This document shows positions 1 to 64,000 of a DNA stretch of 64,000 nt, in pieces. The stretch lies in assembly GCA_009885955.1 (NCBI GenBank), contig VFJS01000003.1, forward strand, positions 273,086 through 337,085. Direction: 5' to 3'. This stretch comes from Spirochaetia bacterium. GTDB taxonomy: Bacteria; Spirochaetota; UBA4802; UBA5550. The notes under the pieces are model-generated. The model saw only the letters and a list, made by a program, of their open reading frames with translations. It ran no database searches and was not told where the DNA came from. The position numbers and the translations under genes were made by a program. The stretch's first letter is position 1; each line of letters opens with the position of its first letter.

Positions 1-2
1 TT

Positions 3-44
3 AAATATATAGTGGAAGAGCTGAAAAAAACTGATTTTATCTGA
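3..44 (+). CDS. possible C-terminal end of an upstream gene (partial)
   Basis: An open frame enters from the left edge and stops with TGA at 42-44, giving only 14 codons (ending ...EELKKTDFI). The composition is protein-like, but it is far too short to identify. Because the next gene encodes a zinc-finger/FecR-like anti-sigma-type protein, an upstream sigma factor would be a natural partner; that is a guess from context only. Confidence 0.25.
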   Translation, partial: KYIVEELKKTDFI

Positions 45-294
45 AATTTTTAATAAAACATGTCAATTATATATCCATCATTTGTATATTTATAACAGGG
101 TGAAGATATTTGCGCTTGATGCCTTGGCACATCCTGTTTTCACTGAATATTCAGAAATATAAGGTGAAATAAGCCGATAAAGCATGGATTGCCGGAATTA
201 CCGTGCCAGGCTAGACAGATAGAAAATCTTGGAAGGTTCATGAGCGTAAGAAGTTTATTCCGGACGCTTGATTGGCAAAATGGGGGTTATGTTA

Positions 295-1284
295 ATGGGA
301 AAAAAAAGGGACTGCAGGAAATTTCTTCGAAATATATCGGTTTCTTCTGACAGGTTTTCAGATGATAGTTTTACTGCCCATATCAATGAATGCAGCGAAT
401 GCAGAAGGGACCTTGAAATAGTAAAAATGATTTACACTCCTTCCGGGAACAGGGAGGTTGAACCCTCTTCAATAGTGGAGAGCAGGATAATTCAATCCTA
501 TGGGGAAATTGCCCTGGAATCCAAACCGGGAGCAAAAAAGTTTTTCAGGCCCTTTTTAATTTCCGCTGCCGCAGTGTGTGTCATCCTTTTCATGTCTTTC
601 ATATATGAACAAATGAAAATTTCCAGGCCCGATAAAAATGTATCAGTCACATTCAAAAATATCAGGGGCAATGTACTGGTTGATAACATAATGGCCCGGG
701 GGCCGATGAAACTGAACGAATCGAGCGTCATTACAACCGGGGAGGATTCCATTGCTGAAGTCGCCTTTGACGGCCTTTTTTATATAAAGATAACATGCAA
801 CACCACGCTGAAGATTGAAAAGGCCCTCTTTGACGCAAGGAAAAACATTTTCAATTTTGCCTTCAGCCTCATTGACGGAGTTGTCCTTTCAAGGGATCTG
901 GATAAATCAAAGTATGACCTGGCCTTTTTAACGCCCAATATGGAATTCAAGTCCGCTGACACTGAATTTTTACTTTCGGTTAACAGGGATAAGACCATGC
1001 TCTTCATGTCCAGCGGCCATCTGGATTTCAGTCCCAAAGGTTCCGGCGGACAGGATGTCAATGCCGCAACGGACAGCAAGTACACCATATCCAATACGGT
1101 TGTTACGCAGAAAATGGACGACAGCGACAGGAGGATGATAGAATTTGTCCATGAAAACACCGACATCAGCCATGTTTCCCTTCATCCATCAATGAAGGAT
1201 AATAACCGGAACCTCATGGCAGAAAACAACCCCTGCGACAAGATCCTGTCCGGTATCAACAGGGAAAACAAAAGTAAAAACTGA
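295..1284 (+). CDS. FecR-like membrane protein with N-terminal anti-sigma-type zinc finger
   Basis: About 329 residues. The N-terminal cytoplasmic part has a C..H-x3-C-x2-C pattern (Cys7, His29, Cys33, Cys36) like the zinc-binding anti-sigma domain. A single membrane span follows at about residues 84-105, then a periplasmic region with the FecR pattern: a short strand-rich segment (VTFKNIRGNVLVD) and TGEDSIAEVAFDG, as in FecR-domain proteins that hold iron- or stress-responsive sigma factors. I chose ATG 295 because GGGGGT precedes it by about 8 bases; in-frame starts at 268 (TTG), 280 and 289 are possible. The role, control of an ECF sigma factor or a surface signalling protein, is inferred from domain order. 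No sigma factor is visible in the window. The gene is followed by a palindromic repeat and stands alone. Confidence 0.6.
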   Translation: MGKKRDCRKFLRNISVSSDRFSDDSFTAHINECSECRRDLEIVKMIYTPSGNREVEPSSIVESRIIQSYGEIALESKPGAKKFFRPFLISAAAVCVILFMSFIYEQMKISRPDKNVSVTFKNIRGNVLVDNIMARGPMKLNESSVITTGEDSIAEVAFDGLFYIKITCNTTLKIEKALFDARKNIFNFAFSLIDGVVLSRDLDKSKYDLAFLTPNMEFKSADTEFLLSVNRDKTMLFMSSGHLDFSPKGSGGQDVNAATDSKYTISNTVVTQKMDDSDRRMIEFVHENTDISHVSLHPSMKDNNRNLMAENNPCDKILSGINRENKSKN

Positions 1285-1288
1285 TATA

Positions 1289-1427
1289 AATAATTATCCC
1301 ATCTCCCAATCACATTTTCCTATCCCCCCATCTCCATAAATTATTTTAAGTACTTATTCTAACCCGCGGGTAAAAACGATGGAGATAGGGTGATGAGAAA
1401 GAGAGATTAAGGGGATAATAAATAATT
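1289..1427. repeat. imperfect inverted repeat, GGGGATAATAAATA family
   Basis: Arms at about 1289-1337 (TTATCCCATCTCCC...) and 1379-1427 (GGAGATAGGG...GGGGATAATAAATA) are reverse complements with mismatches, around a 40-base centre. The same arm sequence recurs in the element at 49349-49554. The element fills the gap between two co-directional genes and could form a long hairpin. Confidence 0.6.
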
Positions 1428-1567
1428 AATATACAGGCAGAAGTAAGGTATTTTTATAAAAAAATGTTGTTTTTTAAAAGATAATTCTGTATTTTAATTC
1501 CTGTTGCCAGATACATGGAATTTCAGATACTGTAACGTTTAAAGTAATTATATTTGAGGAGAATATT

Positions 1568-2938
1568 ATGCAGAAAAAACATACATCCAAAGGAATTTCC
1601 CTGTTTTTTTTCACCCTGTTTTTAGCCGCGTCGATTGTTTACTATAAAACCGGAGACAGGCCGGCCGGCGGGATAGATACCACACTTTTTGCAGCCGATG
1701 GAGGTTCAGGGAGTTCCAGGGATGATATCCGCACGAAATTTGAAAGCGACAAGAGCAGGATTATGAGGGATCCCAATGAAGTTAAGAAGCTTATGGCGGA
1801 AACACTGGATACTATTAAGCAGAAAAACCTGAAATTCAGGGTAGGCATAACCGAGGCAATGAAATATAAAATAAGCGAGATTACCGGTTCTGTTTTCCCG
1901 AAAGACCACAAGGATAAGGCCAGCGTACAATTCGGCCAGGGGAAAAAAGACTGGGACAGGTACATGGACAAATACAGCAGGTTCATTGACAACGTCAGCA
2001 GGGATAAGGAAAAAAAGATCAATAATGATGAGAAAAGGATAAACGATGAGAAAAGACGCCTGGAAGAGGAGGATAATGCCCTGAAGGCGGAAAAGGATAA
2101 AAAGGAGAGGGAGGATAACCTTGCCGAGGAGAGGTTGAGAATCGATAGAGAGAAGAAGCTTGAGGAAGACAGGAAAAGAAATGAGGAAGATGCAAGAAAA
2201 CTGGCGGAAGAGAAGAAAAAGCTCAATGAACAGAAAAAGACCGACATAAAGGATGCCCCAACGTCGGACCTTGTGGCCTTTTCCTGGGTGGACAGGAACA
2301 AGGTCTCACCTGTAAAGCACCAGGGCGCATGCGGCAGCTGCTGGGCTTTCGCATCCATGGCAGTGCTTGAGGCAAACCTCATGATAAAGAAGAACCTGCT
2401 GGAGGACCTGTCAGAGCAGTTTGTGCTTGACTGCGCCAAGGGGAAGGACGGCCAGAAGGCCGGGAGCTGCAATGGCGGCTGGTACGGCGGTGTATTCGAT
2501 TTTTTCAAGGACAGGGGGCCGGCTACAGAGGACAAGGTCCCTTACAAGACAAAGGATTCCTTCTGCAGTCCCGGTGCCCCGTCCAGGGTTACAGCCAAAA
2601 TAGTGGCATGGGGATATGTGAGGAGCGATGCAGGGAAACCCACGGTCAGGGAGATCAAGGAGGCCCTGTGCAGATACGGCCCGCTTGCTGCATGCGTAAA
2701 GGTGACACCGGCATTCCAGGCCTATGTGGGCGGGATTTTCGATGAACATGCCTCGGTGACCGGGGATGAGGACATAAATCATGCCATTACAATTGTTGGC
2801 TGGGACGAAAATAAAAAGGCATTTCTTATAAAAAATTCATGGGGCACAGGCTGGGGCGAAAACGGGTATATATGGATTGAATACACATCCAATAATATCG
2901 GCTTCGGCGCCACCTGGATAGCAGTAGAAGGGAACTGA
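1568..2938 (+). CDS. secreted papain-like (C1A) cysteine protease with long coiled-coil region
   Basis: 456 residues, with a clear AGGAG-type ribosome site just before ATG 1568. An N-terminal hydrophobic segment (about residues 10-27) is a signal peptide or anchor. Residues about 130-235 are almost entirely Lys/Glu/Arg/Asp/Asn and should form a charged coiled coil. The C-terminal 220 residues are a papain-family catalytic domain: oxyanion Gln252 and nucleophile Cys258 in QGACGSCWAF, His405 in NHAITIVGW, Asn423 in KNSWGTGWGENGY, plus the C..C(N)GG disulfide motif. The whole triad is present, so activity is expected. The N-terminal region differs from the eukaryotic inhibitory propeptide and may instead tether or space the enzyme outside the inner membrane. 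Substrate unknown. C1A proteases are uncommon in bacteria but occur in several environmental phyla. Confidence 0.88.
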   Translation: MQKKHTSKGISLFFFTLFLAASIVYYKTGDRPAGGIDTTLFAADGGSGSSRDDIRTKFESDKSRIMRDPNEVKKLMAETLDTIKQKNLKFRVGITEAMKYKISEITGSVFPKDHKDKASVQFGQGKKDWDRYMDKYSRFIDNVSRDKEKKINNDEKRINDEKRRLEEEDNALKAEKDKKEREDNLAEERLRIDREKKLEEDRKRNEEDARKLAEEKKKLNEQKKTDIKDAPTSDLVAFSWVDRNKVSPVKHQGACGSCWAFASMAVLEANLMIKKNLLEDLSEQFVLDCAKGKDGQKAGSCNGGWYGGVFDFFKDRGPATEDKVPYKTKDSFCSPGAPSRVTAKIVAWGYVRSDAGKPTVREIKEALCRYGPLAACVKVTPAFQAYVGGIFDEHASVTGDEDINHAITIVGWDENKKAFLIKNSWGTGWGENGYIWIEYTSNNIGFGATWIAVEGN

Positions 2939-2986
2939 GGGGGTTATCAAAAAAGCTGATAAAATATTGAATAATATTTTTATTAA

Positions 2987-3016
2987 CCTCTGTGTCTCTG
3001 TGTCTCTGTGGCTGAT
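2987..3016. repeat. solo arm of the CCACAGAGGCACAGAG repeat family
   Basis: The CTCTGTGTCTCTGTGGCTGA-type sequence matches one arm of the complete elements at 5018-5192 and 27047-27184. It sits between the convergent protease and chemoreceptor genes. No matching opposite arm is seen here. Confidence 0.55.
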
Positions 3017-3032
3017 TTTAAAGTGCCTGCGG

Positions 3033-4733
3033 TCAAATTTTAAAGAAGTCCACCTTCTGTTTTAATGTTTCGGCAATGGAGGCCACTTTTTCTGAAGTGC
3101 CGGCAACCTCCACGGCGCCGCCGGCATTGGTCTGGATGAGGTCATTGATGGTGGATATTGACTTCACAATTTCACTGGAAGCGGTCTTCTGCTCGTTCGT
3201 GGCGTTCTTAATCTCATCTGAGAGTATTTTCACCCGGCCTGCCTCGGAAGATACAATGTCGTTCATATCTGTCTGATTTTTCATGAGGTCTTTGATTTTC
3301 ACCATCATCTGGTCGATTACAATGACCCCGTCAATGATTATCTGAATTTTATTAATCGACTCCGTGACATTGTTCATGCCCGCTCCGATCTCCTCGTTGT
3401 TGATCTTTATGAGAGAATCGATGCTGTTGATGCTCCTTGCCGTCTGGTCTGCAAGTTTCGATATCTCGTCCGCAACAACGGCAAATCCCCTCCCGGCATC
3501 GCCTGCCCTGGCCGATTCTATGGCGGCATTCAGGGAGAGCAGATTTATCTTGTCCGAAATATCGCTTATGATGGAGATGATATTTTTCATCTCCTTCGAG
3601 CTCGACTCGATTTTCTGAATCGTTGTGCTCATGCGTGTGAGGGTCTCCTTCCCGGTCTTGGCGAATTCATTGATCCGCTGGGTCTGAAGCGTGGACTCCA
3701 CGGTGACAATTCCCATCTCCCTGATGATCCTGGTGAGCTCATCCATTTTCTCCATGAGCGAGGTGAGGGAGCCGTACTGCTTAACCGTGTTATCGGAAAT
3801 GTTCTCCATCCCTGATGAAATTTCTTCTATGGTGGCAGTAATCTCCTCCACTGATGCCGCTTCTCCCTGGGTGTTCTCGGAAAATGCCGACGACGCTGAT
3901 GAGAGCATCTGCGATGACGACACAAGCTCGTTCGCTATGGAATAGATGTTTGCAATTACCGTCTGGATCTTTTCAACAAACTGGTTGAAATAGAGGGATA
4001 TGTCATAGAGTTCATCCCTGGTATCTATCACCACCCGCGCCGTGAGGTCCCCCTCTCCAGTGGCAATGTCCTTGAGCCTTGCATGCAGAATATTCAGGGG
4101 CTTCACAATGATGTTTGACATTATGAAAGCGGAAAATATGGAAAGGCCGGTTATTACTATCCCGGTAATGATGAAAAAGAGCTGGACGAATTTTGTCCTG
4201 TCATTGACATTCTGGATGTTCTCTTCAAGTTTTTTTTTCTGGACATCCACAGAGAACATCATGGAAGTCAGCAGTTTATCGCTGGTGATCTCAAAATTGT
4301 ACATTGCCAGGTTCCCGGCATCGGTTCCCCTGGTAAGGTAGTCATTGGCCATTTGTTTGCCTATGGAATAGTATTCATCGAGGATCTTTTTAAATGACTT
4401 CAAATTGTTCAGTATTTCAGCATCATCGCTGCATTGCTGTGTCAGCTGGTCAGTAAGCTTGACAGTAAGCGCATAGTATTTTTCTGCTTCGGCAATGCTG
4501 AGATTATATCCCTGGCCTCCCCTTGAATTTGCAGCGCTGATGAGCCCGTTATGAATCTGAAGCACCTCCTTCTGAAGCTCCATGAAGGACATGGCCCTGG
4601 GAAAATTTATATTCTGAACACTTTCGGTAAGGGTTATGTTTTTTGTAAGAATTATTACTGAAATCAGGAAAATGATGATGACAATCGAAAGAACACCGGT
4701 AAAGCTGATAAGGATTTTCCCTTTTATTTTCAT
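3033..4733 (-). CDS. methyl-accepting chemotaxis protein
   Basis: 566 residues. A membrane span lies near residues 7-30, followed by a ligand-binding region of about 150 residues and a second span near 185-207. A HAMP linker follows ([21 protein letters not shown]), then a long helical signalling domain. The hairpin tip that docks CheA/CheW is recognisable: [19 protein letters not shown] followed by [18 protein letters not shown]. The protein would sit at the cell pole, sense a periplasmic ligand and control flagellar rotation. It is a paralogue of the receptor at 9336-11060, with very similar signalling domains but unrelated sensory domains. No che genes are nearby, so it is an orphan receptor. 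Confidence 0.93.
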
Positions 4734-5017
4734 ATTATTCCCCTCGGATTGATATTATTAACATAGGTACTAATATTATTAAAAAAATCAAGAAGAAATC
4801 AGACTTTTTATAAATATTGTTTAATTTTTAAATGTTTACTGTAAGTTAATATTTATATAAAAAATCAGGCCAATTGAGAATATATAGATTTAATAAAAAA
4901 TAATGAGAATCATTTATTTTATAATGCCCCCTCCCCCTGAGATAACGCCTGTGCTGATATAATTATTTGAAACAGAATTTTTCAGGAGGTTATTGCAATA
5001 AGATACGAAATCCGTGG

Positions 5018-5192
5018 GGACTGTCCAAAAAGAAAAAAATTTTGCCACAGAGGCTCAGAGTCACAGAGAAACAATAGTTAATTATATAAAATGAATAAAT
5101 TATTTATCAATTTATTGAGATTTTTTCAATTTAATATTAATATTGCAATACTCCGTGCCTCTGTGTCTCCGTGGCTGACTTTTTAAACAGCC
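5018..5192. repeat. inverted repeat element, CCACAGAGGCACAGAG family (complete copy)
   Basis: Left end GGGACTGTCCAAAAAG followed by TGCCACAGAGGCTCAGAG; right end CTCCGTGCCTCTGTGTCTCC followed by GTGGCTGACTTTTTAAACAG. The arms are inverted around an AT-rich centre. The right arm, reversed, is nearly identical to the left arm of the element at 27047-27184, so the two are copies in opposite orientation. The rest of the 4734-5205 gap is AT-rich and shows no gene. Confidence 0.7.
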
Positions 5193-5205
5193 ACACAGGG
5201 AGGTA

Positions 5206-6672
5206 TTAATCTGAAATAGCCAACGGTATCATGATCCTGAATATTTTCTCTGCTCCAGGGAGTAATTCTATTGTTCCGTCCATCTGGTTTATAATGTCCC
5301 TGGTTATGCTGAGGCCCAATGTTTCCACGGAGTCAAGGCTGAATCCGGCAGGCATTGGTATACCGTTATCCCCCACATCCAGGATGATGGTATCGCCCTG
5401 GCGTTTCAGGTATATGAATACCCTCCCTACCATGCCGGCAGGGAAGGCGTACTTGAAAATGTTGGTAAGGAGCTCGTTCAGGATTATCCCCAATGACGTG
5501 GCGTTTTTAACTTCAATATAAACCTCTTCGATCTTGTTCTCAATAGATATTCCTCCAGTCCCAGGGAAGGTGTTTGTTACTGATTGTATAATAAACGAGA
5601 AGTATGCATTTATGTTGATCGGCCCTGCGCCGCCGGCCTGGGAAAGCATGTCATAGAGGATGGAAAGAACGGAAATCCTGTTGCTGATGTTATCAAGGAT
5701 TTCCTGCACCCCGGGGTTGTCATTTTTCTCCATTTCAAGGGATATGATGCTGATAATGACAGCCATGCTGTTTTTCATCCGGTGCTGGAGTTCGCTCAGG
5801 AGGGAGGCTTTTTCCTTTATGGCTTTTTTCAGGGCTTCATCCATATTTCTCCGTACCATAACATCGCGGAAGACCCCCATGAGATGCATTCTGCCGTTAA
5901 GCATTATTGCCGAGGAATTTATATCGCAGTAAAATACTGACCCGTCTTTTTTCAGAACAGGGATATCGGCAGCTATGTCAATTTCGCCCCTTCCCTGTTC
6001 CTCAAACTGGGCAATGACATATTCCAGATCTTCTTTCGGGTGCAGGTCATCTACCTTCAGGTACATTGTTTCTTCCCGGCTGTACCCGGTCATTTTTGAG
6101 AAAGATCCGTTGCACATGACGAATTTTTTTGTCTCCATGTCTGCGACCAGGATGCCGTCATTTGCGCCTTCAAAGAGGCTTGTGAGAATGGTTTCGGAAT
6201 GGGAGATCTTTTTCCCCCCTATATCTTCGAGCTCTTCAACAGTTGCCTGCAGAATCTCATTTGCGGTGATGAGTTTTTCATTTTTTTCATCAAGGAGTTT
6301 GCGTGCCTCATAAAGGCGGAAGGTCATTTCCAGCGATGCCAGGAGGACGGTGTCGCCGGAATTTTTTACTATGTACCCGTAGGATGTTATTTTATATGTC
6401 CTTTCAACTATTTCAGGATCGGTGTGGTTCGATAAAAATACAACGGGCAGCGGCCGTTTTTTCATGATAATTTCCGCTGCTGCCGTGCCGTCCATGTGCC
6501 TGCCAAGGTCGATGTCAATGAGTACAAGATCTATTGAATCATCGCTGTCGATAATGGCAACTGCCTCCTCTCCTGAATATGCTATCTTTACATCGTAGGG
6601 GTTCTTCTTTAAAAGGCGTTCCAATTTCAAAGCGATAACCGCTTCATCTTCAACAAGGAGAATTGTTTTCAT
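5206..6672 (-). CDS. response regulator-PAS-histidine kinase (HisKA_2 type)
   Basis: 488 residues in three modules. Residues 1-120 are a receiver domain (ILLVEDE, phosphorylatable Asp in LVLIDIDLG, terminal Lys in YIVKNSG). Residues about 160-285 are a PAS domain (LFEGANDGILVADMETKKFVMCN). Residues about 290-480 form a HisKA_2/HATPase kinase: the H-box ELQHRMKNSMAVI carries the phospho-acceptor His, then N-box NELLTNIFKYAF and G-box DVGDNGIPMP. No membrane span, so this is a soluble sensor kinase fed by another kinase through its receiver. Such HisKA_2 kinases often act in light, redox or general stress signalling. The gene is monocistronic and divergent from nothing obvious; its partner regulator is not in the window. 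Confidence 0.88.
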   Translation of the reverse strand: MKTILLVEDEAVIALKLERLLKKNPYDVKIAYSGEEAVAIIDSDDSIDLVLIDIDLGRHMDGTAAAEIIMKKRPLPVVFLSNHTDPEIVERTYKITSYGYIVKNSGDTVLLASLEMTFRLYEARKLLDEKNEKLITANEILQATVEELEDIGGKKISHSETILTSLFEGANDGILVADMETKKFVMCNGSFSKMTGYSREETMYLKVDDLHPKEDLEYVIAQFEEQGRGEIDIAADIPVLKKDGSVFYCDINSSAIMLNGRMHLMGVFRDVMVRRNMDEALKKAIKEKASLLSELQHRMKNSMAVIISIISLEMEKNDNPGVQEILDNISNRISVLSILYDMLSQAGGAGPININAYFSFIIQSVTNTFPGTGGISIENKIEEVYIEVKNATSLGIILNELLTNIFKYAFPAGMVGRVFIYLKRQGDTIILDVGDNGIPMPAGFSLDSVETLGLSITRDIINQMDGTIELLPGAEKIFRIMIPLAISD

Positions 6673-6946
6673 TTTTTAATGGCCATTATGTTAACGATAG
6701 ATGACGGCGCATCTATGTATTCTTGCTTTGAAAAAAAGTTTGTATTTATCACTCTGCTGTTTTATAAATTATGGATCATCGTGCATTTTGTCAAGGATAA
6801 ATTGGGAATAGAGATTTTATATCTCATTGAGTTCATCATGAGAATAATGATTCAGAATTTTTTTTTATGCAATTGATTAATAAAAATATACAGTTTTACA
6901 TGATATGTAATGTGATTGCGGATCGCATTGAATTTTTTTCATGAGA

Positions 6947-6990
6947 TTCCGGCTTTAGCCCCGGTTATTATACCGGGGCTAAAGCCGGAA
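6947..6990. repeat. perfect 19-bp inverted repeat with 6-base loop
   Basis: TTCCGGCTTTAGCCCCGGT (6947-6965) and its exact complement (6972-6990) flank the loop TATTAT. It lies between the 5' end of the kinase gene and the 3' end of the DUF350 gene, so it could terminate the yjfMCL operon, or be a REP-like palindrome; no long T-run follows on the minus-strand side. The remainder of 6673-7057 is AT-rich and shows no convincing gene. Confidence 0.75.
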
Positions 6991-7057
6991 TGGCAGTGCT
7001 CTTGTTATCTACGGTTTCATTCTTTTGAAAAATTTATACCGGGCATGATATCTGAAA

Positions 7058-7471
7058 TCAGTATGTCATGCAGGCTGCATTGATGAGTCCCGCAGATATG
7101 GATAAAATGGCAAGAAGGATGGCAGGGCCCAGTTTATCTTCAACCACATCGATGATCAGCCGGTTGAATAAGAGTTTCATGGCCAGGAAAACCAGTATCT
7201 GCACAACCATCGCAATTACCGCCCATAGTACCATGTCAATGAGGCTGACGCTGTGAGTAATGGCGCTGCACATGGGAAAGGTGTATCCCAGGACAGACCC
7301 GCCGAAGCTGATTGCCGGAGCCGTTTTCCCCTCGCGTATGAGCTTGTATTCATTATATGGCGTTATGAGGCCGTATAATGCGATGAAGATGACGAGAAGA
7401 ATAATCGACCCTATGAAATATTGTCCGAAGGCGCTTAATCCGTTTAATGACTGAAGTATTGTACTTTCCAT
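7058..7471 (-). CDS. DUF350 membrane protein (YjfL-like)
   Basis: 137 residues with four predicted membrane helices (about 16-37, 55-75, 82-103, 115-135) and the DUF350 signature of two similar halves. The ribosome site AAGGGGGATT precedes ATG 7471. It is the last gene of a three-gene set whose order (YgiB/YjfM-like, YgiC/YjfC-like, YjfL-like) matches the enterobacterial yjfLMC and ygiBC neighbourhoods. The biochemical role of DUF350 is unproven; the partnership suggests envelope or polyamine/peptide-ligase related work. Confidence 0.8.
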   Translation of the reverse strand: MESTILQSLNGLSAFGQYFIGSIILLVIFIALYGLITPYNEYKLIREGKTAPAISFGGSVLGYTFPMCSAITHSVSLIDMVLWAVIAMVVQILVFLAMKLLFNRLIIDVVEDKLGPAILLAILSISAGLINAACMTY

Positions 7472-7486
7472 GTAATCCCCCTTTAT

Positions 7487-8608
7487 TTAATATTTAAAAA
7501 AATGTGGTATGAATCTGCTGGTATTGGATGTTATCTCCTGGCTGTCCTCGCGGATGCCGATACCTGCCGGTATTCCATTAATTATCCATGACCCGATGGA
7601 TGCGAAATTGCCGCCGAACTGAGGCATCGGGGCATATTGCTGATAGATAAACCCCTCTGCTCCATAGGTCCCCGGAGTGCCGACAGTTCCGCCTCCCTTG
7701 TGGATGATGACGCTCCCGCCTTCCCGGGAGAGGAAGGGCTTTTTCACGTAATCACTGCTGAACCGGTTGTCAAAATATGTCGGGAGGAGGTTGGGATGAT
7801 CGGGATAGAGCTCCCAGAGTATTGCCATTATCCCCTTATTGCTCAGGATGCATTTCCACGCCGGCTCAATAATTTTTGCCCCGCTTCCCGGGACGTTCTC
7901 TCCGAACTTATCGGTGAAGATCCATTCCCAGGGGTACAGCTTAAACAGTACGTCAATGGGCTCATTGTCAAGGTCGACAAAGCAGTACTCGCTCCCGGCC
8001 CATCCGATGTCCTCCATGAAAACCTGTTTTGTTTCAAACCCTGCCTGGAATGCCGTGTCCCGCACATACTCGGCGTTGCCGAAGTCCTCCTCGGTGTCAT
8101 GGAGGCAGGCGAAGTGTATCATCCCCTTGAACTCCTGCGCCTTCCAGAAATCCATCAGCTTTTCATGGATCGAGTTGAACTGGTCGCAGTCCGGGTAGAC
8201 ATCCTTCATCCAGTACCACTGCACCACCGAGGCCTCGAGGAGGGAAGTGGGAGTGTCGGCATTGTACTCAAGCATCCTGGGGTCGCCTGTTCCGTCCCAT
8301 GAAAAATCGAAGCGTCCGTACATTGAAGGGGAGTCGGTCTCCCATGAGTTTACGATATAGTTCCGGAACCTCTCGGGGATCCGCAGTTCATTGAACCGGT
8401 TGTTTTCTATGACATTTCCGGCGGCTTCTATGCACATGTCATGGAGTTCTCCCGTGGCCTTGTCCAGTTTGTCCACCTGGGCCGACATGAACTCGTAGCA
8501 CGCCGACTCATCCCAGTAGGCTTCGCCGTCAATGGTATGATAGTTCATCCCCGCGGACTCGCACTTCTGCGCCCATCCCTCTCTCCTCTCTATCTCCAGC
8601 CTTTTCAC
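7487..8608 (-). CDS. glutathionylspermidine synthase-like ATP-grasp ligase (YgiC/YjfC family)
   Basis: 373 residues, GTG start at 8608, three bases after the preceding stop, so probably translationally coupled. The sequence matches the YgiC/YjfC family related to the synthetase half of glutathionylspermidine synthase: GRFDFSWDGTGDPRMLEYNADTP near the N-terminus, DVLFKLYPWEWI in the middle, and the C-terminal SREGGSVIIHKGG..YGAEGFIYQQYAP region that forms the ATP-grasp fold. These proteins lack the amidase domain of the true bifunctional enzyme, and their substrate is not established; they probably join an amine to a carboxylate at the cost of ATP. The start agrees with the family N-terminus (ERREGWAQKCESAGMNYH). 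Confidence 0.88.
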   Translation of the reverse strand: MKRLEIERREGWAQKCESAGMNYHTIDGEAYWDESACYEFMSAQVDKLDKATGELHDMCIEAAGNVIENNRFNELRIPERFRNYIVNSWETDSPSMYGRFDFSWDGTGDPRMLEYNADTPTSLLEASVVQWYWMKDVYPDCDQFNSIHEKLMDFWKAQEFKGMIHFACLHDTEEDFGNAEYVRDTAFQAGFETKQVFMEDIGWAGSEYCFVDLDNEPIDVLFKLYPWEWIFTDKFGENVPGSGAKIIEPAWKCILSNKGIMAILWELYPDHPNLLPTYFDNRFSSDYVKKPFLSREGGSVIIHKGGGTVGTPGTYGAEGFIYQQYAPMPQFGGNFASIGSWIINGIPAGIGIREDSQEITSNTSRFIPHFFKY

Positions 8609-8611
8609 CGT

Positions 8612-8938
8612 TCAGCTTCTTCCGCTGCTGCTGTGCGACATGGATGAGCCCCCGAAACCTCCCCTTGTGACAGAAGAAATTCCCGACGACCTGGTTGCCC
8701 TTGTTGCCTGGCTTATCCCGGAACGCCTTGATACAAAGGGCCCGTAATAATGGCCTGATGAATAATCACCGGAGTCCGATGAAATTCCCTCGCATCTTCC
8801 GGCACCCCATTCCGTTGTGCAGTCACCAATGTTTTTGTAGATATTCCTGTAGCCGTCCTCGCCGCACGATGCAAAGGTTACGCTCCCGATAAGGGCCAGG
8901 GTTATTTTTAACGAGCTTTTTCTTTTTTGTTCCTTCAT
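8612..8938 (-). CDS. YgiB/YjfM-like (DUF1190) lipoprotein
   Basis: 108 residues. The N-terminus carries a signal sequence ending in a lipobox-like TFASCG. A DCTTEWGAGRCE motif corresponds to the DCxxEFGxGxC motif of E. coli YgiB, and the C-terminus VTRGGFGGSSMSHSSSGRS matches the conserved VTRGGFG tail of that family. The middle is Ser/Gly/Arg-rich and low complexity. It is the first gene of the operon with the ATP-grasp ligase and the DUF350 protein. Function unknown; the conserved pairing with the ligase suggests it is a substrate or a partner at the membrane surface. Confidence 0.72.
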   Translation of the reverse strand: MKEQKRKSSLKITLALIGSVTFASCGEDGYRNIYKNIGDCTTEWGAGRCEGISSDSGDYSSGHYYGPFVSRRSGISQATRATRSSGISSVTRGGFGGSSMSHSSSGRS

Positions 8939-9335
8939 ATTGCTGCCCCGCAGATGATTTGCCTGTATTTTTTTCTTTTGTTCTCTGTTTTGAAGAATGG
9001 CTGATTAAAGCTTATCATATAATTTCATATCCCTGTTCACCTGTCAATTATTTTTACAATATATTCCGGCCGGGCCGGCAGGTTTCCGGACAAAACCTCA
9101 TCAAAACTGATATCCATCCAACAGGTGAAGGCAAGCATATGGGGAAAGGAGGCCCATCAATGCTGTTGAGAAATTATCATTAAAATATTGACAATTTTTA
9201 GCTTATATAAGTAAAATATGTATTTTTCCCTGTGATTTTGAATTTTTTTTATATTACCGGGTTAATGTTAATTACCTATATTGCATGTATATACAATTTA
9301 CGATAAGATACGTTTAACATGAAAAGGAGAAAATA
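8939..9335. other. intergenic region without a supported gene
   Basis: This divergent intergenic region should hold promoters for the yjfMCL-type operon (leftward) and the chemoreceptor (rightward). An open frame of about 74 codons at 8959-9183 has no family features. No strong hairpin or repeat was seen; the right half is very AT-rich. Confidence 0.4.
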
Positions 9336-11060
9336 TTGCATATGGCTTTCAAAAATATGAAACTCGGGGCCCGTCTGGGTATTGTTTTCAGCATCATCGT
9401 AGTCATGATTTCAGGCGTTGTTCTGATAGGGATTTTGAGCATACAGTCCATTCATAATAAAATAGAAAAAATTGTGAAGGTAGGCAATGTCAAAATAAAC
9501 ACGGCATGGGAAATGACGGAGCATATTTATCTTTTGTCCAACACCATTAAAACCATGGTCATGTTATCCGATAAAGATCAGCTTGATAATGAAAAAAAGA
9601 ATTTCGACACAAGCAGGAGCAATATCGGGAAAAGCCAGGAAAAGCTTGAGAAGCTGCCCATTGATGAAATCGAGAAAAAAATATTATCCGATATCAAGTC
9701 CGTGCGGGAGGATGTAAAAAAGGCCAATGACAAAATGTTAGAGCTTGCTCTGTTAAATAAGGACAAGGAAGCGGCTGAATATTTTATGAAAATTGCCACC
9801 CCCGTCTATGATAAACGGATGGATAATGTAAAAAACTATCTGCACTATGTAAAAAGACTGAATGAAAACGAAATGGAGGTTGTGCAGGGCCAGTCGGAAT
9901 TTGCCCGCAACGCGATAATCATAATCAGCATCGTTGCCATTGTTATTTCTCTGATTTTTGCCTATACAACGGTTAAATGGCTTATGATGCAGATAGGCGG
10001 TGAACCGGCAGATGTCTCCAATATTCTCCGCAAGGTGACGGGGGGCGACCTGGGGGTGTGCCTTGATGTAAAAAAGGGGTCAGAAAGCAGGTTTGCCGGC
10101 AGCTTCAATGAATTTGTGAAGAGCATCGGCGATGTTGTGAAAAGCATCAAGCTCATTGCCGATGAACTGGCAGTTTCATCGGAGGAGATGAATTCCGCTA
10201 CCCTCTCCTTCTCGGATAATGCTCAGAACCAGTCAGCCTCGGTTGAAGAGATCACGGCCACCGTGGAGGAGGTCTCTGCAGGGATGGACAATATCGCGAC
10301 CGGAGCCGAAAATCAGTTCGGGAAACTTACACAGCTCATCAGCCAGATAACCGATCTCTCGAAGCTGATAAATGACATGGGGAGCAGGATTCAGGAGACC
10401 CAGGACATGGTAACCGATATCACATCCAGGGCCCACAGGGGTGAGGAGTCACTGAAGGGCATGAGCCAGAGCATGTCAAAGATCGGCGACAGCTCCAAGG
10501 AGATGTCAATCATTGTGAATATCATCAACACCATTTCGGACCAGATTAACCTCCTTTCCCTCAATGCCGCCATTGAGGCAGCAAGGGCAGGGGATGCCGG
10601 AAGGGGGTTTGCCGTGGTTGCCGATGAAATATCAAAACTCGCCGATAAGACGGCAACGAGCATCAACGAGATAAGCAAATTGATAAAAGCCAATGACGAT
10701 GAGATTCAGAAGGGCCTGAGGAACGTAAATGAAACTGTGGAGAATACCAGCATCATAATCAAGGGGGTGAGTTCCATAAAGGAGATGATTAACAATGTCT
10801 ATGGCAACATGAAAAAGCAGCTCGAAACCAACAGGAGCGTGACATTCATGGCCGATGAGGTAAAGTTAAGTTCCAATGAGATCAAGACGGCAACAGAAGA
10901 GCAGAAGAATGCGGTTATTGAGATCGTAAGGTCCATATCGACAATCAATGAAACCACCCAGGCCAATGCCTCGGGCGCCGAGGAGATGTCTGCGAATTCC
11001 ATTACCGTGAATACCATGGCTGAAGAGCTCAAAAGGAAGATAGAATTTTTCAGGATATAG
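9336..11060 (+). CDS. methyl-accepting chemotaxis protein
   Basis: 574 residues. A first membrane span lies at about residues 15-35, then a helical periplasmic domain of about 150 residues rich in Lys/Glu/Asp that looks like a four-helix-bundle MCP sensor, a second span at about 190-212, a HAMP-like linker, and the signalling domain with [19 protein letters not shown] and [25 protein letters not shown] at 9324-9330 is 5 bases before TTG 9336 and 11 before ATG 9342; either start is possible. It has no CheB/CheR pentapeptide tail that I can see. It is a paralogue of the receptor at 3033-4733. Confidence 0.93.
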
Positions 11061-11118
11061 CTTAATTTTATTGACCCCAATAGAATATTCCTGAATAGAA
11101 TAATTTTTTTTAAATAGG

Positions 11119-11206
11119 GATTGTTCAAAAAGAATAAATGGCCGCAGAGGCTCAGAGGTGCGGAGAAATGTCAGCCTCTGTGCCTCAGTGTCTCTGTGGC
11201 TGACTT
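11119..11206. repeat. compact CCACAGAGGCACAGAG-family inverted repeat
   Basis: GGGATTGTTCAAAAAG followed by TGGCCGCAGAGGCTCAGAGG is inverted against CCTCTGTGCCTCAGTGTCTC followed by TGTGGCTGAC with almost no spacer. The left end matches that of the element at 5018. It creates an artificial N-terminal extension if the downstream gene is started too early, at 11158. Confidence 0.65.
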
Positions 11207-11247
11207 CTTTTCAACCCCATAATCATGGAGAACAGGGGGTGTTTTAT

Positions 11248-12387
11248 ATGTCAAGGGTGGCAATAATCAGGTGCGGCAGTTATGACTTTGCTGAGGTCAG
11301 GAATTCGGTCCAGAGGGGGATTGACCTCCTGGGCGGCGCAGGCAGGTTTGCCGGGAAAGGTGAAAAAATTCTCCTGAAGCCCAACCTCCTCATAGCAGAC
11401 CCGCCGGAAAAATGCGTCACCACCCATCCGTCGGTATTCAGGGCCGCAGCGGAGATTTTTTTATCAACCGGGGCCATCCTCTCCTACGGCGATTCCCCGT
11501 CAATCGGGAGTACGGCAGGAGCTGCGAAAAAGGCGGGCCTTGCCGCAGTGGCAGAGGACCTGGGCATCGCACTTGCCGATTTCAAGAACGGCGAAGAGAT
11601 AGTTTTCGATAAGGGGAGGCAGAACAAAAAGTTTACCATCGCCCGGGGGATACTTGAAAGTGAAGGTGTTATCAGCCTACCGAAACTCAAGACCCACGGA
11701 CTCATGAGATTCACGGGCGCGGTGAAGAACCAGTTCGGATGCATCCCCGGGACCCTGAAGGCCGAGTTTCACCTGAAGATTCCCGACCCCTTTAACTTTG
11801 CACAGATGCTCGTGGACCTGAACATGTTTGTAAAGCCCAGGCTCTACATCATGGACGGCATCCAGGCCATGGAAGGGAACGGCCCCCGGGGCGGGAAGCC
11901 GGTAAAGATGAATGTGCTCCTCCTTTCAGAAGACCCGGTGGCACTGGACGCCGTTGTCTGCAGGATGCTCGGCATGGATCCGGAATTTGTTCCAACCATG
12001 AAGGCAGGTATGGATTCAGGTATGGGTACCTTTCTCGAAGATGAGATTGAACTTGCCGGCGACGACCTCGGGCAGTTTTTCAATGACAGGTTTGATATAA
12101 AACGGCTCCCGAAAAAGCATTTCAGCGGAAAGGGTATATCAAGATTCATCAATAACCGGATTATTTCCAGGCCCTATATCATTGAAGATAAATGCGAAAA
12201 ATGCGGTATCTGCGTGGACATCTGCCCTGCAGAGCCGAAAGCGCTGGCCTGGGGCAGGAAAGGCACATCGATGCCCCCGGTATATGATTATGATACATGC
12301 ATACGGTGCTACTGCTGCCAGGAAGTCTGTCCCGAAAGTGCCATACACCTGAAGGTCCCTTTTCTCAGGAGGATTTTGAGGGGCTGA
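11248..12387 (+). CDS. DUF362 domain protein with C-terminal 2x[4Fe-4S] ferredoxin
   Basis: 379 residues from ATG 11248, which has GGGGG upstream; the longer open frame from 11158 would translate the repeat at 11119-11206 and is rejected. Residues about 1-290 are a DUF362 domain (EKILLKPNLLIADPPEKCVTTHP, LPKLKTHGLMRFTGAVKNQFG). Residues about 305-370 hold two ferredoxin motifs: CEKCGICVDICPAEP and CIRCYCCQEVCPESA. Such proteins are common in strict anaerobes; some are thought to work in iron-sulfur or electron-transfer processes, but no activity is firmly assigned. The gene stands alone. Confidence 0.85.
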   Translation: MSRVAIIRCGSYDFAEVRNSVQRGIDLLGGAGRFAGKGEKILLKPNLLIADPPEKCVTTHPSVFRAAAEIFLSTGAILSYGDSPSIGSTAGAAKKAGLAAVAEDLGIALADFKNGEEIVFDKGRQNKKFTIARGILESEGVISLPKLKTHGLMRFTGAVKNQFGCIPGTLKAEFHLKIPDPFNFAQMLVDLNMFVKPRLYIMDGIQAMEGNGPRGGKPVKMNVLLLSEDPVALDAVVCRMLGMDPEFVPTMKAGMDSGMGTFLEDEIELAGDDLGQFFNDRFDIKRLPKKHFSGKGISRFINNRIISRPYIIEDKCEKCGICVDICPAEPKALAWGRKGTSMPPVYDYDTCIRCYCCQEVCPESAIHLKVPFLRRILRG

Positions 12388-12542
12388 AAAAAATTTGTTT
12401 TTTTTGATTTTTTTTTTGATTTCCGCTTTTCAAATCAGTATATTCCTCTGGTTACCATCGATAAGGGTATACCGTGTCAAAATAGTCTTTGTAACCGGCT
12501 GGGAGTCCATTTTGTGGATTTAACCGGGAGGGATCAAGCGGT

Positions 12543-13502
12543 ATGAAAAACATACATTACATTCTCTTAATAACGATCATTTTTATCTCCCTGATTTCGG
12601 GCTGTGATAAGGACAATATCGACAGTTCACTAACCAGCGACATAAACAAATCCCGTGGGACGACTCCTGATAAACTTCTGCCGGAACCAGGGAACAGGGG
12701 AGCCATCAGCATTATACCTCTGAGCGGGGGTGCGGTGAAACTCCTATGGACAAGTGGGGTTGATGAAACAACGGCCCCGGCAGAACTGACCTACAGGATT
12801 TACATCTCCTTCGCTAATAATATTACAAGCCCTGATGATGCAGAGGCCAATGGAACTCCGGTGACAGGGTGGATGAGCGGCGCCGGTTCGGCGACGATAC
12901 CGGGTCTCGGGAAAAATACCGCATACTTCTTCAATATTCTTATGAGAAACAAAAATGGCAGCATAAAGGCCTATGTCCCGGTGTCCATCATAACGCCCGG
13001 CGGGATATACCTCCTGCCGGCAGACAAATTCAGCGGTGACATGATTCCGCCTTCATCCCTGAATCCCAGGAGTGATATCGACGCCATAGTCAGGCTGAGC
13101 AGGGAGTCCCTCTACCCGGCCCTCGTCTGTTCGAACATCCGGGCCTTCATCAGCATGAGCGCAGGAGATTCAATAATGAATTTCCCTGCGCTCTACGGCG
13201 TCCCCGAGAACTGGCAGGTGACCGGCCCTTCAGGGGCGGTCATAGGATACTCCTGGGCCGACCTCCTTGACGGATCGATTAATCTCAGGCTGAATTCCGC
13301 AGGGACAACCCCGGGCTTCTGGTGGTCCGGGTCAAACGAAGACGGCTCTTTCGATCCCCTGAACAGCTGCAATGGATGGATCGACGGCTCCAACTCCTTT
13401 GACGGGCGCAACGGGGCCCATAACAGCATTGACACGGACTGGATAAAAGGGAATACTTCCAACTGCAATACGCAGAGGCAGCTCCTCTACCTATGCTGGT
13501 GA
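12543..13502 (+). CDS. lipoprotein with fibronectin III-like and DUF1554-type domains
   Basis: 319 residues. The signal peptide ends in a lipobox (SLISGC), so it should be lipid-anchored at Cys21. Residues about 55-150 resemble a fibronectin type III domain (VKLLWTSGVDE...LTYRIYISFANNI...LGKNTAYFFNILMRNKNG). The C-terminal about 165 residues have the DUF1554 pattern seen in Leptospira surface lipoproteins: ALVCSNIRAFISMS, FWWSGSNEDGSF, CNGWIDGSNSFDGRNG, and a terminal NCNTQRQLLYLCW that corresponds to the family's usual RxLYC ending. The natural end at that motif shows the gene is complete. Probably a cell-surface adhesin or environmental-contact protein; function unproven. Confidence 0.78.
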   Translation: MKNIHYILLITIIFISLISGCDKDNIDSSLTSDINKSRGTTPDKLLPEPGNRGAISIIPLSGGAVKLLWTSGVDETTAPAELTYRIYISFANNITSPDDAEANGTPVTGWMSGAGSATIPGLGKNTAYFFNILMRNKNGSIKAYVPVSIITPGGIYLLPADKFSGDMIPPSSLNPRSDIDAIVRLSRESLYPALVCSNIRAFISMSAGDSIMNFPALYGVPENWQVTGPSGAVIGYSWADLLDGSINLRLNSAGTTPGFWWSGSNEDGSFDPLNSCNGWIDGSNSFDGRNGAHNSIDTDWIKGNTSNCNTQRQLLYLCW

Positions 13503-13669
13503 TATTTTTCTCATAGAAAATTTGAATCATTCCCGTGGTTCATAGGCACTATGAACAGCAGGGGCATTGCAGGGTATGTCACTCATGAATGGGTATCGGA
13601 TAAAAAATGTTCATCAACGTGAAACCGCGGCTGCAAAGGGAAGGGTATCTCTGTGACAATACAGATTCG

Positions 13670-14752
13670 ATGAACCTCTCTATTTCAAGACTGGTCCCGG
13701 GCCTCATTGTATTCCTGGCAGTCTCCCTGGCAATACCGGTTCATGGCGAAGAGGAGGTTGCCTATAAAATCTCCTTCGGTTTTTATGGAGGCTATTCCCG
13801 CATATCCGGCTATTACGGCGGAAAATTCGACAATGCCCCCCTTTACGGCTTTTATGCCGTCCCCTTTGACGGCAGGTATCTGAAAGGGGAAATCAATTTT
13901 GCCATGGCTGATTACGGGGTCACAACCGGGGGAGGGTCCAACCTTGCCGCCCTTTCGGCTTATGCAGGCCCCCTGATCACCTACCCCGTGACGGATTCTT
14001 TCAGGTTGTACTGCGGATTTTCCCTGGGCGGTGATTACATCAGCCTCAATGCCGCGAACATAAACCGCCAGGAGCATGCATACAAGCCCGGGTTTGCCCT
14101 CAAGGGCGGGCTCTTTATCCCCCTCATCGACAGGATTACTGCGCGGGTCAGCGCTGAATTTTCACAGATACGGGTTTCCGGAAAATCCATGAACAGGGAA
14201 TCGGTCCATGCCGGCCTGCAGTACAATCTCCGTTTTTTCAGGGAGAAAAAGGAGAGCAGGGAATTTATTGATGCAAAAAAGAGGATATCACATTTTGAGC
14301 TGATTGAAAAGGAATACGCCGACGGGGTGAGCGAATTCAACGCAGGGAAGACGGCCTCTGCCCGGGAACATTTCATGAAAGTTTTTTTGCTTAATCCCGG
14401 CCACAGAGAGGCAGGGAACTATATCAGGAATATCGAAGAGTCAGAGGTTCTTTACAAAAAGGGACTGGCAATGGTGAAAGCAGGGGATTTTTACGGCGCT
14501 ATTCCCCTCTTTGAAGCATCATCGAACCTGAAGCCCGAGGCCAGGACTGAGCTTGCTCGACTGCGCAGGGAGCTCTCCAGGTCGGTACCCGGCATGGAAA
14601 GGGACGGGATATCCTTCTTTGACAGGAAGGAGTACTTGAAATGCATCGAGTTATTCGAGAGGATTCTCCTTATCGATCCGGAAAACGCCAGCGCGAAAAT
14701 CTACCTCTCGCGTGCAAGGAAACACCAGCAGACAATAGAGAAATTCAGATAA
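13670..14752 (+). CDS. outer-membrane beta-barrel-like protein with C-terminal TPR repeats
   Basis: About 360 residues from ATG 13670, chosen because a signal peptide begins there (LVPGLIVFLAVSLAIPVHG, cleavage after HG). An earlier ATG at 13607 has no better ribosome site. Residues about 30-200 alternate hydrophobic and polar residues with Gly/Tyr/Phe (ISFGFYGGYSRISGYYGG, TARVSAEFSQIRVSG, SVHAGLQYNLRFF), the look of an eight-stranded barrel. Residues about 215-355 form three or so TPR-like repeats (KTASAREHFMKVFLLNPGHREA, AGDFYGAIPLFEASSNLKPEA, RKEYLKCIELFERILLIDPENASA). It probably assembles or scaffolds something at the outer membrane. It sits just upstream of the large kinase-phosphatase gene, with a 56-base gap. 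Confidence 0.65.
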   Translation: MNLSISRLVPGLIVFLAVSLAIPVHGEEEVAYKISFGFYGGYSRISGYYGGKFDNAPLYGFYAVPFDGRYLKGEINFAMADYGVTTGGGSNLAALSAYAGPLITYPVTDSFRLYCGFSLGGDYISLNAANINRQEHAYKPGFALKGGLFIPLIDRITARVSAEFSQIRVSGKSMNRESVHAGLQYNLRFFREKKESREFIDAKKRISHFELIEKEYADGVSEFNAGKTASAREHFMKVFLLNPGHREAGNYIRNIEESEVLYKKGLAMVKAGDFYGAIPLFEASSNLKPEARTELARLRRELSRSVPGMERDGISFFDRKEYLKCIELFERILLIDPENASAKIYLSRARKHQQTIEKFR

Positions 14753-14808
14753 TCCATGTCCCGGTCAGATTACCACCGGTATAGGGCATGCAGTCCGGAA
14801 ATCATGCT

Positions 14809-17559
14809 ATGAAAATAAAGTATAAGATCATAATCGTAATGGCCCTTGTCATTATTACCGCATCTCTTCCATTGACCCTGTTCATATTAGACAGCCAGGA
14901 GAAGGAAAAAATAAGGCTCCTTCTTCACCAGGGGGAGGTCCAGAGCAGGATTCTTTCTCATGCAGTCATGAACATACTCCTCATGAATGGCGGAGATGTG
15001 GAGGCCTCACGGGTGGATGCCGGGGCCATGATGAGGATGCTGGCCCCCCTGGTCAACGACGGTCTTGTATATGCCGATGCGATACTCCTTTCCTCGAGGA
15101 AAATATATAACGGCATGGTTATTGCCTCGTTTTTTGCGGATGCACGTTTCATGCAGGGTAATTCACGGATTTCAGGGGAAGATGTTGATGATTTAACCAG
15201 GAGTTCCGGCGCACGGGAGATTATGCGGGGCGGAATGGTCTGCTATGAATTCGTCAATACCGCTTCGGCCCAGTCCGGTCCGCCCCTTGCCCTCGGGAGG
15301 CTTGTATATTCCAGGTCAATGATTCTGAAAGATGCGGCAAGGATGAGAAGAATATCCTATACCGCAACTGCTGTGGCCATCGCGGCAGTGGGGCTCCTGG
15401 GGCTTTTTCTCAGCCGTTATATATCGAAACCCATTGATGAACTCACCGAGGCGGTATCATCCATTGAGCTGATCGCAAAGTCTCCGCCTATCAAGGTACG
15501 ATCAAGGGATGAAATAGGGAAGCTGGCAAATACCTTTAACCACATGGTCAGGACCATCAACCTTGAAATAGCCGAGCTCGTCAGCGTCAACATGAACCTG
15601 AAAAGGCTCGACAGGCTCAAGGATGAGTTTCTCGCCAACATCTCCCATGAATTGAAGACGCCGCTCTCCGGTATTATAGGACTTGCAGAATCTCTCATGG
15701 GCGGTGTTTCAGGTGAAATCAGCGGCGACGGGCAACAGAATCTGGATCTGATTGCAAGGAGCGGGAGGAGGCTCTCCTCCATTGTTGATGACATTCTTGA
15801 TTTCGCCAGGTTGAAGAACAGCGATGTGGAAATTAGGATGATAGCAGTGGACCTCCATTCCGTCGCTGAATTTGTAATTTCGGTGCTCAGGCCCCTCATT
15901 GAAAAAAAAGGGCTCAATGTGTTAAACAGGATTGACCCTACCGGAGTACCGGTACTCGGGGACGACGGAAGGCTGCAGCAGATAATGATGAATATTATAG
16001 GCAATGCGGTGAAGTTCACTGATGAGGGGAGTATCACAATAGATGCATCGGCCGCTGATGCCGGGAGCGGGATGGTGGTTGTGACCGTGACAGATTCAGG
16101 AATCGGGATTCCGGCAGGCAGGACTGAAAGTATATTTGAGTCCTTTGAACAGGCCGATGGATCCATAGCAAGGAGGTATGGCGGAACGGGCCTGGGCCTT
16201 GCCATTACAAAAAAACTTGTGGAGCTTCATGGCGGGGAGATCAGAGCCGAATCAATTGAGGGGCGGGGTTCGGCCTTTACTTTTACCCTGAAGGTTTCGG
16301 ACAGTGCAGGAGCTGACAAAGGCCTCCCTGGCGATTCTGAAGGGCAATACCCGGTGATCGGATTGTTTAACGATAATTTTATCGTAAACCCTCTGCATCA
16401 TGAATCTGCTGCAGGGAGTAAAAACAAAAGAATCCTTGCCGTGGATGATGACCCGGTAAGCCTGAGGGTGCTGATGAATTTTCTTTCCATGGACGGGTAT
16501 GACGTCGAGACAGCAGGGGACGGCGTGGAGGCCCTTGAAATGTTGAAGAAAAATATCATGCCCGATCTCATTCTCCTTGATGTTATGCTCCCCGGGATGT
16601 CGGGGTATGATGTCTGTTCCATTATTCGCAGGAGCCATTCGCAGTATGAGCTTCCGGTGATAATGCTCACCGCGAGGAACAGGCCTGAGGACATCGCCGC
16701 AGGGATCCGTTCAGGCGCCAATGACTATATCGGCAAACCCGCGGCAAGGGAGGAACTCCTTGCCAGGGTGGCCAGCCTTATATCCCTGGGGGAATCCGTC
16801 GCCCGCTTTAATGAGTTGAATCTCATTAAAAGGGAGATTCATATCGCCCATGAGATACACCATTCGGCAGTAATACAGGAGATCCCGCATATAGATAATG
16901 TCCGGTTCACCCTGCGGTTCAGGCCCATGCAGGAACTGGGGGGCGACTTTTATGACATTATAAAGATCGATGATCGCCGTTTCGGAATATTTCTCTCCGA
17001 TGTCTCGGGCCATGGCATCTCGGCTGCAATAATGTGCGCCATGCTGAAAATGGCCATTTCCTTTAATTCCGGCAGCGCCGGCAACCCGGCTGAGATGCTG
17101 AAATCGGTAAACCGGTCCATTTACAATTACCTTGGAGACTATTTTATAACTGCCTGTTATGCTTTCATTGACCTCGGGGCCAGGGTAATGATCCAGGCAA
17201 ACGCCGGGCATTGGCCTGTCTTATTATGGAAAGGAGGTTCCGGTTCATTTCTGATTAATGAAGAGAATGGCATGCCCTTTGGAATGGTTGAGGGACCGGA
17301 ATATGAAAACATGAAATTTGACCTGGAAAAAGGAGACCGGGTTATTCTTTATACTGACGGTATAATCGAGGCAAGAAACAATGAAGGGAAAATGCTCGGG
17401 CTCGACAACTTCTGTTCTTTGATGGAGGGTAACTGTGATCTGGAACCTGGGGAGTTATCGGACAAAATAATGGATTCGCTGGGCCTTTGGCAAGGGCCAA
17501 CCCGGGCTGAGAGCCTGGAGGATGATGCTACACTGCTGATGGTGGATATTATCGGCTGA
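14809..17559 (+). CDS. sensor histidine kinase-receiver-PP2C (SpoIIE) phosphatase hybrid
   Basis: About 916 residues. An N-terminal membrane span (about 7-25) and a second one (about 180-205) bracket a periplasmic sensor of about 150 residues. HAMP follows, then a HisKA H-box (ANISHELKTPLSGIIG), N-box (IIGNAVKFTDEG), G-boxes (VTDSGIGIPAG, RYGGTGLGLAIT), a receiver (ILAVDDDP, phosphorylatable Asp in DLILLDVMLPG, Lys in YIGKPAA), and a C-terminal PP2C-type phosphatase (ELGGDFYDI, LSDVSGHGISAA, VILYTDGIIEARN). ATG 14809 is chosen over 14788 because the paralogue at 18629-21388 starts with the same MKI(K/R)YK. The phosphatase would dephosphorylate a STAS antagonist, and two such genes follow immediately. 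Autophosphorylation and an intramolecular relay to the receiver probably set phosphatase activity. Confidence 0.88.
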   Translation: MKIKYKIIIVMALVIITASLPLTLFILDSQEKEKIRLLLHQGEVQSRILSHAVMNILLMNGGDVEASRVDAGAMMRMLAPLVNDGLVYADAILLSSRKIYNGMVIASFFADARFMQGNSRISGEDVDDLTRSSGAREIMRGGMVCYEFVNTASAQSGPPLALGRLVYSRSMILKDAARMRRISYTATAVAIAAVGLLGLFLSRYISKPIDELTEAVSSIELIAKSPPIKVRSRDEIGKLANTFNHMVRTINLEIAELVSVNMNLKRLDRLKDEFLANISHELKTPLSGIIGLAESLMGGVSGEISGDGQQNLDLIARSGRRLSSIVDDILDFARLKNSDVEIRMIAVDLHSVAEFVISVLRPLIEKKGLNVLNRIDPTGVPVLGDDGRLQQIMMNIIGNAVKFTDEGSITIDASAADAGSGMVVVTVTDSGIGIPAGRTESIFESFEQADGSIARRYGGTGLGLAITKKLVELHGGEIRAESIEGRGSAFTFTLKVSDSAGADKGLPGDSEGQYPVIGLFNDNFIVNPLHHESAAGSKNKRILAVDDDPVSLRVLMNFLSMDGYDVETAGDGVEALEMLKKNIMPDLILLDVMLPGMSGYDVCSIIRRSHSQYELPVIMLTARNRPEDIAAGIRSGANDYIGKPAAREELLARVASLISLGESVARFNELNLIKREIHIAHEIHHSAVIQEIPHIDNVRFTLRFRPMQELGGDFYDIIKIDDRRFGIFLSDVSGHGISAAIMCAMLKMAISFNSGSAGNPAEMLKSVNRSIYNYLGDYFITACYAFIDLGARVMIQANAGHWPVLLWKGGSGSFLINEENGMPFGMVEGPEYENMKFDLEKGDRVILYTDGIIEARNNEGKMLGLDNFCSLMEGNCDLEPGELSDKIMDSLGLWQGPTRAESLEDDATLLMVDIIG

Positions 17560-17814
17560 AAAATCGGTATAATCCTGATATAGCTTTTAACGGTCCCCGG
17601 GTACAGGTGAAAAAAAATATAGATATTATGGATGTGGAATTTATTTCAAATCCCGGGGAAATGTTTGATTTTCAGGAATATAAAAAACGGCGGTATTAAA
17701 AAAGTAGTTGGAAAACTGGAAAATATTTAATACATTTAAATATTGTACAATATGATGGTGTCAAGGCCGTGGACAGAAAACAGCAAATTTTAGATAAATT
17801 TTTCCATGTAATCC

Positions 17815-18189
17815 ATGATTATAGATATTATTGAGATTAAAAAAATGAACAGTAAAAGTACCGGTATCGGCTCCGTGGTTTTGAAAATTGGTGCGGCGCG
17901 CATATTTGATATGAACAAAACAGAGGATATCTGGATAATTCTGTCGACTCTTATAAAAGGCGGCGCGAGAAAAATTGTGATTGATATGGATTCCCTTGAC
18001 TTTATTGACAGCCAGGGCATCAGTATATTGATTAATTCAGCCAAGCTCGTCAGATCGTTCCAGGGGGACATGGCCCTTCTGAATGTGCCTCAGAGGATTG
18101 ATACGATTTTCAGGCCACTGAATATGAATAGGTTTATCAGCAGGTTTAATAATATAAGGGATGCTGTGAATTTTTTCCGTATAGACTGA
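17815..18189 (+). CDS. STAS domain anti-sigma factor antagonist
   Basis: 124 residues, one STAS domain. The phosphorylatable loop reads FIDSQGISIL with Ser66 in the DSxG position that partner-switch kinases phosphorylate in SpoIIAA/RsbV. It lies between two kinase-PP2C hybrid genes, which are the expected activators by dephosphorylation. In known systems the unphosphorylated form binds the anti-sigma kinase and frees a sigma factor or another target. No anti-sigma kinase (RsbW/SpoIIAB type) is present here, so it must be encoded elsewhere or the histidine kinases take over that job. ATG 17815 lacks a strong ribosome site; ATG 17845 is an alternative. Confidence 0.85.
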   Translation: MIIDIIEIKKMNSKSTGIGSVVLKIGAARIFDMNKTEDIWIILSTLIKGGARKIVIDMDSLDFIDSQGISILINSAKLVRSFQGDMALLNVPQRIDTIFRPLNMNRFISRFNNIRDAVNFFRID

Positions 18190-18223
18190 TGGAACCGGTT
18201 TGCAACATAGATTCTGGAGAGTT

Positions 18224-18613
18224 ATGAATATTAATTTTGATATTATTAAAATTTCGCCAAGGACATCAAGGACCTATCCCGAGATAGATTATTCCATATT
18301 GGTATTCAAGGTCGATATGCCGAAAAGGGTTGATATTGAAAATTCGAATGAACTCTGGATATTTTTTAAAACCATCATTGACGGCGGCTCTCTGAAAATC
18401 ATGGTGAACATGGATAAACTCGAATATATAGACAGTTCGGGGATCGGAATTTTGATAAATTCCGCAAAGCTCCTCAGGACCGGGAAAGGGGATTTGATAT
18501 TTTTCAATGTATCACAGGATGTGAAAAAAATTTTTAGCATAGTAAAGCTTGAAAAATTCATAAAAATTTTCAACATGGAGTCGGAGGCAATAAATCATTT
18601 CAGGTATATTTGA
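18224..18613 (+). CDS. STAS domain anti-sigma factor antagonist
   Basis: 129 residues from ATG 18224, which has GGAGAG 4-9 bases upstream; an earlier TTG at 18200 lacks this. A single STAS domain with YIDSSGIGIL and phosphorylatable Ser71. It is a clear paralogue of the preceding gene (shared SSGIGILINSAKLLR-type helix), separated by 34 bases, so the two are probably co-transcribed. The next gene, a kinase-phosphatase hybrid, converges on it with a 15-base gap. Confidence 0.87.
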   Translation: MNINFDIIKISPRTSRTYPEIDYSILVFKVDMPKRVDIENSNELWIFFKTIIDGGSLKIMVNMDKLEYIDSSGIGILINSAKLLRTGKGDLIFFNVSQDVKKIFSIVKLEKFIKIFNMESEAINHFRYI

Positions 18614-18628
18614 GGTATCTTCTGATAT

Positions 18629-21388
18629 TCAAACCGGAATATTGATGTCCATGATGATCAGTGTTACATCATCAAAAAAATGTTCCTTTTCGGTAATGGT
18701 CCCTGGATTCTGCAGCGTCTCTATTATCTTGCTTGCAAGCCTTCCCGGCGTCATCCCTGTGCCGGATTCTATTATTGTTTTTAAAATTTCTGTCTTGTCG
18801 CTGACCTCTTTTTTTATTTTGATATCCGTGAGCCCGTCGGTGTAGAGGACAATCCTGTCACCGTCCTCCAGTGGAATCTCCATTAAACCATAGACGGCAT
18901 CGTTGAATATCCCCAATGGGAGCCCATTGATGTGCCTGGGGATGGCTTCCTTATCACCCGCCTTCATGATAAACAAGGGTTTGTGACCCGCGTTGGACAT
19001 AAGCATTATTTTTTTTTCAAGATCGATGTAAATATACATTGCAGTGAAATAATTGGAATAGTCATACCTGCTCATGATGTTGTTGATTTGTTCAAAGAGA
19101 CGTGCGGGCTCCATGGCGAATTCCTTGCAGAAGGTGAAGGCCACATCCATCATGGAGCACATCATTGCCGCAGGGATCCCATGCCCTATGGCATCTGCTA
19201 TGAGGACCCCCATACGCATGGAGTCGATGACATTAAAGTTGAAATAATCGCCTCCGATTGCCATTGCCGGAATGTACCGGAGGGCAATTTCAATGTTTTC
19301 ATGGTGCGGGGCTGATGGGGGGAGTATGGACCTCTGAATTTCAGTGGCTATGGCAAGCTCATCGTTGAGTTTACTCAGCGTGTTCCAGTTTATTACCGAC
19401 TCTTTCAATGTAATCAGATTTTTGACCCTTGCAGCCAGTTCCTCCCTGTTCACCGGTTTTATTATGTAGTCGCTGGCCCCGGCGTCAAATCCCATGACTA
19501 TGTCCCCTGGCAGGCCCTTCGCCGTGATCATGAGGACCGGGAGTTCATGCTGGTAAAAGTTCTCACGTATTTTTCTGCATAGATCATACCCGGAAATGTC
19601 CGGGAGCATTACATCCACAAGGGCGAGGTCCGGGGCCGGCCTTTTTGCCAGCGCCTCCATGGCCGCCTTTCCGCTGGAGGCTGAGATGGTCCTGTATCCC
19701 TCCAGTTTAAGTTGACCTGTGAGTATGTGGAGGTTCACCGGCTCATCGTCGACAATGAGGATTAATTTTCCGTATGCTTCATCCGAACCGGCAGTTTCGT
19801 CATGGATATCCGGAATAGCAGTGGTGTAAAGGGAAGCCTTGTCCTCTATCACGTTACCCCAGTTTGATGGCAGCCCGTTCAATGATGAGGGGTGTTCATG
19901 GGACCGTTTAAGGGTGAATTGCAGCCTGGAACCCCTGCCTGCCGACGATTCCGCCCATATTCTTCCGCCCATGAGCTCGATGATTTTTTTTGATATGGTG
20001 AGCCCCAGTCCCGTACCACCCCGCCTCGGTGATGCATTGATCCCTCCCTGCTCAAAGGGTTCAAAGATGAGCTCAAGCCTTTCCGCAGGGATGCCTATTC
20101 CCGTGTCCTCAGTTACTACCGTAACATCTTCAGATCCGGTATTGTGCTGGGCGGAGACCGTTATGGTCCCGGAATCGGTATATTTGATGGCATTTTCTAT
20201 GAGATTGAACATCACCTGCATCAGCCTGTTCACGTCGCCCCATACATATACATCTTCAGCGAGCCAGTTATTCACTGCAAGCCCTTTCTTTTTAATCATC
20301 GGCTGCAGAATCGAGAGCACATGGAGGATTACGGCCCTCAGGGAGACAGAGGTCCTGTCCATAACAAGATCGTGATTCTTCAGCTTTGAGAAATCGAGTA
20401 TGTCGTTCACCATTGATCCCAGGCGCCGGCTGCTGGTAAGAATGAGGTTCAGGTTTTCCCTATCCCCGGCGCTTTTCCCTTCAAGCAAGGTTTCGGTAAT
20501 TCCCGATATCCCGTAGAGCGGGGTGCGGAGTTCATGGGTTATGTTCGCGAGAAATTCGTCTTTAACCCTGTCCATCTCGATGAGCCTCATGTTCATGGCC
20601 ACGAGCTCAGAAACTCTGAGCCTTATCATCTTTCCCAAATCCCCGATGGACTTTGACAGTATTCCAATCTCATCATTTCCGTCATACCTGAAATCGATCG
20701 CGTAATCGCTGTTTTCCATGCCCTGGACTGCGCCGGCCAGGCCTGAGAGAGGCCTGGAGATGAGCCTGCTCAGGTATATTCCAACGACTGCCAGGGATGC
20801 TATGACACCGGCCGCGGTAAAGAGTATGATTTTTCTGAGCCTGTTTATCGGCTCTATGATAAACGATTCGTCAAATATGAGCCTCCCAACGCAAAGGGGC
20901 TGGGAATTCGCAAGGGAGGCCGTTGATGTGAAACGGTAGTGCTTCCCCTTTGTTCCGGGAAGATACACCTCCATAAAAGAGGCCTGGTATATCAACTCGT
21001 CAGTGGTCTCATCACTGACCCGTTCATCATTGAAAATGGCTGAATATTGCTTTGAAGGATTTTTGTATTTTGCCAGTAGTATTCCGTTGTAATCCTTTTT
21101 TAAAGAGATGAGGATTACATCGGCGTATATAAGGCCGTTTTTTTCATAGGGTTCCATGAATTTTATGAATTCCATTGAGTCTATGCGTGACGTCTGTATA
21201 TCGCCGCCATTTATGGTAAGGATGTTCAAAATGGCCCTTGAAAGTATTCCCACCGCAGCCTCTCCGTCGCGGACAAGGAGTTCAATCCTCTCCTTCTCCT
21301 GCCGGTTGAGGATAATAAAAGAAAGGGGCAGGGTGGATAAGATGGTTATCAGGGTAAAGGTGATTATGAGTTTGTATCTGATTTTCAC
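18629..21388 (-). CDS. sensor histidine kinase-receiver-PP2C (SpoIIE) phosphatase hybrid
   Basis: 919 residues, GTG start at 21388. Same architecture as the gene at 14809-17559 and clearly a paralogue throughout: membrane span (about 7-25), periplasmic sensor, second span (about 190-210), HAMP, H-box NITHELRTPLYGISG, N-box NLIENAIKYTDSG, G-boxes EDTGIGIPAE and RRGGTGLGLTIS, receiver (LILIVDDEP, DLALVDVMLPD, YIIKPVN), then PP2C (AIGGDYFNF, IADAIGHGIPAA, IVLYTDGLTD). The phosphatase metal-binding Asp residues are retained although the second motif is DAIGHG rather than DVSGHG. Converging on the STAS genes, it probably gives the module a second input signal. Confidence 0.88.
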   Translation of the reverse strand: MKIRYKLIITFTLITILSTLPLSFIILNRQEKERIELLVRDGEAAVGILSRAILNILTINGGDIQTSRIDSMEFIKFMEPYEKNGLIYADVILISLKKDYNGILLAKYKNPSKQYSAIFNDERVSDETTDELIYQASFMEVYLPGTKGKHYRFTSTASLANSQPLCVGRLIFDESFIIEPINRLRKIILFTAAGVIASLAVVGIYLSRLISRPLSGLAGAVQGMENSDYAIDFRYDGNDEIGILSKSIGDLGKMIRLRVSELVAMNMRLIEMDRVKDEFLANITHELRTPLYGISGITETLLEGKSAGDRENLNLILTSSRRLGSMVNDILDFSKLKNHDLVMDRTSVSLRAVILHVLSILQPMIKKKGLAVNNWLAEDVYVWGDVNRLMQVMFNLIENAIKYTDSGTITVSAQHNTGSEDVTVVTEDTGIGIPAERLELIFEPFEQGGINASPRRGGTGLGLTISKKIIELMGGRIWAESSAGRGSRLQFTLKRSHEHPSSLNGLPSNWGNVIEDKASLYTTAIPDIHDETAGSDEAYGKLILIVDDEPVNLHILTGQLKLEGYRTISASSGKAAMEALAKRPAPDLALVDVMLPDISGYDLCRKIRENFYQHELPVLMITAKGLPGDIVMGFDAGASDYIIKPVNREELAARVKNLITLKESVINWNTLSKLNDELAIATEIQRSILPPSAPHHENIEIALRYIPAMAIGGDYFNFNVIDSMRMGVLIADAIGHGIPAAMMCSMMDVAFTFCKEFAMEPARLFEQINNIMSRYDYSNYFTAMYIYIDLEKKIMLMSNAGHKPLFIMKAGDKEAIPRHINGLPLGIFNDAVYGLMEIPLEDGDRIVLYTDGLTDIKIKKEVSDKTEILKTIIESGTGMTPGRLASKIIETLQNPGTITEKEHFFDDVTLIIMDINIPV

Positions 21389-21480
21389 AATGAATAATTC
21401 AATTCAAAAAAGGGATTTTTAATCAAGAAGAAAATATGAATGATGATAAAAATTGTGAAGAGATCATTGTGCCCATGGTA

Positions 21481-22749
21481 TCATGCCTTTACCAGGGGGA
21501 TCTCTCCCCAGTCCGTGGTGAAATTCTTCGAAAGGAAGGCCCTCCTCATCTCCCACTCCCTTTCCATCCCCTCGGCGGCAAAGCGGATACTCCTCCTCCC
21601 CATGGACCTGTTGATCCTGTCCACGGCCTCCATGAGTGACCTCCCTTTTTCCATTCCCCTGAAGGAGTGGAAGAGGGAGGGCTGCACATCGCACTCGGGG
21701 ATTATTTCCGTGAGCATAACCCCGGCCTTCTTGTAGCGGAATCCGGGGCGGTATATTTTTTCAAGGATTCCCAGGGCGCAGCCTATGAGAACCGGGGTGT
21801 GGGAGGTGGGGACAGGGATCCTCACGCTCCCGGCTCCGGAATACTGGGGCTCCTGCCTGAAGGGGTTTGTGGTGATGAAGACCGTGAGGAAGGATGCGGC
21901 GCTTTTATCGAGCCGGAGCTTCTCACCGCCCCGCGAGGCATGGGATGCCACTGACTCCATGAGGCCTTCTATTCCCTCGACGGGTTTTCCGAAGGAGCGG
22001 GAGTTCACGATCCCCTTTTTAGGAGGCGGGGCCTGGTCAAGGGGGATGCATGAAAATCCCCTGAGCTCATGCACCGTGCGGAGGCCGGTGATGGTCATGT
22101 TTTTTTTTATCCACTTGTCCGGGGCGTCCCTGAGGCCAAGGGCTGTGTATATGCCGTTTTTATTGAGGAGCTTCGTGTACTGACTCCCCACGCCCCACAC
22201 ATCCTCCACGCCTATGCTGCCGAGCACCGGTTCCATGCTGCTTTTGCCGTCAAGGGAGAATACGCCGCCCAGCGACGGATCCCTCTTCGCTATTTTGTTG
22301 GCCAGCTTCGACAGGGTTTTCGTCGGGCCTATCCCCACTGATACCGGGATGCCGGTCCATTTTTTCACCATCGTCCTTATTTCCGATCCGTAAGACGCGG
22401 CTCTGTCCCGGTCCCTGCCGAACCCGCTGAATGAGAGGAATGCCTCGTCAATGGAGTAGACCTCCATGTCCGTTGCGAAATGCTCGAGGCATTCCATTAC
22501 CCGTCTCGACATGTCGCCGTAGAGGGTGTAGTTGGATGAGAACACGGCAATGCCGTGCCTCTCTATGAGGTGCTTCAGTTTGAAGAAGGGGGCGCCGAAG
22601 GGGAGGCCCAGCTTTTTTGCCTCGTCGGACCTGGCCACCACGTTGCCGTCATTGTTCGAGAGCACCACTACCGGGATGTTCCAGAGGGAAGGGTTGAAGA
22701 CCCGCTCGCATGATATGTAGAAGTTATTGCAGTCCACCAGGGCAAACAC
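21481..22749 (-). CDS. umuC: UmuC, catalytic subunit of error-prone DNA polymerase V
   Basis: 422 residues, GTG start with AGGAGG five bases upstream, nine bases after umuD. Y-family polymerase: [18 protein letters not shown] (first catalytic Asp and steric-gate Tyr/Phe region), [10 protein letters not shown] (catalytic Asp-Glu pair), [23 protein letters not shown], then helix-hairpin-helix thumb ([20 protein letters not shown]) and little-finger domain. The C-terminal [25 protein letters not shown] matches UmuC rather than DinB, which lacks this tail. With UmuD' it performs translesion synthesis after DNA damage. Probably SOS regulated (see 23326). Confidence 0.95.
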
Positions 22750-22758
22750 GGCAGCCTC

Positions 22759-23214
22759 CTACCTGAGCGTGCGGATCACATGGATCACAACGCCCCATAC
22801 CTCGAATTCCGCGTCCGGGGATATCCATATGGGCTGATATTCCGGGTTCTCCGGGGCAAGGCCGATGGCGCCCTTCTCTTTAATGAGGCGTTTCACCGTG
22901 AGCTCGCCGTTGAGCGCGGCAATCACGATGCTGTTGTTTCCCGCAGTCTCTGCCCTGTCCACGATGAGAATGTCCCCGGAGGATATGCCGGCGCCGGTCA
23001 TGGAATCGCCCGATGCCTTTACAAAGAATGTGGCCGACGGGTGCCGTATGAGGAGGTCGTTCAGGTCGAGCCGCCGGTCTATGTAGTCGTCGGCGGGCGA
23101 AGGGAATCCGGCGGAGATGCTGTTGGAGAAGAGGGGGAGCAGCTGCCCCGGCCCCGGTTCAATGGGGAGTATCAATTCTATGGATCCGTCTTTTTTCAGG
23201 TTCACGGCGTTCAT
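22759..23214 (-). CDS. umuD: UmuD, self-cleaving subunit of DNA polymerase V
   Basis: 151 residues from ATG 23214, which has CGGAGG five bases before it; a longer frame to 23232 lacks that. LexA/UmuD peptidase family: cleavage site Ala35-Gly36 in ISAGFPSPADDY, nucleophile Ser71 in ASGDSMTGAGI, general base Lys108 in GELTVKRL. RecA filaments would trigger self-cleavage to UmuD', which then pairs with UmuC. The two genes form an operon in the standard order. No DNA-binding domain is present, so it is UmuD and not LexA. Confidence 0.94.
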   Translation of the reverse strand: MNAVNLKKDGSIELILPIEPGPGQLLPLFSNSISAGFPSPADDYIDRRLDLNDLLIRHPSATFFVKASGDSMTGAGISSGDILIVDRAETAGNNSIVIAALNGELTVKRLIKEKGAIGLAPENPEYQPIWISPDAEFEVWGVVIHVIRTLR

Positions 23215-23325
23215 GCATACCTCCGGTATCATGGATATCAGGCAGTTTCAAGATCAGGCGTCCGGGGGCCTTTTCCCGCCCCTTTGCTGAGACATGCCAT
23301 TGTATCCGGGACAGCTGAATATGTC

Positions 23326-23335
23326 AACAAATGTT
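23326..23335 (-). promoter_or_regulatory. possible LexA (SOS) operator upstream of umuDC
   Basis: AACAAATGTT is a perfect AAC-N4-GTT dyad 112 bases before the umuD start, close to the core of the Gram-positive-type LexA box (GAAC-N4-GTTC). It is one short site chosen by eye, and the LexA consensus of this organism is unknown. The 23233-23569 gap otherwise holds no gene. Confidence 0.3.
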
Positions 23336-23569
23336 TAGTAGTTTTAAGATTTATGGATCTCCGCAAATAAATGAGAAAAACAGGTCGTGGATATAATTAG
23401 CAATTGACAAATTTCTCATCATAGTTCATCATATGTATTATGATTGAAAAAGTTGTCCGGAAATTTAATCTGAAAAACAACAATTCTGAACATTCGGACC
23501 TTCAATTTTGGCTATCTCACACTCCGGTAGAGCGGGTTTCAGCAGTTCAAATTTTACGCAGGCAATACA

Positions 23570-24016
23570 GTGGAAATACAGCAGGACTTCAAAGAACTGT
23601 TAGAATTATTCAACAGGTATAGGGTTGATTATATAATCGTTGGATCCTATGCGCTGGCCTATCATGGAGCTCCCCGTTATACGGGTGACATGGATATCTT
23701 CGTCCGGCCCGACCGGATAAATGCTGAAAAAATTTTAAAAGCCCTTGCCGATTTCGGCTTTGGCTCCCTGAATATTTCAGCCGATGATTTCAGTATACCC
23801 GGCAAGGTTGTTCAGTTGGGGAATCCTCCTGTTAGAATAGATATCCTTACCTCCCTGACAGGGGTTGACTGGGAAGAATCCTATAAAGGCTGGGTTGAAG
23901 GGGAATACGGTGATATCAAGGTCCACTACATCGGCCGCGCGCAGTTTATTAAAAATAAGAAATCTATCGGCAGAAAAAAAGATCTGGCTGATCTCGAAGC
24001 GATTGCAGTTGAATAA
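23570..24016 (+). CDS. nucleotidyltransferase-fold protein (DUF6036/MNT-like)
   Basis: 148 residues, GTG start at 23570. The fold is given by VDYIIVGSYALAYHGAPRYTGDMDIFV: the GSxAxxxHG motif and the metal-binding D-x-D in GDMDIF, then a later RIDILTSLTGVDW strand and the C-terminal NKKSIGRKKDLADLEAI tail seen in these families. Such proteins are often part of toxin-antitoxin systems of the AbiE or MNT/HEPN kind, but no HEPN or AbiEi partner lies beside it. It may be a stand-alone enzyme. Confidence 0.8.
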   Translation: MEIQQDFKELLELFNRYRVDYIIVGSYALAYHGAPRYTGDMDIFVRPDRINAEKILKALADFGFGSLNISADDFSIPGKVVQLGNPPVRIDILTSLTGVDWEESYKGWVEGEYGDIKVHYIGRAQFIKNKKSIGRKKDLADLEAIAVE

Positions 24017-24150
24017 CTAAAAATAATATCTTCATTTCAAATAAAATGGTTGATTTTATTCGGCTGGATTGTAATTTATAAAATTATTCATGGATCAGTA
24101 ATATGAACAGACCATGCTGAAACTATATTTACATTTTCCGGAGAAAAACC

Positions 24151-24321
24151 GTGTCCTTAAAATTCAGATATTATTTCATAGCCCTGCTCTCCCTTATCCT
24201 GGCAGCGGCGCTCGCTGCATGCTCTCTCCGCAATGAGTCTGATTTCCCCAATGCAGCCGGCGGGGACGGTAAAGGCGATGCAACAAATACCCTCAGGTAC
24301 CAGAACCGTTCGGTAAAATAA
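24151..24321 (+). CDS. N-terminal part of a lipoprotein, probably split by a frameshift
   Basis: 56 codons from GTG 24151. The N-terminus is a good lipoprotein signal (FIALLSLILAAALAAC, lipid Cys24), followed by a Ser/Asn/Gly-rich linker. The frame ends at TAA 24319, but a second frame running through the same bases reads ...EPFGKIISDVNHFAMG straight into the next open frame, so the two are most likely one gene of about 185 residues with a one-base shift between about 24280 and 24310. I see no standard slippery signal, so mutation or sequencing error is more likely than programmed frameshifting. Confidence 0.55.
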   Translation: MSLKFRYYFIALLSLILAAALAACSLRNESDFPNAAGGDGKGDATNTLRYQNRSVK

Positions 24322-24344
24322 TATCCGATGTCAATCATTTTGCC

Positions 24345-24713
24345 ATGGGAATGAAGAAGAACATCCCTGTACCGGGGGGCGATAAAAAGCAGATACAGAT
24401 AACATCTGTGCTGAAAATGAGAAAGCAGCCTCCCTATCCTGAAATCAAATCGCCCGACGGCGAGATACACACCTGCATTTTTTTTGCCACAAAGACCCCG
24501 CCGGGAATCGAATGGTTCGGCCTCAGGGTTGAGAACCGGGATAAGGATGATATTGTATACTATGGTGTTGTTGATTCGAGGCGGTGGGAATTCGCCTATT
24601 TTTCATTGAATGACATTATCAGGATCGAGGCAGAATATACCACTGATCCGGAAATAATAGGCAGGATTTCACTCCCCCGCGGATGGGAGATGTTTAATCC
24701 TGCCCGGTATTAA
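24345..24713 (+). CDS. conserved-looking hypothetical protein, C-terminal part of a split lipoprotein
   Basis: 122 residues counted from ATG 24345, though the protein-like reading begins earlier in this frame (near 24291). Beta-rich with aromatic residues: HTCIFFATKTPPGIEWFGLRVENRDKDDIVYYGVVDSRRWEFAYFSLNDIIRIEAEY. I do not recognise the family. If joined to the lipoprotein signal at 24151 it would be a periplasmic or outer-membrane lipoprotein with one small globular domain. A terminator-like hairpin follows the stop. Confidence 0.55.
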   Translation: MGMKKNIPVPGGDKKQIQITSVLKMRKQPPYPEIKSPDGEIHTCIFFATKTPPGIEWFGLRVENRDKDDIVYYGVVDSRRWEFAYFSLNDIIRIEAEYTTDPEIIGRISLPRGWEMFNPARY

Positions 24714-24722
24714 AACTTTATG

Positions 24723-24770
24723 CCCTCGCCCGCGCTCTGCGCACCCTCTCCCGGTAGGGCGAGGGTTTTT
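24723..24770 (+). terminator. rho-independent terminator derived from a CCCTCGCCC repeat
   Basis: CCCTCGCCC (24723-24731) pairs with GGGCGAGGG (24757-24765), followed by TTTTTATT. The stem-and-loop sequence resembles the outer repeat arms at 49317-49350 and 49553-49593, so a dispersed repeat appears to serve as terminator here. Confidence 0.65.
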
Positions 24771-24905
24771 ATTCATGTCTTGAATACTTTCACCCCTCTC
24801 CCTATTTCGGATATCCGACCAGAGCCTACTCTATTGGCTTTGTGGCAGACATTTTATATAGCTCTAGTAGACTGATGAAATTTATTTTATACCGGTGAGG
24901 ATTTT

Positions 24906-26195
24906 ATGAAAAGAGATAATTCGGAAAAACTTTACAGTGAAGCCCTGAAGTTAATGCCCGCAGGGGTCAACTCGCCAGTGAGGGCATTCAGGTCGGTCGG
25001 CGGCACTCCCATATTTATCCGTGAAGGGATGGGCTCCCATTTCATTGACGAGGACGGAAACAATTTCATTGATTACTGCATGTCCTGGGGCCCTCTCATC
25101 TTCGGCCATGCCGACAGGGATGTTGTCGAAACCATAAGCAAAACAGCTCTCAAAGGAACGAGCTTCGGGACACCCAACCGCCACGAGGTGGAGTTGGCAA
25201 GGATGGTAATAGATGCCTTCCCATCCATTGAAAAGCTGAGGTTTGTGAATTCCGGCACAGAGGCAACCATGTCGGCAATACGGCTGGCCAGGGGATTTAC
25301 CGGCAGGGATAAAATCATAAAGTTCGACGGCTGCTATCACGGCCATGCCGACTTTCTCCTTGTGGCTGCCGGGTCGGGCCTGGCCACCTTCGGTACTCCC
25401 GATTCTGCCGGTGTGACAAAAGACAATGCAAAGGATACACTCATTGTCCCTTTCAATGATATTAAAAAGCTTGAAGATACCCTCTTAAAGGAAGGCATGA
25501 ACACAGCTGCTCTTATCCTCGAACCGGTACCATGCAACTACGGGCTCATTCTCCCGGGAGAGGGGTACCTGGCGAAAGTGAGAGAGCTCTGCACCAGGTA
25601 CGGCATCGTGCTGATTTTTGACGAGGTAATCAACGGATTCCGCCTTGCCCTCGGCGGGGCGCAGGAGTATTACGGAATAAAGGCCGACCTCACTGCTCTG
25701 GGAAAAATAATCGGCGGGGGGCTCCCGGTAGGGGCTTACGGCGGAAGAAAGGAGATCATGGATAAGGTGGCGCCCGATGGCCCCGTTTACCAGGCAGGGA
25801 CGCTCTCCGGAAACCCCCTGGCCATGGCCGCGGGCATTGCAACATTGAAAAAGCTGAGCGACAGGAGTGCCTATGCCAGAATGAGAAAAAGCGCTGCATT
25901 TTTCAGGGAGAAGCTGAAAAGTACGCTGGATACATACAGCGGAAAAGTACTGTTCCAGCAGCTGGAATCGATTTTTACCTTTTCTTTCACTGATCTGAAA
26001 TCAATTTCATCAGTGGACCAGATCAAGAGCTGCGATATGAAGCTCTATGCGCGCTTTCACTTCGAAATGCTTTCCAGGGGTATTTACCTGGCGCCGTCGG
26101 GTTATGAAGTCGGTTTTCTCTCAACTGTGCACAGTGACGAAGATTTATCAAAGACAGCTGATGCAGTAAAGGAATCCTTGAAATTGATTTTATAG
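24906..26195 (+). CDS. hemL: glutamate-1-semialdehyde 2,1-aminomutase
   Basis: 429 residues, full length for the family, with GGTGAGG before ATG 24906. It converts glutamate-1-semialdehyde to 5-aminolevulinate, the C5 route into tetrapyrroles, using pyridoxal phosphate. Family marks: NSPVRAFRSVGGTP near the N-terminus, NSGTEATMSAIRLARG (cofactor phosphate site), FDEVINGFR with the cofactor-binding Asp, TALGKIIGGGLPVGAYGG with the Schiff-base Lys, and QAGTLSGNPLAMAAG. This pathway feeds heme, siroheme and the corrinoid needed by the CODH/ACS system downstream. It is a single gene here; hemA is not in the window. Confidence 0.97.
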   Translation: MKRDNSEKLYSEALKLMPAGVNSPVRAFRSVGGTPIFIREGMGSHFIDEDGNNFIDYCMSWGPLIFGHADRDVVETISKTALKGTSFGTPNRHEVELARMVIDAFPSIEKLRFVNSGTEATMSAIRLARGFTGRDKIIKFDGCYHGHADFLLVAAGSGLATFGTPDSAGVTKDNAKDTLIVPFNDIKKLEDTLLKEGMNTAALILEPVPCNYGLILPGEGYLAKVRELCTRYGIVLIFDEVINGFRLALGGAQEYYGIKADLTALGKIIGGGLPVGAYGGRKEIMDKVAPDGPVYQAGTLSGNPLAMAAGIATLKKLSDRSAYARMRKSAAFFREKLKSTLDTYSGKVLFQQLESIFTFSFTDLKSISSVDQIKSCDMKLYARFHFEMLSRGIYLAPSGYEVGFLSTVHSDEDLSKTADAVKESLKLIL

Positions 26196-26239
26196 GATAA
26201 CCTGATTTTTTCAAATAATCAATTAAGTAAAAAAGATTA

Positions 26240-26354
26240 TGCTCACGGATTTCACGGATGAATACTGATAAAACTGAGATATAGAAGAAATGTCTATGAT
26301 ATCAATATTAAAAATACAAAAAAATCCGTGAATATCCGTGTTAATCCGTGAGCA
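26240..26354. repeat. inverted repeat element, GCTCACGGATT family
   Basis: TGCTCACGGATTTCACGGAT at 26240 is inverted against ATCCGTG-N6-CCGTGTTAATCCGTGAGCA ending at 26354, around an AT-rich centre. It is a fourth type of intergenic palindrome in this window and the only copy seen. The rest of 26196-26551 is AT-rich and holds no supported gene. Confidence 0.65.
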
Positions 26355-26551
26355 AATGTTTTAAGTCGAAATGTTACAATTTTAATTAATCTGGAATGAA
26401 TAAAGCCGGTTTTCCGGCAGAATGATATTTCATAAATATCAATTTTTTTTCTTGATATTATTTCAGGTAATATATGATTTTGTCATCGATGGTATAAATT
26501 CAAATCTATTTATACAAATCAGTTTTATCATATTAAAAAGGAGTTAATAAA

Positions 26552-27010
26552 GTGAAAGTTATAAAAATCGTAATTTTCTGCGTTGCGGCATCAGCCCTAA
26601 TAATTTCAGGGTGCAAGGACAAGGGAAAGTCCGGTGATGTTGTGGAGCAGCATCCAAAAATCGATACCCAGTCAAAAATGGATATTAAGCAGGGATCAAT
26701 AAAAAAGGCTGACGGCGGATATACCGTGGAAGAGTGCTTCTCCATGAAGGACCAGATAAAAGATAAAACCATTGCAGTAAGGGGAAAGGTCGTAAAATTC
26801 AACGGCGACATCATGAGCAGGAACTGGCTCCATATACAGGACGGCACCGGCAAGGAAGGGACCAATGACCTCACCGTTACCAGCATGGAAAAAGCCGAAG
26901 TGGGCCAGACGGTTCTCGTAAAGGGGAAAATGGCCGCTGACAAGACTTTTGGGCCAGGGTATGTTTATAAAGTTATAATGGAAGGCGCAACCATAGCTGC
27001 CGAGAAATAG
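26552..27010 (+). CDS. OB-fold lipoprotein
   Basis: 152 residues, GTG start with AAAGGAG upstream. The signal peptide ends in the lipobox IISGC. The C-terminal about 95 residues have an OB-fold pattern: KTIAVRGKVVKFNGDIMSRNWLHIQDGTG, then DLTVTS, VGQTVLVKGKMAADKTFGPGYVYKVIMEGA. Similar periplasmic OB-fold proteins with the NWxHIQDGTG motif are frequent in anaerobic delta-proteobacteria and may bind nucleotide or metal, but no activity is established. Confidence 0.75.
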   Translation: MKVIKIVIFCVAASALIISGCKDKGKSGDVVEQHPKIDTQSKMDIKQGSIKKADGGYTVEECFSMKDQIKDKTIAVRGKVVKFNGDIMSRNWLHIQDGTGKEGTNDLTVTSMEKAEVGQTVLVKGKMAADKTFGPGYVYKVIMEGATIAAEK

Positions 27011-27046
27011 ACGGTATACATTTTTCAGGTAGTAATATTAAAAAAA

Positions 27047-27184
27047 GTCAGCCACAGAGACACAGAGGCACGGAGTATTGCATAATTAATTTTTAATAAT
27101 TTGTAATGTTATATCAATTCCATTGATATATTTTAATTATATTTAAATTAATATCATTCCTCTGCGTCTCTGTGCCTCTGTGGC
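27047..27184. repeat. inverted repeat element, CCACAGAGGCACAGAG family (complete copy)
   Basis: Left arm GTCAGCCACAGAGACACAGA followed by GGCACGGAGTATTGC; right arm CCTCTGCGTCTCTGTGCC followed by TCTGTGGC. It is the same element as 5018-5192 in the opposite orientation, with arms nearly identical and similar AT-rich centres. It fills most of the 27011-27372 gap, which shows no gene. Confidence 0.7.
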
Positions 27185-27372
27185 AAATTCCTTTCTTTTT
27201 TTTTACACACCCGTCCCTGCAGGATTTTCCCCTATTATTTCCCCATTTCACAAAAAAATCGGTTGCCTCGGCAATTGCTGATTATAATTTTGCAAAATAA
27301 TATCTGGTAGCCTGTTACTCTTTTTTTTATCAGATAGAGAACTGACTATATCACTATGATGCAGAGGTTTCT

Positions 27373-28431
27373 ATGAAAATGCCCAATATACCCAGGCTCA
27401 TCTTCTGGGAACTTACAAAGAGATGCAACCTGTCCTGCGTTCACTGCAGGGCCGAAGCGGAAAACAATGAATTTTACGGAGAATTGAGCCTTGAACAGAT
27501 TAAAAAGGTAATAGATAATATCGTTGAAATCGCAAAACCCATTCTTGTCTTAACGGGCGGTGAGCCCCTTTACCGGCAGGACATATTTGAAATTGCCGAA
27601 TATGCCGTGGAAATGGGATTACGGCCCGCGCTGGCTACAAACGGGACCCTTATCACAAAAGAGAATGCCGCGAGAATAAAAAAAGCCGGCATCGCCAGGG
27701 TGAGCATTTCCCTTGACGGCTGGGACGCGCAGTCCCATGACAGTTTCCGCGGAGTTGCCGGTTCCTATGATGCCGCACTGAGGGGCGCCAGGCTGCTGAA
27801 AGACGCGGGCGTGGAATTCCAGTTCAATACAACCATTACAAAGAGGAATGTGGAGAGGATGGATGATATCCTTGCCCTCGCGGAAAAGGAGGGTGCCAGG
27901 GCGCTCCACCTGTTCATGCTCGTACCCGTTGGCTGCGGAGTCGAGATTGCCGAAACGGATATGATCTCCTCGGAAAAATATGAAGAGGCGCTCAACTGGT
28001 TCTATGACAGGTCAAAGGATACAGACATGGAATTCAAGGCGACATGCGCCCCTCACTATTACCGGATCATCAGGCAGCGCGCCCATGATGAAGGCCGCAA
28101 GATCACCTTCGAGTCCGACGGCATGGCTGCTATGACACGGGGCTGCCTTGCCGGGAGCGGCGTCTGCTTCATATCGCACAGCGGCGAAGTGCAGCCCTGC
28201 GGATACCTTCCTGAATCTGCCGGCAATGTGCTCAGCACACCATTCAGGAATATCTGGGAGGAGTCGGAACTGTTCAAATCTCTCAGGGATGTTGAACAAC
28301 TCAAGGGGAAATGCGGCGACTGCGAGTACCGGGTTGTCTGCGGGGGATGCAGGGCCCGGGCCTATTATACCAGCAACGATTACCTTGATGAGGAGCCTTA
28401 CTGCGTATTTGTTCCGAAAAAGAGCAGGTGA
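27373..28431 (+). CDS. ahbD: radical SAM heme-synthase-like protein AhbD
   Basis: 352 residues. The radical SAM cluster motif is CNLSCVHC near residue 17, followed by LTGGEPLYR. The C-terminal SPASM/twitch region carries further cysteines: GCLAGSGVCFISHSGEVQPCGY and GDCEYRVVCGGCRARAYYTSNDYLDEEPYC, which is characteristic of AhbD, the enzyme that oxidatively decarboxylates iron-coproporphyrin III to heme in the siroheme-dependent pathway. The neighbouring precorrin-2 dehydrogenase gene overlaps it by four bases and supports this. AhbC (a close relative) is the main alternative. Expected in an anaerobe lacking oxygen-dependent HemF/HemY. Confidence 0.85.
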   Translation: MKMPNIPRLIFWELTKRCNLSCVHCRAEAENNEFYGELSLEQIKKVIDNIVEIAKPILVLTGGEPLYRQDIFEIAEYAVEMGLRPALATNGTLITKENAARIKKAGIARVSISLDGWDAQSHDSFRGVAGSYDAALRGARLLKDAGVEFQFNTTITKRNVERMDDILALAEKEGARALHLFMLVPVGCGVEIAETDMISSEKYEEALNWFYDRSKDTDMEFKATCAPHYYRIIRQRAHDEGRKITFESDGMAAMTRGCLAGSGVCFISHSGEVQPCGYLPESAGNVLSTPFRNIWEESELFKSLRDVEQLKGKCGDCEYRVVCGGCRARAYYTSNDYLDEEPYCVFVPKKSR

Positions 28432-29093
28432 TGAAACTCTACCCTGTCATGCTTGATTTGCGGGATAAGCCGGTAACAGTCATCGGCGGGGGTGGGGTGG
28501 CAGAGAGGAAAATACGTGGTCTCGCAGAAACAGGGGCCCTTGTGAGGGTCATAGCGCCGGGAGTGAGCGGGGTGATAAAGAAACTTGCTGCTGAATTTCC
28601 CGGGCGTATTGCCATTGATGAACGGGAATACAGGCCGGGGGATCTGGATGGAGCTTTCATTGTTTTTTCAGCTTCAGATGACCCTGAGGTGAGCCGGAGA
28701 GTCCATCTTGAAGCCGACGGAAAAAATATATTAATAAACAGCGGAGATGATCCGGGGAAATGCACCTTTCACGTGCCTTCCTATTTCAGAAAAGGTGGCC
28801 TCCTTGTAGCTGTCTCCACCGGCGGGGCCTCTCCGGCAATGTCTGCAAGGCTGAGACGTGAACTGGAGGCCCATATTCCCGATGATATTGGCCCGGTTCT
28901 TGAAGGCCTGGGCCGGATAAGGGAACTGCTGAAATCCGACACCGACTTTTCCGGCCTCACTTCATCTGCAAGGGGGACTCTGCTTAAGAAAATAAGTGAA
29001 AGTGATTATTTACTCAGACGGACTTTCGAGGCAGGGATGGTTGATGCCCTTCTCAGGAAAATAATAGCTGATGCACTAAAATCAGTTTCCTGA
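28428..29093 (+). CDS. precorrin-2 dehydrogenase / sirohydrochlorin ferrochelatase-like
   Basis: 221 residues, ATG overlapping the previous TGA, so translationally coupled. The CysG N-terminal/Met8p fold: MKLYPVMLDLRDKPVTVIGGGGVAERKI (NAD-binding Gly-rich loop), GAFIVFSASDDPEVSRRV, INSGDDPGKCTFHVPSYFRKGGLLVAVSTGGASPAMSARLRREL. It oxidises precorrin-2 to sirohydrochlorin with NAD+ and may insert iron. Stand-alone forms are usually called SirC or Met8-like. It links hemL (5-aminolevulinate) to siroheme, heme by way of AhbD, and cobalamin. Confidence 0.92.
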   Translation: MMKLYPVMLDLRDKPVTVIGGGGVAERKIRGLAETGALVRVIAPGVSGVIKKLAAEFPGRIAIDEREYRPGDLDGAFIVFSASDDPEVSRRVHLEADGKNILINSGDDPGKCTFHVPSYFRKGGLLVAVSTGGASPAMSARLRRELEAHIPDDIGPVLEGLGRIRELLKSDTDFSGLTSSARGTLLKKISESDYLLRRTFEAGMVDALLRKIIADALKSVS

Positions 29094-29103
29094 TCCGGTT
29101 TTT

Positions 29104-29481
29104 TTACTTTCCGGCAGGGCCCGGTCTGCCGGGGGACTTCAGCCGGTCCATTCTTAATTTTGTTATCCGTTCCAGTTCCTCATAGAAAAAAATATCTCTT
29201 TTCTTCAGAAGTTCATCTCCGGATTTATCCTTTTCCCCGGGGAGCGCCTTTACCGTCAGCAGGGCGGCAATCATTTCCCCGGTGATTTCTTCACCGAAAA
29301 TGCTTTCCATATATTGGATGAAGTTTTTATCCCTGAATTTTTCTTCGGCCAGGTATTCGGAATATCCCCCACCGGCGAAAGGGGAGTTCGTATCCGATGA
29401 GAGTTCAATCATCCCTTTTTGCTCATCTACGGTTACCCAGTACTGCCGCCCGTCTTTTGATGCATACCAGTTGTATTTCAT
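29104..29481 (-). CDS. hypothetical protein
   Basis: 125 residues, convergent with the preceding gene with a 10-base gap. N-terminal MKYNWYASKDGRQYWVTVDEQKGMIELSSDT could be a small beta unit; the C-terminal half is helical and charged (EELERITKLRMDRLK). No signal peptide, membrane span or known motif. Codon use looks normal for the region, which supports a real gene. Confidence 0.55.
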   Translation of the reverse strand: MKYNWYASKDGRQYWVTVDEQKGMIELSSDTNSPFAGGGYSEYLAEEKFRDKNFIQYMESIFGEEITGEMIAALLTVKALPGEKDKSGDELLKKRDIFFYEELERITKLRMDRLKSPGRPGPAGK

Positions 29482-29975
29482 AATGTTTTCTATCTGCCAA
29501 TGAAATTAAGTTTATTACGATTGTCAGGACATTAAGTATCAAATTTTTTTTCTTGACTATTTTCAGTATGAATATACATTAAGCTTTGTGATGTGAACTT
29601 TTCAATTCTATTAATTAAATAACATAATTTCAATGTCAATAAATTAAATGGGAAGAATTATAGGAATAATAATGCTTCACCCCTATTCCGGAATTTCGGT
29701 CAATCGGTCAATCGGTCAATCGGTCAAAATTTTATCAATTTAAATATTTAGCTGCAATTAGATGTAGATGTGCTTCCACAAAACCAGTAATAGGAATCCC
29801 AAAATTTATAGTATTTTTTCTATTATGTATCCTTTCAGGTAATCCATCCTATTCCGGTGAACCCGGTTTTTCATTATTTAACCGTTCAGCCCCTAATTTT
29901 GCTATTTTCACGTTAAAAAACAGCGAAAGAAAAATTTTATTTAATGAACTCTCCCTGCTCCCTGAAAAGGGGCTC
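29482..29975. other. intergenic start of the AT-rich accessory island
   Basis: Very AT-rich. It holds the tandem repeat at 29697-29727 and, from about 29769, an open frame that runs into the thioredoxin-like gene and encodes a signal-peptide-like segment without a standard start codon. Confidence 0.5.
29697..29727. repeat. 8-bp tandem repeat (CGGTCAAT, nearly four units)
   Basis: Three exact copies of CGGTCAAT and a fourth that differs at its last base (CGGTCAAA). It lies upstream of the startless thioredoxin-like gene. An 8-bp repeat is prone to slippage. Confidence 0.85.
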
Positions 29976-30305
29976 ATGATTATAAATTTTACATCCTTTA
30001 CATGCATCCCCTGTAAAAAGGAGATTCCCGAACTTGAATTAATCGAAGAGAAATTCAGAGGCAAGGTAAAACTCTGGATTGTATATACGGATAGTGACTC
30101 AAGGAAGATAGAAGAGAGCGCCGCGGAAATAGGAATCAGGAATACAGTCTGCGTTGACCCTCTCAAGTCAGTCGCATTAAAATTCAATGTCAGCAATATT
30201 CCAGCCACCATTGTCATAGATAAAAATAATAACATCAGGGCCGTCATAACGGGTTATTCCGCTGAAAATATAGCCAGGCTTTCTGAATTTATAAAAAATT
30301 ATTAA
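29976..30305 (+). CDS. thioredoxin-fold protein (TlpA-like), 5' end uncertain
   Basis: 109 residues from ATG 29976. Thioredoxin motif CIPC in INFTSFTCIPCKKEIPELELIEEKF, then VKLWIVYTDSD and the cis-Pro strand SNIPATIVIDKNNNIRA, as in TlpA/ResA proteins that reduce disulfides outside the cytoplasm. The reading frame is open upstream to before 29750 and encodes KFIVFFLLCILSGNPSYSGEP, a good signal peptide, but no ATG, GTG or TTG precedes it in frame. A one-base loss in the AAAA run at 29801-29804 would connect it to ATG 29768. The gene is 11 bases upstream of the next and probably co-transcribed. Confidence 0.65.
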   Translation: MIINFTSFTCIPCKKEIPELELIEEKFRGKVKLWIVYTDSDSRKIEESAAEIGIRNTVCVDPLKSVALKFNVSNIPATIVIDKNNNIRAVITGYSAENIARLSEFIKNY

Positions 30306-30316
30306 AGAGGATACCA

Positions 30317-32179
30317 ATGAAAATAGGGATTAAAAATGGATTAATAATTTTTATATTTATTATCACAGCTACGGCCAATGCTGAAGCCAAAAAATTAAAG
30401 CTTTTTATAAATGATATTGCCGCTGAGTCAGGTGTATCACAGGCCATGGCTGCAAAGGCTAAAGATTTTTTAAGCCTCTCGATTTTTGAGAATTTTAAAT
30501 CCGATTATCAGATTATAACCGATGAAGACATTAAAATGATGTATAAGAAGGCTGCCGACCTCCAGGCATCGGGATGCGATGCACAGACCTGCGTCCTCCA
30601 GATAGCCGAGGCCATCAACGCCGATGAGATCATCTATGGAACTATGAAACGTGACGAAGGAAAAATCAGGTTAATAATTCAGAATCTGAAAAGAGATGCC
30701 AAATCCCTCAGTATCGATAAAAAGTCACAGGTGAGCGAGCATTTTTATGAAAGCCAGCTTGAGTGGTACTCAAAGGAGATTGCTAAGAAGCTCATCGACC
30801 CTGAATATACTATTGACCCTGAGAAAGCGCCGGTTGCCGTGAGCGGTAAATTTGAGGTAGCGGCTGTTGATTTGGACAAAGTCAAGGGTGTTGATATATC
30901 AGTAATGAATTTTAAATCGAGCGATGAAAGCATCAGTAAAATTCTGGACTTCCTGAAAGAACTCATTGAGAGCGGAGATGAACTCTTTAAGAAAAAAAAT
31001 TATGCTCAGAGCAGGATTACATACAAAGATGTGATAAACAAGATAAACACTCAGATTGTGGAATCGAAGCGGAATAAAATCAGCTATTTAATTGATAGCG
31101 TGAAAAAAAGAATAGAATCGACTCATTACAATGAGATTAAAATTAGAATAGACAGTGTCGATAATCAGTTGAAATTAAAAGGGACCCTGGATTCTGATAT
31201 CATTTTATCCGGTATAGAAAAATATAGAGAAATTATCGTCAAACTTGATTCAATTCCCGCCAATGAAAAAGAATCCCTTCAAGAACTTGATACTGCATTG
31301 AAAGAAAGGATAAATTCTCTTTTTCTCGCATGGTCGTCTCTATTTGAAAAGGAGGGGGATGCTTTTTACAATGAATTTAAATTCAGCAAGGCCATTGAAT
31401 TATATAATGATGGATTAAAAAAATTGGCCGATGCAGGCGGTGGATCGGATAAAGTCCGGGAAAGAATTACCCACCTTGATAAAAAAAAGAGAATATGCAT
31501 GGAGACAGGGACTTCCTGGCTTGAGAACAAGGTGAGGTCTTACTGCGACCAGGCGGAATATTTCAACATACGGGACAAAAAAGGCGACGCGAGAAAGGTG
31601 CTGGATAAGGCAGGTTGGATTATAAGCGCCAACAGCCTGTTCATGAACGGGAACATCAAAGCCATGTATGATGAATATGGAAGGCTTGTAGGCCATGAAG
31701 GCGATATCAGCGGTAAAACTGAATTCTATAAAAAAGGCCGTGAGACCAACTATGGAATTTATTCCCTGAGTTTTTATAGCGTTTCAGCCCTGTCGTTTTA
31801 TGGCGGATTTTATTACAATTCACAGCTCCAGACCATCACAAAGGATTATAATTCACTTGCGGCAAAATACAAGTCATCAACCAACTTTGATGAGGCAACG
31901 AAATATCACAATGACATGAAAGCCAGGAAGAAGGAGGCTGATAAAGTTACGTTATATAGAAATATATTTTACGGGGCAGGGGCCGGCTTCCTGGGAGTTG
32001 CATCTTATTTTACGTATCAATTTTTTACCTATAAATCCGCAGAGAGCGATATTAAATCTGCATGGAACCAAGATATATTTTTCATGCCGTTGATATCATA
32101 TAATTACGGAACTGTGAGCACCTATAATTCAAATGAAAGGGAATATTTTTTAGGGGCAGTAATGATGATGAGGTTTTGA
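30317..32179 (+). CDS. exported protein with TolB-like N-terminal and helical-repeat region
   Basis: 620 residues with a signal peptide (LIIFIFIITATANA, cleavage after ANA/EA). Residues about 30-160 resemble the sugar-nucleotide/TolB N-terminal type domain in bacterial periplasmic proteins: KLKLFINDIAAESGVSQAMAAKAKDFLSLSIF, ASGCDAQTCVLQIAEAINADEIIYGTM. A long helical, Lys/Glu-rich middle (about 210-480) contains TPR-like segments (KKKNYAQSRITYKDVI, EFKFSKAIELYNDGL). Near the C-terminus are two hydrophobic stretches (ISFYSVSALSFYGGFYY and IFYGAGAGFLGVASYFTYQFF). I do not recognise the whole protein; similar layouts occur in spirochaete envelope proteins. Confidence 0.6.
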   Translation: MKIGIKNGLIIFIFIITATANAEAKKLKLFINDIAAESGVSQAMAAKAKDFLSLSIFENFKSDYQIITDEDIKMMYKKAADLQASGCDAQTCVLQIAEAINADEIIYGTMKRDEGKIRLIIQNLKRDAKSLSIDKKSQVSEHFYESQLEWYSKEIAKKLIDPEYTIDPEKAPVAVSGKFEVAAVDLDKVKGVDISVMNFKSSDESISKILDFLKELIESGDELFKKKNYAQSRITYKDVINKINTQIVESKRNKISYLIDSVKKRIESTHYNEIKIRIDSVDNQLKLKGTLDSDIILSGIEKYREIIVKLDSIPANEKESLQELDTALKERINSLFLAWSSLFEKEGDAFYNEFKFSKAIELYNDGLKKLADAGGGSDKVRERITHLDKKKRICMETGTSWLENKVRSYCDQAEYFNIRDKKGDARKVLDKAGWIISANSLFMNGNIKAMYDEYGRLVGHEGDISGKTEFYKKGRETNYGIYSLSFYSVSALSFYGGFYYNSQLQTITKDYNSLAAKYKSSTNFDEATKYHNDMKARKKEADKVTLYRNIFYGAGAGFLGVASYFTYQFFTYKSAESDIKSAWNQDIFFMPLISYNYGTVSTYNSNEREYFLGAVMMMRF

Positions 32180-32227
32180 TGGGGAATAAATTGTTAAACA
32201 TGATACATGTTCGTTCGTATATAAATT

Positions 32228-32352
32228 GTCTGAACCGTGATTTGTTTGATGAAAGGATTATCGTGATTAAGAGATAGAGAGAGATAAAAAATTTTAAATA
32301 TATGATAGGGAAATCAAGCCAATCCTTAAATCATGAAAATCATGGTTCTGAC
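32228..32352. repeat. palindromic repeat unit A (GTCTGAACC...GGTTCTGAC family)
   Basis: Left arm GTCTGAACCGTGATTTGTTT with AAGGATTATCGTGATTAAGA; right arm ATCAAGCCAATCCTTAAATC with ATGAAAATCATGGTTCTGAC. The arms are inverted copies of each other separated by about 35 AT-rich bases. It is one of five units in 32.2-37.3 kb. Confidence 0.8.
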
Positions 32353-32384
32353 CTATGCTATGAGAAAGTATATAGGTAAGAATA

Positions 32385-32777
32385 ATGATGTTGCATGAGG
32401 ATTTGACAAAGAGGATCATCGGCTGTTCAATGAAAGTACATTCCTCTCTTGGGAATGGATTTCAAGAAGTAATATATCAGCGTGCCATGGAAATTGAAAT
32501 GAAATACTATGGATTGAATTTTGTTCGCGAGATGGAAATGCCCATTTATTATAGGGATTTCAAGATAGGGACACGAAGAACAGATTTTTTCGTTGAAGGC
32601 CTGGTCATGGTGGAATTGAAGGCATTGATTAAAATGGAAAATGTCCATCTTGCTCAGGCCATGAATTATCTGGAAGTATATAAAGTGAAAATTGGATTGC
32701 TGATTAATTTCGGTTCAAAAAGCCTTCAATTCAAAAGAGTGCATAATAACAAGCTGGATCATGATTTACATGATTAA
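32385..32777 (+). CDS. GxxExxY family protein
   Basis: 130 residues. The family motif appears as GFQEVIY (G-x-x-E-x-x-Y) at about residues 25-31, with conserved surroundings HSSLGNGFQEVIYQRAMEIEM, REMEMPIYYRDFKIG, RTDFFVEGLVMVELKAL and AMNYLEVYKVKIGLLINFGS. The D..ELK arrangement suggests a PD-(D/E)xK nuclease-type fold, though no activity is established for the family. It is enclosed by repeat units A and B, and its last codons (HDLHD-stop) are part of the left arm of unit B. This suggests the gene and the repeats moved or evolved together. Confidence 0.85.
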   Translation: MMLHEDLTKRIIGCSMKVHSSLGNGFQEVIYQRAMEIEMKYYGLNFVREMEMPIYYRDFKIGTRRTDFFVEGLVMVELKALIKMENVHLAQAMNYLEVYKVKIGLLINFGSKSLQFKRVHNNKLDHDLHD

Positions 32778-32925
32778 AGGACTATCTTGATTAAGTGGTA
32801 GAGTAATGATAAAAATTAAACGGAATCGTCGATTAATATATGAGGATATCAGATTTTATATGAACATGAAACATATGAAACAGAAATCAAGCCAATCCTT
32901 AAATCATGAAAATCATGGTTCTGAC
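32757..32925. repeat. palindromic repeat unit B, overlapping the 3' end of the GxxExxY gene
   Basis: Left arm from 32757 (GATCATGATTTACATGATTA with AAGGACTATCTTGATTAAG) includes the stop codon of the GxxExxY gene. The right arm at 32885-32925 is almost identical to the right arm of unit A. The spacer is about 80 AT-rich bases. Confidence 0.8.
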
Positions 32926-32982
32926 AATTGATTGGAAACATTACAATACATATGTAATAATTTTAATTTTACAGAGGGCATC

Positions 32983-35127
32983 ATGAAAAAAATATTATTC
33001 CTAATTTCTATTGCATCTATTACCTTGATTTCATGCGACATGCCATTAAAGGAGATCAAATACAATAGCCCATATGACAGGGGCGGGACTTCGTATAAAA
33101 ACGTAAATGCCACATTTTCTCCTACTGACGGGTCTATAAATGCTTCTTCAAATACGCCCATAGTAATCACCTTTGACAGGGCAGTGGTTCAAACAGGTTG
33201 GACGGTAACCATACATGGAACACCCTATTCATCAGGGACTTTCGACATTACTGGGAAAATATTAACGATTCAGCCAACCGGATTTTTACCAAGGGATACA
33301 ACTGTGACAGTAGAATTAAAGGATTTTATTTGCTCTGAAGCAGGTTATATTGCTGAGTTAAGAGTAAACACAAAATTTACATTTAAGGTTAAATCCGGGC
33401 CCACTGCTGTAATCACTCCGGCCAATGCCGCTGCAAATATAACTCCTGATTCAAATCTTGTCATCGCTTTCAGTGAAGCCATGAACCAGGCAAATTCCTG
33501 GAGCGTAAGTGCGGGTGGAACGTTATATGATAAAAATTCTTCCGGTATTTCCTGGAGCGGGAATACCCTGACAATTAATCCTCCCGGCACTTTTGCCAGG
33601 AGCGCCAATGTTGCCGTGTCATTGACCGGATTTACCGCGAGCCTGGATAATGCCGCCTTTGCAGGGACACCATCCCTTTCCTTCACCACCATTGCACCGC
33701 CCGGGGCAACTTTTAATCCTGCAAACGGTGCATCAAATCTTGGAACCGGAGCTGACATTACCATATATTTCACCGAGGCCACGAACCAGACCAATTCATG
33801 GAGCATAAATGTGAATGGCACCGTTTTTGACAAGAATTCCACAAGTACCTCCTGGAGCGGCAATAATCTTACAGTGAATCCTTCATTCACTTACGGGAGA
33901 AGCTCCAGTGTGTCAGTGACACTTTCGGGTTTTACTGCCGCCCTGGATGGTGCTGCCTATGCCGGGTCAACAACACTTTCCTTTGGAACAACAGGCGCCC
34001 CGACAGCGACTTTTTCACCTCTAAATGGGGTAACTGGTGTGAATCCCGATTCAAACATCGTGGTTACCTTCAGTGAGTCAATGAACCAGTCGAATTCCTG
34101 GAGCGTCAATGTGGGAGGGACTGTGTATGATAAAAACTCAACAACAACTTCATGGAGCGGAAACGCGCTTACCATTAACCCGACAGGTACCTTTGGAAGG
34201 AGTGCCAGTGTATCAGTCTCCCTTTCCGGTTTTGCCGCTGTGGTTGACAACGCATCTTATGGCGGGACAACATCCTTTTCCTTTACCGTATTGGCCTTGC
34301 CTACGGTAACATTTTCTCCTGTAAATGGCACAATTGATGTTTTTCCCGAAACAAATATTGTATTAACCTTCAGCGAGGCAATGAATACGGGCAATTCATG
34401 GAACGTCACTGTGAACAGTGCGGTTTATGATAAAAACTCAACAACAACCACCTCGTGGAGCGGGAATGCCCTGACAATAAATCCGACTACTGATTTTACT
34501 GTTAAACTGGTAAATGTGAGTCTTACAGGCTTTGCAGCACTTTCTGACAGTGCAGCCATTACAGGTTCATCTACTATATCTTTTATCACAATCTTGACGC
34601 CCATTGCCGATACAGGACAGACTACAAGCTATACCGCTACTTTCGGGGAAGACCACGATTATGTGGATGTCCCAAATGCGAGGAGCTTTACCGGGCCTAC
34701 CCAGCATGGAACCTATACCAGTGATTATACTACCAGGGACAATGTGACTGGGCTTATATGGAAAACCTGCAGTGAGGGGCAGTCAGGGGCGGATTGCGGG
34801 ACAGGTACAGCAACAACGTATACCTGGGCGAATGCTGTAACGGCGTGTACTAACCTTAATTCAGTCAATAGTAGTAATGGATATTATGGTAGAAAAGACT
34901 GGAGGCTTCCGATGATTGAGGAATTGAATACATTGCCCGATTCTGGAACTATTAATCCGGCAATTAATTTGATGTATTTTCCAGGAACAATTACGTCCTT
35001 CTACTGGTCGTCCAGTACCTACGTCAACGCTACCAGCTACGCGTGGTCCGTTAAGTTTAACGCCGGCTACGTGTACGACTCCATTAAGACGTCTAACTAC
35101 TATGTTCGTTGTGTTTCCGGACCATAA
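32983..35127 (+). CDS. surface lipoprotein with five Ig-like (Big_5) repeats and a C-terminal DUF1566 domain
   Basis: 714 residues from ATG 32983 (GAGGG upstream). Lipobox ITLISC. Residues about 40-540 are five repeats of about 100 residues, starting near 33109, 33399, 33697, 33994 and 34297, each with the pattern FSPxNGxxxxxPDSNIVVTFSEAMNQxNSW and, in four, DKNSxxxSWSGNxLTINP. The last about 165 residues are a DUF1566 (Lcl C-terminal, C-type-lectin-like) domain: DNVTGLIWKTCSEG, YTWANAVTAC, WRLPMIEELNTL, YWSSSTY, YYVRCVSGP. The final 40 codons change to a GC-rich NNC/NNT pattern and look like a retroelement variable region (see 35002). Likely a cell-surface binding protein with a stalk of Ig-like domains and a diversified tip. 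Confidence 0.88.
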   Translation: MKKILFLISIASITLISCDMPLKEIKYNSPYDRGGTSYKNVNATFSPTDGSINASSNTPIVITFDRAVVQTGWTVTIHGTPYSSGTFDITGKILTIQPTGFLPRDTTVTVELKDFICSEAGYIAELRVNTKFTFKVKSGPTAVITPANAAANITPDSNLVIAFSEAMNQANSWSVSAGGTLYDKNSSGISWSGNTLTINPPGTFARSANVAVSLTGFTASLDNAAFAGTPSLSFTTIAPPGATFNPANGASNLGTGADITIYFTEATNQTNSWSINVNGTVFDKNSTSTSWSGNNLTVNPSFTYGRSSSVSVTLSGFTAALDGAAYAGSTTLSFGTTGAPTATFSPLNGVTGVNPDSNIVVTFSESMNQSNSWSVNVGGTVYDKNSTTTSWSGNALTINPTGTFGRSASVSVSLSGFAAVVDNASYGGTTSFSFTVLALPTVTFSPVNGTIDVFPETNIVLTFSEAMNTGNSWNVTVNSAVYDKNSTTTTSWSGNALTINPTTDFTVKLVNVSLTGFAALSDSAAITGSSTISFITILTPIADTGQTTSYTATFGEDHDYVDVPNARSFTGPTQHGTYTSDYTTRDNVTGLIWKTCSEGQSGADCGTGTATTYTWANAVTACTNLNSVNSSNGYYGRKDWRLPMIEELNTLPDSGTINPAINLMYFPGTITSFYWSSSTYVNATSYAWSVKFNAGYVYDSIKTSNYYVRCVSGP
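35002..35123 (+). other. putative diversity-generating retroelement variable region, copy 1
   Basis: From TACTGGTCGTCC to TTTCCGGACC. Sixteen or so codons are of the form NNC or NNT (TAC, AAC, GCT, AGC, TCC, GCC, GAC, ATT, TCT), as expected when AAC/AAT codons of a template are mutated at the adenines. Invariant codons between them (GTG, AAG, ACG, TGG) are shared with the copy at 35865-35989. The block is more GC-rich than the coding sequence before it. Confidence 0.65.
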
Positions 35128-35198
35128 GAAGAGAATTATGAATGTTGAGTTTTGAATTATTTATTGGAGGAGTTGAGATCCTAATGATGCCAGAAAAT

Positions 35199-35437
35199 GT
35201 TTGAACCATGATTTGCATGATTTAAGGATTTTTGGGATTTTTATCCATTAATCATATTATAAGAAATATCTGGTTTTAAACATTAGAAAAGTATATTTTA
35301 AAAGTTAGGATTGATTTAACAATTTATAATCATTCAGTATCGTGTAAATTTCAGGACAATGATAGCTTATATTTAATTGGAGATTAAATGAAAGACAATC
35401 AAGTGAATCTTTTAATCATGTAAATCAAGGTTCAGAC
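35199..35437. repeat. palindromic repeat unit C (degenerate)
   Basis: Left arm GTTTGAACCATGATTTGCAT with GATTTAAGGATTTTTGGG at 35199; right arm ATCAAGTGAATCTTTTAATC with ATGTAAATCAAGGTTCAGAC ending at 35437. The centre is longer (about 150 bases) and AT-rich. It occupies most of the 35128-35522 gap between the two DUF1566 genes; no gene is seen there. Confidence 0.7.
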
Positions 35438-35522
35438 AATTTCATGATTAGAGTAAAAATCATGTTTGATATCTTTTATTAGATACACGTAATTTAAAAT
35501 TATAAATGAATAGAGGAAATAA

Positions 35523-35993
35523 ATGAATAGAATAATATTTTTAATTATTTCAATAGTAATATCTGCTTCAATCCTTTTCTCCTGGACCCGTTTTACAGAT
35601 AATGGGAATGAAACAATTTCAGATAATGGAACAGGGCTTTTATGGCAGAAGTGTTCAGCAGGAAAATCCGGGACAAATTGTATAACAGGAACAGCATCAA
35701 CTTATACATGGGAAAATGCACTTACATATTGTGAAGGATTAACCTTTGCCGAAAGAAGCAACTGGAGACTTCCAAATATAAATGAACTGAAAAGTATTAT
35801 TGATTATAGTACATACAATCCTGCTATCAACGGAACATATTTCCCTGAAACTACGCCGTTGAGCTACTGGTCTTCCAGTATCGACGTTCTCTTTACGGCC
35901 TACGCATGGGACGTTAGGTTTATCAACGGCTTCGTGGCCAGCATGCTTAAGACGACGAGTAGCAGTTATGTTCGTTGTGTTTCCGGACCGTAG
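35523..35993 (+). CDS. secreted DUF1566 (C-type-lectin-like) protein
   Basis: 156 residues. Signal peptide IIFLIISIVISASILFS. The remainder is one DUF1566 domain: DNGNETISDNGTGLLWQKCS, TYTWENALTYC, SNWRLPNINELKSIID, NPAINGTYFPET, SYWSSS, and terminal SYVRCVSGP. It is the single-domain counterpart of the C-terminus of the upstream lipoprotein and lies 395 bases after it. Its last 40 codons share the variable-region pattern, while its earlier codons are AT-rich. Likely a ligand-binding surface or secreted protein. Confidence 0.85.
   Translation: MNRIIFLIISIVISASILFSWTRFTDNGNETISDNGTGLLWQKCSAGKSGTNCITGTASTYTWENALTYCEGLTFAERSNWRLPNINELKSIIDYSTYNPAINGTYFPETTPLSYWSSSIDVLFTAYAWDVRFINGFVASMLKTTSSSYVRCVSGP
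35865..35989 (+). other. putative diversity-generating retroelement variable region, copy 2
   Basis: From TACTGGTCTTCC to TTTCCGGACC. Aligned to copy 1 by codon, 12 of the first 30 codons change the amino acid; in nearly all of these the first two bases differ and the third base (C or T) is kept, as from an AAC/AAT template. Frame codons TGG, GTT, TTT, GGC, GTG, AAG and ACG are shared. One extra codon follows position 30, and a few synonymous third-base differences (TCG/TCT, ACC/ACG, GCG/GCA) indicate a related but not identical template. Confidence 0.65.
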
Positions 35994-36041
35994 GTTATTT
36001 GGTTATTTAAAAAATATTCAATGCGTTAAAGAATTGAAAGA

Positions 36042-36424
36042 ATGAAATTTTTATTCTAATTTGTAAGCTTACCCTCATAAGCATCCTTCCCCTCCAAGCC
36101 CAAGACATCCCTTTAAAAAACGAAGTCTCCATAAACGAAATCTACTCCGACCCCCTGGGGACTTTCGGCAAAAAAATAATCTGGACCGGGAAGATTGAAA
36201 AAGTAATAAGCGTATCCTTTCCCGTGGGATTGTTGCTAAAAACCGACGGTTACCTCTGGTATGCCAAAATCTATGACCTGAAAAAAATTGAAAAGGACTC
36301 CATCAAGGATGAAAACATTGTCATCATCAAAGGTACATACATCTCAAAGGAAAAGGTGATGTTTCAGGGGAGCATGCTGGAAGTGCCTTCGATTTTCGGG
36401 GTTGAGGTGCTGAGAGGAAAATAG
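36042..36424 (+). pseudogene. small secreted hypothetical protein with a start-region frameshift
   Basis: The long frame ending at 36424 is open from 36038 and reads IFILICKLTLISILPLQAQ, a clear signal peptide, then DIPLKNEVSINEIYSDPLG and about 85 more residues ending GVEVLRGK. No standard start codon exists in this frame before the signal peptide. ATG 36042 is one base out of frame; restoring one A in the AAA-TTTTT tract at 36045-36052 would give MKIFILICKLTL. The first in-frame standard start (GTG 36224) would remove the signal peptide and half the domain. The fold looks like a small beta-rich OB-like domain (KKIIWTGKIEKVIS, LWYAKIYDL, IVIIKGTYIS). Either a recent mutation or an assembly error. 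Confidence 0.6.
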
Positions 36425-36453
36425 GTTTAGGGGCTGGAAAGTTCAGGGAAAAC

Positions 36454-36610
36454 GTCTGAACCATGATTATAAGGATTAAAGGATTAACGTGATTAAGAGA
36501 TTCGGTAGTGTACATAATCGTGCAGTGCAATGGGTAAGTAGATTTTTAAAACCAATTATATGATACTGTAATCAAGCCAATCCCTTAATCATGAAAATCA
36601 TGGTTCAGAC
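36454..36610. repeat. palindromic repeat unit D
   Basis: Left arm GTCTGAACCATGATTATAAG with GATTAAAGGATTAACGTGAT; right arm ATCAAGCCAATCCCTTAATC with ATGAAAATCATGGTTCAGAC. The outer 9 bases GTCTGAACC/GGTTCAGAC pair exactly. It begins 29 bases after the stop of the small secreted protein. Confidence 0.8.
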
Positions 36611-36740
36611 AGATGGGGGAATTAAGTATATTTAATATTTCCTCGACAAATCTGATTTTTTTTATTGATTTTATTAACATAATATTAGTATAAATATAAT
36701 ATGAGATTATCATGTCATACTATTGAAGGAATAAACTATA

Positions 36741-36950
36741 ATGAAAAATGAGATTATTTTTTACATCGAAGAATCTATGGAAGGTGGATATGAAGCCAGG
36801 GCGCTTGGGGCATCCCTTTTCACAGAAGGCGATACAATTGATGAATTAAAGGAGAGTATCCGTGATGCTGTACGGTGTCATTTCAATGAAGCCGATATGC
36901 CTCAAATCATCAGGCTCCATTTTGTCCGCGAAGAGGCAATCGCTCTTTGA
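36741..36950 (+). CDS. HicB-like antitoxin
   Basis: 69 residues. The HicB partial RNase-H-like fold is recognisable: EIIFYIEESMEGGYEARALGASLFTEGDTIDELKESIRDAVRCHF. It lacks the DNA-binding extension found on longer HicB proteins. Its stop TGA overlaps the TTG start of the HicA-like gene, so the pair is co-translated. The expected role is to neutralise the RNA-cleaving partner. Confidence 0.78.
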   Translation: MKNEIIFYIEESMEGGYEARALGASLFTEGDTIDELKESIRDAVRCHFNEADMPQIIRLHFVREEAIAL

Positions 36951-37129
36951 AACTGCCCCGGAATGAAAGCGGGCAGACACTTGCAAAAAAATTTTCCGGT
37001 TTGGGATATGCAATTACCAGCCAGACCGGAAGTCATATACGGTTAACCACCTCGTATAATGGTGAGCATCAGATAACTATCCCTGCACGTAAAAACCTCA
37101 AAATCGGAACCTTGATTATCTTGATTTAA
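36947..37129 (+). CDS. HicA-like mRNA interferase, C-terminus replaced by a repeat arm
   Basis: 60 residues from TTG 36947, overlapping the antitoxin stop. N-terminal MKLPRNESGQTLAKKFSGLGYAI, catalytic-His strand QTGSHIRLTT and GEHQITIPARKNLKIGTL match HicA (double-stranded RNA-binding-like fold; active His in GSHIR). After KIGTL the family normally continues with a helix (xxILxxxGI...), but here the frame enters repeat unit E and ends within four codons (IILI). The toxin may be inactive or weakened, or the tail may be dispensable. Confidence 0.75.
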   Translation: MKLPRNESGQTLAKKFSGLGYAITSQTGSHIRLTTSYNGEHQITIPARKNLKIGTLIILI

Positions 37130-37307
37130 GGATTACCTTGATAAAAAGATTTAAAAGTATATAATCATACTGAAAAATGAAAATTGATGTTTAAATTCGG
37201 GCCGAAGGACAATTTAAAGGTTTTAAGAAAAGAAGAATTTTGTCTCAACAGTTTGAGCTGTATGATACAGAAATCAAGCCAATCCTTAAATCATGAAAAT
37301 CATGGTT
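37107..37307. repeat. palindromic repeat unit E, between two convergent toxin genes
   Basis: Left arm GAACCTTGATTATCTTGATT with TAAGGATTACCTTGAT supplies the end and stop codon of the HicA-like gene. Right arm ATCAAGCCAATCCTTAAATC with ATGAAAATCATGGTT runs to 37307 and reaches the stop codon of the PIN-domain gene on the other strand. The spacer is about 125 AT-rich bases. Confidence 0.8.
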
Positions 37308-37740
37308 ATTTTTTCACTTTCCTCAATTTTTTTTCTAATAGATTATTCAATGTGCCTCTGGATTTTGTTCTGTAAATGTAATAATCGGAATCAATTGTTA
37401 TTATTTCCGTGATTCCTGTAATTTCGGAAATTACAATTAATGAGCTGTCTGCCAGATCCATGGGCACATCGGAATATTTTTTTGACAATTCAATGATCCT
37501 TTCTATATGGTCAAATTCAATATCAATAATGCCGACTGCTTTTCGGTTGAGCCATTCCAGAAAATTTATCTGGGCATTCAGATTGTAGCTTAACATATGG
37601 GAAGCCTCGGTAATTACCGGCCAGGTGGTAAAAAGTTTCCCTTTAAAATTTTTTAAGAAAGTTTTTACAATTTCATGATAGAAGTCATCCCTGTCAAAAA
37701 GAGCTATTAATGGACCTGCATCAATGAGAGAATTTTTCAT
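37306..37740 (-). CDS. PIN-domain ribonuclease toxin (VapC-like)
   Basis: 144 residues. PIN fold: SLIDAGPLIALFDRDD with the first catalytic Asp (Asp7), TEASHMLS with the conserved Glu, DVPMDLADSSLIVISEITGITEIITIDSDYYIYR with the later acidic residues. Its start overlaps the 3' end of the antitoxin gene by 20 bases, the usual arrangement. Expected to cut RNA when the antitoxin is lost. The stop codon abuts repeat unit E. Confidence 0.88.
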   Translation of the reverse strand: MKNSLIDAGPLIALFDRDDFYHEIVKTFLKNFKGKLFTTWPVITEASHMLSYNLNAQINFLEWLNRKAVGIIDIEFDHIERIIELSKKYSDVPMDLADSSLIVISEITGITEIITIDSDYYIYRTKSRGTLNNLLEKKLRKVKK

Positions 37741-37969
37741 TTAACTTTTCTTTAAGCAGTTTTTTGTATTGAACCGATAGATTGCCATTATTACTTCCAT
37801 GTCTGCCGAAGAGGTCTCTTCCCAGATCAAAGGGTGAAAGTTTATTGTCATATTCCATGAAAAATAGATTCAGCGCGTCTTTGATTATTGCTGATTTTGA
37901 TAAATGTTCCTTTCGCGCAATTTCATTTAATTGCTTTTCAATTTTTGCCGGTAATCTTAAAGATATCAT
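37721..37969 (-). CDS. ribbon-helix-helix antitoxin
   Basis: 82 residues from ATG 37969, with GGAGG five bases upstream; a longer frame to 38023 has no ribosome site. N-terminal MISLRLPAKIEKQLNEIARKEHLSKSAIIKDALNLFF is a classic CopG/RHH DNA-binding unit; the rest (DLGRDLFGRHGSNNGNLS...) is the toxin-binding tail. It would bind the palindromic operator at 37986 and repress its own operon, with the PIN toxin as co-repressor. Confidence 0.88.
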   Translation of the reverse strand: MISLRLPAKIEKQLNEIARKEHLSKSAIIKDALNLFFMEYDNKLSPFDLGRDLFGRHGSNNGNLSVQYKKLLKEKLNEKFSH

Positions 37970-37985
37970 ATTTCCTCCATTGATA

Positions 37986-38006
37986 TGTAATACAAGTTGT
38001 ATTACA
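37986..38006 (-). promoter_or_regulatory. perfect palindromic operator of the RHH/PIN operon
   Basis: TGTAATACAA-G-TTGTATTACA, a 21-bp perfect dyad 17 bases before the antitoxin start codon. Position and symmetry fit an autoregulatory operator for the ribbon-helix-helix protein. Confidence 0.75.
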
Positions 38007-38495
38007 TTGGCATAGTCCGTCAAGAATTTTTAGGTGTTACAGTCATAATTTTAAGGTTTCATACACAGGCGCTATTTTTTCATTTTATAGGGTGACATAG
38101 AGGTTTAGGGATATTGCTTTATATTAAATATATCAAACAATATAATTTTTGTAACAAATGAGTTATAATATCCTATCATATAAATATGCTTTAATATTTA
38201 ATAAAAAAAGGGGGTTATGTCTCTTCATATTTTGATTTTTAAAAAAAATGTTAAGGGAAAGTACTTATTTAAAATTTAAAGGAATTCAAAAGAAAAAAAT
38301 TGTTGATTAAAAATTCACATATCAGACTATTGGTTTCAACAAATGGTTGCGGATAATATAGATTTATCAATAGTCAGGGATATAATGAAGACAATATTTT
38401 AAATTTGTCTAATTTAATATAATATAACATTTTTTACTATTTGGCCTTTTTCATTTTTTTTAACCGTAATAATATAATATTTAGGAGGAGAGATA
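38007..38495. other. AT-rich leader region before fhs
   Basis: About 490 bases, very AT-rich, with no credible gene and no strong palindrome found. It marks the boundary between the accessory island and the Wood-Ljungdahl genes and should contain the promoter of fhs. A strong ribosome site (AGGAGGAGA) ends it. Confidence 0.45.
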
Positions 38496-40268
38496 ATGAG
38501 TGTGGCTAAACTTGACCCAACCAAACTTGCTGACTGGCAGGTAGCAGAAGAAGCAGAAAAAGAGATGAAAACTGTTTACCAGCTTGCAGAAGGATTGGGA
38601 ATTAAAAATGAAGAGTTAATACCGTACGGCCATTATTTTGGCAAAGTAGATTTTGAAGCAGTTCTTGAAAGATTAAAAAACAGGCCCGATGGGAAGTACA
38701 TCGATGTAACAGCGATTACTCCCACTCCCCTCGGCGAAGGGAAGAGCACTTCCACCATGGGCCTCGTACAGGGGTTCGGAAAAAGGGGTAAACTGGTTAC
38801 CGGCGCCATCAGGCAGCCTTCCGGCGGACCGACAATGAATGTGAAAGGAAGCGCGGCAGGCGGCGGATTGTCTCAGTGTATTCCCCTCACACCCTTTTCA
38901 CTGGGCCTCACAGGCGACATCAATGACATCATGAACGCGCACAACCTGGGAATGGTTGCCCTCACATCGAGGATGCAGCATGAATTCAACTACGATGACG
39001 CAATGCTCTCGTCAAAGAAACTGAAGCGCCTTGATATTGATCCGCACAATGTTGAGATGAAATGGATTATAGACTTCTGTGCCCAATCGCTCCGCGAAAT
39101 GACAATAGGGATGGGCGGGCCTAAAAACGGACTCATGATGAAATCGGGATTTGCCATTGCCGTCAGCTCAGAGCTCATGGCCATACTCGCCGTTGCCACA
39201 AGCCTTGCAGACATGAGGGAGAGAATGGGTAAGGTTGTTGTAGCGTACAGTAAAAAGGGTGAGCCTGTAACCACAAAAGATCTGGAAGTTGACGGCGCAA
39301 TGACCGCATGGATGTTCAACGCCATCAACCCGAACCTACTTCAGACAATTGAAGGGCAGCCGGTATTCGTTCACGCCGGACCTTTTGCAAACATAGCAAT
39401 AGGCCAGTCTTCCATCGTTGCCGACAGGCTCGCGCTGAAGCTTGGCGACTACCATGTCACCGAAAGCGGTTTCGGAGCTGATATCGGTTTTGAGAAATTC
39501 TGGAATTTAAAATGCCGTTTCAGCGGGCTTAAGCCCCATTGCGCAGTAATCGTTGCCACGGTCAGGGCATTGAAGAGCCACGGCGGCGGACCTGCCGTTC
39601 CTCCGGGAAAACCGCTTGATCCGGTATACAAAACAGAAAATGTAGGTCTCGTAGATAAGGGATGCACAAATTTATTGAAGCATATTGAGACAGTGAAGAA
39701 GGCCGGGATCAATCCCGTTGTCTGCATAAACTCTTTTTTCACTGACACGAAGGCCGAAATCGCCATTATCAAGAAAAATGTTGAGGCAGCAGGCGCCAGA
39801 TGTGCAGTATCTGACCACTGGCTGAAAGGCGGAGAAGGGGCGCTGGAGCTCACCGATGCGGTTATCGATGCATGCGAAGAGAAGAATGACTTTAAATTTC
39901 TCTATGAGCTTAGTGTTCCCCTGAGCAAGAGGATAGAACTCATAGCAAAAGAAGTTTACGGAGCCGACGGAGTCAGTTATACACCGGATGCGCAGATCAA
40001 ACTTACGAAACTCGAGAAGGATCCTGAAACCTCGAAGCTCGGCACATGCATGGTAAAGACCCATTTAAGCCTTTCCCATGACCCGACGCTGAAAGGCGCG
40101 CCAAAGGGCTGGACTCTGCCTATACGGGATATATTAATGTACAGGGGCGCCGGATTTGTTGTTCCTGTTGCAGGAGCAATAACCCTTATGCCGGGAACAG
40201 CATCGGACCCTGCATACAGAAGGGTTGATGTTGATGTTAAGAGAAGAAAAGTTACCGGAGTTTTTTAA
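38496..40268 (+). CDS. fhs: formate-tetrahydrofolate ligase
   Basis: 590 residues, somewhat longer than the usual 555-560 because of an N-terminal extension. It makes 10-formyl-tetrahydrofolate from formate, THF and ATP, the entry to the methyl branch. P-loop [16 protein letters not shown], then [54 protein letters not shown], and the C-terminal [17 protein letters not shown] for THF binding. It has its own terminator (40284-40317), so it is separate from the cooC-acs unit. In acetogens the enzyme runs forward; in acetate or formate oxidisers it can run in reverse. Confidence 0.97.
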
Positions 40269-40283
40269 ATCAGTTTAATTTCA

Positions 40284-40317
40284 TGTTTTCAGCCGGAGTA
40301 TTCTCCGGCTGAAAACA
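40284..40317 (+). terminator. rho-independent-like terminator after fhs
   Basis: A 15-bp perfect stem, TGTTTTCAGCCGGAG with its complement, closes a TATT loop 15 bases after the fhs stop. The A/T pairs at the base provide a U-rich 3' side in part; no long T-run follows. Confidence 0.75.
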
Positions 40318-40427
40318 GAATATTTAATAAATATGGTTCTTTGCAAAAAACTGCTTTATTTTTTTAGTGCCTTTTAATGATTGTTAAAAGTAATGTTTAA
40401 CGTGAAATTGGCAAGGCCCGGCACCAT

Positions 40428-40504
40428 GGGAGTATCCGTTATCCGCTGTATCTTATACTCCCGGGTTTTAAGAGGCTGATGCCGGATAACATAAATTATC
40501 AGCC
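40428..40504 (+). ncRNA. candidate structured leader with complementary hairpin loops upstream of cooC
   Basis: Hairpin 1: GGGAGTAT (40428-40435) with ATACTCCC (40455-40462). Hairpin 2: GGCTGAT (40474-40480) with ATCAGCC (40498-40504). The loop of hairpin 1 contains GTTATCCG (40438-40445), and the loop of hairpin 2 contains its exact complement CGGATAAC (40483-40490), which would permit an 8-bp kissing contact. It lies 68 bases before the cooC start. I do not recognise a known riboswitch consensus. Confidence 0.35.
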
Positions 40505-40571
40505 CCGTTGAGCAGTACGTTGTTCATGATTGTGAGAGGTTCATAATTGAAATGCTGATCAGGAAGTGTTT

Positions 40572-41327
40572 ATGAGCTATGTCATAGCAGTAGCCGGGAA
40601 GGGGGGGACGGGAAAATCAACTGTCTCTTCACTCATAATAAGGTTTTTGCTGAAAAGTGGAAAATTTCCGATTCTTGCCGTAGATGCAGATCCAAATACA
40701 AACCTTCCAAATTCCATCGGAGTAGACGTACAAAATTCCATTGGTTCAGTCCTCTCCGAATACATGAAAGACAGAATTTCCATACCCCAGGGCATGACCA
40801 AACAGGCCTATCTTGAGATGAAACTGCACCAGATTATTAAAGAAGACAGAAACATGGATGTTCTTGTAATGGGGTGCCCGGAGGGATCGGGATGCTATTG
40901 CGGCGCAAATGCAATTTTAAAGAGCTATTTTGATGATTTGAAAAAGAACTATAAATACGTTGTCGTGGACAACGAAGCTGGCATGGAGCATTTCAGCAGA
41001 AAGACCACTGCTGAAATCGACCTTCTCATTTTCTGCACTAATTATTCACTCAAGGGACTCAAGACCGTTGAGCGGCTTTCTACAATGGTTGATGATTTAA
41101 AATTAAATATAAAGAAAAGATATGTCCTTGTAAATCAGGCCCCCGAGGTCCTGGACAGTAAATTTTTAAGTGAAATCGAAAAAATCGGCATCCCTTTCCT
41201 CGGACATATCGCCATGGACAGCATGATTGCTGATTATGATGTGAAGGGGATACCATTAACAACCCTTCCTGATGACTCCATTTCCGTAATAAAACTGGAC
41301 GAGATGCTGGGCAGGGTGATCAGTTAG
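40572..41327 (+). CDS. cooC: CooC-type nickel-insertion ATPase for CODH/ACS
   Basis: 251 residues from ATG 40572 (AGGA upstream; GTG 40566 is an alternative). SIMIBI P-loop ATPase with deviant Walker A GKGGTGKSTVSSLI, AVDADPNTNLP (Walker A' region), GCPEGSGCYCGANAIL with the Cys-x-Cys that binds metal in CooC dimers, and VVDNEAGMEHFSRKT. It delivers nickel to CODH or ACS at the expense of ATP. It opens the gene string that leads to acsD and the CODH gene. A second cooC-like gene is at 58558. Confidence 0.93.
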   Translation: MSYVIAVAGKGGTGKSTVSSLIIRFLLKSGKFPILAVDADPNTNLPNSIGVDVQNSIGSVLSEYMKDRISIPQGMTKQAYLEMKLHQIIKEDRNMDVLVMGCPEGSGCYCGANAILKSYFDDLKKNYKYVVVDNEAGMEHFSRKTTAEIDLLIFCTNYSLKGLKTVERLSTMVDDLKLNIKKRYVLVNQAPEVLDSKFLSEIEKIGIPFLGHIAMDSMIADYDVKGIPLTTLPDDSISVIKLDEMLGRVIS

Positions 41328-41470
41328 TACTGATGTGTACAATTATCAGCAACGAGGTAAATTGACAGCAGGGCAGGACTCAATTAAGAATATTAAAAGT
41401 GGCCGGTTTTCAGGCCGTTTTTATATTAATATATCTATTAAGATTAAGAAACTGTCAAGGAGGTAGATTA

Positions 41471-41674
41471 ATGGCAGATCAGATAGTGGAAAAAAAGGAT
41501 TTCAGCGGAAAGATGGTTAAGGTTCTTGGTGAGACATACGAACCGGGATCACCAACCGGACGCGACAACTGGAGAACCAAAATTTTAAGCAGGGATTTAA
41601 ACATGATGTTTCTTAAAACATCCCAGCGCTACTGGTACAGTACAGACTGGTATGGAAGTGAAAAGAAAAGATAA
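41471..41674 (+). CDS. small hypothetical protein inside the CODH/ACS operon
   Basis: 67 residues from ATG 41471, which has AAGGAGG 6-12 bases upstream; a longer frame from 41399 is rejected. The protein is basic and aromatic: VLGETYEPGSPTGRDNWRTKILSRDLNMMFLKTSQRYWYSTDWYGSEKKR. There is no Cys motif, signal peptide or membrane span. It lies 30 bases before acsD and has its own excellent ribosome site, so it is very likely translated with the CODH/ACS proteins. Function unknown; a small subunit or assembly factor is possible. Confidence 0.7.
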   Translation: MADQIVEKKDFSGKMVKVLGETYEPGSPTGRDNWRTKILSRDLNMMFLKTSQRYWYSTDWYGSEKKR

Positions 41675-41704
41675 AAATATTTTATAACACGTAGGAGGAG
41701 ATTA

Positions 41705-42655
41705 ATGGCTTTTGATATTCCAAAAATCGATTATTCCGGAAAGATTAGAGAAATAACACTCGGCAGCGGAGACAAGGCTGTAAAGGTCGGCGGTGCAAGC
41801 TGCTTCCCATTTTATCTCTTTGAAGGCAAGATGCCGAATCTGCCGAAGATTTCAATGGAAGTATGGGACTACCAACCGGATGACTGGGCCGAAGCTGCAG
41901 TTGAGCCATTTAAAGATGTTATCGGCGATCCGGTAGCATGGGCAAAAAAATGCGTAAATGAATATGGGGCAGAGCTTATCACGCTCCAGCTCAAGAGCAT
42001 CGATCCCAACGGGCTGAACAGGAGCGCAAAGGAGGCTGCCGAGATTGCAGTCAAGGTAATAGATGCGGTAAGTGTTCCGGTAATACTCTGGGGCGTCGCG
42101 AACCATGAGAAGGACACTGAAGTGCTCAGGCTCATAGCTGAGAAATGTGAAGGAAAGAGGCTGTCCCTTGGCCCTGTAGAGGAAGGGGATTACAAGCAGA
42201 TAGGCGCCGGAGCAATAGCCTACAAGCATCTGGTTATCGCGTCCTCGCCCATCGACATTAACCTTGCGAAACAGCTGAACATTCTGCTCGGGAACCTTGG
42301 TGTGGGGGAAGGCCAGATACTGGTCGATCCAACAACCGGTGCCCTGGGATACGGGCTGGAATATACGTATTCGGTTATGGAAAGGGACAGGATGGCTGCC
42401 CTTACGCAGGAAGATGAAAAACTTCAATATCCCATCATATGTAATGTGGGTGTTGAGACATGGAAAATTAAGGAATCAAAATTAAAAGAGCAGGAAGATC
42501 CAAAGCTCGGTGATGCAAAGAAAAGAGGAATCATGATCGAGTGCGTAACGGCTATGTCTCTGCTGATGGCCGGCGCCGATATACTCATCATGCGTCACCC
42601 TGAATCGATCACTCTTATCAAAAAGATGATCAAAGATCTTTCTTCTCCAGAATAA
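41705..42655 (+). CDS. acsD: CODH/ACS delta subunit (corrinoid protein small subunit)
   Basis: 316 residues, AGGAGG-type ribosome site before ATG 41705. TIM-barrel protein of the CdhD/AcsD family: GGASCFPFYLFEGKMPNLPKISMEVWD near the N-terminus, LITLQLKSIDPNG, VPVILWGVANHEKDTEVLRLIAEKCEGKRL, GLGYGLEYTYSVMERDRMAAL, LLMAGADILIMRHPESI. With AcsC it forms the corrinoid iron-sulfur protein that receives the methyl group from methyl-THF and hands it to acetyl-CoA synthase. It sits 18 bases before the CODH gene, in one operon. Confidence 0.95.
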   Translation: MAFDIPKIDYSGKIREITLGSGDKAVKVGGASCFPFYLFEGKMPNLPKISMEVWDYQPDDWAEAAVEPFKDVIGDPVAWAKKCVNEYGAELITLQLKSIDPNGLNRSAKEAAEIAVKVIDAVSVPVILWGVANHEKDTEVLRLIAEKCEGKRLSLGPVEEGDYKQIGAGAIAYKHLVIASSPIDINLAKQLNILLGNLGVGEGQILVDPTTGALGYGLEYTYSVMERDRMAALTQEDEKLQYPIICNVGVETWKIKESKLKEQEDPKLGDAKKRGIMIECVTAMSLLMAGADILIMRHPESITLIKKMIKDLSSPE

Positions 42656-42673
42656 ATATAGGAGGACAAAATA

Positions 42674-44626
42674 ATGGCAGAAGATAAAGTGTATAGTGTT
42701 GATAAAGCAACAGTACAGATGATAGAAAAGTCGAGAAGGGACGGTGTCCTTACAATTTTCGACAGGGCTGAGGATATGAAACCCTGTCCCATCGGTTCCG
42801 TTGGGAGCTGCTGTAAACACTGTTCCATGGGCCCTTGCCGCGTCAATCTTTCAAAGAAGGATGAAGAGGCAGGAAGGACGAAAACCGGATTGTGCGGCGC
42901 AACTGCGTCAACCATAGCGGCCAGAAATTTTATCAGGATGATAGCCGCCGGTTCAGCTTCACACTCTGACCACAGCAGGGACGTAGTGGAAGTTTTCATT
43001 TCAGCAGCCAAGGGCGAAATCCCGGGTTATCAGATCGCTGACGAGAACAAGCTCATCGCCATGGCTATGGATTACGGCGTTGAAACTGAAGGCAAAGAGA
43101 TAAAGGAGATAGCGATAGCCCTTGGCGAAAAGTGCCAGCTCGAGTTCGGGAAACAGACCGGGCAGCTCATCGGCCTCAACAAGGCGCCCGAGAAGAGAAA
43201 GGAGATTTGGAGGAAAGAGGGCGTATGGCCCAGGGGCATTGACCGCGAGGTGGTAGAAATAATGCACAGGACCCATATCGGCGTTGACCAGGATTTCAGG
43301 TCCCTTATCCAGCAGGGTACAAGGTCCGCGCTGGCTGACGGATGGTGCGGTTCAATGATATCCACGGATCTCCAGGATATCATGTTCGGAACACCGACCC
43401 CGGTTTACAGCGAAATAAACCTGGGAGTCCTCAGGAAAGATATGGTCAATGTCATCGTGAATGGCCACGAGCCGCTCCTTTCAGAAATGCTCGTAGTGGC
43501 GTCTCAGGACCCGGAAATGACGGCTTATGCAAAGACGAAAGGCGCCGAAGGAGTCAATCTGACCGGCATGTGCTGTACCGGAAATGAAATACTTCTCCGC
43601 CACGGAATACCGCTGGCAGGAAACTTCCTGCAGCAGGAGCTCTCAATTATTACCGGAGCGGTTGAGGCAATGGTAGTTGATGTGCAGTGCATCATGCAGT
43701 CATTACAGGATGTGTCTCTCTGTTATCATACAAAATTGATAACCACATCGCCCAAGGGGAACATCCCCGGAGCGACAAAGATGTACTTCAATGAACATGA
43801 CGCTCTCAACTCTGCCAAGCAGATAATCAGAGTCGCCATCGACAATTTTCAGAACAGAAAGAGCGAGGTGATGATTCCCAATGACAGGGTCCCGATGATT
43901 GCAGGGTTCAGCCAGGAGACCATCGATTATCTCCTCGGAGGAATGTTCAGGGCATCATACAAGCCCCTCAATGAAAATATCATCAATGGCAGGATCCGCG
44001 GTATTGCCGGGGTTGTCGGATGCAACAATGCAAGGACAATGCACGACAACAACCACCTGATCCTCATTAAAGAGCTTATAAAGAACGATGTCATAGTCCT
44101 GACAACAGGCTGCAGCGCTGCTGCATGCGGTAAGGCAGGACTCCTCACTCCGGAAGCTGCACGGGAATTTGCCGGTGCCGGACTGGCCGAAGTGTGCGAA
44201 ACTGTCGGTATCCCGCCGGTTCTTCACATGGGGGCATGCGTGGACAACAGCCGTATCCTCATCGCAGCAACAGCGGTTGTGAAGGAAGGGGGTCTCGGGA
44301 ACGATATTTCCGAACTTCCTGCAGCCGGATGCGCGCCTGAATGGATGAGCGAAAAAGCCATTGCAATCGGACAGTATTTTGTTGCATCAGGTGTATACAC
44401 GATATTCGGGACTGCATTTCCAACGCTGGGAAGCAAAGAATTCACGGACTATCTCTTCCACGGCATTGAAGCACAGTACGGAGGGAAGTGGGATTTCGTT
44501 GAAGATCCTTTGGAAATGGCAAGGAAGATGATTGAGCATATCGACAAAGCGCGCAAAGCGCTCGGTATCGATAAGGCTAGGGATAGGGTTCTATTTGATA
44601 TGGAAAAGCGCAGAGAGCTCGCATAA
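42674..44626 (+). CDS. acsA: carbon monoxide dehydrogenase, catalytic (beta) subunit
   Basis: 650 residues. Interconverts CO and CO2 at the Ni-Fe-S C-cluster and supplies CO to acetyl-CoA synthase. The N-terminal cysteines of the D and B clusters are present in CPIGSVGSCCKHCSMGPCRV and GLCGATASTIAARNF. C-cluster and channel regions: GMCCTGNEILLRHGIP, DVQCIMQSL, GVVGCNNARTMHDNNH, TTGCSAAACGKAGLL, LHMGACVDNSRI, AAGCAPEWMSEKA, FGTAFPTLGSKEF. Also called CooS. Followed at 33 bases by acsB with a good ribosome site. Confidence 0.97.
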   Translation: MAEDKVYSVDKATVQMIEKSRRDGVLTIFDRAEDMKPCPIGSVGSCCKHCSMGPCRVNLSKKDEEAGRTKTGLCGATASTIAARNFIRMIAAGSASHSDHSRDVVEVFISAAKGEIPGYQIADENKLIAMAMDYGVETEGKEIKEIAIALGEKCQLEFGKQTGQLIGLNKAPEKRKEIWRKEGVWPRGIDREVVEIMHRTHIGVDQDFRSLIQQGTRSALADGWCGSMISTDLQDIMFGTPTPVYSEINLGVLRKDMVNVIVNGHEPLLSEMLVVASQDPEMTAYAKTKGAEGVNLTGMCCTGNEILLRHGIPLAGNFLQQELSIITGAVEAMVVDVQCIMQSLQDVSLCYHTKLITTSPKGNIPGATKMYFNEHDALNSAKQIIRVAIDNFQNRKSEVMIPNDRVPMIAGFSQETIDYLLGGMFRASYKPLNENIINGRIRGIAGVVGCNNARTMHDNNHLILIKELIKNDVIVLTTGCSAAACGKAGLLTPEAAREFAGAGLAEVCETVGIPPVLHMGACVDNSRILIAATAVVKEGGLGNDISELPAAGCAPEWMSEKAIAIGQYFVASGVYTIFGTAFPTLGSKEFTDYLFHGIEAQYGGKWDFVEDPLEMARKMIEHIDKARKALGIDKARDRVLFDMEKRRELA

Positions 44627-44659
44627 AAAAAATTGAGAAAAAATTCAGGAGGCTGAAAA

Positions 44660-46864
44660 GTGTCGAAAATAATAGCTTCAGCGGCCATAAGAGGCGCGCA
44701 TAAAATAATCGGCAACGCCGATAAAAAAGTAAAAGAGGCAATTGATAAGTTCGGGCCCAACCAGGAGGTTGCTTTCCCGAATACGGCCTATTATCTCCCT
44801 ATCATATACGGGATGACAGGCAGAAAAGTAGAAAAATTAAGCGACATGGAAGGGATTATAAAGCTGTGTAAAACACTGCTGCCGCCCCTGGTAAAGGAAA
44901 AACATCATTTTCCCTACCTGGGACCGGTTCTCGATGCGGGGATGGCAACATTCTTTGCGGAGGAGATGTACGAGGCAATAAAGTACATTGAAAACCCCAA
45001 GACCTATGTCCTCGGCGAAGACCCCTCGGATGACAATATCTGGCTCGGTGCGGCAGATGACGTTATTATGAGGAAAAGGGGCGTTGAGTTCGTTGATGGA
45101 ACTGCTCCCGGCTTCGCTGCTATCCTCGGCGGGCCCGAGGATCCGGCAGTGGCGGCCAGGATTGCCCTTGAATTGCAGGAGAAGAACCTCTATGTTTTCA
45201 TGGGCGCCGATTCCAACGGGAAAAAGATGTCTGAACAGCTCAAGCAGCAGGGAGTGCAGATAGGATGGCCCACCAGGCTCGTATCCTTCGGCCCTGAAGT
45301 GAGCTCTGCAGTATTCGCAATCGGATTTGCCACGAGGGCAGCGATGTCCTTCGGCGGTATCGATCCCGGCGATTACCGGAAGATACTGATATACAACAAG
45401 GACAGGGTATTTGCCTTTGCCATGACCTTCGGTTATGTCAATGACGAGTGGTATGCAAACGGTGCCGGCTGTATCAACTGGGGTTTCCCGGTAATAACCG
45501 ATTCACCGACACCGGAGATTCTCCCGACAGGCGTCTGCACATACGAACACGTTGTTTCAAACGTTCCTCATGACCAGATTGTTCAGAGGGCAGTTGAGGT
45601 CAGGGGACTGAAAGTAACTGTTGCAAAAGTACCGGTACCGGTATCATACGGTCCGGCTTTCGAGGGAGAGCGGGTACGGGGAGATGATATCTACCTTGAA
45701 GCAGGCGGCGGAAGGACCCATGCCGTGGAGCTTGTAACATCTTCAGAGATGGATGAGATAACCGATGGTAAAGTTGAGGTTATCGGCCCTGATGTGAAGG
45801 ATGTTAAACCGGGCGCGAAGCTTCCCCTTGCAATATATGTCCAGGTGGCAGGCAGGAAGATGCAGCCCGATTTCGAGCCGATTCTTGAGAGGCAGATTCA
45901 CCACCTCATCAACTATGCCCAGGGCGCAATGCATATAGGCCAGAGGGACATCGCTTGGTTAAGGCTCAGCAAGCAGGCCGTGGATAAAGGCTTCACCATG
46001 AGGCACATTGGAGACATACTCCATGCCAAGTATCACCAGGACTTCGGAAGTATATTTGACAAAGTTCAGGTGACGATTTATACCGAAGAGAAAAAGGTTG
46101 ATGAGATTCTTAAGAAAGCGCGCGCGATTTACAAAGTGCGCGATGAAAGGGTCGCTGGAATGACCGACGAGGATACTGATCCTTTCTATTCATGTACCCT
46201 CTGTCAATCATTCGCTCCTAACCATGTATGTGTTGTAACCCCGGAAAGGACCGGACTCTGCGGAGCCTACAACTGGCTGGATTGCAAGGCATCCTTTGAG
46301 ATAAATCCGACAGGCCCTAACCAGCCGATTCCGAAAGGAGACACAAAAGACGCCTTGTTCGGAACATGGTCAGGGACGGATGATTTCGTGATGAAGGCAT
46401 CCAGGGGCAATGTTCCCACGGTTGACGCATACAGCATCATGAGAAATCCAATGACATCATGCGGCTGTTTTGAGGCGATTGCCGCCGTTCTTCCAACCTG
46501 CAATGGTATCATGACCGTTGACAGGGACACTGCGGCGATGACACCGAGCGGGATGAAGTTTACAACCCTTGCAGGTACCGTGGGCGGCGGAAACGTTACA
46601 CCCGGATTCCTGGGGCACAGTAAAATTTACATCACCAGCAAAAAGTTCATGAAGGCGGAAGGCGGCCTCAAGAGGCTTGTCTGGATGCCGAAGTCGCTCA
46701 AGGAAGAGATAAAGGAGAGGTTTGAAGTCAGGGCTAAAGAGATTGGAATACCGGATCTCCTTGACAGAATAGCTGATGAAACTGTGGCTACAACTGAAGA
46801 AGAGGTGTATGCCTATATTTCAGAGAAGAAGCACCCTGCCCTTGAAATGGAGTCTCTTTTCTAA
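44660..46864 (+). CDS. acsB: acetyl-CoA synthase, CODH/ACS alpha subunit
   Basis: 734 residues, bacterial full-length form with the N-terminal CODH-binding domain (MSKIIASAAIRGAHKIIGNAD). GTG start with AGGAGG upstream. A-cluster ligands are intact: Cys512, Cys515, Cys524 and Cys534 in CTLCQSFAPNHVC...TGLC for the cubane, with Cys515 bridging to the proximal nickel, and Cys601-Gly-Cys603 in SCGCFE for the distal nickel. The numbering is shifted by six from the Moorella enzyme. It joins CO, the methyl group from AcsCD and CoA into acetyl-CoA, or runs in reverse. A strong terminator follows, which may attenuate expression into acsC. Confidence 0.98.
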   Translation: MSKIIASAAIRGAHKIIGNADKKVKEAIDKFGPNQEVAFPNTAYYLPIIYGMTGRKVEKLSDMEGIIKLCKTLLPPLVKEKHHFPYLGPVLDAGMATFFAEEMYEAIKYIENPKTYVLGEDPSDDNIWLGAADDVIMRKRGVEFVDGTAPGFAAILGGPEDPAVAARIALELQEKNLYVFMGADSNGKKMSEQLKQQGVQIGWPTRLVSFGPEVSSAVFAIGFATRAAMSFGGIDPGDYRKILIYNKDRVFAFAMTFGYVNDEWYANGAGCINWGFPVITDSPTPEILPTGVCTYEHVVSNVPHDQIVQRAVEVRGLKVTVAKVPVPVSYGPAFEGERVRGDDIYLEAGGGRTHAVELVTSSEMDEITDGKVEVIGPDVKDVKPGAKLPLAIYVQVAGRKMQPDFEPILERQIHHLINYAQGAMHIGQRDIAWLRLSKQAVDKGFTMRHIGDILHAKYHQDFGSIFDKVQVTIYTEEKKVDEILKKARAIYKVRDERVAGMTDEDTDPFYSCTLCQSFAPNHVCVVTPERTGLCGAYNWLDCKASFEINPTGPNQPIPKGDTKDALFGTWSGTDDFVMKASRGNVPTVDAYSIMRNPMTSCGCFEAIAAVLPTCNGIMTVDRDTAAMTPSGMKFTTLAGTVGGGNVTPGFLGHSKIYITSKKFMKAEGGLKRLVWMPKSLKEEIKERFEVRAKEIGIPDLLDRIADETVATTEEEVYAYISEKKHPALEMESLF

Positions 46865-46873
46865 TATATGAAT

Positions 46874-46907
46874 AACGGGGTTATTAAATAAGTTTAATAA
46901 CCCCGTT
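46874..46907 (+). terminator. 15-bp hairpin between acsB and acsC
   Basis: AACGGGGTTATTAAA (46874-46888) pairs perfectly with 46893-46907 around TAAG. It lies 10 bases after the acsB stop and 39 before acsC. It may act as partial terminator or as an mRNA-stability hairpin that sets subunit ratios. Confidence 0.7.
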
Positions 46908-46945
46908 CATAAGAAATAAATAGTTAAATTACAAGGAGATCATAA

Positions 46946-48292
46946 ATGGCACTTACAGGAATAGAAATATTTAAATTATTGCCGAAGACAAATTGCGCGG
47001 ATTGCGGTGTTCCAACCTGTCTGGCCTTTGCCATGAAGCTCGCTGCAGGTCAGGCCGAGCTGGCTAGCTGTCCGCATGTTTCCGCCGAATCAAAGGCCAA
47101 GCTGGATACAGCTTCAGCGCCCCCTGTTCTTCCGGTAACAATCGGATCAGGAGACAGCATATTTAAAACAGGAGCTGAAACTGTTCTATTCAGGCACGAA
47201 AAAACCTTTGTCAATCCGACGGGCCTTGCGGTTCTGGTCACCGATAAGATGAGCGATGCTGATGTTGATAAAAGGCTGAAGAACTTCAATGACCTGCATT
47301 ATGACAGGGTCGGCATGATGCTAAAATCCGACCTTGTTGCGGTAAAGTCCGAATCGGGAGATGCCGCTGCTTTTGAAAAGCTGGTCAACAAGGTTAAAGG
47401 GGCCGTTAAATGCGGACTCATAATCATGAGCGATAAGTTTGAAACGCTTCAGGCGGGAGCCAAGGCTGCTGCTGACAGAAAGCCTCTTCTCTATGCAGCA
47501 ACGAAGGATAATGTTGATAAGGTTGGTAACCTGGCGAAAGAGCTCAAATGCTCAGTTGCAGTTAAAGGAAACGGCCTTGACGAGGTCATAGAACTGACAA
47601 CCAAGCTTACCGGCATGGGACTTAAAGAAATAGTTATCGACACCGGTTCAAGGAAATTGGGTAAAGCATTTGAGGAGCAGGTCATCATGAGACGTGCTGC
47701 CATTAAAAAGCTTTTCCGGCCGCTCGGATTTCCCACAATAACATTTCCCTGTGAAATGACGGATAATCTTATGGAAGAGACGCTCATAGCATCGGCTTTT
47801 ATCGCAAAATATGCGGGGATTGTTGTTCTTTCTGACTTACAGGGCCACAGCATTTTTCCACTGCTTGTTGAAAGGATGAATATTTACACCGACCCGCAGA
47901 GGCCGATGGCAACGGAATCGAAAATTTATGAAATTAATAATCCCAATGAAAACTCCCCGGTACTTGTTACAACCAATTTCTCCCTTACCTATTTTATCGT
48001 ATCAGGCGAAATCGAGGGGAGCAGGGTTCCATCATGGCTCCTGGTAATGGACTGTGAAGGTCTTTCAGTTCTAACCGCATGGGCAGCAGGAAAATTTGTT
48101 GCTGATGCCATTGGGCCCTTTGTAAAAAAATCCGGGATAACCGAAAAGATAAAACACAGGAAATTAATTATTCCAGGCTACTCAGCCAACATAAGCGGCG
48201 AACTTGAAGAAGAGCTGCCTGACTGGAAAATAACAATCGGTCCGAGAGAGGCTGCGCATATTCCGGCCTTCTTGAAAGAGTTCGTAAAATAA
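46946..48292 (+). CDS. acsC: CODH/ACS gamma subunit (corrinoid iron-sulfur protein large subunit)
   Basis: 448 residues, AAGGAG before ATG 46946. The N-terminal [4Fe-4S] domain has CADCGVPTCLAFAMKLAAGQAELASCP, the four cysteines that bind the cluster used for reductive activation of the corrinoid. A TIM-barrel domain follows, and the C-terminal region SYSANISGELEEELPDWKITIGPREAAHIPAFLKEF binds the cobamide. It carries the methyl group between AcsE and AcsB. Confidence 0.96.
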   Translation: MALTGIEIFKLLPKTNCADCGVPTCLAFAMKLAAGQAELASCPHVSAESKAKLDTASAPPVLPVTIGSGDSIFKTGAETVLFRHEKTFVNPTGLAVLVTDKMSDADVDKRLKNFNDLHYDRVGMMLKSDLVAVKSESGDAAAFEKLVNKVKGAVKCGLIIMSDKFETLQAGAKAAADRKPLLYAATKDNVDKVGNLAKELKCSVAVKGNGLDEVIELTTKLTGMGLKEIVIDTGSRKLGKAFEEQVIMRRAAIKKLFRPLGFPTITFPCEMTDNLMEETLIASAFIAKYAGIVVLSDLQGHSIFPLLVERMNIYTDPQRPMATESKIYEINNPNENSPVLVTTNFSLTYFIVSGEIEGSRVPSWLLVMDCEGLSVLTAWAAGKFVADAIGPFVKKSGITEKIKHRKLIIPGYSANISGELEEELPDWKITIGPREAAHIPAFLKEFVK

Positions 48293-48319
48293 TTCAGCAA
48301 TAAAGGAAGGAGGAGAAAA

Positions 48320-49207
48320 ATGGCAAAATTTGTAAGAATTGGCGAGAACCTTAATGTCATGTCAAAAATACTCGGGCCTGCAATGAAAGAAAGGAATGCC
48401 GGCCCTATTCAGGATATGGCGAAAAAGGAGACAGAGAAAGGTGTTGATTTTGTAGACCTCAATATAGGGCCCGCAAGAAAGGACGGGGCTGCAATGATGG
48501 AATGGGTGGTAAATACGGTTCAGGCAGTCACAAACCTCCCCCTGGCCCTGGATACTACCAACCTGGATGCCATGGAAGCAGGCCTCAAGGTGGCCAAGAA
48601 CAGCCCCCTTATTAACTCGGTAACACTTCAGTCCGATCGTTTTGAGGCAGGCCTGAAACTTGCTGCAAAGTACAAAGCCAGCGTTGTCGCGGTATTATGG
48701 AGTGATACCGGCATGCCCAGGGATGCCAACGAAAGGGCGATGCATATTGTAGAGTTTGTACAGAAAGCCTCAGAGCTGGGCATTCCAAATGAAAAAATAT
48801 TCATCGACCCCATAGTATCTCCCATAAGTGTTGAGATAAACCAGGTGAAGGCCTGCGTAGAGTGTATGGGTATGCTGCAGGACATTGCTCCCGGATGCAA
48901 ATCGACTGTAGGTCTGTCAAACATTTCCAACGGTGCGCCGGAGGAATTGAGGCCATGGCTGAACATCACCTATCTCATCATGCTTATAAAAAACGGCCTC
49001 TACTCAGCCATTGTTGACTCATTTGACGACAGGCTGAAATCTTTTGTCACCGGGGAAAGACAGAATATTGTCAATCTGGTAAATAAAATGCTCGATGGTG
49101 AAAAGGTGGATATGAATTCACTCAACGACGAGGAGAAGAAATTCGCCAAGTCCGTTAAAGTATTGACAGGAGAAACTCTTTTTTCCAACTCCTGGCTGGA
49201 AAGTTAA
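48320..49207 (+). CDS. acsE: methyltetrahydrofolate:corrinoid iron-sulfur protein methyltransferase
   Basis: 295 residues, about 30 longer than the Moorella AcsE at its C-terminus. Pterin-binding TIM barrel: RIGENLNVMSKILGPAMKERN, GVDFVDLNIGPARKDG, LALDTTNLDAMEAGLK, IFIDPIVSPISVEINQV, STVGLSNISNGAPEELRPWLN. It moves the methyl group from methyl-THF to the cobalt of AcsCD, joining the folate branch to the carbonyl branch. It ends the acs unit; a hairpin terminator follows at 49221. Confidence 0.95.
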   Translation: MAKFVRIGENLNVMSKILGPAMKERNAGPIQDMAKKETEKGVDFVDLNIGPARKDGAAMMEWVVNTVQAVTNLPLALDTTNLDAMEAGLKVAKNSPLINSVTLQSDRFEAGLKLAAKYKASVVAVLWSDTGMPRDANERAMHIVEFVQKASELGIPNEKIFIDPIVSPISVEINQVKACVECMGMLQDIAPGCKSTVGLSNISNGAPEELRPWLNITYLIMLIKNGLYSAIVDSFDDRLKSFVTGERQNIVNLVNKMLDGEKVDMNSLNDEEKKFAKSVKVLTGETLFSNSWLES

Positions 49208-49220
49208 TTTTTATTTAATC

Positions 49221-49259
49221 ACTGACGGCAGGATTATTAAAAACCAACCTGCCGTCAGT
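49221..49259 (+). terminator. hairpin terminator after acsE
   Basis: ACTGACGGCAGG (49221-49232) pairs with CCTGCCGTCAGT (49248-49259), a 12-bp perfect stem 13 bases after the acsE stop. No T-run, so termination may be partial. Confidence 0.65.
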
Positions 49260-49316
49260 ATACAATTTCTTTGGGATAATTATTTTTGCATTTATTAACT
49301 GAATCATAAATATATT

Positions 49317-49593
49317 GCCCTCACCCCCGGCCCCTCTCCCGAATAGGGCTCATTTCTACCCACAAATGTGTAAGAAAGGGGGATAAGGGGATATTAGAGA
49401 TAGGGGGATAATAAATAGTATTATGAGAATTATACATTATATTTATAATATATCGATTGGTGACTATTTGAATAATAATATTTCCCCATCTCCTTATCTC
49501 TTCCTATCTCCCTATCTCCATTTTCTTACACATGGGAATGTGGGTAGTAGTTAGCCCGAATAGGGAGAGGGTGTGCAGAGCGCGGGTGAGGGC
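49317..49593. repeat. outer repeat (GCCCTCACCC family) interrupted by another element
   Basis: Left arm GCCCTCACCCCCGGCCCCTC with TCCCGAATAGGG; right arm CCCGAATAGGGAGAGGGTG to GCGGGTGAGGGC. The arms are inverted and belong to the same family as the hairpin at 24723. The repeat CCCGAATAGGG occurs at 49338-49348 and 49555-49565, on either side of an inserted 206-base element. The gap 49208-49639 between acsE and hdrC is filled by this nest. Confidence 0.7.
49349..49554. mobile_element. MITE-like 206-base element nested in a repeat, with 11-base flanking duplication
   Basis: The ends are inverted: CTCATTTCTACCCACA...TGTAAGAAA on the left against TTTCTTACACATG...TGTGGGTAG TAGTTAG on the right. 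Inside are the GGGGATA/TATCTCC arms seen at 1289-1427. CCCGAATAGGG flanks both sides as a direct repeat. It has no coding capacity, so any movement would need an enzyme supplied in trans. Confidence 0.55.
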
Positions 49594-49639
49594 ATAAACG
49601 GAATTATTTTTTTACAAAAACTCAAGGGAAGTATCAAAA

Positions 49640-50311
49640 ATGGTTAATGCTACTGAAGAAATAAAAAAAGAAACAGCCTCCGCAGAAGATAATAAAGCAG
49701 GTATTGCCGGGTCTACATCAGGTTTTCCTGTATCCATGAAAGTATACAAGCTGAAGGACCTCAAGCCCTTCTCCCGGGAAATAATTAAATCCAGCGGCGA
49801 GAACATCAATAACTGCTACCAGTGCAAGAAATGTTCCAACGGCTGCCCGATAACCTATGCTATGGATATCCAGCCCCATCTGATCATTAAAATGATACAG
49901 CTTGGCATGGAGAAGGAAGTGCTTGGCTCCAAAACAATATGGCTCTGTGCCGCCTGCGAAACATGCGGGACAAGATGCCCCAATGAGATCAAGCTGGCCG
50001 ATATGATGGATTCCCTGAGGCAGATGGCTGAGACAAAGGGATATGTACTCGGACAGAAGAATGCCTCCATATTCCATAAATCCTTCCTTGATTCAATTGA
50101 GAAATACGGCAGGGTGTATGAGATCGGGATGATAAGGGATTTTACCATTAAAGCAAGCGGACTTTTCGGAAAATTTTTTGACGGGTCTCTCATGAGGGAC
50201 GGAAAGCTCGGGATAAAGCTTATTAAAAAAGGGAAACTCGGCTTTTCACCCCACAAGATAAAGGGGACAGCTCAGATTAAAGAAATATTTAAAAAGCTCA
50301 AAAGAGGTTAA
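49640..50311 (+). CDS. hdrC: HdrC-like 2x[4Fe-4S] subunit
   Basis: 223 residues. Two ferredoxin motifs: NCYQCKKCSNGCP and LCAACETCGTRCPNE, as in heterodisulfide reductase subunit C. The N-terminal 40 residues and C-terminal 80 residues are variable. In the Hdr complex it carries electrons between HdrA and HdrB. The gap to hdrB is 8 bases. Its place at the head of hdrC-hdrB-hdrA-mvhD-metV-metF shows that here Hdr works with methylenetetrahydrofolate reductase and not with a methanogen heterodisulfide. Confidence 0.92.
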   Translation: MVNATEEIKKETASAEDNKAGIAGSTSGFPVSMKVYKLKDLKPFSREIIKSSGENINNCYQCKKCSNGCPITYAMDIQPHLIIKMIQLGMEKEVLGSKTIWLCAACETCGTRCPNEIKLADMMDSLRQMAETKGYVLGQKNASIFHKSFLDSIEKYGRVYEIGMIRDFTIKASGLFGKFFDGSLMRDGKLGIKLIKKGKLGFSPHKIKGTAQIKEIFKKLKRG

Positions 50312-50319
50312 TACATACT

Positions 50320-51174
50320 ATGAAAGTTTCATATTATCCCGGATGTTCCCTTCATGGGACCGGACGGGAATACGCAGAATCTACTGAAGCTGTTTTTAAG
50401 TCCCTTGGCACCGAACTGGTTGAAATTGAAGACTGGAACTGCTGCGGCGCTTCATCGGGGCACAGCAGGAACAGGGATGTGGCCGTGGGGCTTCCTGCAA
50501 GAAATTTACTTCTGGCAAAGAAGAGCGGTTTCACTGATATGGTCATACCTTGCTCTGCATGTTTTCAGAGGACCAAGGTTGCCGAGCATGAATTGAAGAA
50601 CCATCCTGAAATGTTCCCGGAAATAAAATATGACGGCGGCGTTCATATAATGGACATTGTAACCTTTGTCAGTGAAAATATAGGTATTGATACAATAAAG
50701 AAGAAGATAAAGAAACATCTCGATGGCCTTAAAGCAGTGACGTATTACGGCTGCCTTACGATGAGGCACCCGTCAATTACCGGTTCAAAGGACTTTGAGA
50801 ATCCTCGAAATATGGATGCCCTGCTGACGGCCCTGGGGATAGATGTGTTGGACTGGTCGTACAAAACAGACTGCTGCGGAGGGAGCCTTGTTCTTACAAG
50901 GCCGGATATCGTCTGGGAACTCAGCGGCAGGTTATATGACAAGGCGATTGAAGCAGGAGCCGAGTGTATAGTAACCCTCTGCCCGCTTTGCCAGGGCAAC
51001 CTGGATCAGCAGCAGGCTGAGATATCGAAAAAAAATAACCGGAAGTACAATCTTCCAGTATTTTATTTTACCGAGCTGATGGGGCTTGCCATGGGTGAAG
51101 GTGATGTGAATACCTGGTTCAAAAGGCACCTGGTTGATCCAACGGCCCTTCTCAAGTCAAAAAAATTTTTATAG
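50320..51174 (+). CDS. hdrB: HdrB-like subunit with two CCG domains
   Basis: 284 residues. Both cysteine-rich CCG motifs are present: YYPGCSLHGTGREY...DWNCCGASS...PCSACFQRTK and TYYGCLTMRHP...DCCGGSLVLTRPD...VTLCPLCQGNLDQQQ. In HdrB these bind the non-cubane [4Fe-4S] clusters that reduce disulfides; in MetVF-linked complexes the final acceptor is not established. Ribosome site and 8-base gap place it in the hdr operon. Confidence 0.94.
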   Translation: MKVSYYPGCSLHGTGREYAESTEAVFKSLGTELVEIEDWNCCGASSGHSRNRDVAVGLPARNLLLAKKSGFTDMVIPCSACFQRTKVAEHELKNHPEMFPEIKYDGGVHIMDIVTFVSENIGIDTIKKKIKKHLDGLKAVTYYGCLTMRHPSITGSKDFENPRNMDALLTALGIDVLDWSYKTDCCGGSLVLTRPDIVWELSGRLYDKAIEAGAECIVTLCPLCQGNLDQQQAEISKKNNRKYNLPVFYFTELMGLAMGEGDVNTWFKRHLVDPTALLKSKKFL

Positions 51175-51210
51175 CAGGGAATCAAATTTTAATTAAACGG
51201 GAAAATAACT

Positions 51211-54200
51211 ATGACTGAAAGTAATGTTGTAGAATTGAAGGATAAAAGAAAATCAGGAGCCGGCGTCGGAGCTGTAATGGTTGTCGGTGGCGGGATTGCA
51301 GGTATGCAGTCAGCCCTTGACCTTGCCAACAGCGGGTTCAAGGTATATCTTGTGGAAAGGAATACTGCAATTGGCGGAAGGATGTCACAGCTCGACAAGA
51401 CATTCCCTACAAACGACTGCGCCATGTGCGTCATTTCCCCGAAGCTTGTTGAGGTCGATAAAAATCTGAATATCGAAATCATCACGAATGCCGAGGTGAT
51501 GGCCCTTGAAGGCGAAGTGGGGAATTTTGATGTTACCGTGCGCCAGCATCCCAGGTATGTTGACCTGGAAAAGTGCACCTCGTGCGGCGACTGTTTCAAA
51601 GTCTGCCCTGTCTCCATACCCAATGATTTCAATTACAATCTTGATGAAAAAAATGCCGTATATAAGAGATATCCTCAGGGAATTCCCAATGCCTATGCCA
51701 TAACCAAGGCCGAAAGGGCTCCCTGTGTCCTGACCTGCCCTACAGGGATAAATGTACAGGGGTATGTAGCCCTTACGGGAGACGGGAAATTCGAGGAAGC
51801 CTACAAGCTCATAACCGAAAGGAATCCATTTCCATCTGTCTGCGGCCGCGTCTGCCACCATCCATGCGAAGAGAAATGCAACAGGGGCGAGATAGATGAA
51901 CCGGTTGCGATAAATAATATCAAGCGGTTTGCATCGGAATGGGTAAAGAAAAAAAGGGATAAAGAAGGTTACCTGCCGGAGAAACCGGCAATAGATCCAT
52001 CAAAGCCGAAGATAGCCATTGTCGGCGGAGGTCCCTCGGGTCTTACATGCGCCAGGGACCTGATTCTCGATGGTTACCAGGTATCACTTTTTGAGGCTGA
52101 GGAGAAATTAGGCGGAGCCATGAGATTCGGAATTCCGAAGTACAGGCTCATGGAAGAATACCTTGACTGGGACATAAAGAATATTGTTGATCTCGGGCTA
52201 GATGTAAAAACCGGGAAAAGACTTGGAAAAGATTTTACGATAAAATCATTGAAGGAGAACGGATATAAGGCTGTCTACCTTGGAATCGGACTCCCGGTTG
52301 CGAGGAAAGTTCCTTTCAAGGGAGCTGATCTTAACGGTGTTCTGTGGGGAATGGACTTTTTATCCAGCGTCAGCAAGGGGGACAAGCCAAAGCTCGGGAA
52401 GAAGGTTGTTGTCATCGGCGGAGGAAACGTCGCCGTGGACGTGGCAATGACCGCGAAACGTGAAGGTGCCGATGAGGTCAGCATCGTATCCCTGGAATGC
52501 AGGGAGGAGATGCCTGCCCACGAATGGGAGATCCAGGATGCCGTTGATGAAGGCGTTAAGCTTAACCCATCCTGGGGGCCCGATGAAATCCTCGGCAAGG
52601 ACGGCAAGGTAACCGGGATAAAACTTGTCCAGTGCACTTGTGTCTTTGATCCCAATGGAAAATTCAACCCCCAGTTTGATAAAACTTGTGAAAATAAGAT
52701 AGATGCTGATACGATAATAATCGCCATTGGCCAGGCAGCTGACCTGGGCTGGATAAACGATGACAGCCCGGTGGAGAAGCAGGGCGGAGGTATTAAATCC
52801 GACTCACTCACTCTATCAACCAATGTTGAAGGTATATTCTGTGGAGGGGATGTTGCATACGGACCAAAATCAGTTGTTGAAGCAATAAACCAGGGCCATG
52901 AGGCTGCAGAGAGCATAAGGAGATTTGTTGAGGGAAGGAATATTTCAGAAGGGCGGAAAAAGCCCGACAGGGAAGCTGCAAAAGTTCCCAAGGACAGGCC
53001 CTATTATAAAAGGAAACGGTATGTTGCCGATAAGACTCCGGTTGCCGACAGAAAGGGGAATTACAAAGAGGTTGAACATACCTTTGATGAGATGGCTGCC
53101 GTAGACGAGGCGAAACGCTGTGTTGCCTGCGGTATTTGCAGTGAATGTCTGCAATGCGTAGTTGCATGCCTCCCTGGTGCAATCGATCACAGCCAGGTTG
53201 CGGAGGATTCCAGTATCCGGGTTGGGACTGTTGTTCTTGCCCCGGGGTTTGATCTTTTTGATGCATATAAAAAGCCTGAATACGGGTACGGGCAGTATCA
53301 GAATGTAATCACTTCCATGGAGATGGAGAGGACATTCAGCGCCTCGGGCCCCTACCAGGGACATGTTTCAAGGCCGTCGGACAAGAAACTCCCTGCAAGG
53401 ATTGCATGGCTCCAGTGCGTCGGTTCCCGGGATGCAACCATCGGCAAGGAGTATTGTTCATCGGTGTGCTGTACCTATGCGACAAAGCAGGCAACCCTTG
53501 CCAAGGACCATTACGGTGATAAGGTGGGCGCAACTATTTTTCTGAATGATCTCAGGACATTCGGAAAGGGTTTTGACAGGTATTACAACAGTGCAGTACA
53601 GAAATATGGCGTGAGGTATGTGAAGAGTTTCATATCCACCATAAAGGAGGTTCCCGGAACAAAGAATCTCCTGATTAAGTATATAAATGAGGAAGGCCAG
53701 CTGGTTGAAGATGAATTCGACCTGGTTGTCCTTTCCATGGGACTTGTTCCCTCGGAATCTTCCAAAGATTTAGCGGAAAGAATGAAAATCGATGTTAATG
53801 AATACGGCTTTACCAAGAGACAGGATATGAGGCCCGGAGAAACATCGAGGAAGGGGATTTTTGTGGCCGGTGTTTTCGAGGCGCCGAAAGATATTCCCGA
53901 GACCGTAATGAGCGCGAGCAGCGCCGCTGCGCTTTCATCGGAACTCCTCTCCTCATCAAGGGGCACCATGGTCAGCAACAAGATATATCCCGAAGAGAAG
54001 GATGTGACAGGCAGGGAGCCGCGGGTAGGGGTTTTTGTCTGCCACTGCGGGATAAATATTGCCGGTGTGGTTGATGTACCGGCCGTGGTGGAATACGCAA
54101 GGACAATCCCAGGGGTTGTCCATGTTGAGAATAACCTTTTTACCTGCTCCACAGACACCCAGGTGAAAATAAAGGAGATGATTGAGGAGCATGATCTCAC

Positions 54201-55683
54201 CAGGGTTGTGGTAGCGTCCTGCTCGCCCAGGACCCATGAGCCCCTGTTCCAGGATACCATAATGGAAGCAGGTTTGAATAAGTACCTTTTTGACATGGCT
54301 AACATTCGCGACCAGTGTTCATGGGTGCATGCCTCTAATCACGGCAATGCAACGGAGAAGGCCAAGGATCTTGTCAGGATGTCCATTGCCAGGGTAAAGA
54401 CTCTTGAGATGCTCCATGAACTTCCTTTTATCGTGAACCAGGACGCCCTTGTCATTGGCGGAGGTATTGCCGGATTGACAGCGGCGCTGGGCGTGGCGAA
54501 TCAGGGGTACATGACGCATCTTGTTGAAATTACAGAGGAGCTTGGCGGAAATGCAAGGCATCTCTATTATACTCTTGAAGGCTCGGAGCCGAAAAAATAT
54601 CTTGCTGACCTTATTAATAAGGTGAATGCAAACGAAAAGATCAAGGTTCACCTGAAGTCAAAGGTAATAAAATATTCCGGGCACGTGGGTAATTTTACAA
54701 CAGAGATTGAAAAGGACGGGAAGAGGGATAGTGTAACGCATGGAGCAATTATTGTGGCCACGGGCGGTGTTGAATACAAGCCGGTTGAATACCTCTACGG
54801 AAAAAATGACCACGTGCTTACTCAGGTTGAGCTTGAAAAGAGAATAGCGGAAAACAGTACCAGCCTTCAACAGGTAAAATCGGTAACCATGATACAGTGC
54901 GTCGGGTCCCGTGATGCCGAGCATCCCTACTGCAGCAGATACTGCTGTTCCGCGGCAATAAAAAATGCCCTCCGCCTTAAAGAACTGAATCCCGATATGA
55001 ATATTAATATTCTGTACAGAGATATCAGGACCTATGCCTTCAAGGAACTCTATTACAAGAAAGCCAGGGATCTGGGAATAAATTTTCTGAGTTATGACGA
55101 GGAGAAGAAGCCAGAGGTATCTGCCGGGGAAGGCGGAAATCTGAAGATAATCAATTATGACAGGGGGCTGAAAGCCGGCCTTGAAATGGAGAGCGAACTG
55201 CTGGTGCTCAGCGCAGCTATCAGGTCCAATCCTGAAGCCAAGATGATAGCACAGGCGCTCAAGCTTCCCAATGATGCTGATAATTTCTTCCTTGAAGCGC
55301 ACATGAAACTCAGGCCGCTGGATTTCGCAAATGTCGGTGTTTTCCTTTGCGGCCTTGCGCATTCACCCAAACTTGTGGAAGAGAGCATATCCCAGGCTAA
55401 AGGAGCCGTTTCACGGGCATGTACCGTTCTGTCCAAACATGAGATGATGGTAGGCGGCATAGTCTCCCATGTCAATGAAGAGCATTGTGTCGCATGTCTC
55501 ACCTGTGTCAGGATCTGTCCTTATGGTGTTCCTAAAATTAATAATAAGGGTGTTGCTGAAATTGCCGAGGCATCATGCCAGGGCTGCGGGAACTGCGTGA
55601 GCGCATGTCCCAGGAAGGCAATTGAGCTTTATCATTACAAGGATGACCAGATTATCAGCAAATGCGAAGTGATATATGCCTGA
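51211..55683 (+). CDS. hdrA: triple-module HdrA fusion: HdrA-like, GltD/NfnB-like NAD(P)H module, full HdrA
   Basis: 1490 residues, more than twice a normal HdrA. Residues about 20-130 are an HdrA FAD region without the usual N-terminal domain (VMVVGGGIAGMQSALDLANSG, LDKTFPTNDCAMCVISPKL, a ferredoxin motif CTSCGDCFKVCP). Residues about 169-580 are a glutamate-synthase-small-subunit/NfnB-like unit: CVLTCPTGINVQGY, VCGRVCHHPCEEKCNRG, AIVGGGPSGLTCARDL (FAD), VVVIGGGNVAVDVAMTAKREG (NAD(P)H), GIFCGGDVAYGPKSVVEAI. HdrA-like sequence resumes at about 610-915 (CVACGICSECLQCVVAC, QCVGSRD, CCTYATKQA). Residues about 939-1490 are a complete HdrA: GVFVCHCGINIAG, ALVIGGGIAGLTAALG, IQCVGSRDAEHPYCSRYCC, and CVACLTCVRICP plus CQGCGNCVSACP. 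A flavin-based bifurcating hub with a built-in NAD(P)H site is the natural inference. Confidence 0.93.
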   Translation: MTESNVVELKDKRKSGAGVGAVMVVGGGIAGMQSALDLANSGFKVYLVERNTAIGGRMSQLDKTFPTNDCAMCVISPKLVEVDKNLNIEIITNAEVMALEGEVGNFDVTVRQHPRYVDLEKCTSCGDCFKVCPVSIPNDFNYNLDEKNAVYKRYPQGIPNAYAITKAERAPCVLTCPTGINVQGYVALTGDGKFEEAYKLITERNPFPSVCGRVCHHPCEEKCNRGEIDEPVAINNIKRFASEWVKKKRDKEGYLPEKPAIDPSKPKIAIVGGGPSGLTCARDLILDGYQVSLFEAEEKLGGAMRFGIPKYRLMEEYLDWDIKNIVDLGLDVKTGKRLGKDFTIKSLKENGYKAVYLGIGLPVARKVPFKGADLNGVLWGMDFLSSVSKGDKPKLGKKVVVIGGGNVAVDVAMTAKREGADEVSIVSLECREEMPAHEWEIQDAVDEGVKLNPSWGPDEILGKDGKVTGIKLVQCTCVFDPNGKFNPQFDKTCENKIDADTIIIAIGQAADLGWINDDSPVEKQGGGIKSDSLTLSTNVEGIFCGGDVAYGPKSVVEAINQGHEAAESIRRFVEGRNISEGRKKPDREAAKVPKDRPYYKRKRYVADKTPVADRKGNYKEVEHTFDEMAAVDEAKRCVACGICSECLQCVVACLPGAIDHSQVAEDSSIRVGTVVLAPGFDLFDAYKKPEYGYGQYQNVITSMEMERTFSASGPYQGHVSRPSDKKLPARIAWLQCVGSRDATIGKEYCSSVCCTYATKQATLAKDHYGDKVGATIFLNDLRTFGKGFDRYYNSAVQKYGVRYVKSFISTIKEVPGTKNLLIKYINEEGQLVEDEFDLVVLSMGLVPSESSKDLAERMKIDVNEYGFTKRQDMRPGETSRKGIFVAGVFEAPKDIPETVMSASSAAALSSELLSSSRGTMVSNKIYPEEKDVTGREPRVGVFVCHCGINIAGVVDVPAVVEYARTIPGVVHVENNLFTCSTDTQVKIKEMIEEHDLTRVVVASCSPRTHEPLFQDTIMEAGLNKYLFDMANIRDQCSWVHASNHGNATEKAKDLVRMSIARVKTLEMLHELPFIVNQDALVIGGGIAGLTAALGVANQGYMTHLVEITEELGGNARHLYYTLEGSEPKKYLADLINKVNANEKIKVHLKSKVIKYSGHVGNFTTEIEKDGKRDSVTHGAIIVATGGVEYKPVEYLYGKNDHVLTQVELEKRIAENSTSLQQVKSVTMIQCVGSRDAEHPYCSRYCCSAAIKNALRLKELNPDMNINILYRDIRTYAFKELYYKKARDLGINFLSYDEEKKPEVSAGEGGNLKIINYDRGLKAGLEMESELLVLSAAIRSNPEAKMIAQALKLPNDADNFFLEAHMKLRPLDFANVGVFLCGLAHSPKLVEESISQAKGAVSRACTVLSKHEMMVGGIVSHVNEEHCVACLTCVRICPYGVPKINNKGVAEIAEASCQGCGNCVSACPRKAIELYHYKDDQIISKCEVIYA

Positions 55684-55778
55684 TTCAGGCATTGATATAA
55701 TCAGTTTTACATTAACGGGAACAGGCTTGTTTACATATTCGGGAGTTCCCGTATAAATCTAACGAGGAGAAATACTGG

Positions 55779-56195
55779 ATGAGCAGTGATTTTGAACCAA
55801 AGATAGTTGCATTCTGCTGCAAATTTTGCGCTTACACCGCGGCTGATCTCGCAGGCTCAATGAGGCTTGAATATCCATCGACCGTCCGCATTATACAGCT
55901 GTTATGCAGCGGAAGGGTGGATGTCCTGCACCTTCTGAAGGCCTTTGAGAACGGGGCAGATGCAGCCTTTGTGGCCGGGTGAGAAGAGGGCGATTGCAAT
56001 TTCCTGGAAGGAAATTATAGAGCAAAGAACAGGGTCAAATATGCGAAGATGCTTCTGGAAGAAGTTGGATTGGGTGAAGGGCGTCTTGAGATGTTCAACA
56101 TCGGAGCTTCAGAAGGCCCCAAGTTCGCCGAGGCTGTTAAAAAGATGACTGAAAAGGTAAAAGAGCTGGGCCCAAACCCGCTCGGGCATAAATAA
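55779..56195 (+). CDS. mvhD: MvhD-like iron-sulfur subunit with predicted selenocysteine at residue 68
   Basis: 138 residues if UGA 55980-55982 is read as selenocysteine; otherwise the frame stops at 67. N-terminal FEPKIVAFCCKFCAYTAADLAGSMRLEYP and VRIIQLLCSGRVDVLHLLKAFENGADAAFVAG match MvhD/FrhD. The next family residues are C-x-x-GDC; here UGA stands for that Cys and the frame continues EEGDCNFLEGNYRAKNRVKYAKML to ELGPNPLGHK-stop, a perfect family match. A SECIS-like hairpin follows (55998-56016). MvhD carries a [2Fe-2S] cluster and passes electrons between a hydrogenase or other dehydrogenase and HdrA. Annotation programs will truncate it or split it in two. Confidence 0.9.
55998..56016 (+). 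promoter_or_regulatory. bacterial SECIS-like hairpin for selenocysteine insertion
   Basis: AATTTCC-TGGAA-GGAAATT: a 7-bp perfect stem with a 5-base loop whose second base is G (56006), 24 bases after the UGA. This agrees with bacterial SECIS rules: a small apical loop with G in its first two positions, 16-37 bases downstream of the UGA, inside the coding region. Confidence 0.8.
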
Positions 56196-56224
56196 GTTAA
56201 CAAAGTTTTGAAGGAGTATCAAAG

Positions 56225-56893
56225 ATGATTATTGCTGATCGTAAACCTATTGATGATATAAAGAATATGCTATCGCCTTACAAAAAAATTCTTCTCGTGG
56301 GATGCGGAACATGCGTCAGCGTCTGCATGACCGGCGGTGAAAAAGAGGTAGGTATTCTGGCAAGCGAGCTCCGGATTATATCGGAGCTTGAGAAAAAAGG
56401 GTGGGAGATATCGGAAGATACAATCCAGAGGCAGTGTGACAGGGAGTATATTGAACCGCTGAGTGAAAAATTTGAAGCGGCGGATATCATTATGTCCCTT
56501 GCATGCGGTGTAGGGATACAATACATGGCTGAGGTATTTCCCCGGCATATGGTTCTCCCGGCAATCAATACCACCTTTTATGGAACAACCGTGAGCGAAG
56601 GCGAATGGCAGGAAAGGTGCGCCGGATGCGGAGACTGTGTTCTGCATTTGACCATGGGGATATGCCCTGTGGCAAGATGTTCAAAAGGGCTTTACAACGG
56701 ACCATGCGGCGGCACGGACAAGGGAAAGTGCGAAATAAGCAGCGATCTCGACTGCGCATGGTATATGATATACAACAGAATGAAAGATCTTGGAAAGCTT
56801 GATATGATCGGGACATTCATCCCCCCAAGGAGCTGGAAAGCAAGCCTGAACGGCGGACCGAGAAAAAGAGTTAGGGAGGACCTAAAAAAATGA
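56225..56893 (+). CDS. metV: MetV, zinc/iron-sulfur partner of methylenetetrahydrofolate reductase
   Basis: 222 residues. Family PF12225 (MTHFR C-terminal) marks: KKILLVGCGTCVSVCMTGGEKEV, DIIMSLACGVGIQYMAEVFP, and a Cys-rich tail CAGCGDCVLHLTMGICPVARCSKGLYNGPCGGTDKGKCE. In Moorella MetV pairs with MetF and carries iron-sulfur clusters that wire MetF to the Hdr unit. It overlaps metF by four bases and follows mvhD by 29. Confidence 0.93.
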   Translation: MIIADRKPIDDIKNMLSPYKKILLVGCGTCVSVCMTGGEKEVGILASELRIISELEKKGWEISEDTIQRQCDREYIEPLSEKFEAADIIMSLACGVGIQYMAEVFPRHMVLPAINTTFYGTTVSEGEWQERCAGCGDCVLHLTMGICPVARCSKGLYNGPCGGTDKGKCEISSDLDCAWYMIYNRMKDLGKLDMIGTFIPPRSWKASLNGGPRKRVREDLKK

Positions 56894-57819
56894 AGGCTGG
56901 AAGTAATTTAGAAAAAGTATTTGCAAGCGGCGGATTTGCCGTGACAGGGGAACTTGGGCCGCCCAAGGGAAATGATGGGGAAGTAGTGAAAAAAAAGGCA
57001 GCCATGCTGAAGGGTTTTGTGGATGCCGTAAATATAACCGATAACCAGACTGCGGTTGTACGGATGTCGAGCATAGCAGCGGCTACAATCGCCCTTCAGG
57101 CCGGGATTGAGCCCATAATGCAGATGGTCTGCAGGGACAGGAACAGGATAGCCATGCAGAGCGATCTTCTCGGCGCCACGGCATTCGGCCTTAAAAATAT
57201 ACTCTGCCTCAGCGGGGATCATCAGAGTTTCGGGAATCAGCCCGGGGCAAAAAATGTGTATGACATAGATTCCATGCAGCTTATCAGCACGGTAAAGCGG
57301 ATGAGGGATGAGAAGAAGCTTCTCAATTCCGATGATGTCCTTGAAGGTGAAGTAAAGATGTTCATAGGAGCTGCAGAGAATCCCTTTGCCGAGCCCTTTG
57401 AATACAGGGCATACCGGCTGAAGAAAAAAGTTGAGGCTGGTGTTGATTTCATCCAGACACAGTGTATTTACGACATGAAGATATTCAGGGAATGGATGAA
57501 AGTTGTCTGCGATCTGGGGCTCAACGAAAAATGCTATATCATGGCCGGTGTAACGCCTCTTAAATCAGCCGGTATGACAAAATACATGGCGAGTAAAGTT
57601 CCGGGAATTATCATCCCACAGGAAATAATCGACAGGATGAGCGCTGCTCCCAAGGATAAGGCTGCTGAAGAAGGGATCAAAATCTGCTGTGAACAGATCC
57701 AGGAACTGAGGGAGATTAAAGGTGTTGCAGGTATACATCTTATGGCAATAGAATGGGAACACAGGTCCGGGGAAATCATAGAAAAAGCCGGATTACTGCC
57801 TCGTCCCAAGATAGACTGA
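56890..57819 (+). CDS. metF: 5,10-methylenetetrahydrofolate reductase
   Basis: 309 residues. MetF flavin TIM barrel: GGFAVTGELGPPKGNDGEVVKKKAAMLKGFVDAVNITDNQ, PIMQMVCRDRNRIAMQSDLLGATAFGLKNILCLSGDHQ, AAENPFAEPFEYRAYRLKKKVEAGVDFIQTQCIYDM, VPGIIIPQEIIDRM. It interconverts methylene-THF and methyl-THF, the step before AcsE. The ATG overlaps the metV stop, so equimolar synthesis is expected. The neighbouring Hdr and MvhD genes suggest the electrons come through a bifurcating or confurcating complex and not directly from NADH. Confidence 0.95.
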   Translation: MKAGSNLEKVFASGGFAVTGELGPPKGNDGEVVKKKAAMLKGFVDAVNITDNQTAVVRMSSIAAATIALQAGIEPIMQMVCRDRNRIAMQSDLLGATAFGLKNILCLSGDHQSFGNQPGAKNVYDIDSMQLISTVKRMRDEKKLLNSDDVLEGEVKMFIGAAENPFAEPFEYRAYRLKKKVEAGVDFIQTQCIYDMKIFREWMKVVCDLGLNEKCYIMAGVTPLKSAGMTKYMASKVPGIIIPQEIIDRMSAAPKDKAAEEGIKICCEQIQELREIKGVAGIHLMAIEWEHRSGEIIEKAGLLPRPKID

Positions 57820-57861
57820 TTAATTTGGAATCGTTAAATTTTAAGTCCCGGAACAGCGGGT

Positions 57862-58536
57862 ATGGTGAAGGAAAAAAATAACTTTCCCCGGGTAAAGCCG
57901 GGTGTACAGGACAATTATGATGTGGCATTCCGGGAAACTTTCAGCATGCTGAAATCGATGGATGCCATGGAAGCTGCAAGGAAAAGCGGGTCAGAAATTT
58001 CAAGCGACAGCAGGGGGGTTGTGATTTCAGTCCCTTTTCTCGGACGCAGGATTATCGTTGATGTATCAGGGTCAACGGTAACATTTGCCGGTTCCGGTGA
58101 CGAAGTCCCGCAATGGCTGCAGATAGTAACGCTACATTACCTTGTTTTTGCAAAAGGAACCATTTCAGACGGCAGCCAGATAACCTTCAAACAGATAGAA
58201 GGCGGACTATCCTACTATCCGGTCTTTCAGAAAAGAACCATCAGGCCGATAATCAGGGCATTTGGTCCGGACTTCAGGGAGTTCATCAGGCATGGATTAT
58301 CCATAGGCGGAACCGAGGAACATTTCGGGGATTATTCACTAAAAATCGGCGCCTTCCCAAGAGTTAATCTTACCTATGTCATATGGAAAGGCGATGATGA
58401 GTTTCCCGTAGAGGGGAACGTAATGTTCGATTCGGTCATTTCAGATTATTTATCAACTGAGGACATCGCAATCCTCTGCAGCATGACTGCATTCATGATT
58501 ATCAGATCGTATCATGAAGAAAAGGCGAAGAAGTAA
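57862..58536 (+). CDS. DUF3786 protein of Wood-Ljungdahl gene clusters
   Basis: 224 residues, ATG 57862. FPRVKPGVQDNYDVAFRETF, SGSTVTFAGSGDEVPQWLQIVTLHYLVFAKG, GGLSYYPVFQKRTIRPIIRAFG, YSLKIGAFPRVNLTYVIWKGDDEFPVEGNVMFDS and DYLSTEDIAILCSMTAF match the DUF3786 family, which recurs beside CODH/ACS and corrinoid methyltransferase genes in anaerobes. No catalytic motif is evident. It may support reactivation or assembly of the pathway; this is inferred from location only. Confidence 0.8.
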   Translation: MVKEKNNFPRVKPGVQDNYDVAFRETFSMLKSMDAMEAARKSGSEISSDSRGVVISVPFLGRRIIVDVSGSTVTFAGSGDEVPQWLQIVTLHYLVFAKGTISDGSQITFKQIEGGLSYYPVFQKRTIRPIIRAFGPDFREFIRHGLSIGGTEEHFGDYSLKIGAFPRVNLTYVIWKGDDEFPVEGNVMFDSVISDYLSTEDIAILCSMTAFMIIRSYHEEKAKK

Positions 58537-58557
58537 ATTTTCCGGGAGTTGATATAT

Positions 58558-59331
58558 ATGAAAATAGCAGTTACTGGCAAAGGCGGCGTAGGCAAAACAA
58601 CACTCTCTTCTCTCCTCTCCCTGCATTTTGCAAATGAGGGAAAAAGGGTGATAGCCATTGATGCAGACCCCGATTCAAACCTTGCGTCGGCGCTGGGGTT
58701 TAATAATATTGGAGATATCGTTCCTATATCGGAAATGGAAGCGCTCATCGAAGAGAGGACCGGCGCGAAACCCGGGACATCGGGGTCCTTTTTTAAACTT
58801 AACCCGAAAGTTGATGACCTCCCTGAAAAGCTCTGGCTGGAAAGGGGAAACCTGCGCCTCATGGTCATGGGTACGGTAAAAAAAGGGGGCGGCGGCTGCG
58901 TATGCCCTGAAAGCACTCTTTTAAAAGCCCTCATTACCCATATGATGTTTTACCGGGATGATATCATCATAATGGACATGGAGGCCGGAATTGAACACCT
59001 GGGAAGAGGGACTGCGGCTTCAATGGACATGTTCATTGTTGTCATTGAACCTGGAGTAAGAAGCATAGAAACTGCTTATCATATAAAAAAGCTTGCTGCA
59101 GAAATTGGTGTGAAGAAAATATCAGTAGTAGGCAGCAAAATCAGAAAGAAGGAAGATGAGGACTTTATCAGGGATAAAATCAGGGATATCAAAATCCTGG
59201 GCTTCATGCCCTATGATGAGAAACTTATTGATTCCGATATGAAAGGCGGAGCAGTTAATTTTTCACATCCTGAAAACATTGCTGAAATAATAAAAAATAT
59301 ATCTGAATTTAATCAGGGAAGCGCCTCATAA
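58558..59331 (+). CDS. cooC: second CooC-type ATPase
   Basis: 257 residues from ATG 58558 (TTG 58549 is too close to the preceding GGGAG). Deviant Walker A GKGGVGKTTLSSLLSLHF, IDADPDSNLASALGF, GGGGCVCPESTLLKALI with the metal-binding Cys-x-Cys, IIMDMEAGIEHLGRGTA. It differs from the copy at 40572 enough to be an old duplication or separate acquisition. Possibly one serves CODH and the other ACS (an AcsF-like role). It ends the hdr-met unit. Confidence 0.9.
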   Translation: MKIAVTGKGGVGKTTLSSLLSLHFANEGKRVIAIDADPDSNLASALGFNNIGDIVPISEMEALIEERTGAKPGTSGSFFKLNPKVDDLPEKLWLERGNLRLMVMGTVKKGGGGCVCPESTLLKALITHMMFYRDDIIIMDMEAGIEHLGRGTAASMDMFIVVIEPGVRSIETAYHIKKLAAEIGVKKISVVGSKIRKKEDEDFIRDKIRDIKILGFMPYDEKLIDSDMKGGAVNFSHPENIAEIIKNISEFNQGSAS

Positions 59332-59385
59332 TTTTATACTACTCTTCCATTGATGTTTTGAATCCACTTTATGATAAACCGGATA

Positions 59386-60027
59386 TCATAAAGTGACAGC
59401 AGCCTCTTTCAGGCCGATTATAGAGTTTGATATAAAGATCCTCCCGGAATCAATTAAATCGTTAATATATAAAATTTTTTCAGCCGCTTTTCCGGTGTTC
59501 AGAAGATTTCTTCTTATCGTGCCATCCAACAGCCCGGAACTCTGCGGCGGGGTATATAACATGCCGTCCTTTTCCAGGTAGATGTTTGTTATTGCCCCCT
59601 CGGTGAGTTCATTTTTTTCATTAAAAAAAATCATGTCAAAGAATCCTGCACTCCTGGCTTTTCCCAGTTCATTCTGATACAGTTCTCTTATCGTGGTTTT
59701 GTGATAAAGAAAAATATTTGCGCTTTCTGTCCTGGCCCCTGAAATTGCCAGGGTGTACTTGTCATCATATGTCTCAACCGGTGCCGTTGATATTTCGATC
59801 TTTCCATCTTTATCCATCAGAAACCTGACCTTGTATCTATTTTTATCAAGCTTAAGGAGAACGTTATTGAGTTCGGCTGCAATCGCCTTTTCATCATAAT
59901 TAAATTTAAAAAATCCGGCCGAAGCATTCAGTCTTGAAAGATGAAGAGCCAGGTGCTCAATTTTTCCATCATAGAGCATTGTTTCAATTAATTGGAAAGT
60001 ATTGTTGTCCATTATATGCGTTCGCAT
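59386..60027 (-). CDS. aminotransferase class IV, 4-amino-4-deoxychorismate lyase-like
   Basis: 213 residues from ATG 60027; the longer frame to 60093 overlaps queD and is rejected. Fold type IV PLP enzyme: LHLSRLNASAGFF, YKVRFLMDKDGKIEIS, Lys in HKTTIRELYQNELGKARSAGFFDMIFFNEKNELTEGAITNIYL, and SSGLLDGTIRRNLL. The KTTIR and ELTEGAITNIYL motifs resemble the lyase domain fused to PabB in many bacteria. It would release p-aminobenzoate for folate synthesis, a useful neighbour for a THF-dependent pathway. Branched-chain or D-amino acid transaminase is the alternative. Confidence 0.78.
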   Translation of the reverse strand: MRTHIMDNNTFQLIETMLYDGKIEHLALHLSRLNASAGFFKFNYDEKAIAAELNNVLLKLDKNRYKVRFLMDKDGKIEISTAPVETYDDKYTLAISGARTESANIFLYHKTTIRELYQNELGKARSAGFFDMIFFNEKNELTEGAITNIYLEKDGMLYTPPQSSGLLDGTIRRNLLNTGKAAEKILYINDLIDSGRIFISNSIIGLKEAAVTL

Positions 60028-60040
60028 GGGGAAATGATTA

Positions 60041-60409
60041 CTATTGAGGGAGATAGGTTGCTTTTGAATTTTCCGATTCCCAGACTGAAACATGGGACAA
60101 CCTGATGCTCACTGGAAGAATTACTGATATCTTTTCAAAGAGATACTTTGCCAGGAGCTCGGAACTGGGATTGATTTTGTCAAAGGGCGGTATGTCATTG
60201 AGCATTTTATGATCGAGATGGGCCAGTGAATCTTTCAGGAGTTCCTTGATGATCTTAAAGTCTATCAGCATCCCCACATTATCGAGTTCCGTGCCCTGTA
60301 CCTCAATTTCGATTTTCCAGTTATGCCCATGCAGATTTTCACATTTTCCCTTGTAACCCCTGAGCTGATGTGCTGATGAGAAGTAATCGCAAACAGTTAT
60401 CCTGTACAT
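60041..60409 (-). CDS. queD: 6-carboxy-tetrahydropterin synthase family (QueD/PTPS)
   Basis: 122 residues, full length. Zinc ligands His14, His27 and His29 (SSAHQL, LHGHNW) and catalytic Cys23 in GKCENLHGHNW; then MLIDFKIIKELLKDSLAHLDHKMLND, PSSELLAKYLFEKI and VSVWESENSKATY, all QueD/PTPS marks. It makes 6-carboxytetrahydropterin from dihydroneopterin triphosphate for queuosine, or a pterin intermediate for folate in PTPS-III types; the Cys-x3-His-x-His motif here favours QueD. It shares a short operon with the lyase-like gene. Confidence 0.9.
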   Translation of the reverse strand: MYRITVCDYFSSAHQLRGYKGKCENLHGHNWKIEIEVQGTELDNVGMLIDFKIIKELLKDSLAHLDHKMLNDIPPFDKINPSSELLAKYLFEKISVILPVSIRLSHVSVWESENSKATYLPQ

Positions 60410-60504
60410 TTTATTTACCCCGTAATTTATTATTTATACAGCCTTTCAACTTTGAGCCGTTGTATTAATTCTGGAGGGCCCATGGCTTTATGATCCTCTC
60501 CGGT

Positions 60505-61440
60505 TTATACCGGTTTCATTTTTATTTTCTCCAGGGCCAGTATGATGCCTGAAATGGTTTCATTATACGGGCAGGATATTCCCATTCTTTTCCCTTCCCT
60601 GACAATTGCCCCATTAATAAAATCAATCTCAGTCCTTCTTCCTGAACTCATGTCCCGGTTCATTGATGATAAATTGGAGGCAGTAAGTCTGCATACATCC
60701 TCTGTTTTTTTTACAGGGTCGTCAAATGGGAGCTTTATATCCATGATCTGCAGTAATTCCCAAGCCTCGGTGATAAGATTTTTCATGATCCCACGGGCTT
60801 CCTCAATTTCCAGGAGCCTGCCGTTCGGCACGTTAAATATTGCGGTAAGGGCGTTTATACCGGCATTTACCAGTACTTTCCCCCATATAAGGCCATCAAC
60901 ATCATTGCTGATCTCAGTATCGAGCCCTGCATTATTAAAAATAGCGGCAGCGTCTTTCAGAATTTCATCATCCATATTCCTCTTAAGTGCAAAACCAAAT
61001 GAAGTTTTTCCGCGGCCGGCATGTTTAACATGCCCCTCGGAAATTAAATTGGCGCCTTCTGAAGTTGTCCCAGCAATGATGGAACCTTTCTTGTAGATTT
61101 TTCCGATGGTATCTGCATTTCCAAATCCGTTCTGAAGGGTTAATACAGGCCCTTCGTAGGATGAATGTTGAAGCGCCAGTGCAACATCCCCGGTATTGTA
61201 GGCTTTGACGCAGACTATCATGAGATTTATACCGTCTATATTGTCAAACCCGGAGATAACCGGAATATTGAAATTCATGGATGTTTCTTCATCAAGCAGT
61301 ATTCCTTTGTTGTTCAGATTTGCAGCACGTTCAGCTTTTCGATCAATGAGAATCACCGCGAATCCGGCCTTTTGTATCTTTGAGGCCAGGAGAAGTCCGA
61401 TTGATCCAGGGCCGATTATTCCTACTTTAGATATTTTCAT
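60505..61440 (-). CDS. 2-dehydropantoate 2-reductase (ketopantoate reductase) family
   Basis: 311 residues from ATG 61440, with AGGAAG five bases upstream; the ATG at 61500 lacks a site. NADP-binding GIIGPGSIGLLLASKIQKAGF, then LMIVCVKAYNTGDVALAL, LTLQNGFGNADTIGKIY, GTTSEGANLI, WGKVLVNAGINALTAIFNVPNGRLLE (catalytic Lys) and GRRTEIDFINGAIVREGKRMGISCPYNETI. PanE makes pantoate for CoA. Family members with other substrates exist, and no other pan gene is nearby. Confidence 0.88.
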   Translation of the reverse strand: MKISKVGIIGPGSIGLLLASKIQKAGFAVILIDRKAERAANLNNKGILLDEETSMNFNIPVISGFDNIDGINLMIVCVKAYNTGDVALALQHSSYEGPVLTLQNGFGNADTIGKIYKKGSIIAGTTSEGANLISEGHVKHAGRGKTSFGFALKRNMDDEILKDAAAIFNNAGLDTEISNDVDGLIWGKVLVNAGINALTAIFNVPNGRLLEIEEARGIMKNLITEAWELLQIMDIKLPFDDPVKKTEDVCRLTASNLSSMNRDMSSGRRTEIDFINGAIVREGKRMGISCPYNETISGIILALEKIKMKPV

Positions 61441-61806
61441 GGTACTTCCTGATATTAAAATTAATTGATTCAATAAAATGTAATTTCCCGGGGTTGGCAA
61501 CTATTTTTTTATCCATATTTCAGGCAATTCTTGATAAAAAAGTTTTCAGGCGATGGGAAAACAATATTTAAGTTGTCATTCCTACGCTGTTAGATATGAC
61601 TGAAATTGTGATTGACATACGGTTGTCAGGGAATATTAAAAAGGATATATTTATTCTTATGTCTCATGTAAATTTAAAAAACTATTAGTGACAGCCGGGA
61701 TAAAAATAATTCTTGAAAATTTTCATCATATGAATAAAAATAGAACAATTCAATTTGCAAAAAACAAAAAGATTCTAAATTCTAATATTTTGCTGAGGAT
61801 AAAATT
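61441..61806. other. AT-rich divergent intergenic region
   Basis: Divergent promoters for the ketopantoate-reductase-like gene and the acyl-CoA dehydrogenase are expected here. I see no gene, no repeat of the families above and no strong hairpin. Confidence 0.4.
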
Positions 61807-63681
61807 ATGGCTTTAAACCTTCTTGTGGATTCAAGGGATGTAAGATTCGTTCTTTTTGAAATGCTCGGATTGGATAAAATGGACAGGTATCCGAAATTTT
61901 CCAGCCATGACAGGGATATCTATGAGGACACACTTAATCTTGCCGAGAGAATTGCCGTGGAATATTTCTACCCTTCAAATATGGAAGGAGACAGGGAGGG
62001 CGGCGCCAGGTTTATCCCGGAAACAAATGAGGTCAAAGTACCGGAATCAGTGAAGAGAGCGGTAAAAAAATTTTTTGAAAGCGGGTTTAATCTCATGAGA
62101 GTATCTGAGTCTCAGGGGGGGATGCAGATGCCTGTGCTTTTTCACACCGCCTGTTATGAATATTTCCAGGCCGGGAACACGTCGGCCGAAATGTACGGCG
62201 GAGCAACCCTGGGAGCAGCGTACATACTTACGAAATTCGCAACCGATGAACAGAAGAAACTATACCTGCCAAAAATGGTGGCAGGGGAATGGGGCGGGGA
62301 CATGTGCCTTACTGAACCGGATGCCGGTTCCGATGTGGGAGCATTGAAAAGCAGGGCGGTGAAACAGCCTGACGGCACATATCTGATAACCGGCCAGAAG
62401 ATATTCATTTCATCAGGCGAAAACGATATATTTGAAAACATCATACACCCGGTACTCGCCAGGATCGAAGGTGATCCTGCCGGGACAAAAGGTATATCAA
62501 TATTCATTGTCCCCAAGTATTTAGTCAACCCCGACGGAACACTTGGGAAGAGAAACGATGTCATATGCTCCGGCATCGAGCATAAATTGGGCATAAAAAG
62601 CAGCTCCACCTGTTCTTTGAATTTCGGAGACAACGGGAAATGCGTCGGATACCTCCTCGGGAAGGAAAGGGAGGGGATGAAGATAATGTTCTACCTCATG
62701 AACGAAGCAAGGATAGCAACAGGCCTCCAGGCCCAGGGCCAGTCAAGCGCCGCGTACATGCACGCGGTTACCTATGCTAGAAACAGAAAACAGGGTTCCC
62801 ATATCACCCAAACACTAAATCCCGATGCACCTAAAACAGCGATTATCAATCACCCCGATGTCCAGAGGATGCTTCTATGGATGAAGGCGTCTGTTGAGGG
62901 GATGAGGATGCTCTCCTATTACCTCTCCTATTGCGTGGATCTCTCGGAAGTTGAAGATGGAGAAGAAGCTAAAAAAGCGAATGCTATTGTCGAGCTTTTA
63001 ACACCCATCGTCAAAGCCGGAATTTCCGATAGCTCCTGGCTCGTTACGTCCGAGGCGATTCAGGTATACGGCGGATACGGGGTATGCATGGATTATCCGG
63101 TTGAGCAGTACGCCAGGGACACAAAAGTTTTTTCCATATATGAAGGGACCAATGCTATCCAGTCGCTGGATCTGATCTTCAGAAAGATTTTAATGAATCC
63201 CGACAATTATAATCTCAAATGCTGGAGGGAGTTTGCCGGCGAAATAACGGAAAAATCAAAGGGTGTTGTTGATGAAAAATATACGGCCATGGTTGAAAAG
63301 GGCTTTGCTAAATTCGATGAGGTTATCAGCTTTATAAAGGACCAGATGGACACCGGGAAATTCATGGCCGTTACTCTCCATGCGACTCCCCTGCAGCAGT
63401 GCATGTACATGCTTGTGCTTGCATGGCTTCATCTATGGAGCCTGACGGTCTCCACCCCGAAAATGAAGGAGCTTCTTGGAAACGCCAAAGGCGATGAGAG
63501 GCAGAAAATTATTAATGATAACCTGGAGGCTGCTTATTATTCAGGCAGGGTATTATCATCACAGTTCTATATCGGATCTGAATTTCCGAAATATTTCGGC
63601 AAAGTGGAATCCATACTCATCAATGAACTGGCTGCAATTAAAACAACTTCAGCTGTTTTTTCGGGCGCTCCTGAGGAGTAG
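61807..63681 (+). CDS. long-form acyl-CoA dehydrogenase
   Basis: 624 residues, much longer than the usual 380, as in the FadE5/AcdA-type family with an N-terminal extension and a C-terminal helical domain. FAD/substrate motifs: GGATLGAAYILTKFATDEQKKLYLPKMVAGEWGGDMCLTEPDAGSDVGALKSRA (active site entry), GQKIFISSGEND, MNEARIATGLQAQGQSSAAYMHAV, QVYGGYGVCMDYPVEQYARDTKVFSIYEGTNAIQSLDLIFRKI (FAD-binding C-terminal motif with YEGT catalytic Glu). It oxidises acyl-CoA to enoyl-CoA and normally passes electrons to ETF. It stands alone; ETF genes are not in view. Confidence 0.93.
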   Translation: MALNLLVDSRDVRFVLFEMLGLDKMDRYPKFSSHDRDIYEDTLNLAERIAVEYFYPSNMEGDREGGARFIPETNEVKVPESVKRAVKKFFESGFNLMRVSESQGGMQMPVLFHTACYEYFQAGNTSAEMYGGATLGAAYILTKFATDEQKKLYLPKMVAGEWGGDMCLTEPDAGSDVGALKSRAVKQPDGTYLITGQKIFISSGENDIFENIIHPVLARIEGDPAGTKGISIFIVPKYLVNPDGTLGKRNDVICSGIEHKLGIKSSSTCSLNFGDNGKCVGYLLGKEREGMKIMFYLMNEARIATGLQAQGQSSAAYMHAVTYARNRKQGSHITQTLNPDAPKTAIINHPDVQRMLLWMKASVEGMRMLSYYLSYCVDLSEVEDGEEAKKANAIVELLTPIVKAGISDSSWLVTSEAIQVYGGYGVCMDYPVEQYARDTKVFSIYEGTNAIQSLDLIFRKILMNPDNYNLKCWREFAGEITEKSKGVVDEKYTAMVEKGFAKFDEVISFIKDQMDTGKFMAVTLHATPLQQCMYMLVLAWLHLWSLTVSTPKMKELLGNAKGDERQKIINDNLEAAYYSGRVLSSQFYIGSEFPKYFGKVESILINELAAIKTTSAVFSGAPEE

Positions 63682-63700
63682 TGGTTTATGTAATTACTGT

Positions 63701-64000
63701 TCATGACTCTTTTATCTGTCTTGTGTTGAAATAAGAAAAAGATAAGAGCGCTACTATTACTATGTATGCTGTTACTCTGACAATTGTTCGTGTCACAGAT
63801 ATGATTCCGGAAAATCCGTCCATCGCCGTCACGATTCCTAATAATGACGCTATAAGTATTGTCGGGAGAAGAATCCATCTTCTTTCCAACGGCTTTCTAT
63901 CTGCAAAAATCAACAGAACTCCCCAGGAAAATGCTGCGGAAGCCATCATGCCCATTGGTAATGAATAATGTGTTTCTCCGTTCATCTCCGGAATCAGTAC
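63701..64000 (-). CDS. membrane protein, partial at the right edge
   Basis: The frame is open to the window edge on the minus strand; it can start at ATG 63985 (94 residues) but continues upstream (VLIPEMNGETHYSLPMG), so the start may lie outside. Three hydrophobic stretches (MGMMASAAFSWGVLLIFA, ILLPTILIASLLGIVTAM, VRVTAYIVIVALLSF) suggest a multi-span membrane protein. No family recognised. It converges on the acyl-CoA dehydrogenase gene. Confidence 0.5.
   Translation of the reverse strand, partial: VLIPEMNGETHYSLPMGMMASAAFSWGVLLIFADRKPLERRWILLPTILIASLLGIVTAMDGFSGIISVTRTIVRVTAYIVIVALLSFSYFNTRQIKES

Follow-up and report, generated by a model that had tools for sequence, protein, structure and literature searches.

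A spirochaete mvhD gene with an in-frame UGA codon that is very probably read as selenocysteine

The mvhD gene at positions 55779–56195 on the forward strand of the analysed window, a 64,000-nucleotide stretch of a spirochaete draft genome, almost certainly encodes an MvhD protein containing selenocysteine (Sec), with the UGA at codon 68 decoded as Sec. The gene lies in an hdrCBA-mvhD-metVF operon, the host genome encodes the complete Sec machinery, and a genome of another genus has TGA at the identical codon. The hairpin that follows the UGA has the form expected of a bacterial SECIS element, and is by itself little proof.

Reading frame and product of mvhD

The mvhD frame starts with the ATG at 55779, which has an RBS-like GAGGAG 9 nt upstream (55764–55769, forward strand), and runs through 67 sense codons to a TGA at 55980–55982. 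It then continues with 70 sense codons to a TAA at 56193–56195, giving a product of 138 residues by way of one UGA; these coordinates are exactly those of the original prediction. Automatic ORF calling stops the gene at 55982 and would label it truncated, which the read-through reading corrects. The read-through product matches PF02662 (FlpD family) over the entire profile, positions 1–123 of 123, with E = 1.3e-47 and 161 bits (cut-off 22.3). The N-terminal half alone matches profile positions 1–59 (E = 1.4e-22) and the C-terminal half positions 62–123 (4.7e-17), and since the two halves separately match adjoining segments, the protein runs on across the UGA uninterrupted.

The UGA codon corresponds to residue 68 in a C-x-x-G-D-C motif and falls, as had been predicted, in an invariant Cys column of our alignment (A1). 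The columns of C14, C17, C43, C68 (Cys or UGA) and C73 are all invariant in this alignment, they are nearly always Cys or UGA in wider sets of homologues, and all five positions are kept in the window protein. An AlphaFold2 model with C placed at residue 68 has a mean pLDDT of 89.6 and superimposes on MvhD of the Methanothermococcus Hdr-Mvh complex (5odc_D) with a TM score of 0.92 and 1.2 Å. A scan of the window for read-through genes, based on a coding-composition score, gave mvhD as the sole convincing case, and six other TGA read-through candidates look by eye like antisense or shadow frames. Among plasmids, a search returned a single relative, in Ilyobacter.

Operon and electron path

The gene order on the forward strand is acsB-acsC-acsE-like, hdrC, hdrB, hdrA, mvhD, metV and metF. 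The CODH/ACS genes lie directly upstream at 44660–49207 and give the operon a Wood-Ljungdahl setting, with matches to NF040764 (1083 bits) and NF003195 (622 bits), and the third of them, the acsE-like gene, matches PRK07535 with 221 bits, which is below the cut-off. They are followed by an hdrC-like gene for an iron-sulfur subunit (49640–50311; TIGR03290, E = 1.3e-19) and an hdrB-like gene (50320–51174; TIGR03288, E = 7.9e-42), both below the cut-off of their models. The hdrA gene (51211–55683) encodes 1490 residues with an inserted GltD/NfnA-like NAD(P)-binding module at about residues 166–575. Downstream of mvhD are metV (56225–56893; PF12225, E = 1.6e-34), for whose product a search of solved structures at E 0.001 gave no sequence relative, and metF, encoding methylene-tetrahydrofolate reductase (56890–57819; PF02219, E = 5.2e-41). 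The hdrCBA-mvhD-metVF order is kept in three related genomes, G004, L041 and L042, which are described below. A conserved ORF of 224 codons (57862–58536) is located between metF and a gene for a CooC/MinD-like ATPase; it has no NCBIfam match, and a homologue with 51% identity is found at the same place in G004.

The original prediction held that the Hdr-MvhD electron path uses selenium. UGA68 in mvhD speaks for this, with selenium use itself predicted, and the claim stands for the MvhD step only. The operon HdrA has Cys (NDCAMC) at a known Sec site, where another HdrA of the host has UGA (NDCSMU), and its gene contains no internal UGA; we therefore discarded the possibility of two selenoproteins, HdrA and MvhD, in this operon. 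As far as the genes show, selenium would enter the path of this operon at MvhD only.

Selenocysteine machinery of the host

The draft genome of the host is 4.77 Mb and 98.35% complete. It encodes a tRNA-Sec (selC) that scores 70.9 bits, above the Rfam cut-off, and has the anticodon TCA according to ARAGORN, as well as adjoining selA (492 bits) and selB (295 bits) genes on contig 112, and selD (365 bits). The prediction that the organism makes selenocysteine is thus borne out at the level of genes, and selB and the selC tRNA, whose absence would have spoken against it, are both present.

Other selenoprotein genes of the host were sampled family by family. There is one in-frame TGA within selD, two fdhA genes have it at familiar Sec sites (RLUHAP and RIUHSS), and one hdrA outside the window operon has UGA at the known Sec site mentioned above. 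Two further mvhD paralogues carry an in-frame UGA in the motifs CSYU and CHWU, which corresponds to residue 17 and not to residue 68. Taken together, the UGA codons in selD, the two fdhA genes, hdrA and the mvhD genes make it likely that the host has at least seven selenoprotein genes. The hdrA with UGA and the mvhD with the CHWU motif form a second hdrA-mvhD pair (L084, contig 92, 28000–36000), where both genes contain an in-frame UGA at a known Sec site.

Codon 68 in related mvhD genes

Three genomes related to the host are informative. G004 (mvhD locus L078) is a separate genome, of the host's family but from a different genus, and L041 and L042 are two MAGs titled Spirochaetes bacterium from the same order, which group with the host genome in an RpoB tree, so that the host belongs to the Spirochaetota. 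The mvhD gene of G004 has TGA at the identical codon 68, and the two MAGs have TGC there. The differences between the host and G004 genes are mostly in third positions, with the conserved cysteines and the UGA kept. In our sample of the host phylum, the window gene and that of G004 are the sole cases of UGA at residue 68, and the remaining mvhD genes with UGA that we fetched from the phylum have it at residue 17. The two spirochaete genes with UGA68 are probably of common ancestry, and should then not be counted as independent origins.

Altogether about 45 distinct mvhD genes have UGA at residue 68, and 43 of them are from another phylum, that of the Bacillota MAG L044. Every mvhD gene with UGA that we retrieved there has the codon at this residue (UHPGDC), but the genes were picked for their TGA content, so the counts give no frequency. 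A nearly invariant hairpin of at least 8 bp, whose loop lies 20 nt downstream of the UGA, is present in 42 of the 43, whereas 67 of 86 homologues with Cys lack such an element. Because of these roughly 43 genes and their hairpin, residue 68 of MvhD is, judging from the sequences, a well-used Sec site. In the L168–L207 and L132–L158 genes of the same phylum a nearly invariant 19-nt SECIS hairpin, TGCCACTATGNTAGTGGCA, follows directly on UGA68, synonymous sites included. The window gene resembles the genes of this phylum in the position of the UGA, in the protein family and in having a hairpin at a similar distance. Their SECIS, UGCCACUAUGNUAGUGGCA, has its loop at +20 and a folding energy of about -10 kcal/mol, whereas the window hairpin has another sequence, sits one codon further downstream with its loop at +23, and reaches -5.2 kcal/mol.

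With UGA in two genera, UGC followed by a partly kept hairpin in two sister MAGs, and Sec at residue 17 in the paralogues, we tentatively raise the possibility, which we consider rather less likely than not, that in the host order residue 68 of the MvhD from the methylene-tetrahydrofolate reductase operon has recently switched between Cys and Sec. If so, these genes would be a natural series bearing on the reason for selenium in an iron-sulfur electron carrier. With the pairs of Cys- and Sec-type MvhD orthologues found here, the two residues could be compared cleanly within a [2Fe-2S] protein.

The hairpin downstream of the UGA codon

The SECIS-like hairpin AAUUUCCU-GGA-AGGAAAUU is located at 55998–56016 on the forward strand, with its 5' arm starting 15 nt after the UGA. 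It can fold in two ways, with 7 bp and a UGGAA loop or with 8 bp and a GGA loop, and the 7-bp hairpin with a G-containing loop of five bases that had been predicted is present as described. The usual bacterial SECIS has an apical loop with a G, and the window hairpin, with a loop starting 23 nt after the UGA, fits this form.

The hairpin had also been called a textbook SECIS, and here only part of the claim holds. The form is right, but against shuffled sequences the z-score is only -2.2, an equally good element of the bSECIS type arises in 9% of synonymous recodings of the peptide NFLEGNY, which is inherently prone to encode a hairpin, and one is found at 12% of ordinary codon positions in neighbouring genes. 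The hairpin alone is therefore little proof, and after the recoding control we no longer use it as strong evidence for Sec. Its conservation carries more weight. All 19 nt are identical between the window gene and G004, and synonymous codon differences number 0 of 6 within the hairpin compared with 62 of 103 in the rest of the gene (Fisher p = 0.005), which lends support to a SECIS role. The hairpin is partly kept at the same place in the two sister MAGs with TGC at codon 68, where the 60 nt counted from codon 68 contain nearly the same hairpin as that following the TGA. This hairpin may be a fossil SECIS left after a change from Sec to Cys, or an effect of the encoded peptide.

Alternative readings of the UGA codon

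The TGA could be a sequencing or assembly error for TGC or TGT in an ordinary Cys-type gene, and the close orthologues in L041 and L042 do have TGC, one base away. G004, however, is a separate genome from another genus whose mvhD differs synonymously at 62 of 103 codons outside the hairpin, and it has TGA at the same codon; an error shared with so diverged a gene is very unlikely. The full Sec machinery of the host and its other genes with TGA at Sec sites point in the same direction. A true stop, leaving a pseudogene or two split polypeptides, would agree with the automatic ORF call that ends at 55982, and read-through is itself a prediction. Yet the second half is in frame and retains both its coding composition and its match to the FlpD profile, mvhD has no other disabling lesion, and G004 keeps the conserved cysteines and the UGA with mostly third-position changes, making a true stop extremely improbable.

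Several host genes have UGA in frame, as would also be seen if the codon had been reassigned throughout the genome, for example to Trp. This explanation is refuted for practical purposes: the UGA genes identified have the codon at known Sec positions, the genome contains selA, selB, selC and selD, and there is no internal UGA in the operon hdrA or in acsB, metF, selA, selB and rpoB. Decoding of UGA68 as Sec thus remains the preferred reading.

Proposed role of Sec68

With the machinery encoded in the genome, the UGA at codon 68 would be read as Sec by SelB and tRNA-Sec, and the hairpin starting 15 nt downstream would assist the decoding. The product should be an electron-transfer subunit, MvhD, that carries a [2Fe-2S] cluster. 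Residue Sec68 would either bind this cluster or lie near it, since it replaces one of five conserved Cys residues, several of which are presumably cluster ligands; our search found no usable literature on the exact cluster ligands of MvhD. By analogy to Moorella and Sporomusa, the protein would work in an HdrCBA-MvhD-MetVF methylene-tetrahydrofolate reductase complex, and the operon and homology suggest that it passes electrons between HdrA, which is a flavin enzyme, and the partners of HdrA. MvhD homologues bind a [2Fe-2S] cluster and pass electrons to HdrA (PMC12350162).

Comparison with known systems

Sec at residue 68 of MvhD is not new, and Sec-containing MvhD is a well-known class of selenoproteins. 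Desulfobacterium autotrophicum HRM2 has four Sec-containing proteins of the MvhD/FrhD/VhuD family (PF02662), mvhD1, 2, 3 and 5 (PMC2702500), and a Sec-containing MvhD is also known from Desulfococcus multivorans (PMC5109826). As in the window, these genes are read through a UGA, are linked to hdr genes and occur in genomes with Sec machinery, but both organisms are sulfate reducers, whereas the window host is a spirochaete with mvhD in a metVF operon. A fusion of HdrA and glutamate synthase like the window hdrA is called HdrL in D. autotrophicum. In the structures 9sfi and 9t1s, chain K, the delta subunit of an F420-non-reducing hydrogenase, has X in the alignment columns of both known Sec positions, residues 17 and 68. 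It is a homologue of MvhD with a non-standard residue at the column of Sec68, and we infer that the X stands for Sec; it has two such residues, whereas the window protein has Cys at 17. A literature search found no paper on 9SFI.

Linked hdr, mvhD and metVF genes encode the HdrCBA-MvhD-MetVF methylene-tetrahydrofolate reductase of Moorella thermoacetica and Sporomusa ovata (PMC9430772). The window operon has the same linked hdrCBA-mvhD-metVF genes, from which the complex and its reductase activity may be predicted, and its HdrA with the GltD module is of a similar length, 1490 residues compared with about 1487 in Moorella (PMC9430772). The paper on these two bacteria does not mention selenium (PMC9430772), whereas the window MvhD has a predicted Sec68. 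A 2026 review lists MvhD with up to two Sec residues and confines Sec-containing hydrogenase proteins, including MvhD/VhuD, to sulfate reducers and methanogens (PMC13188914). The finding is correct, helps annotation and is of an ordinary kind. It predicts Sec-dependent Hdr/MvhD chemistry for a spirochaete, and together with the metVF setting this widens the range given in the review a little.
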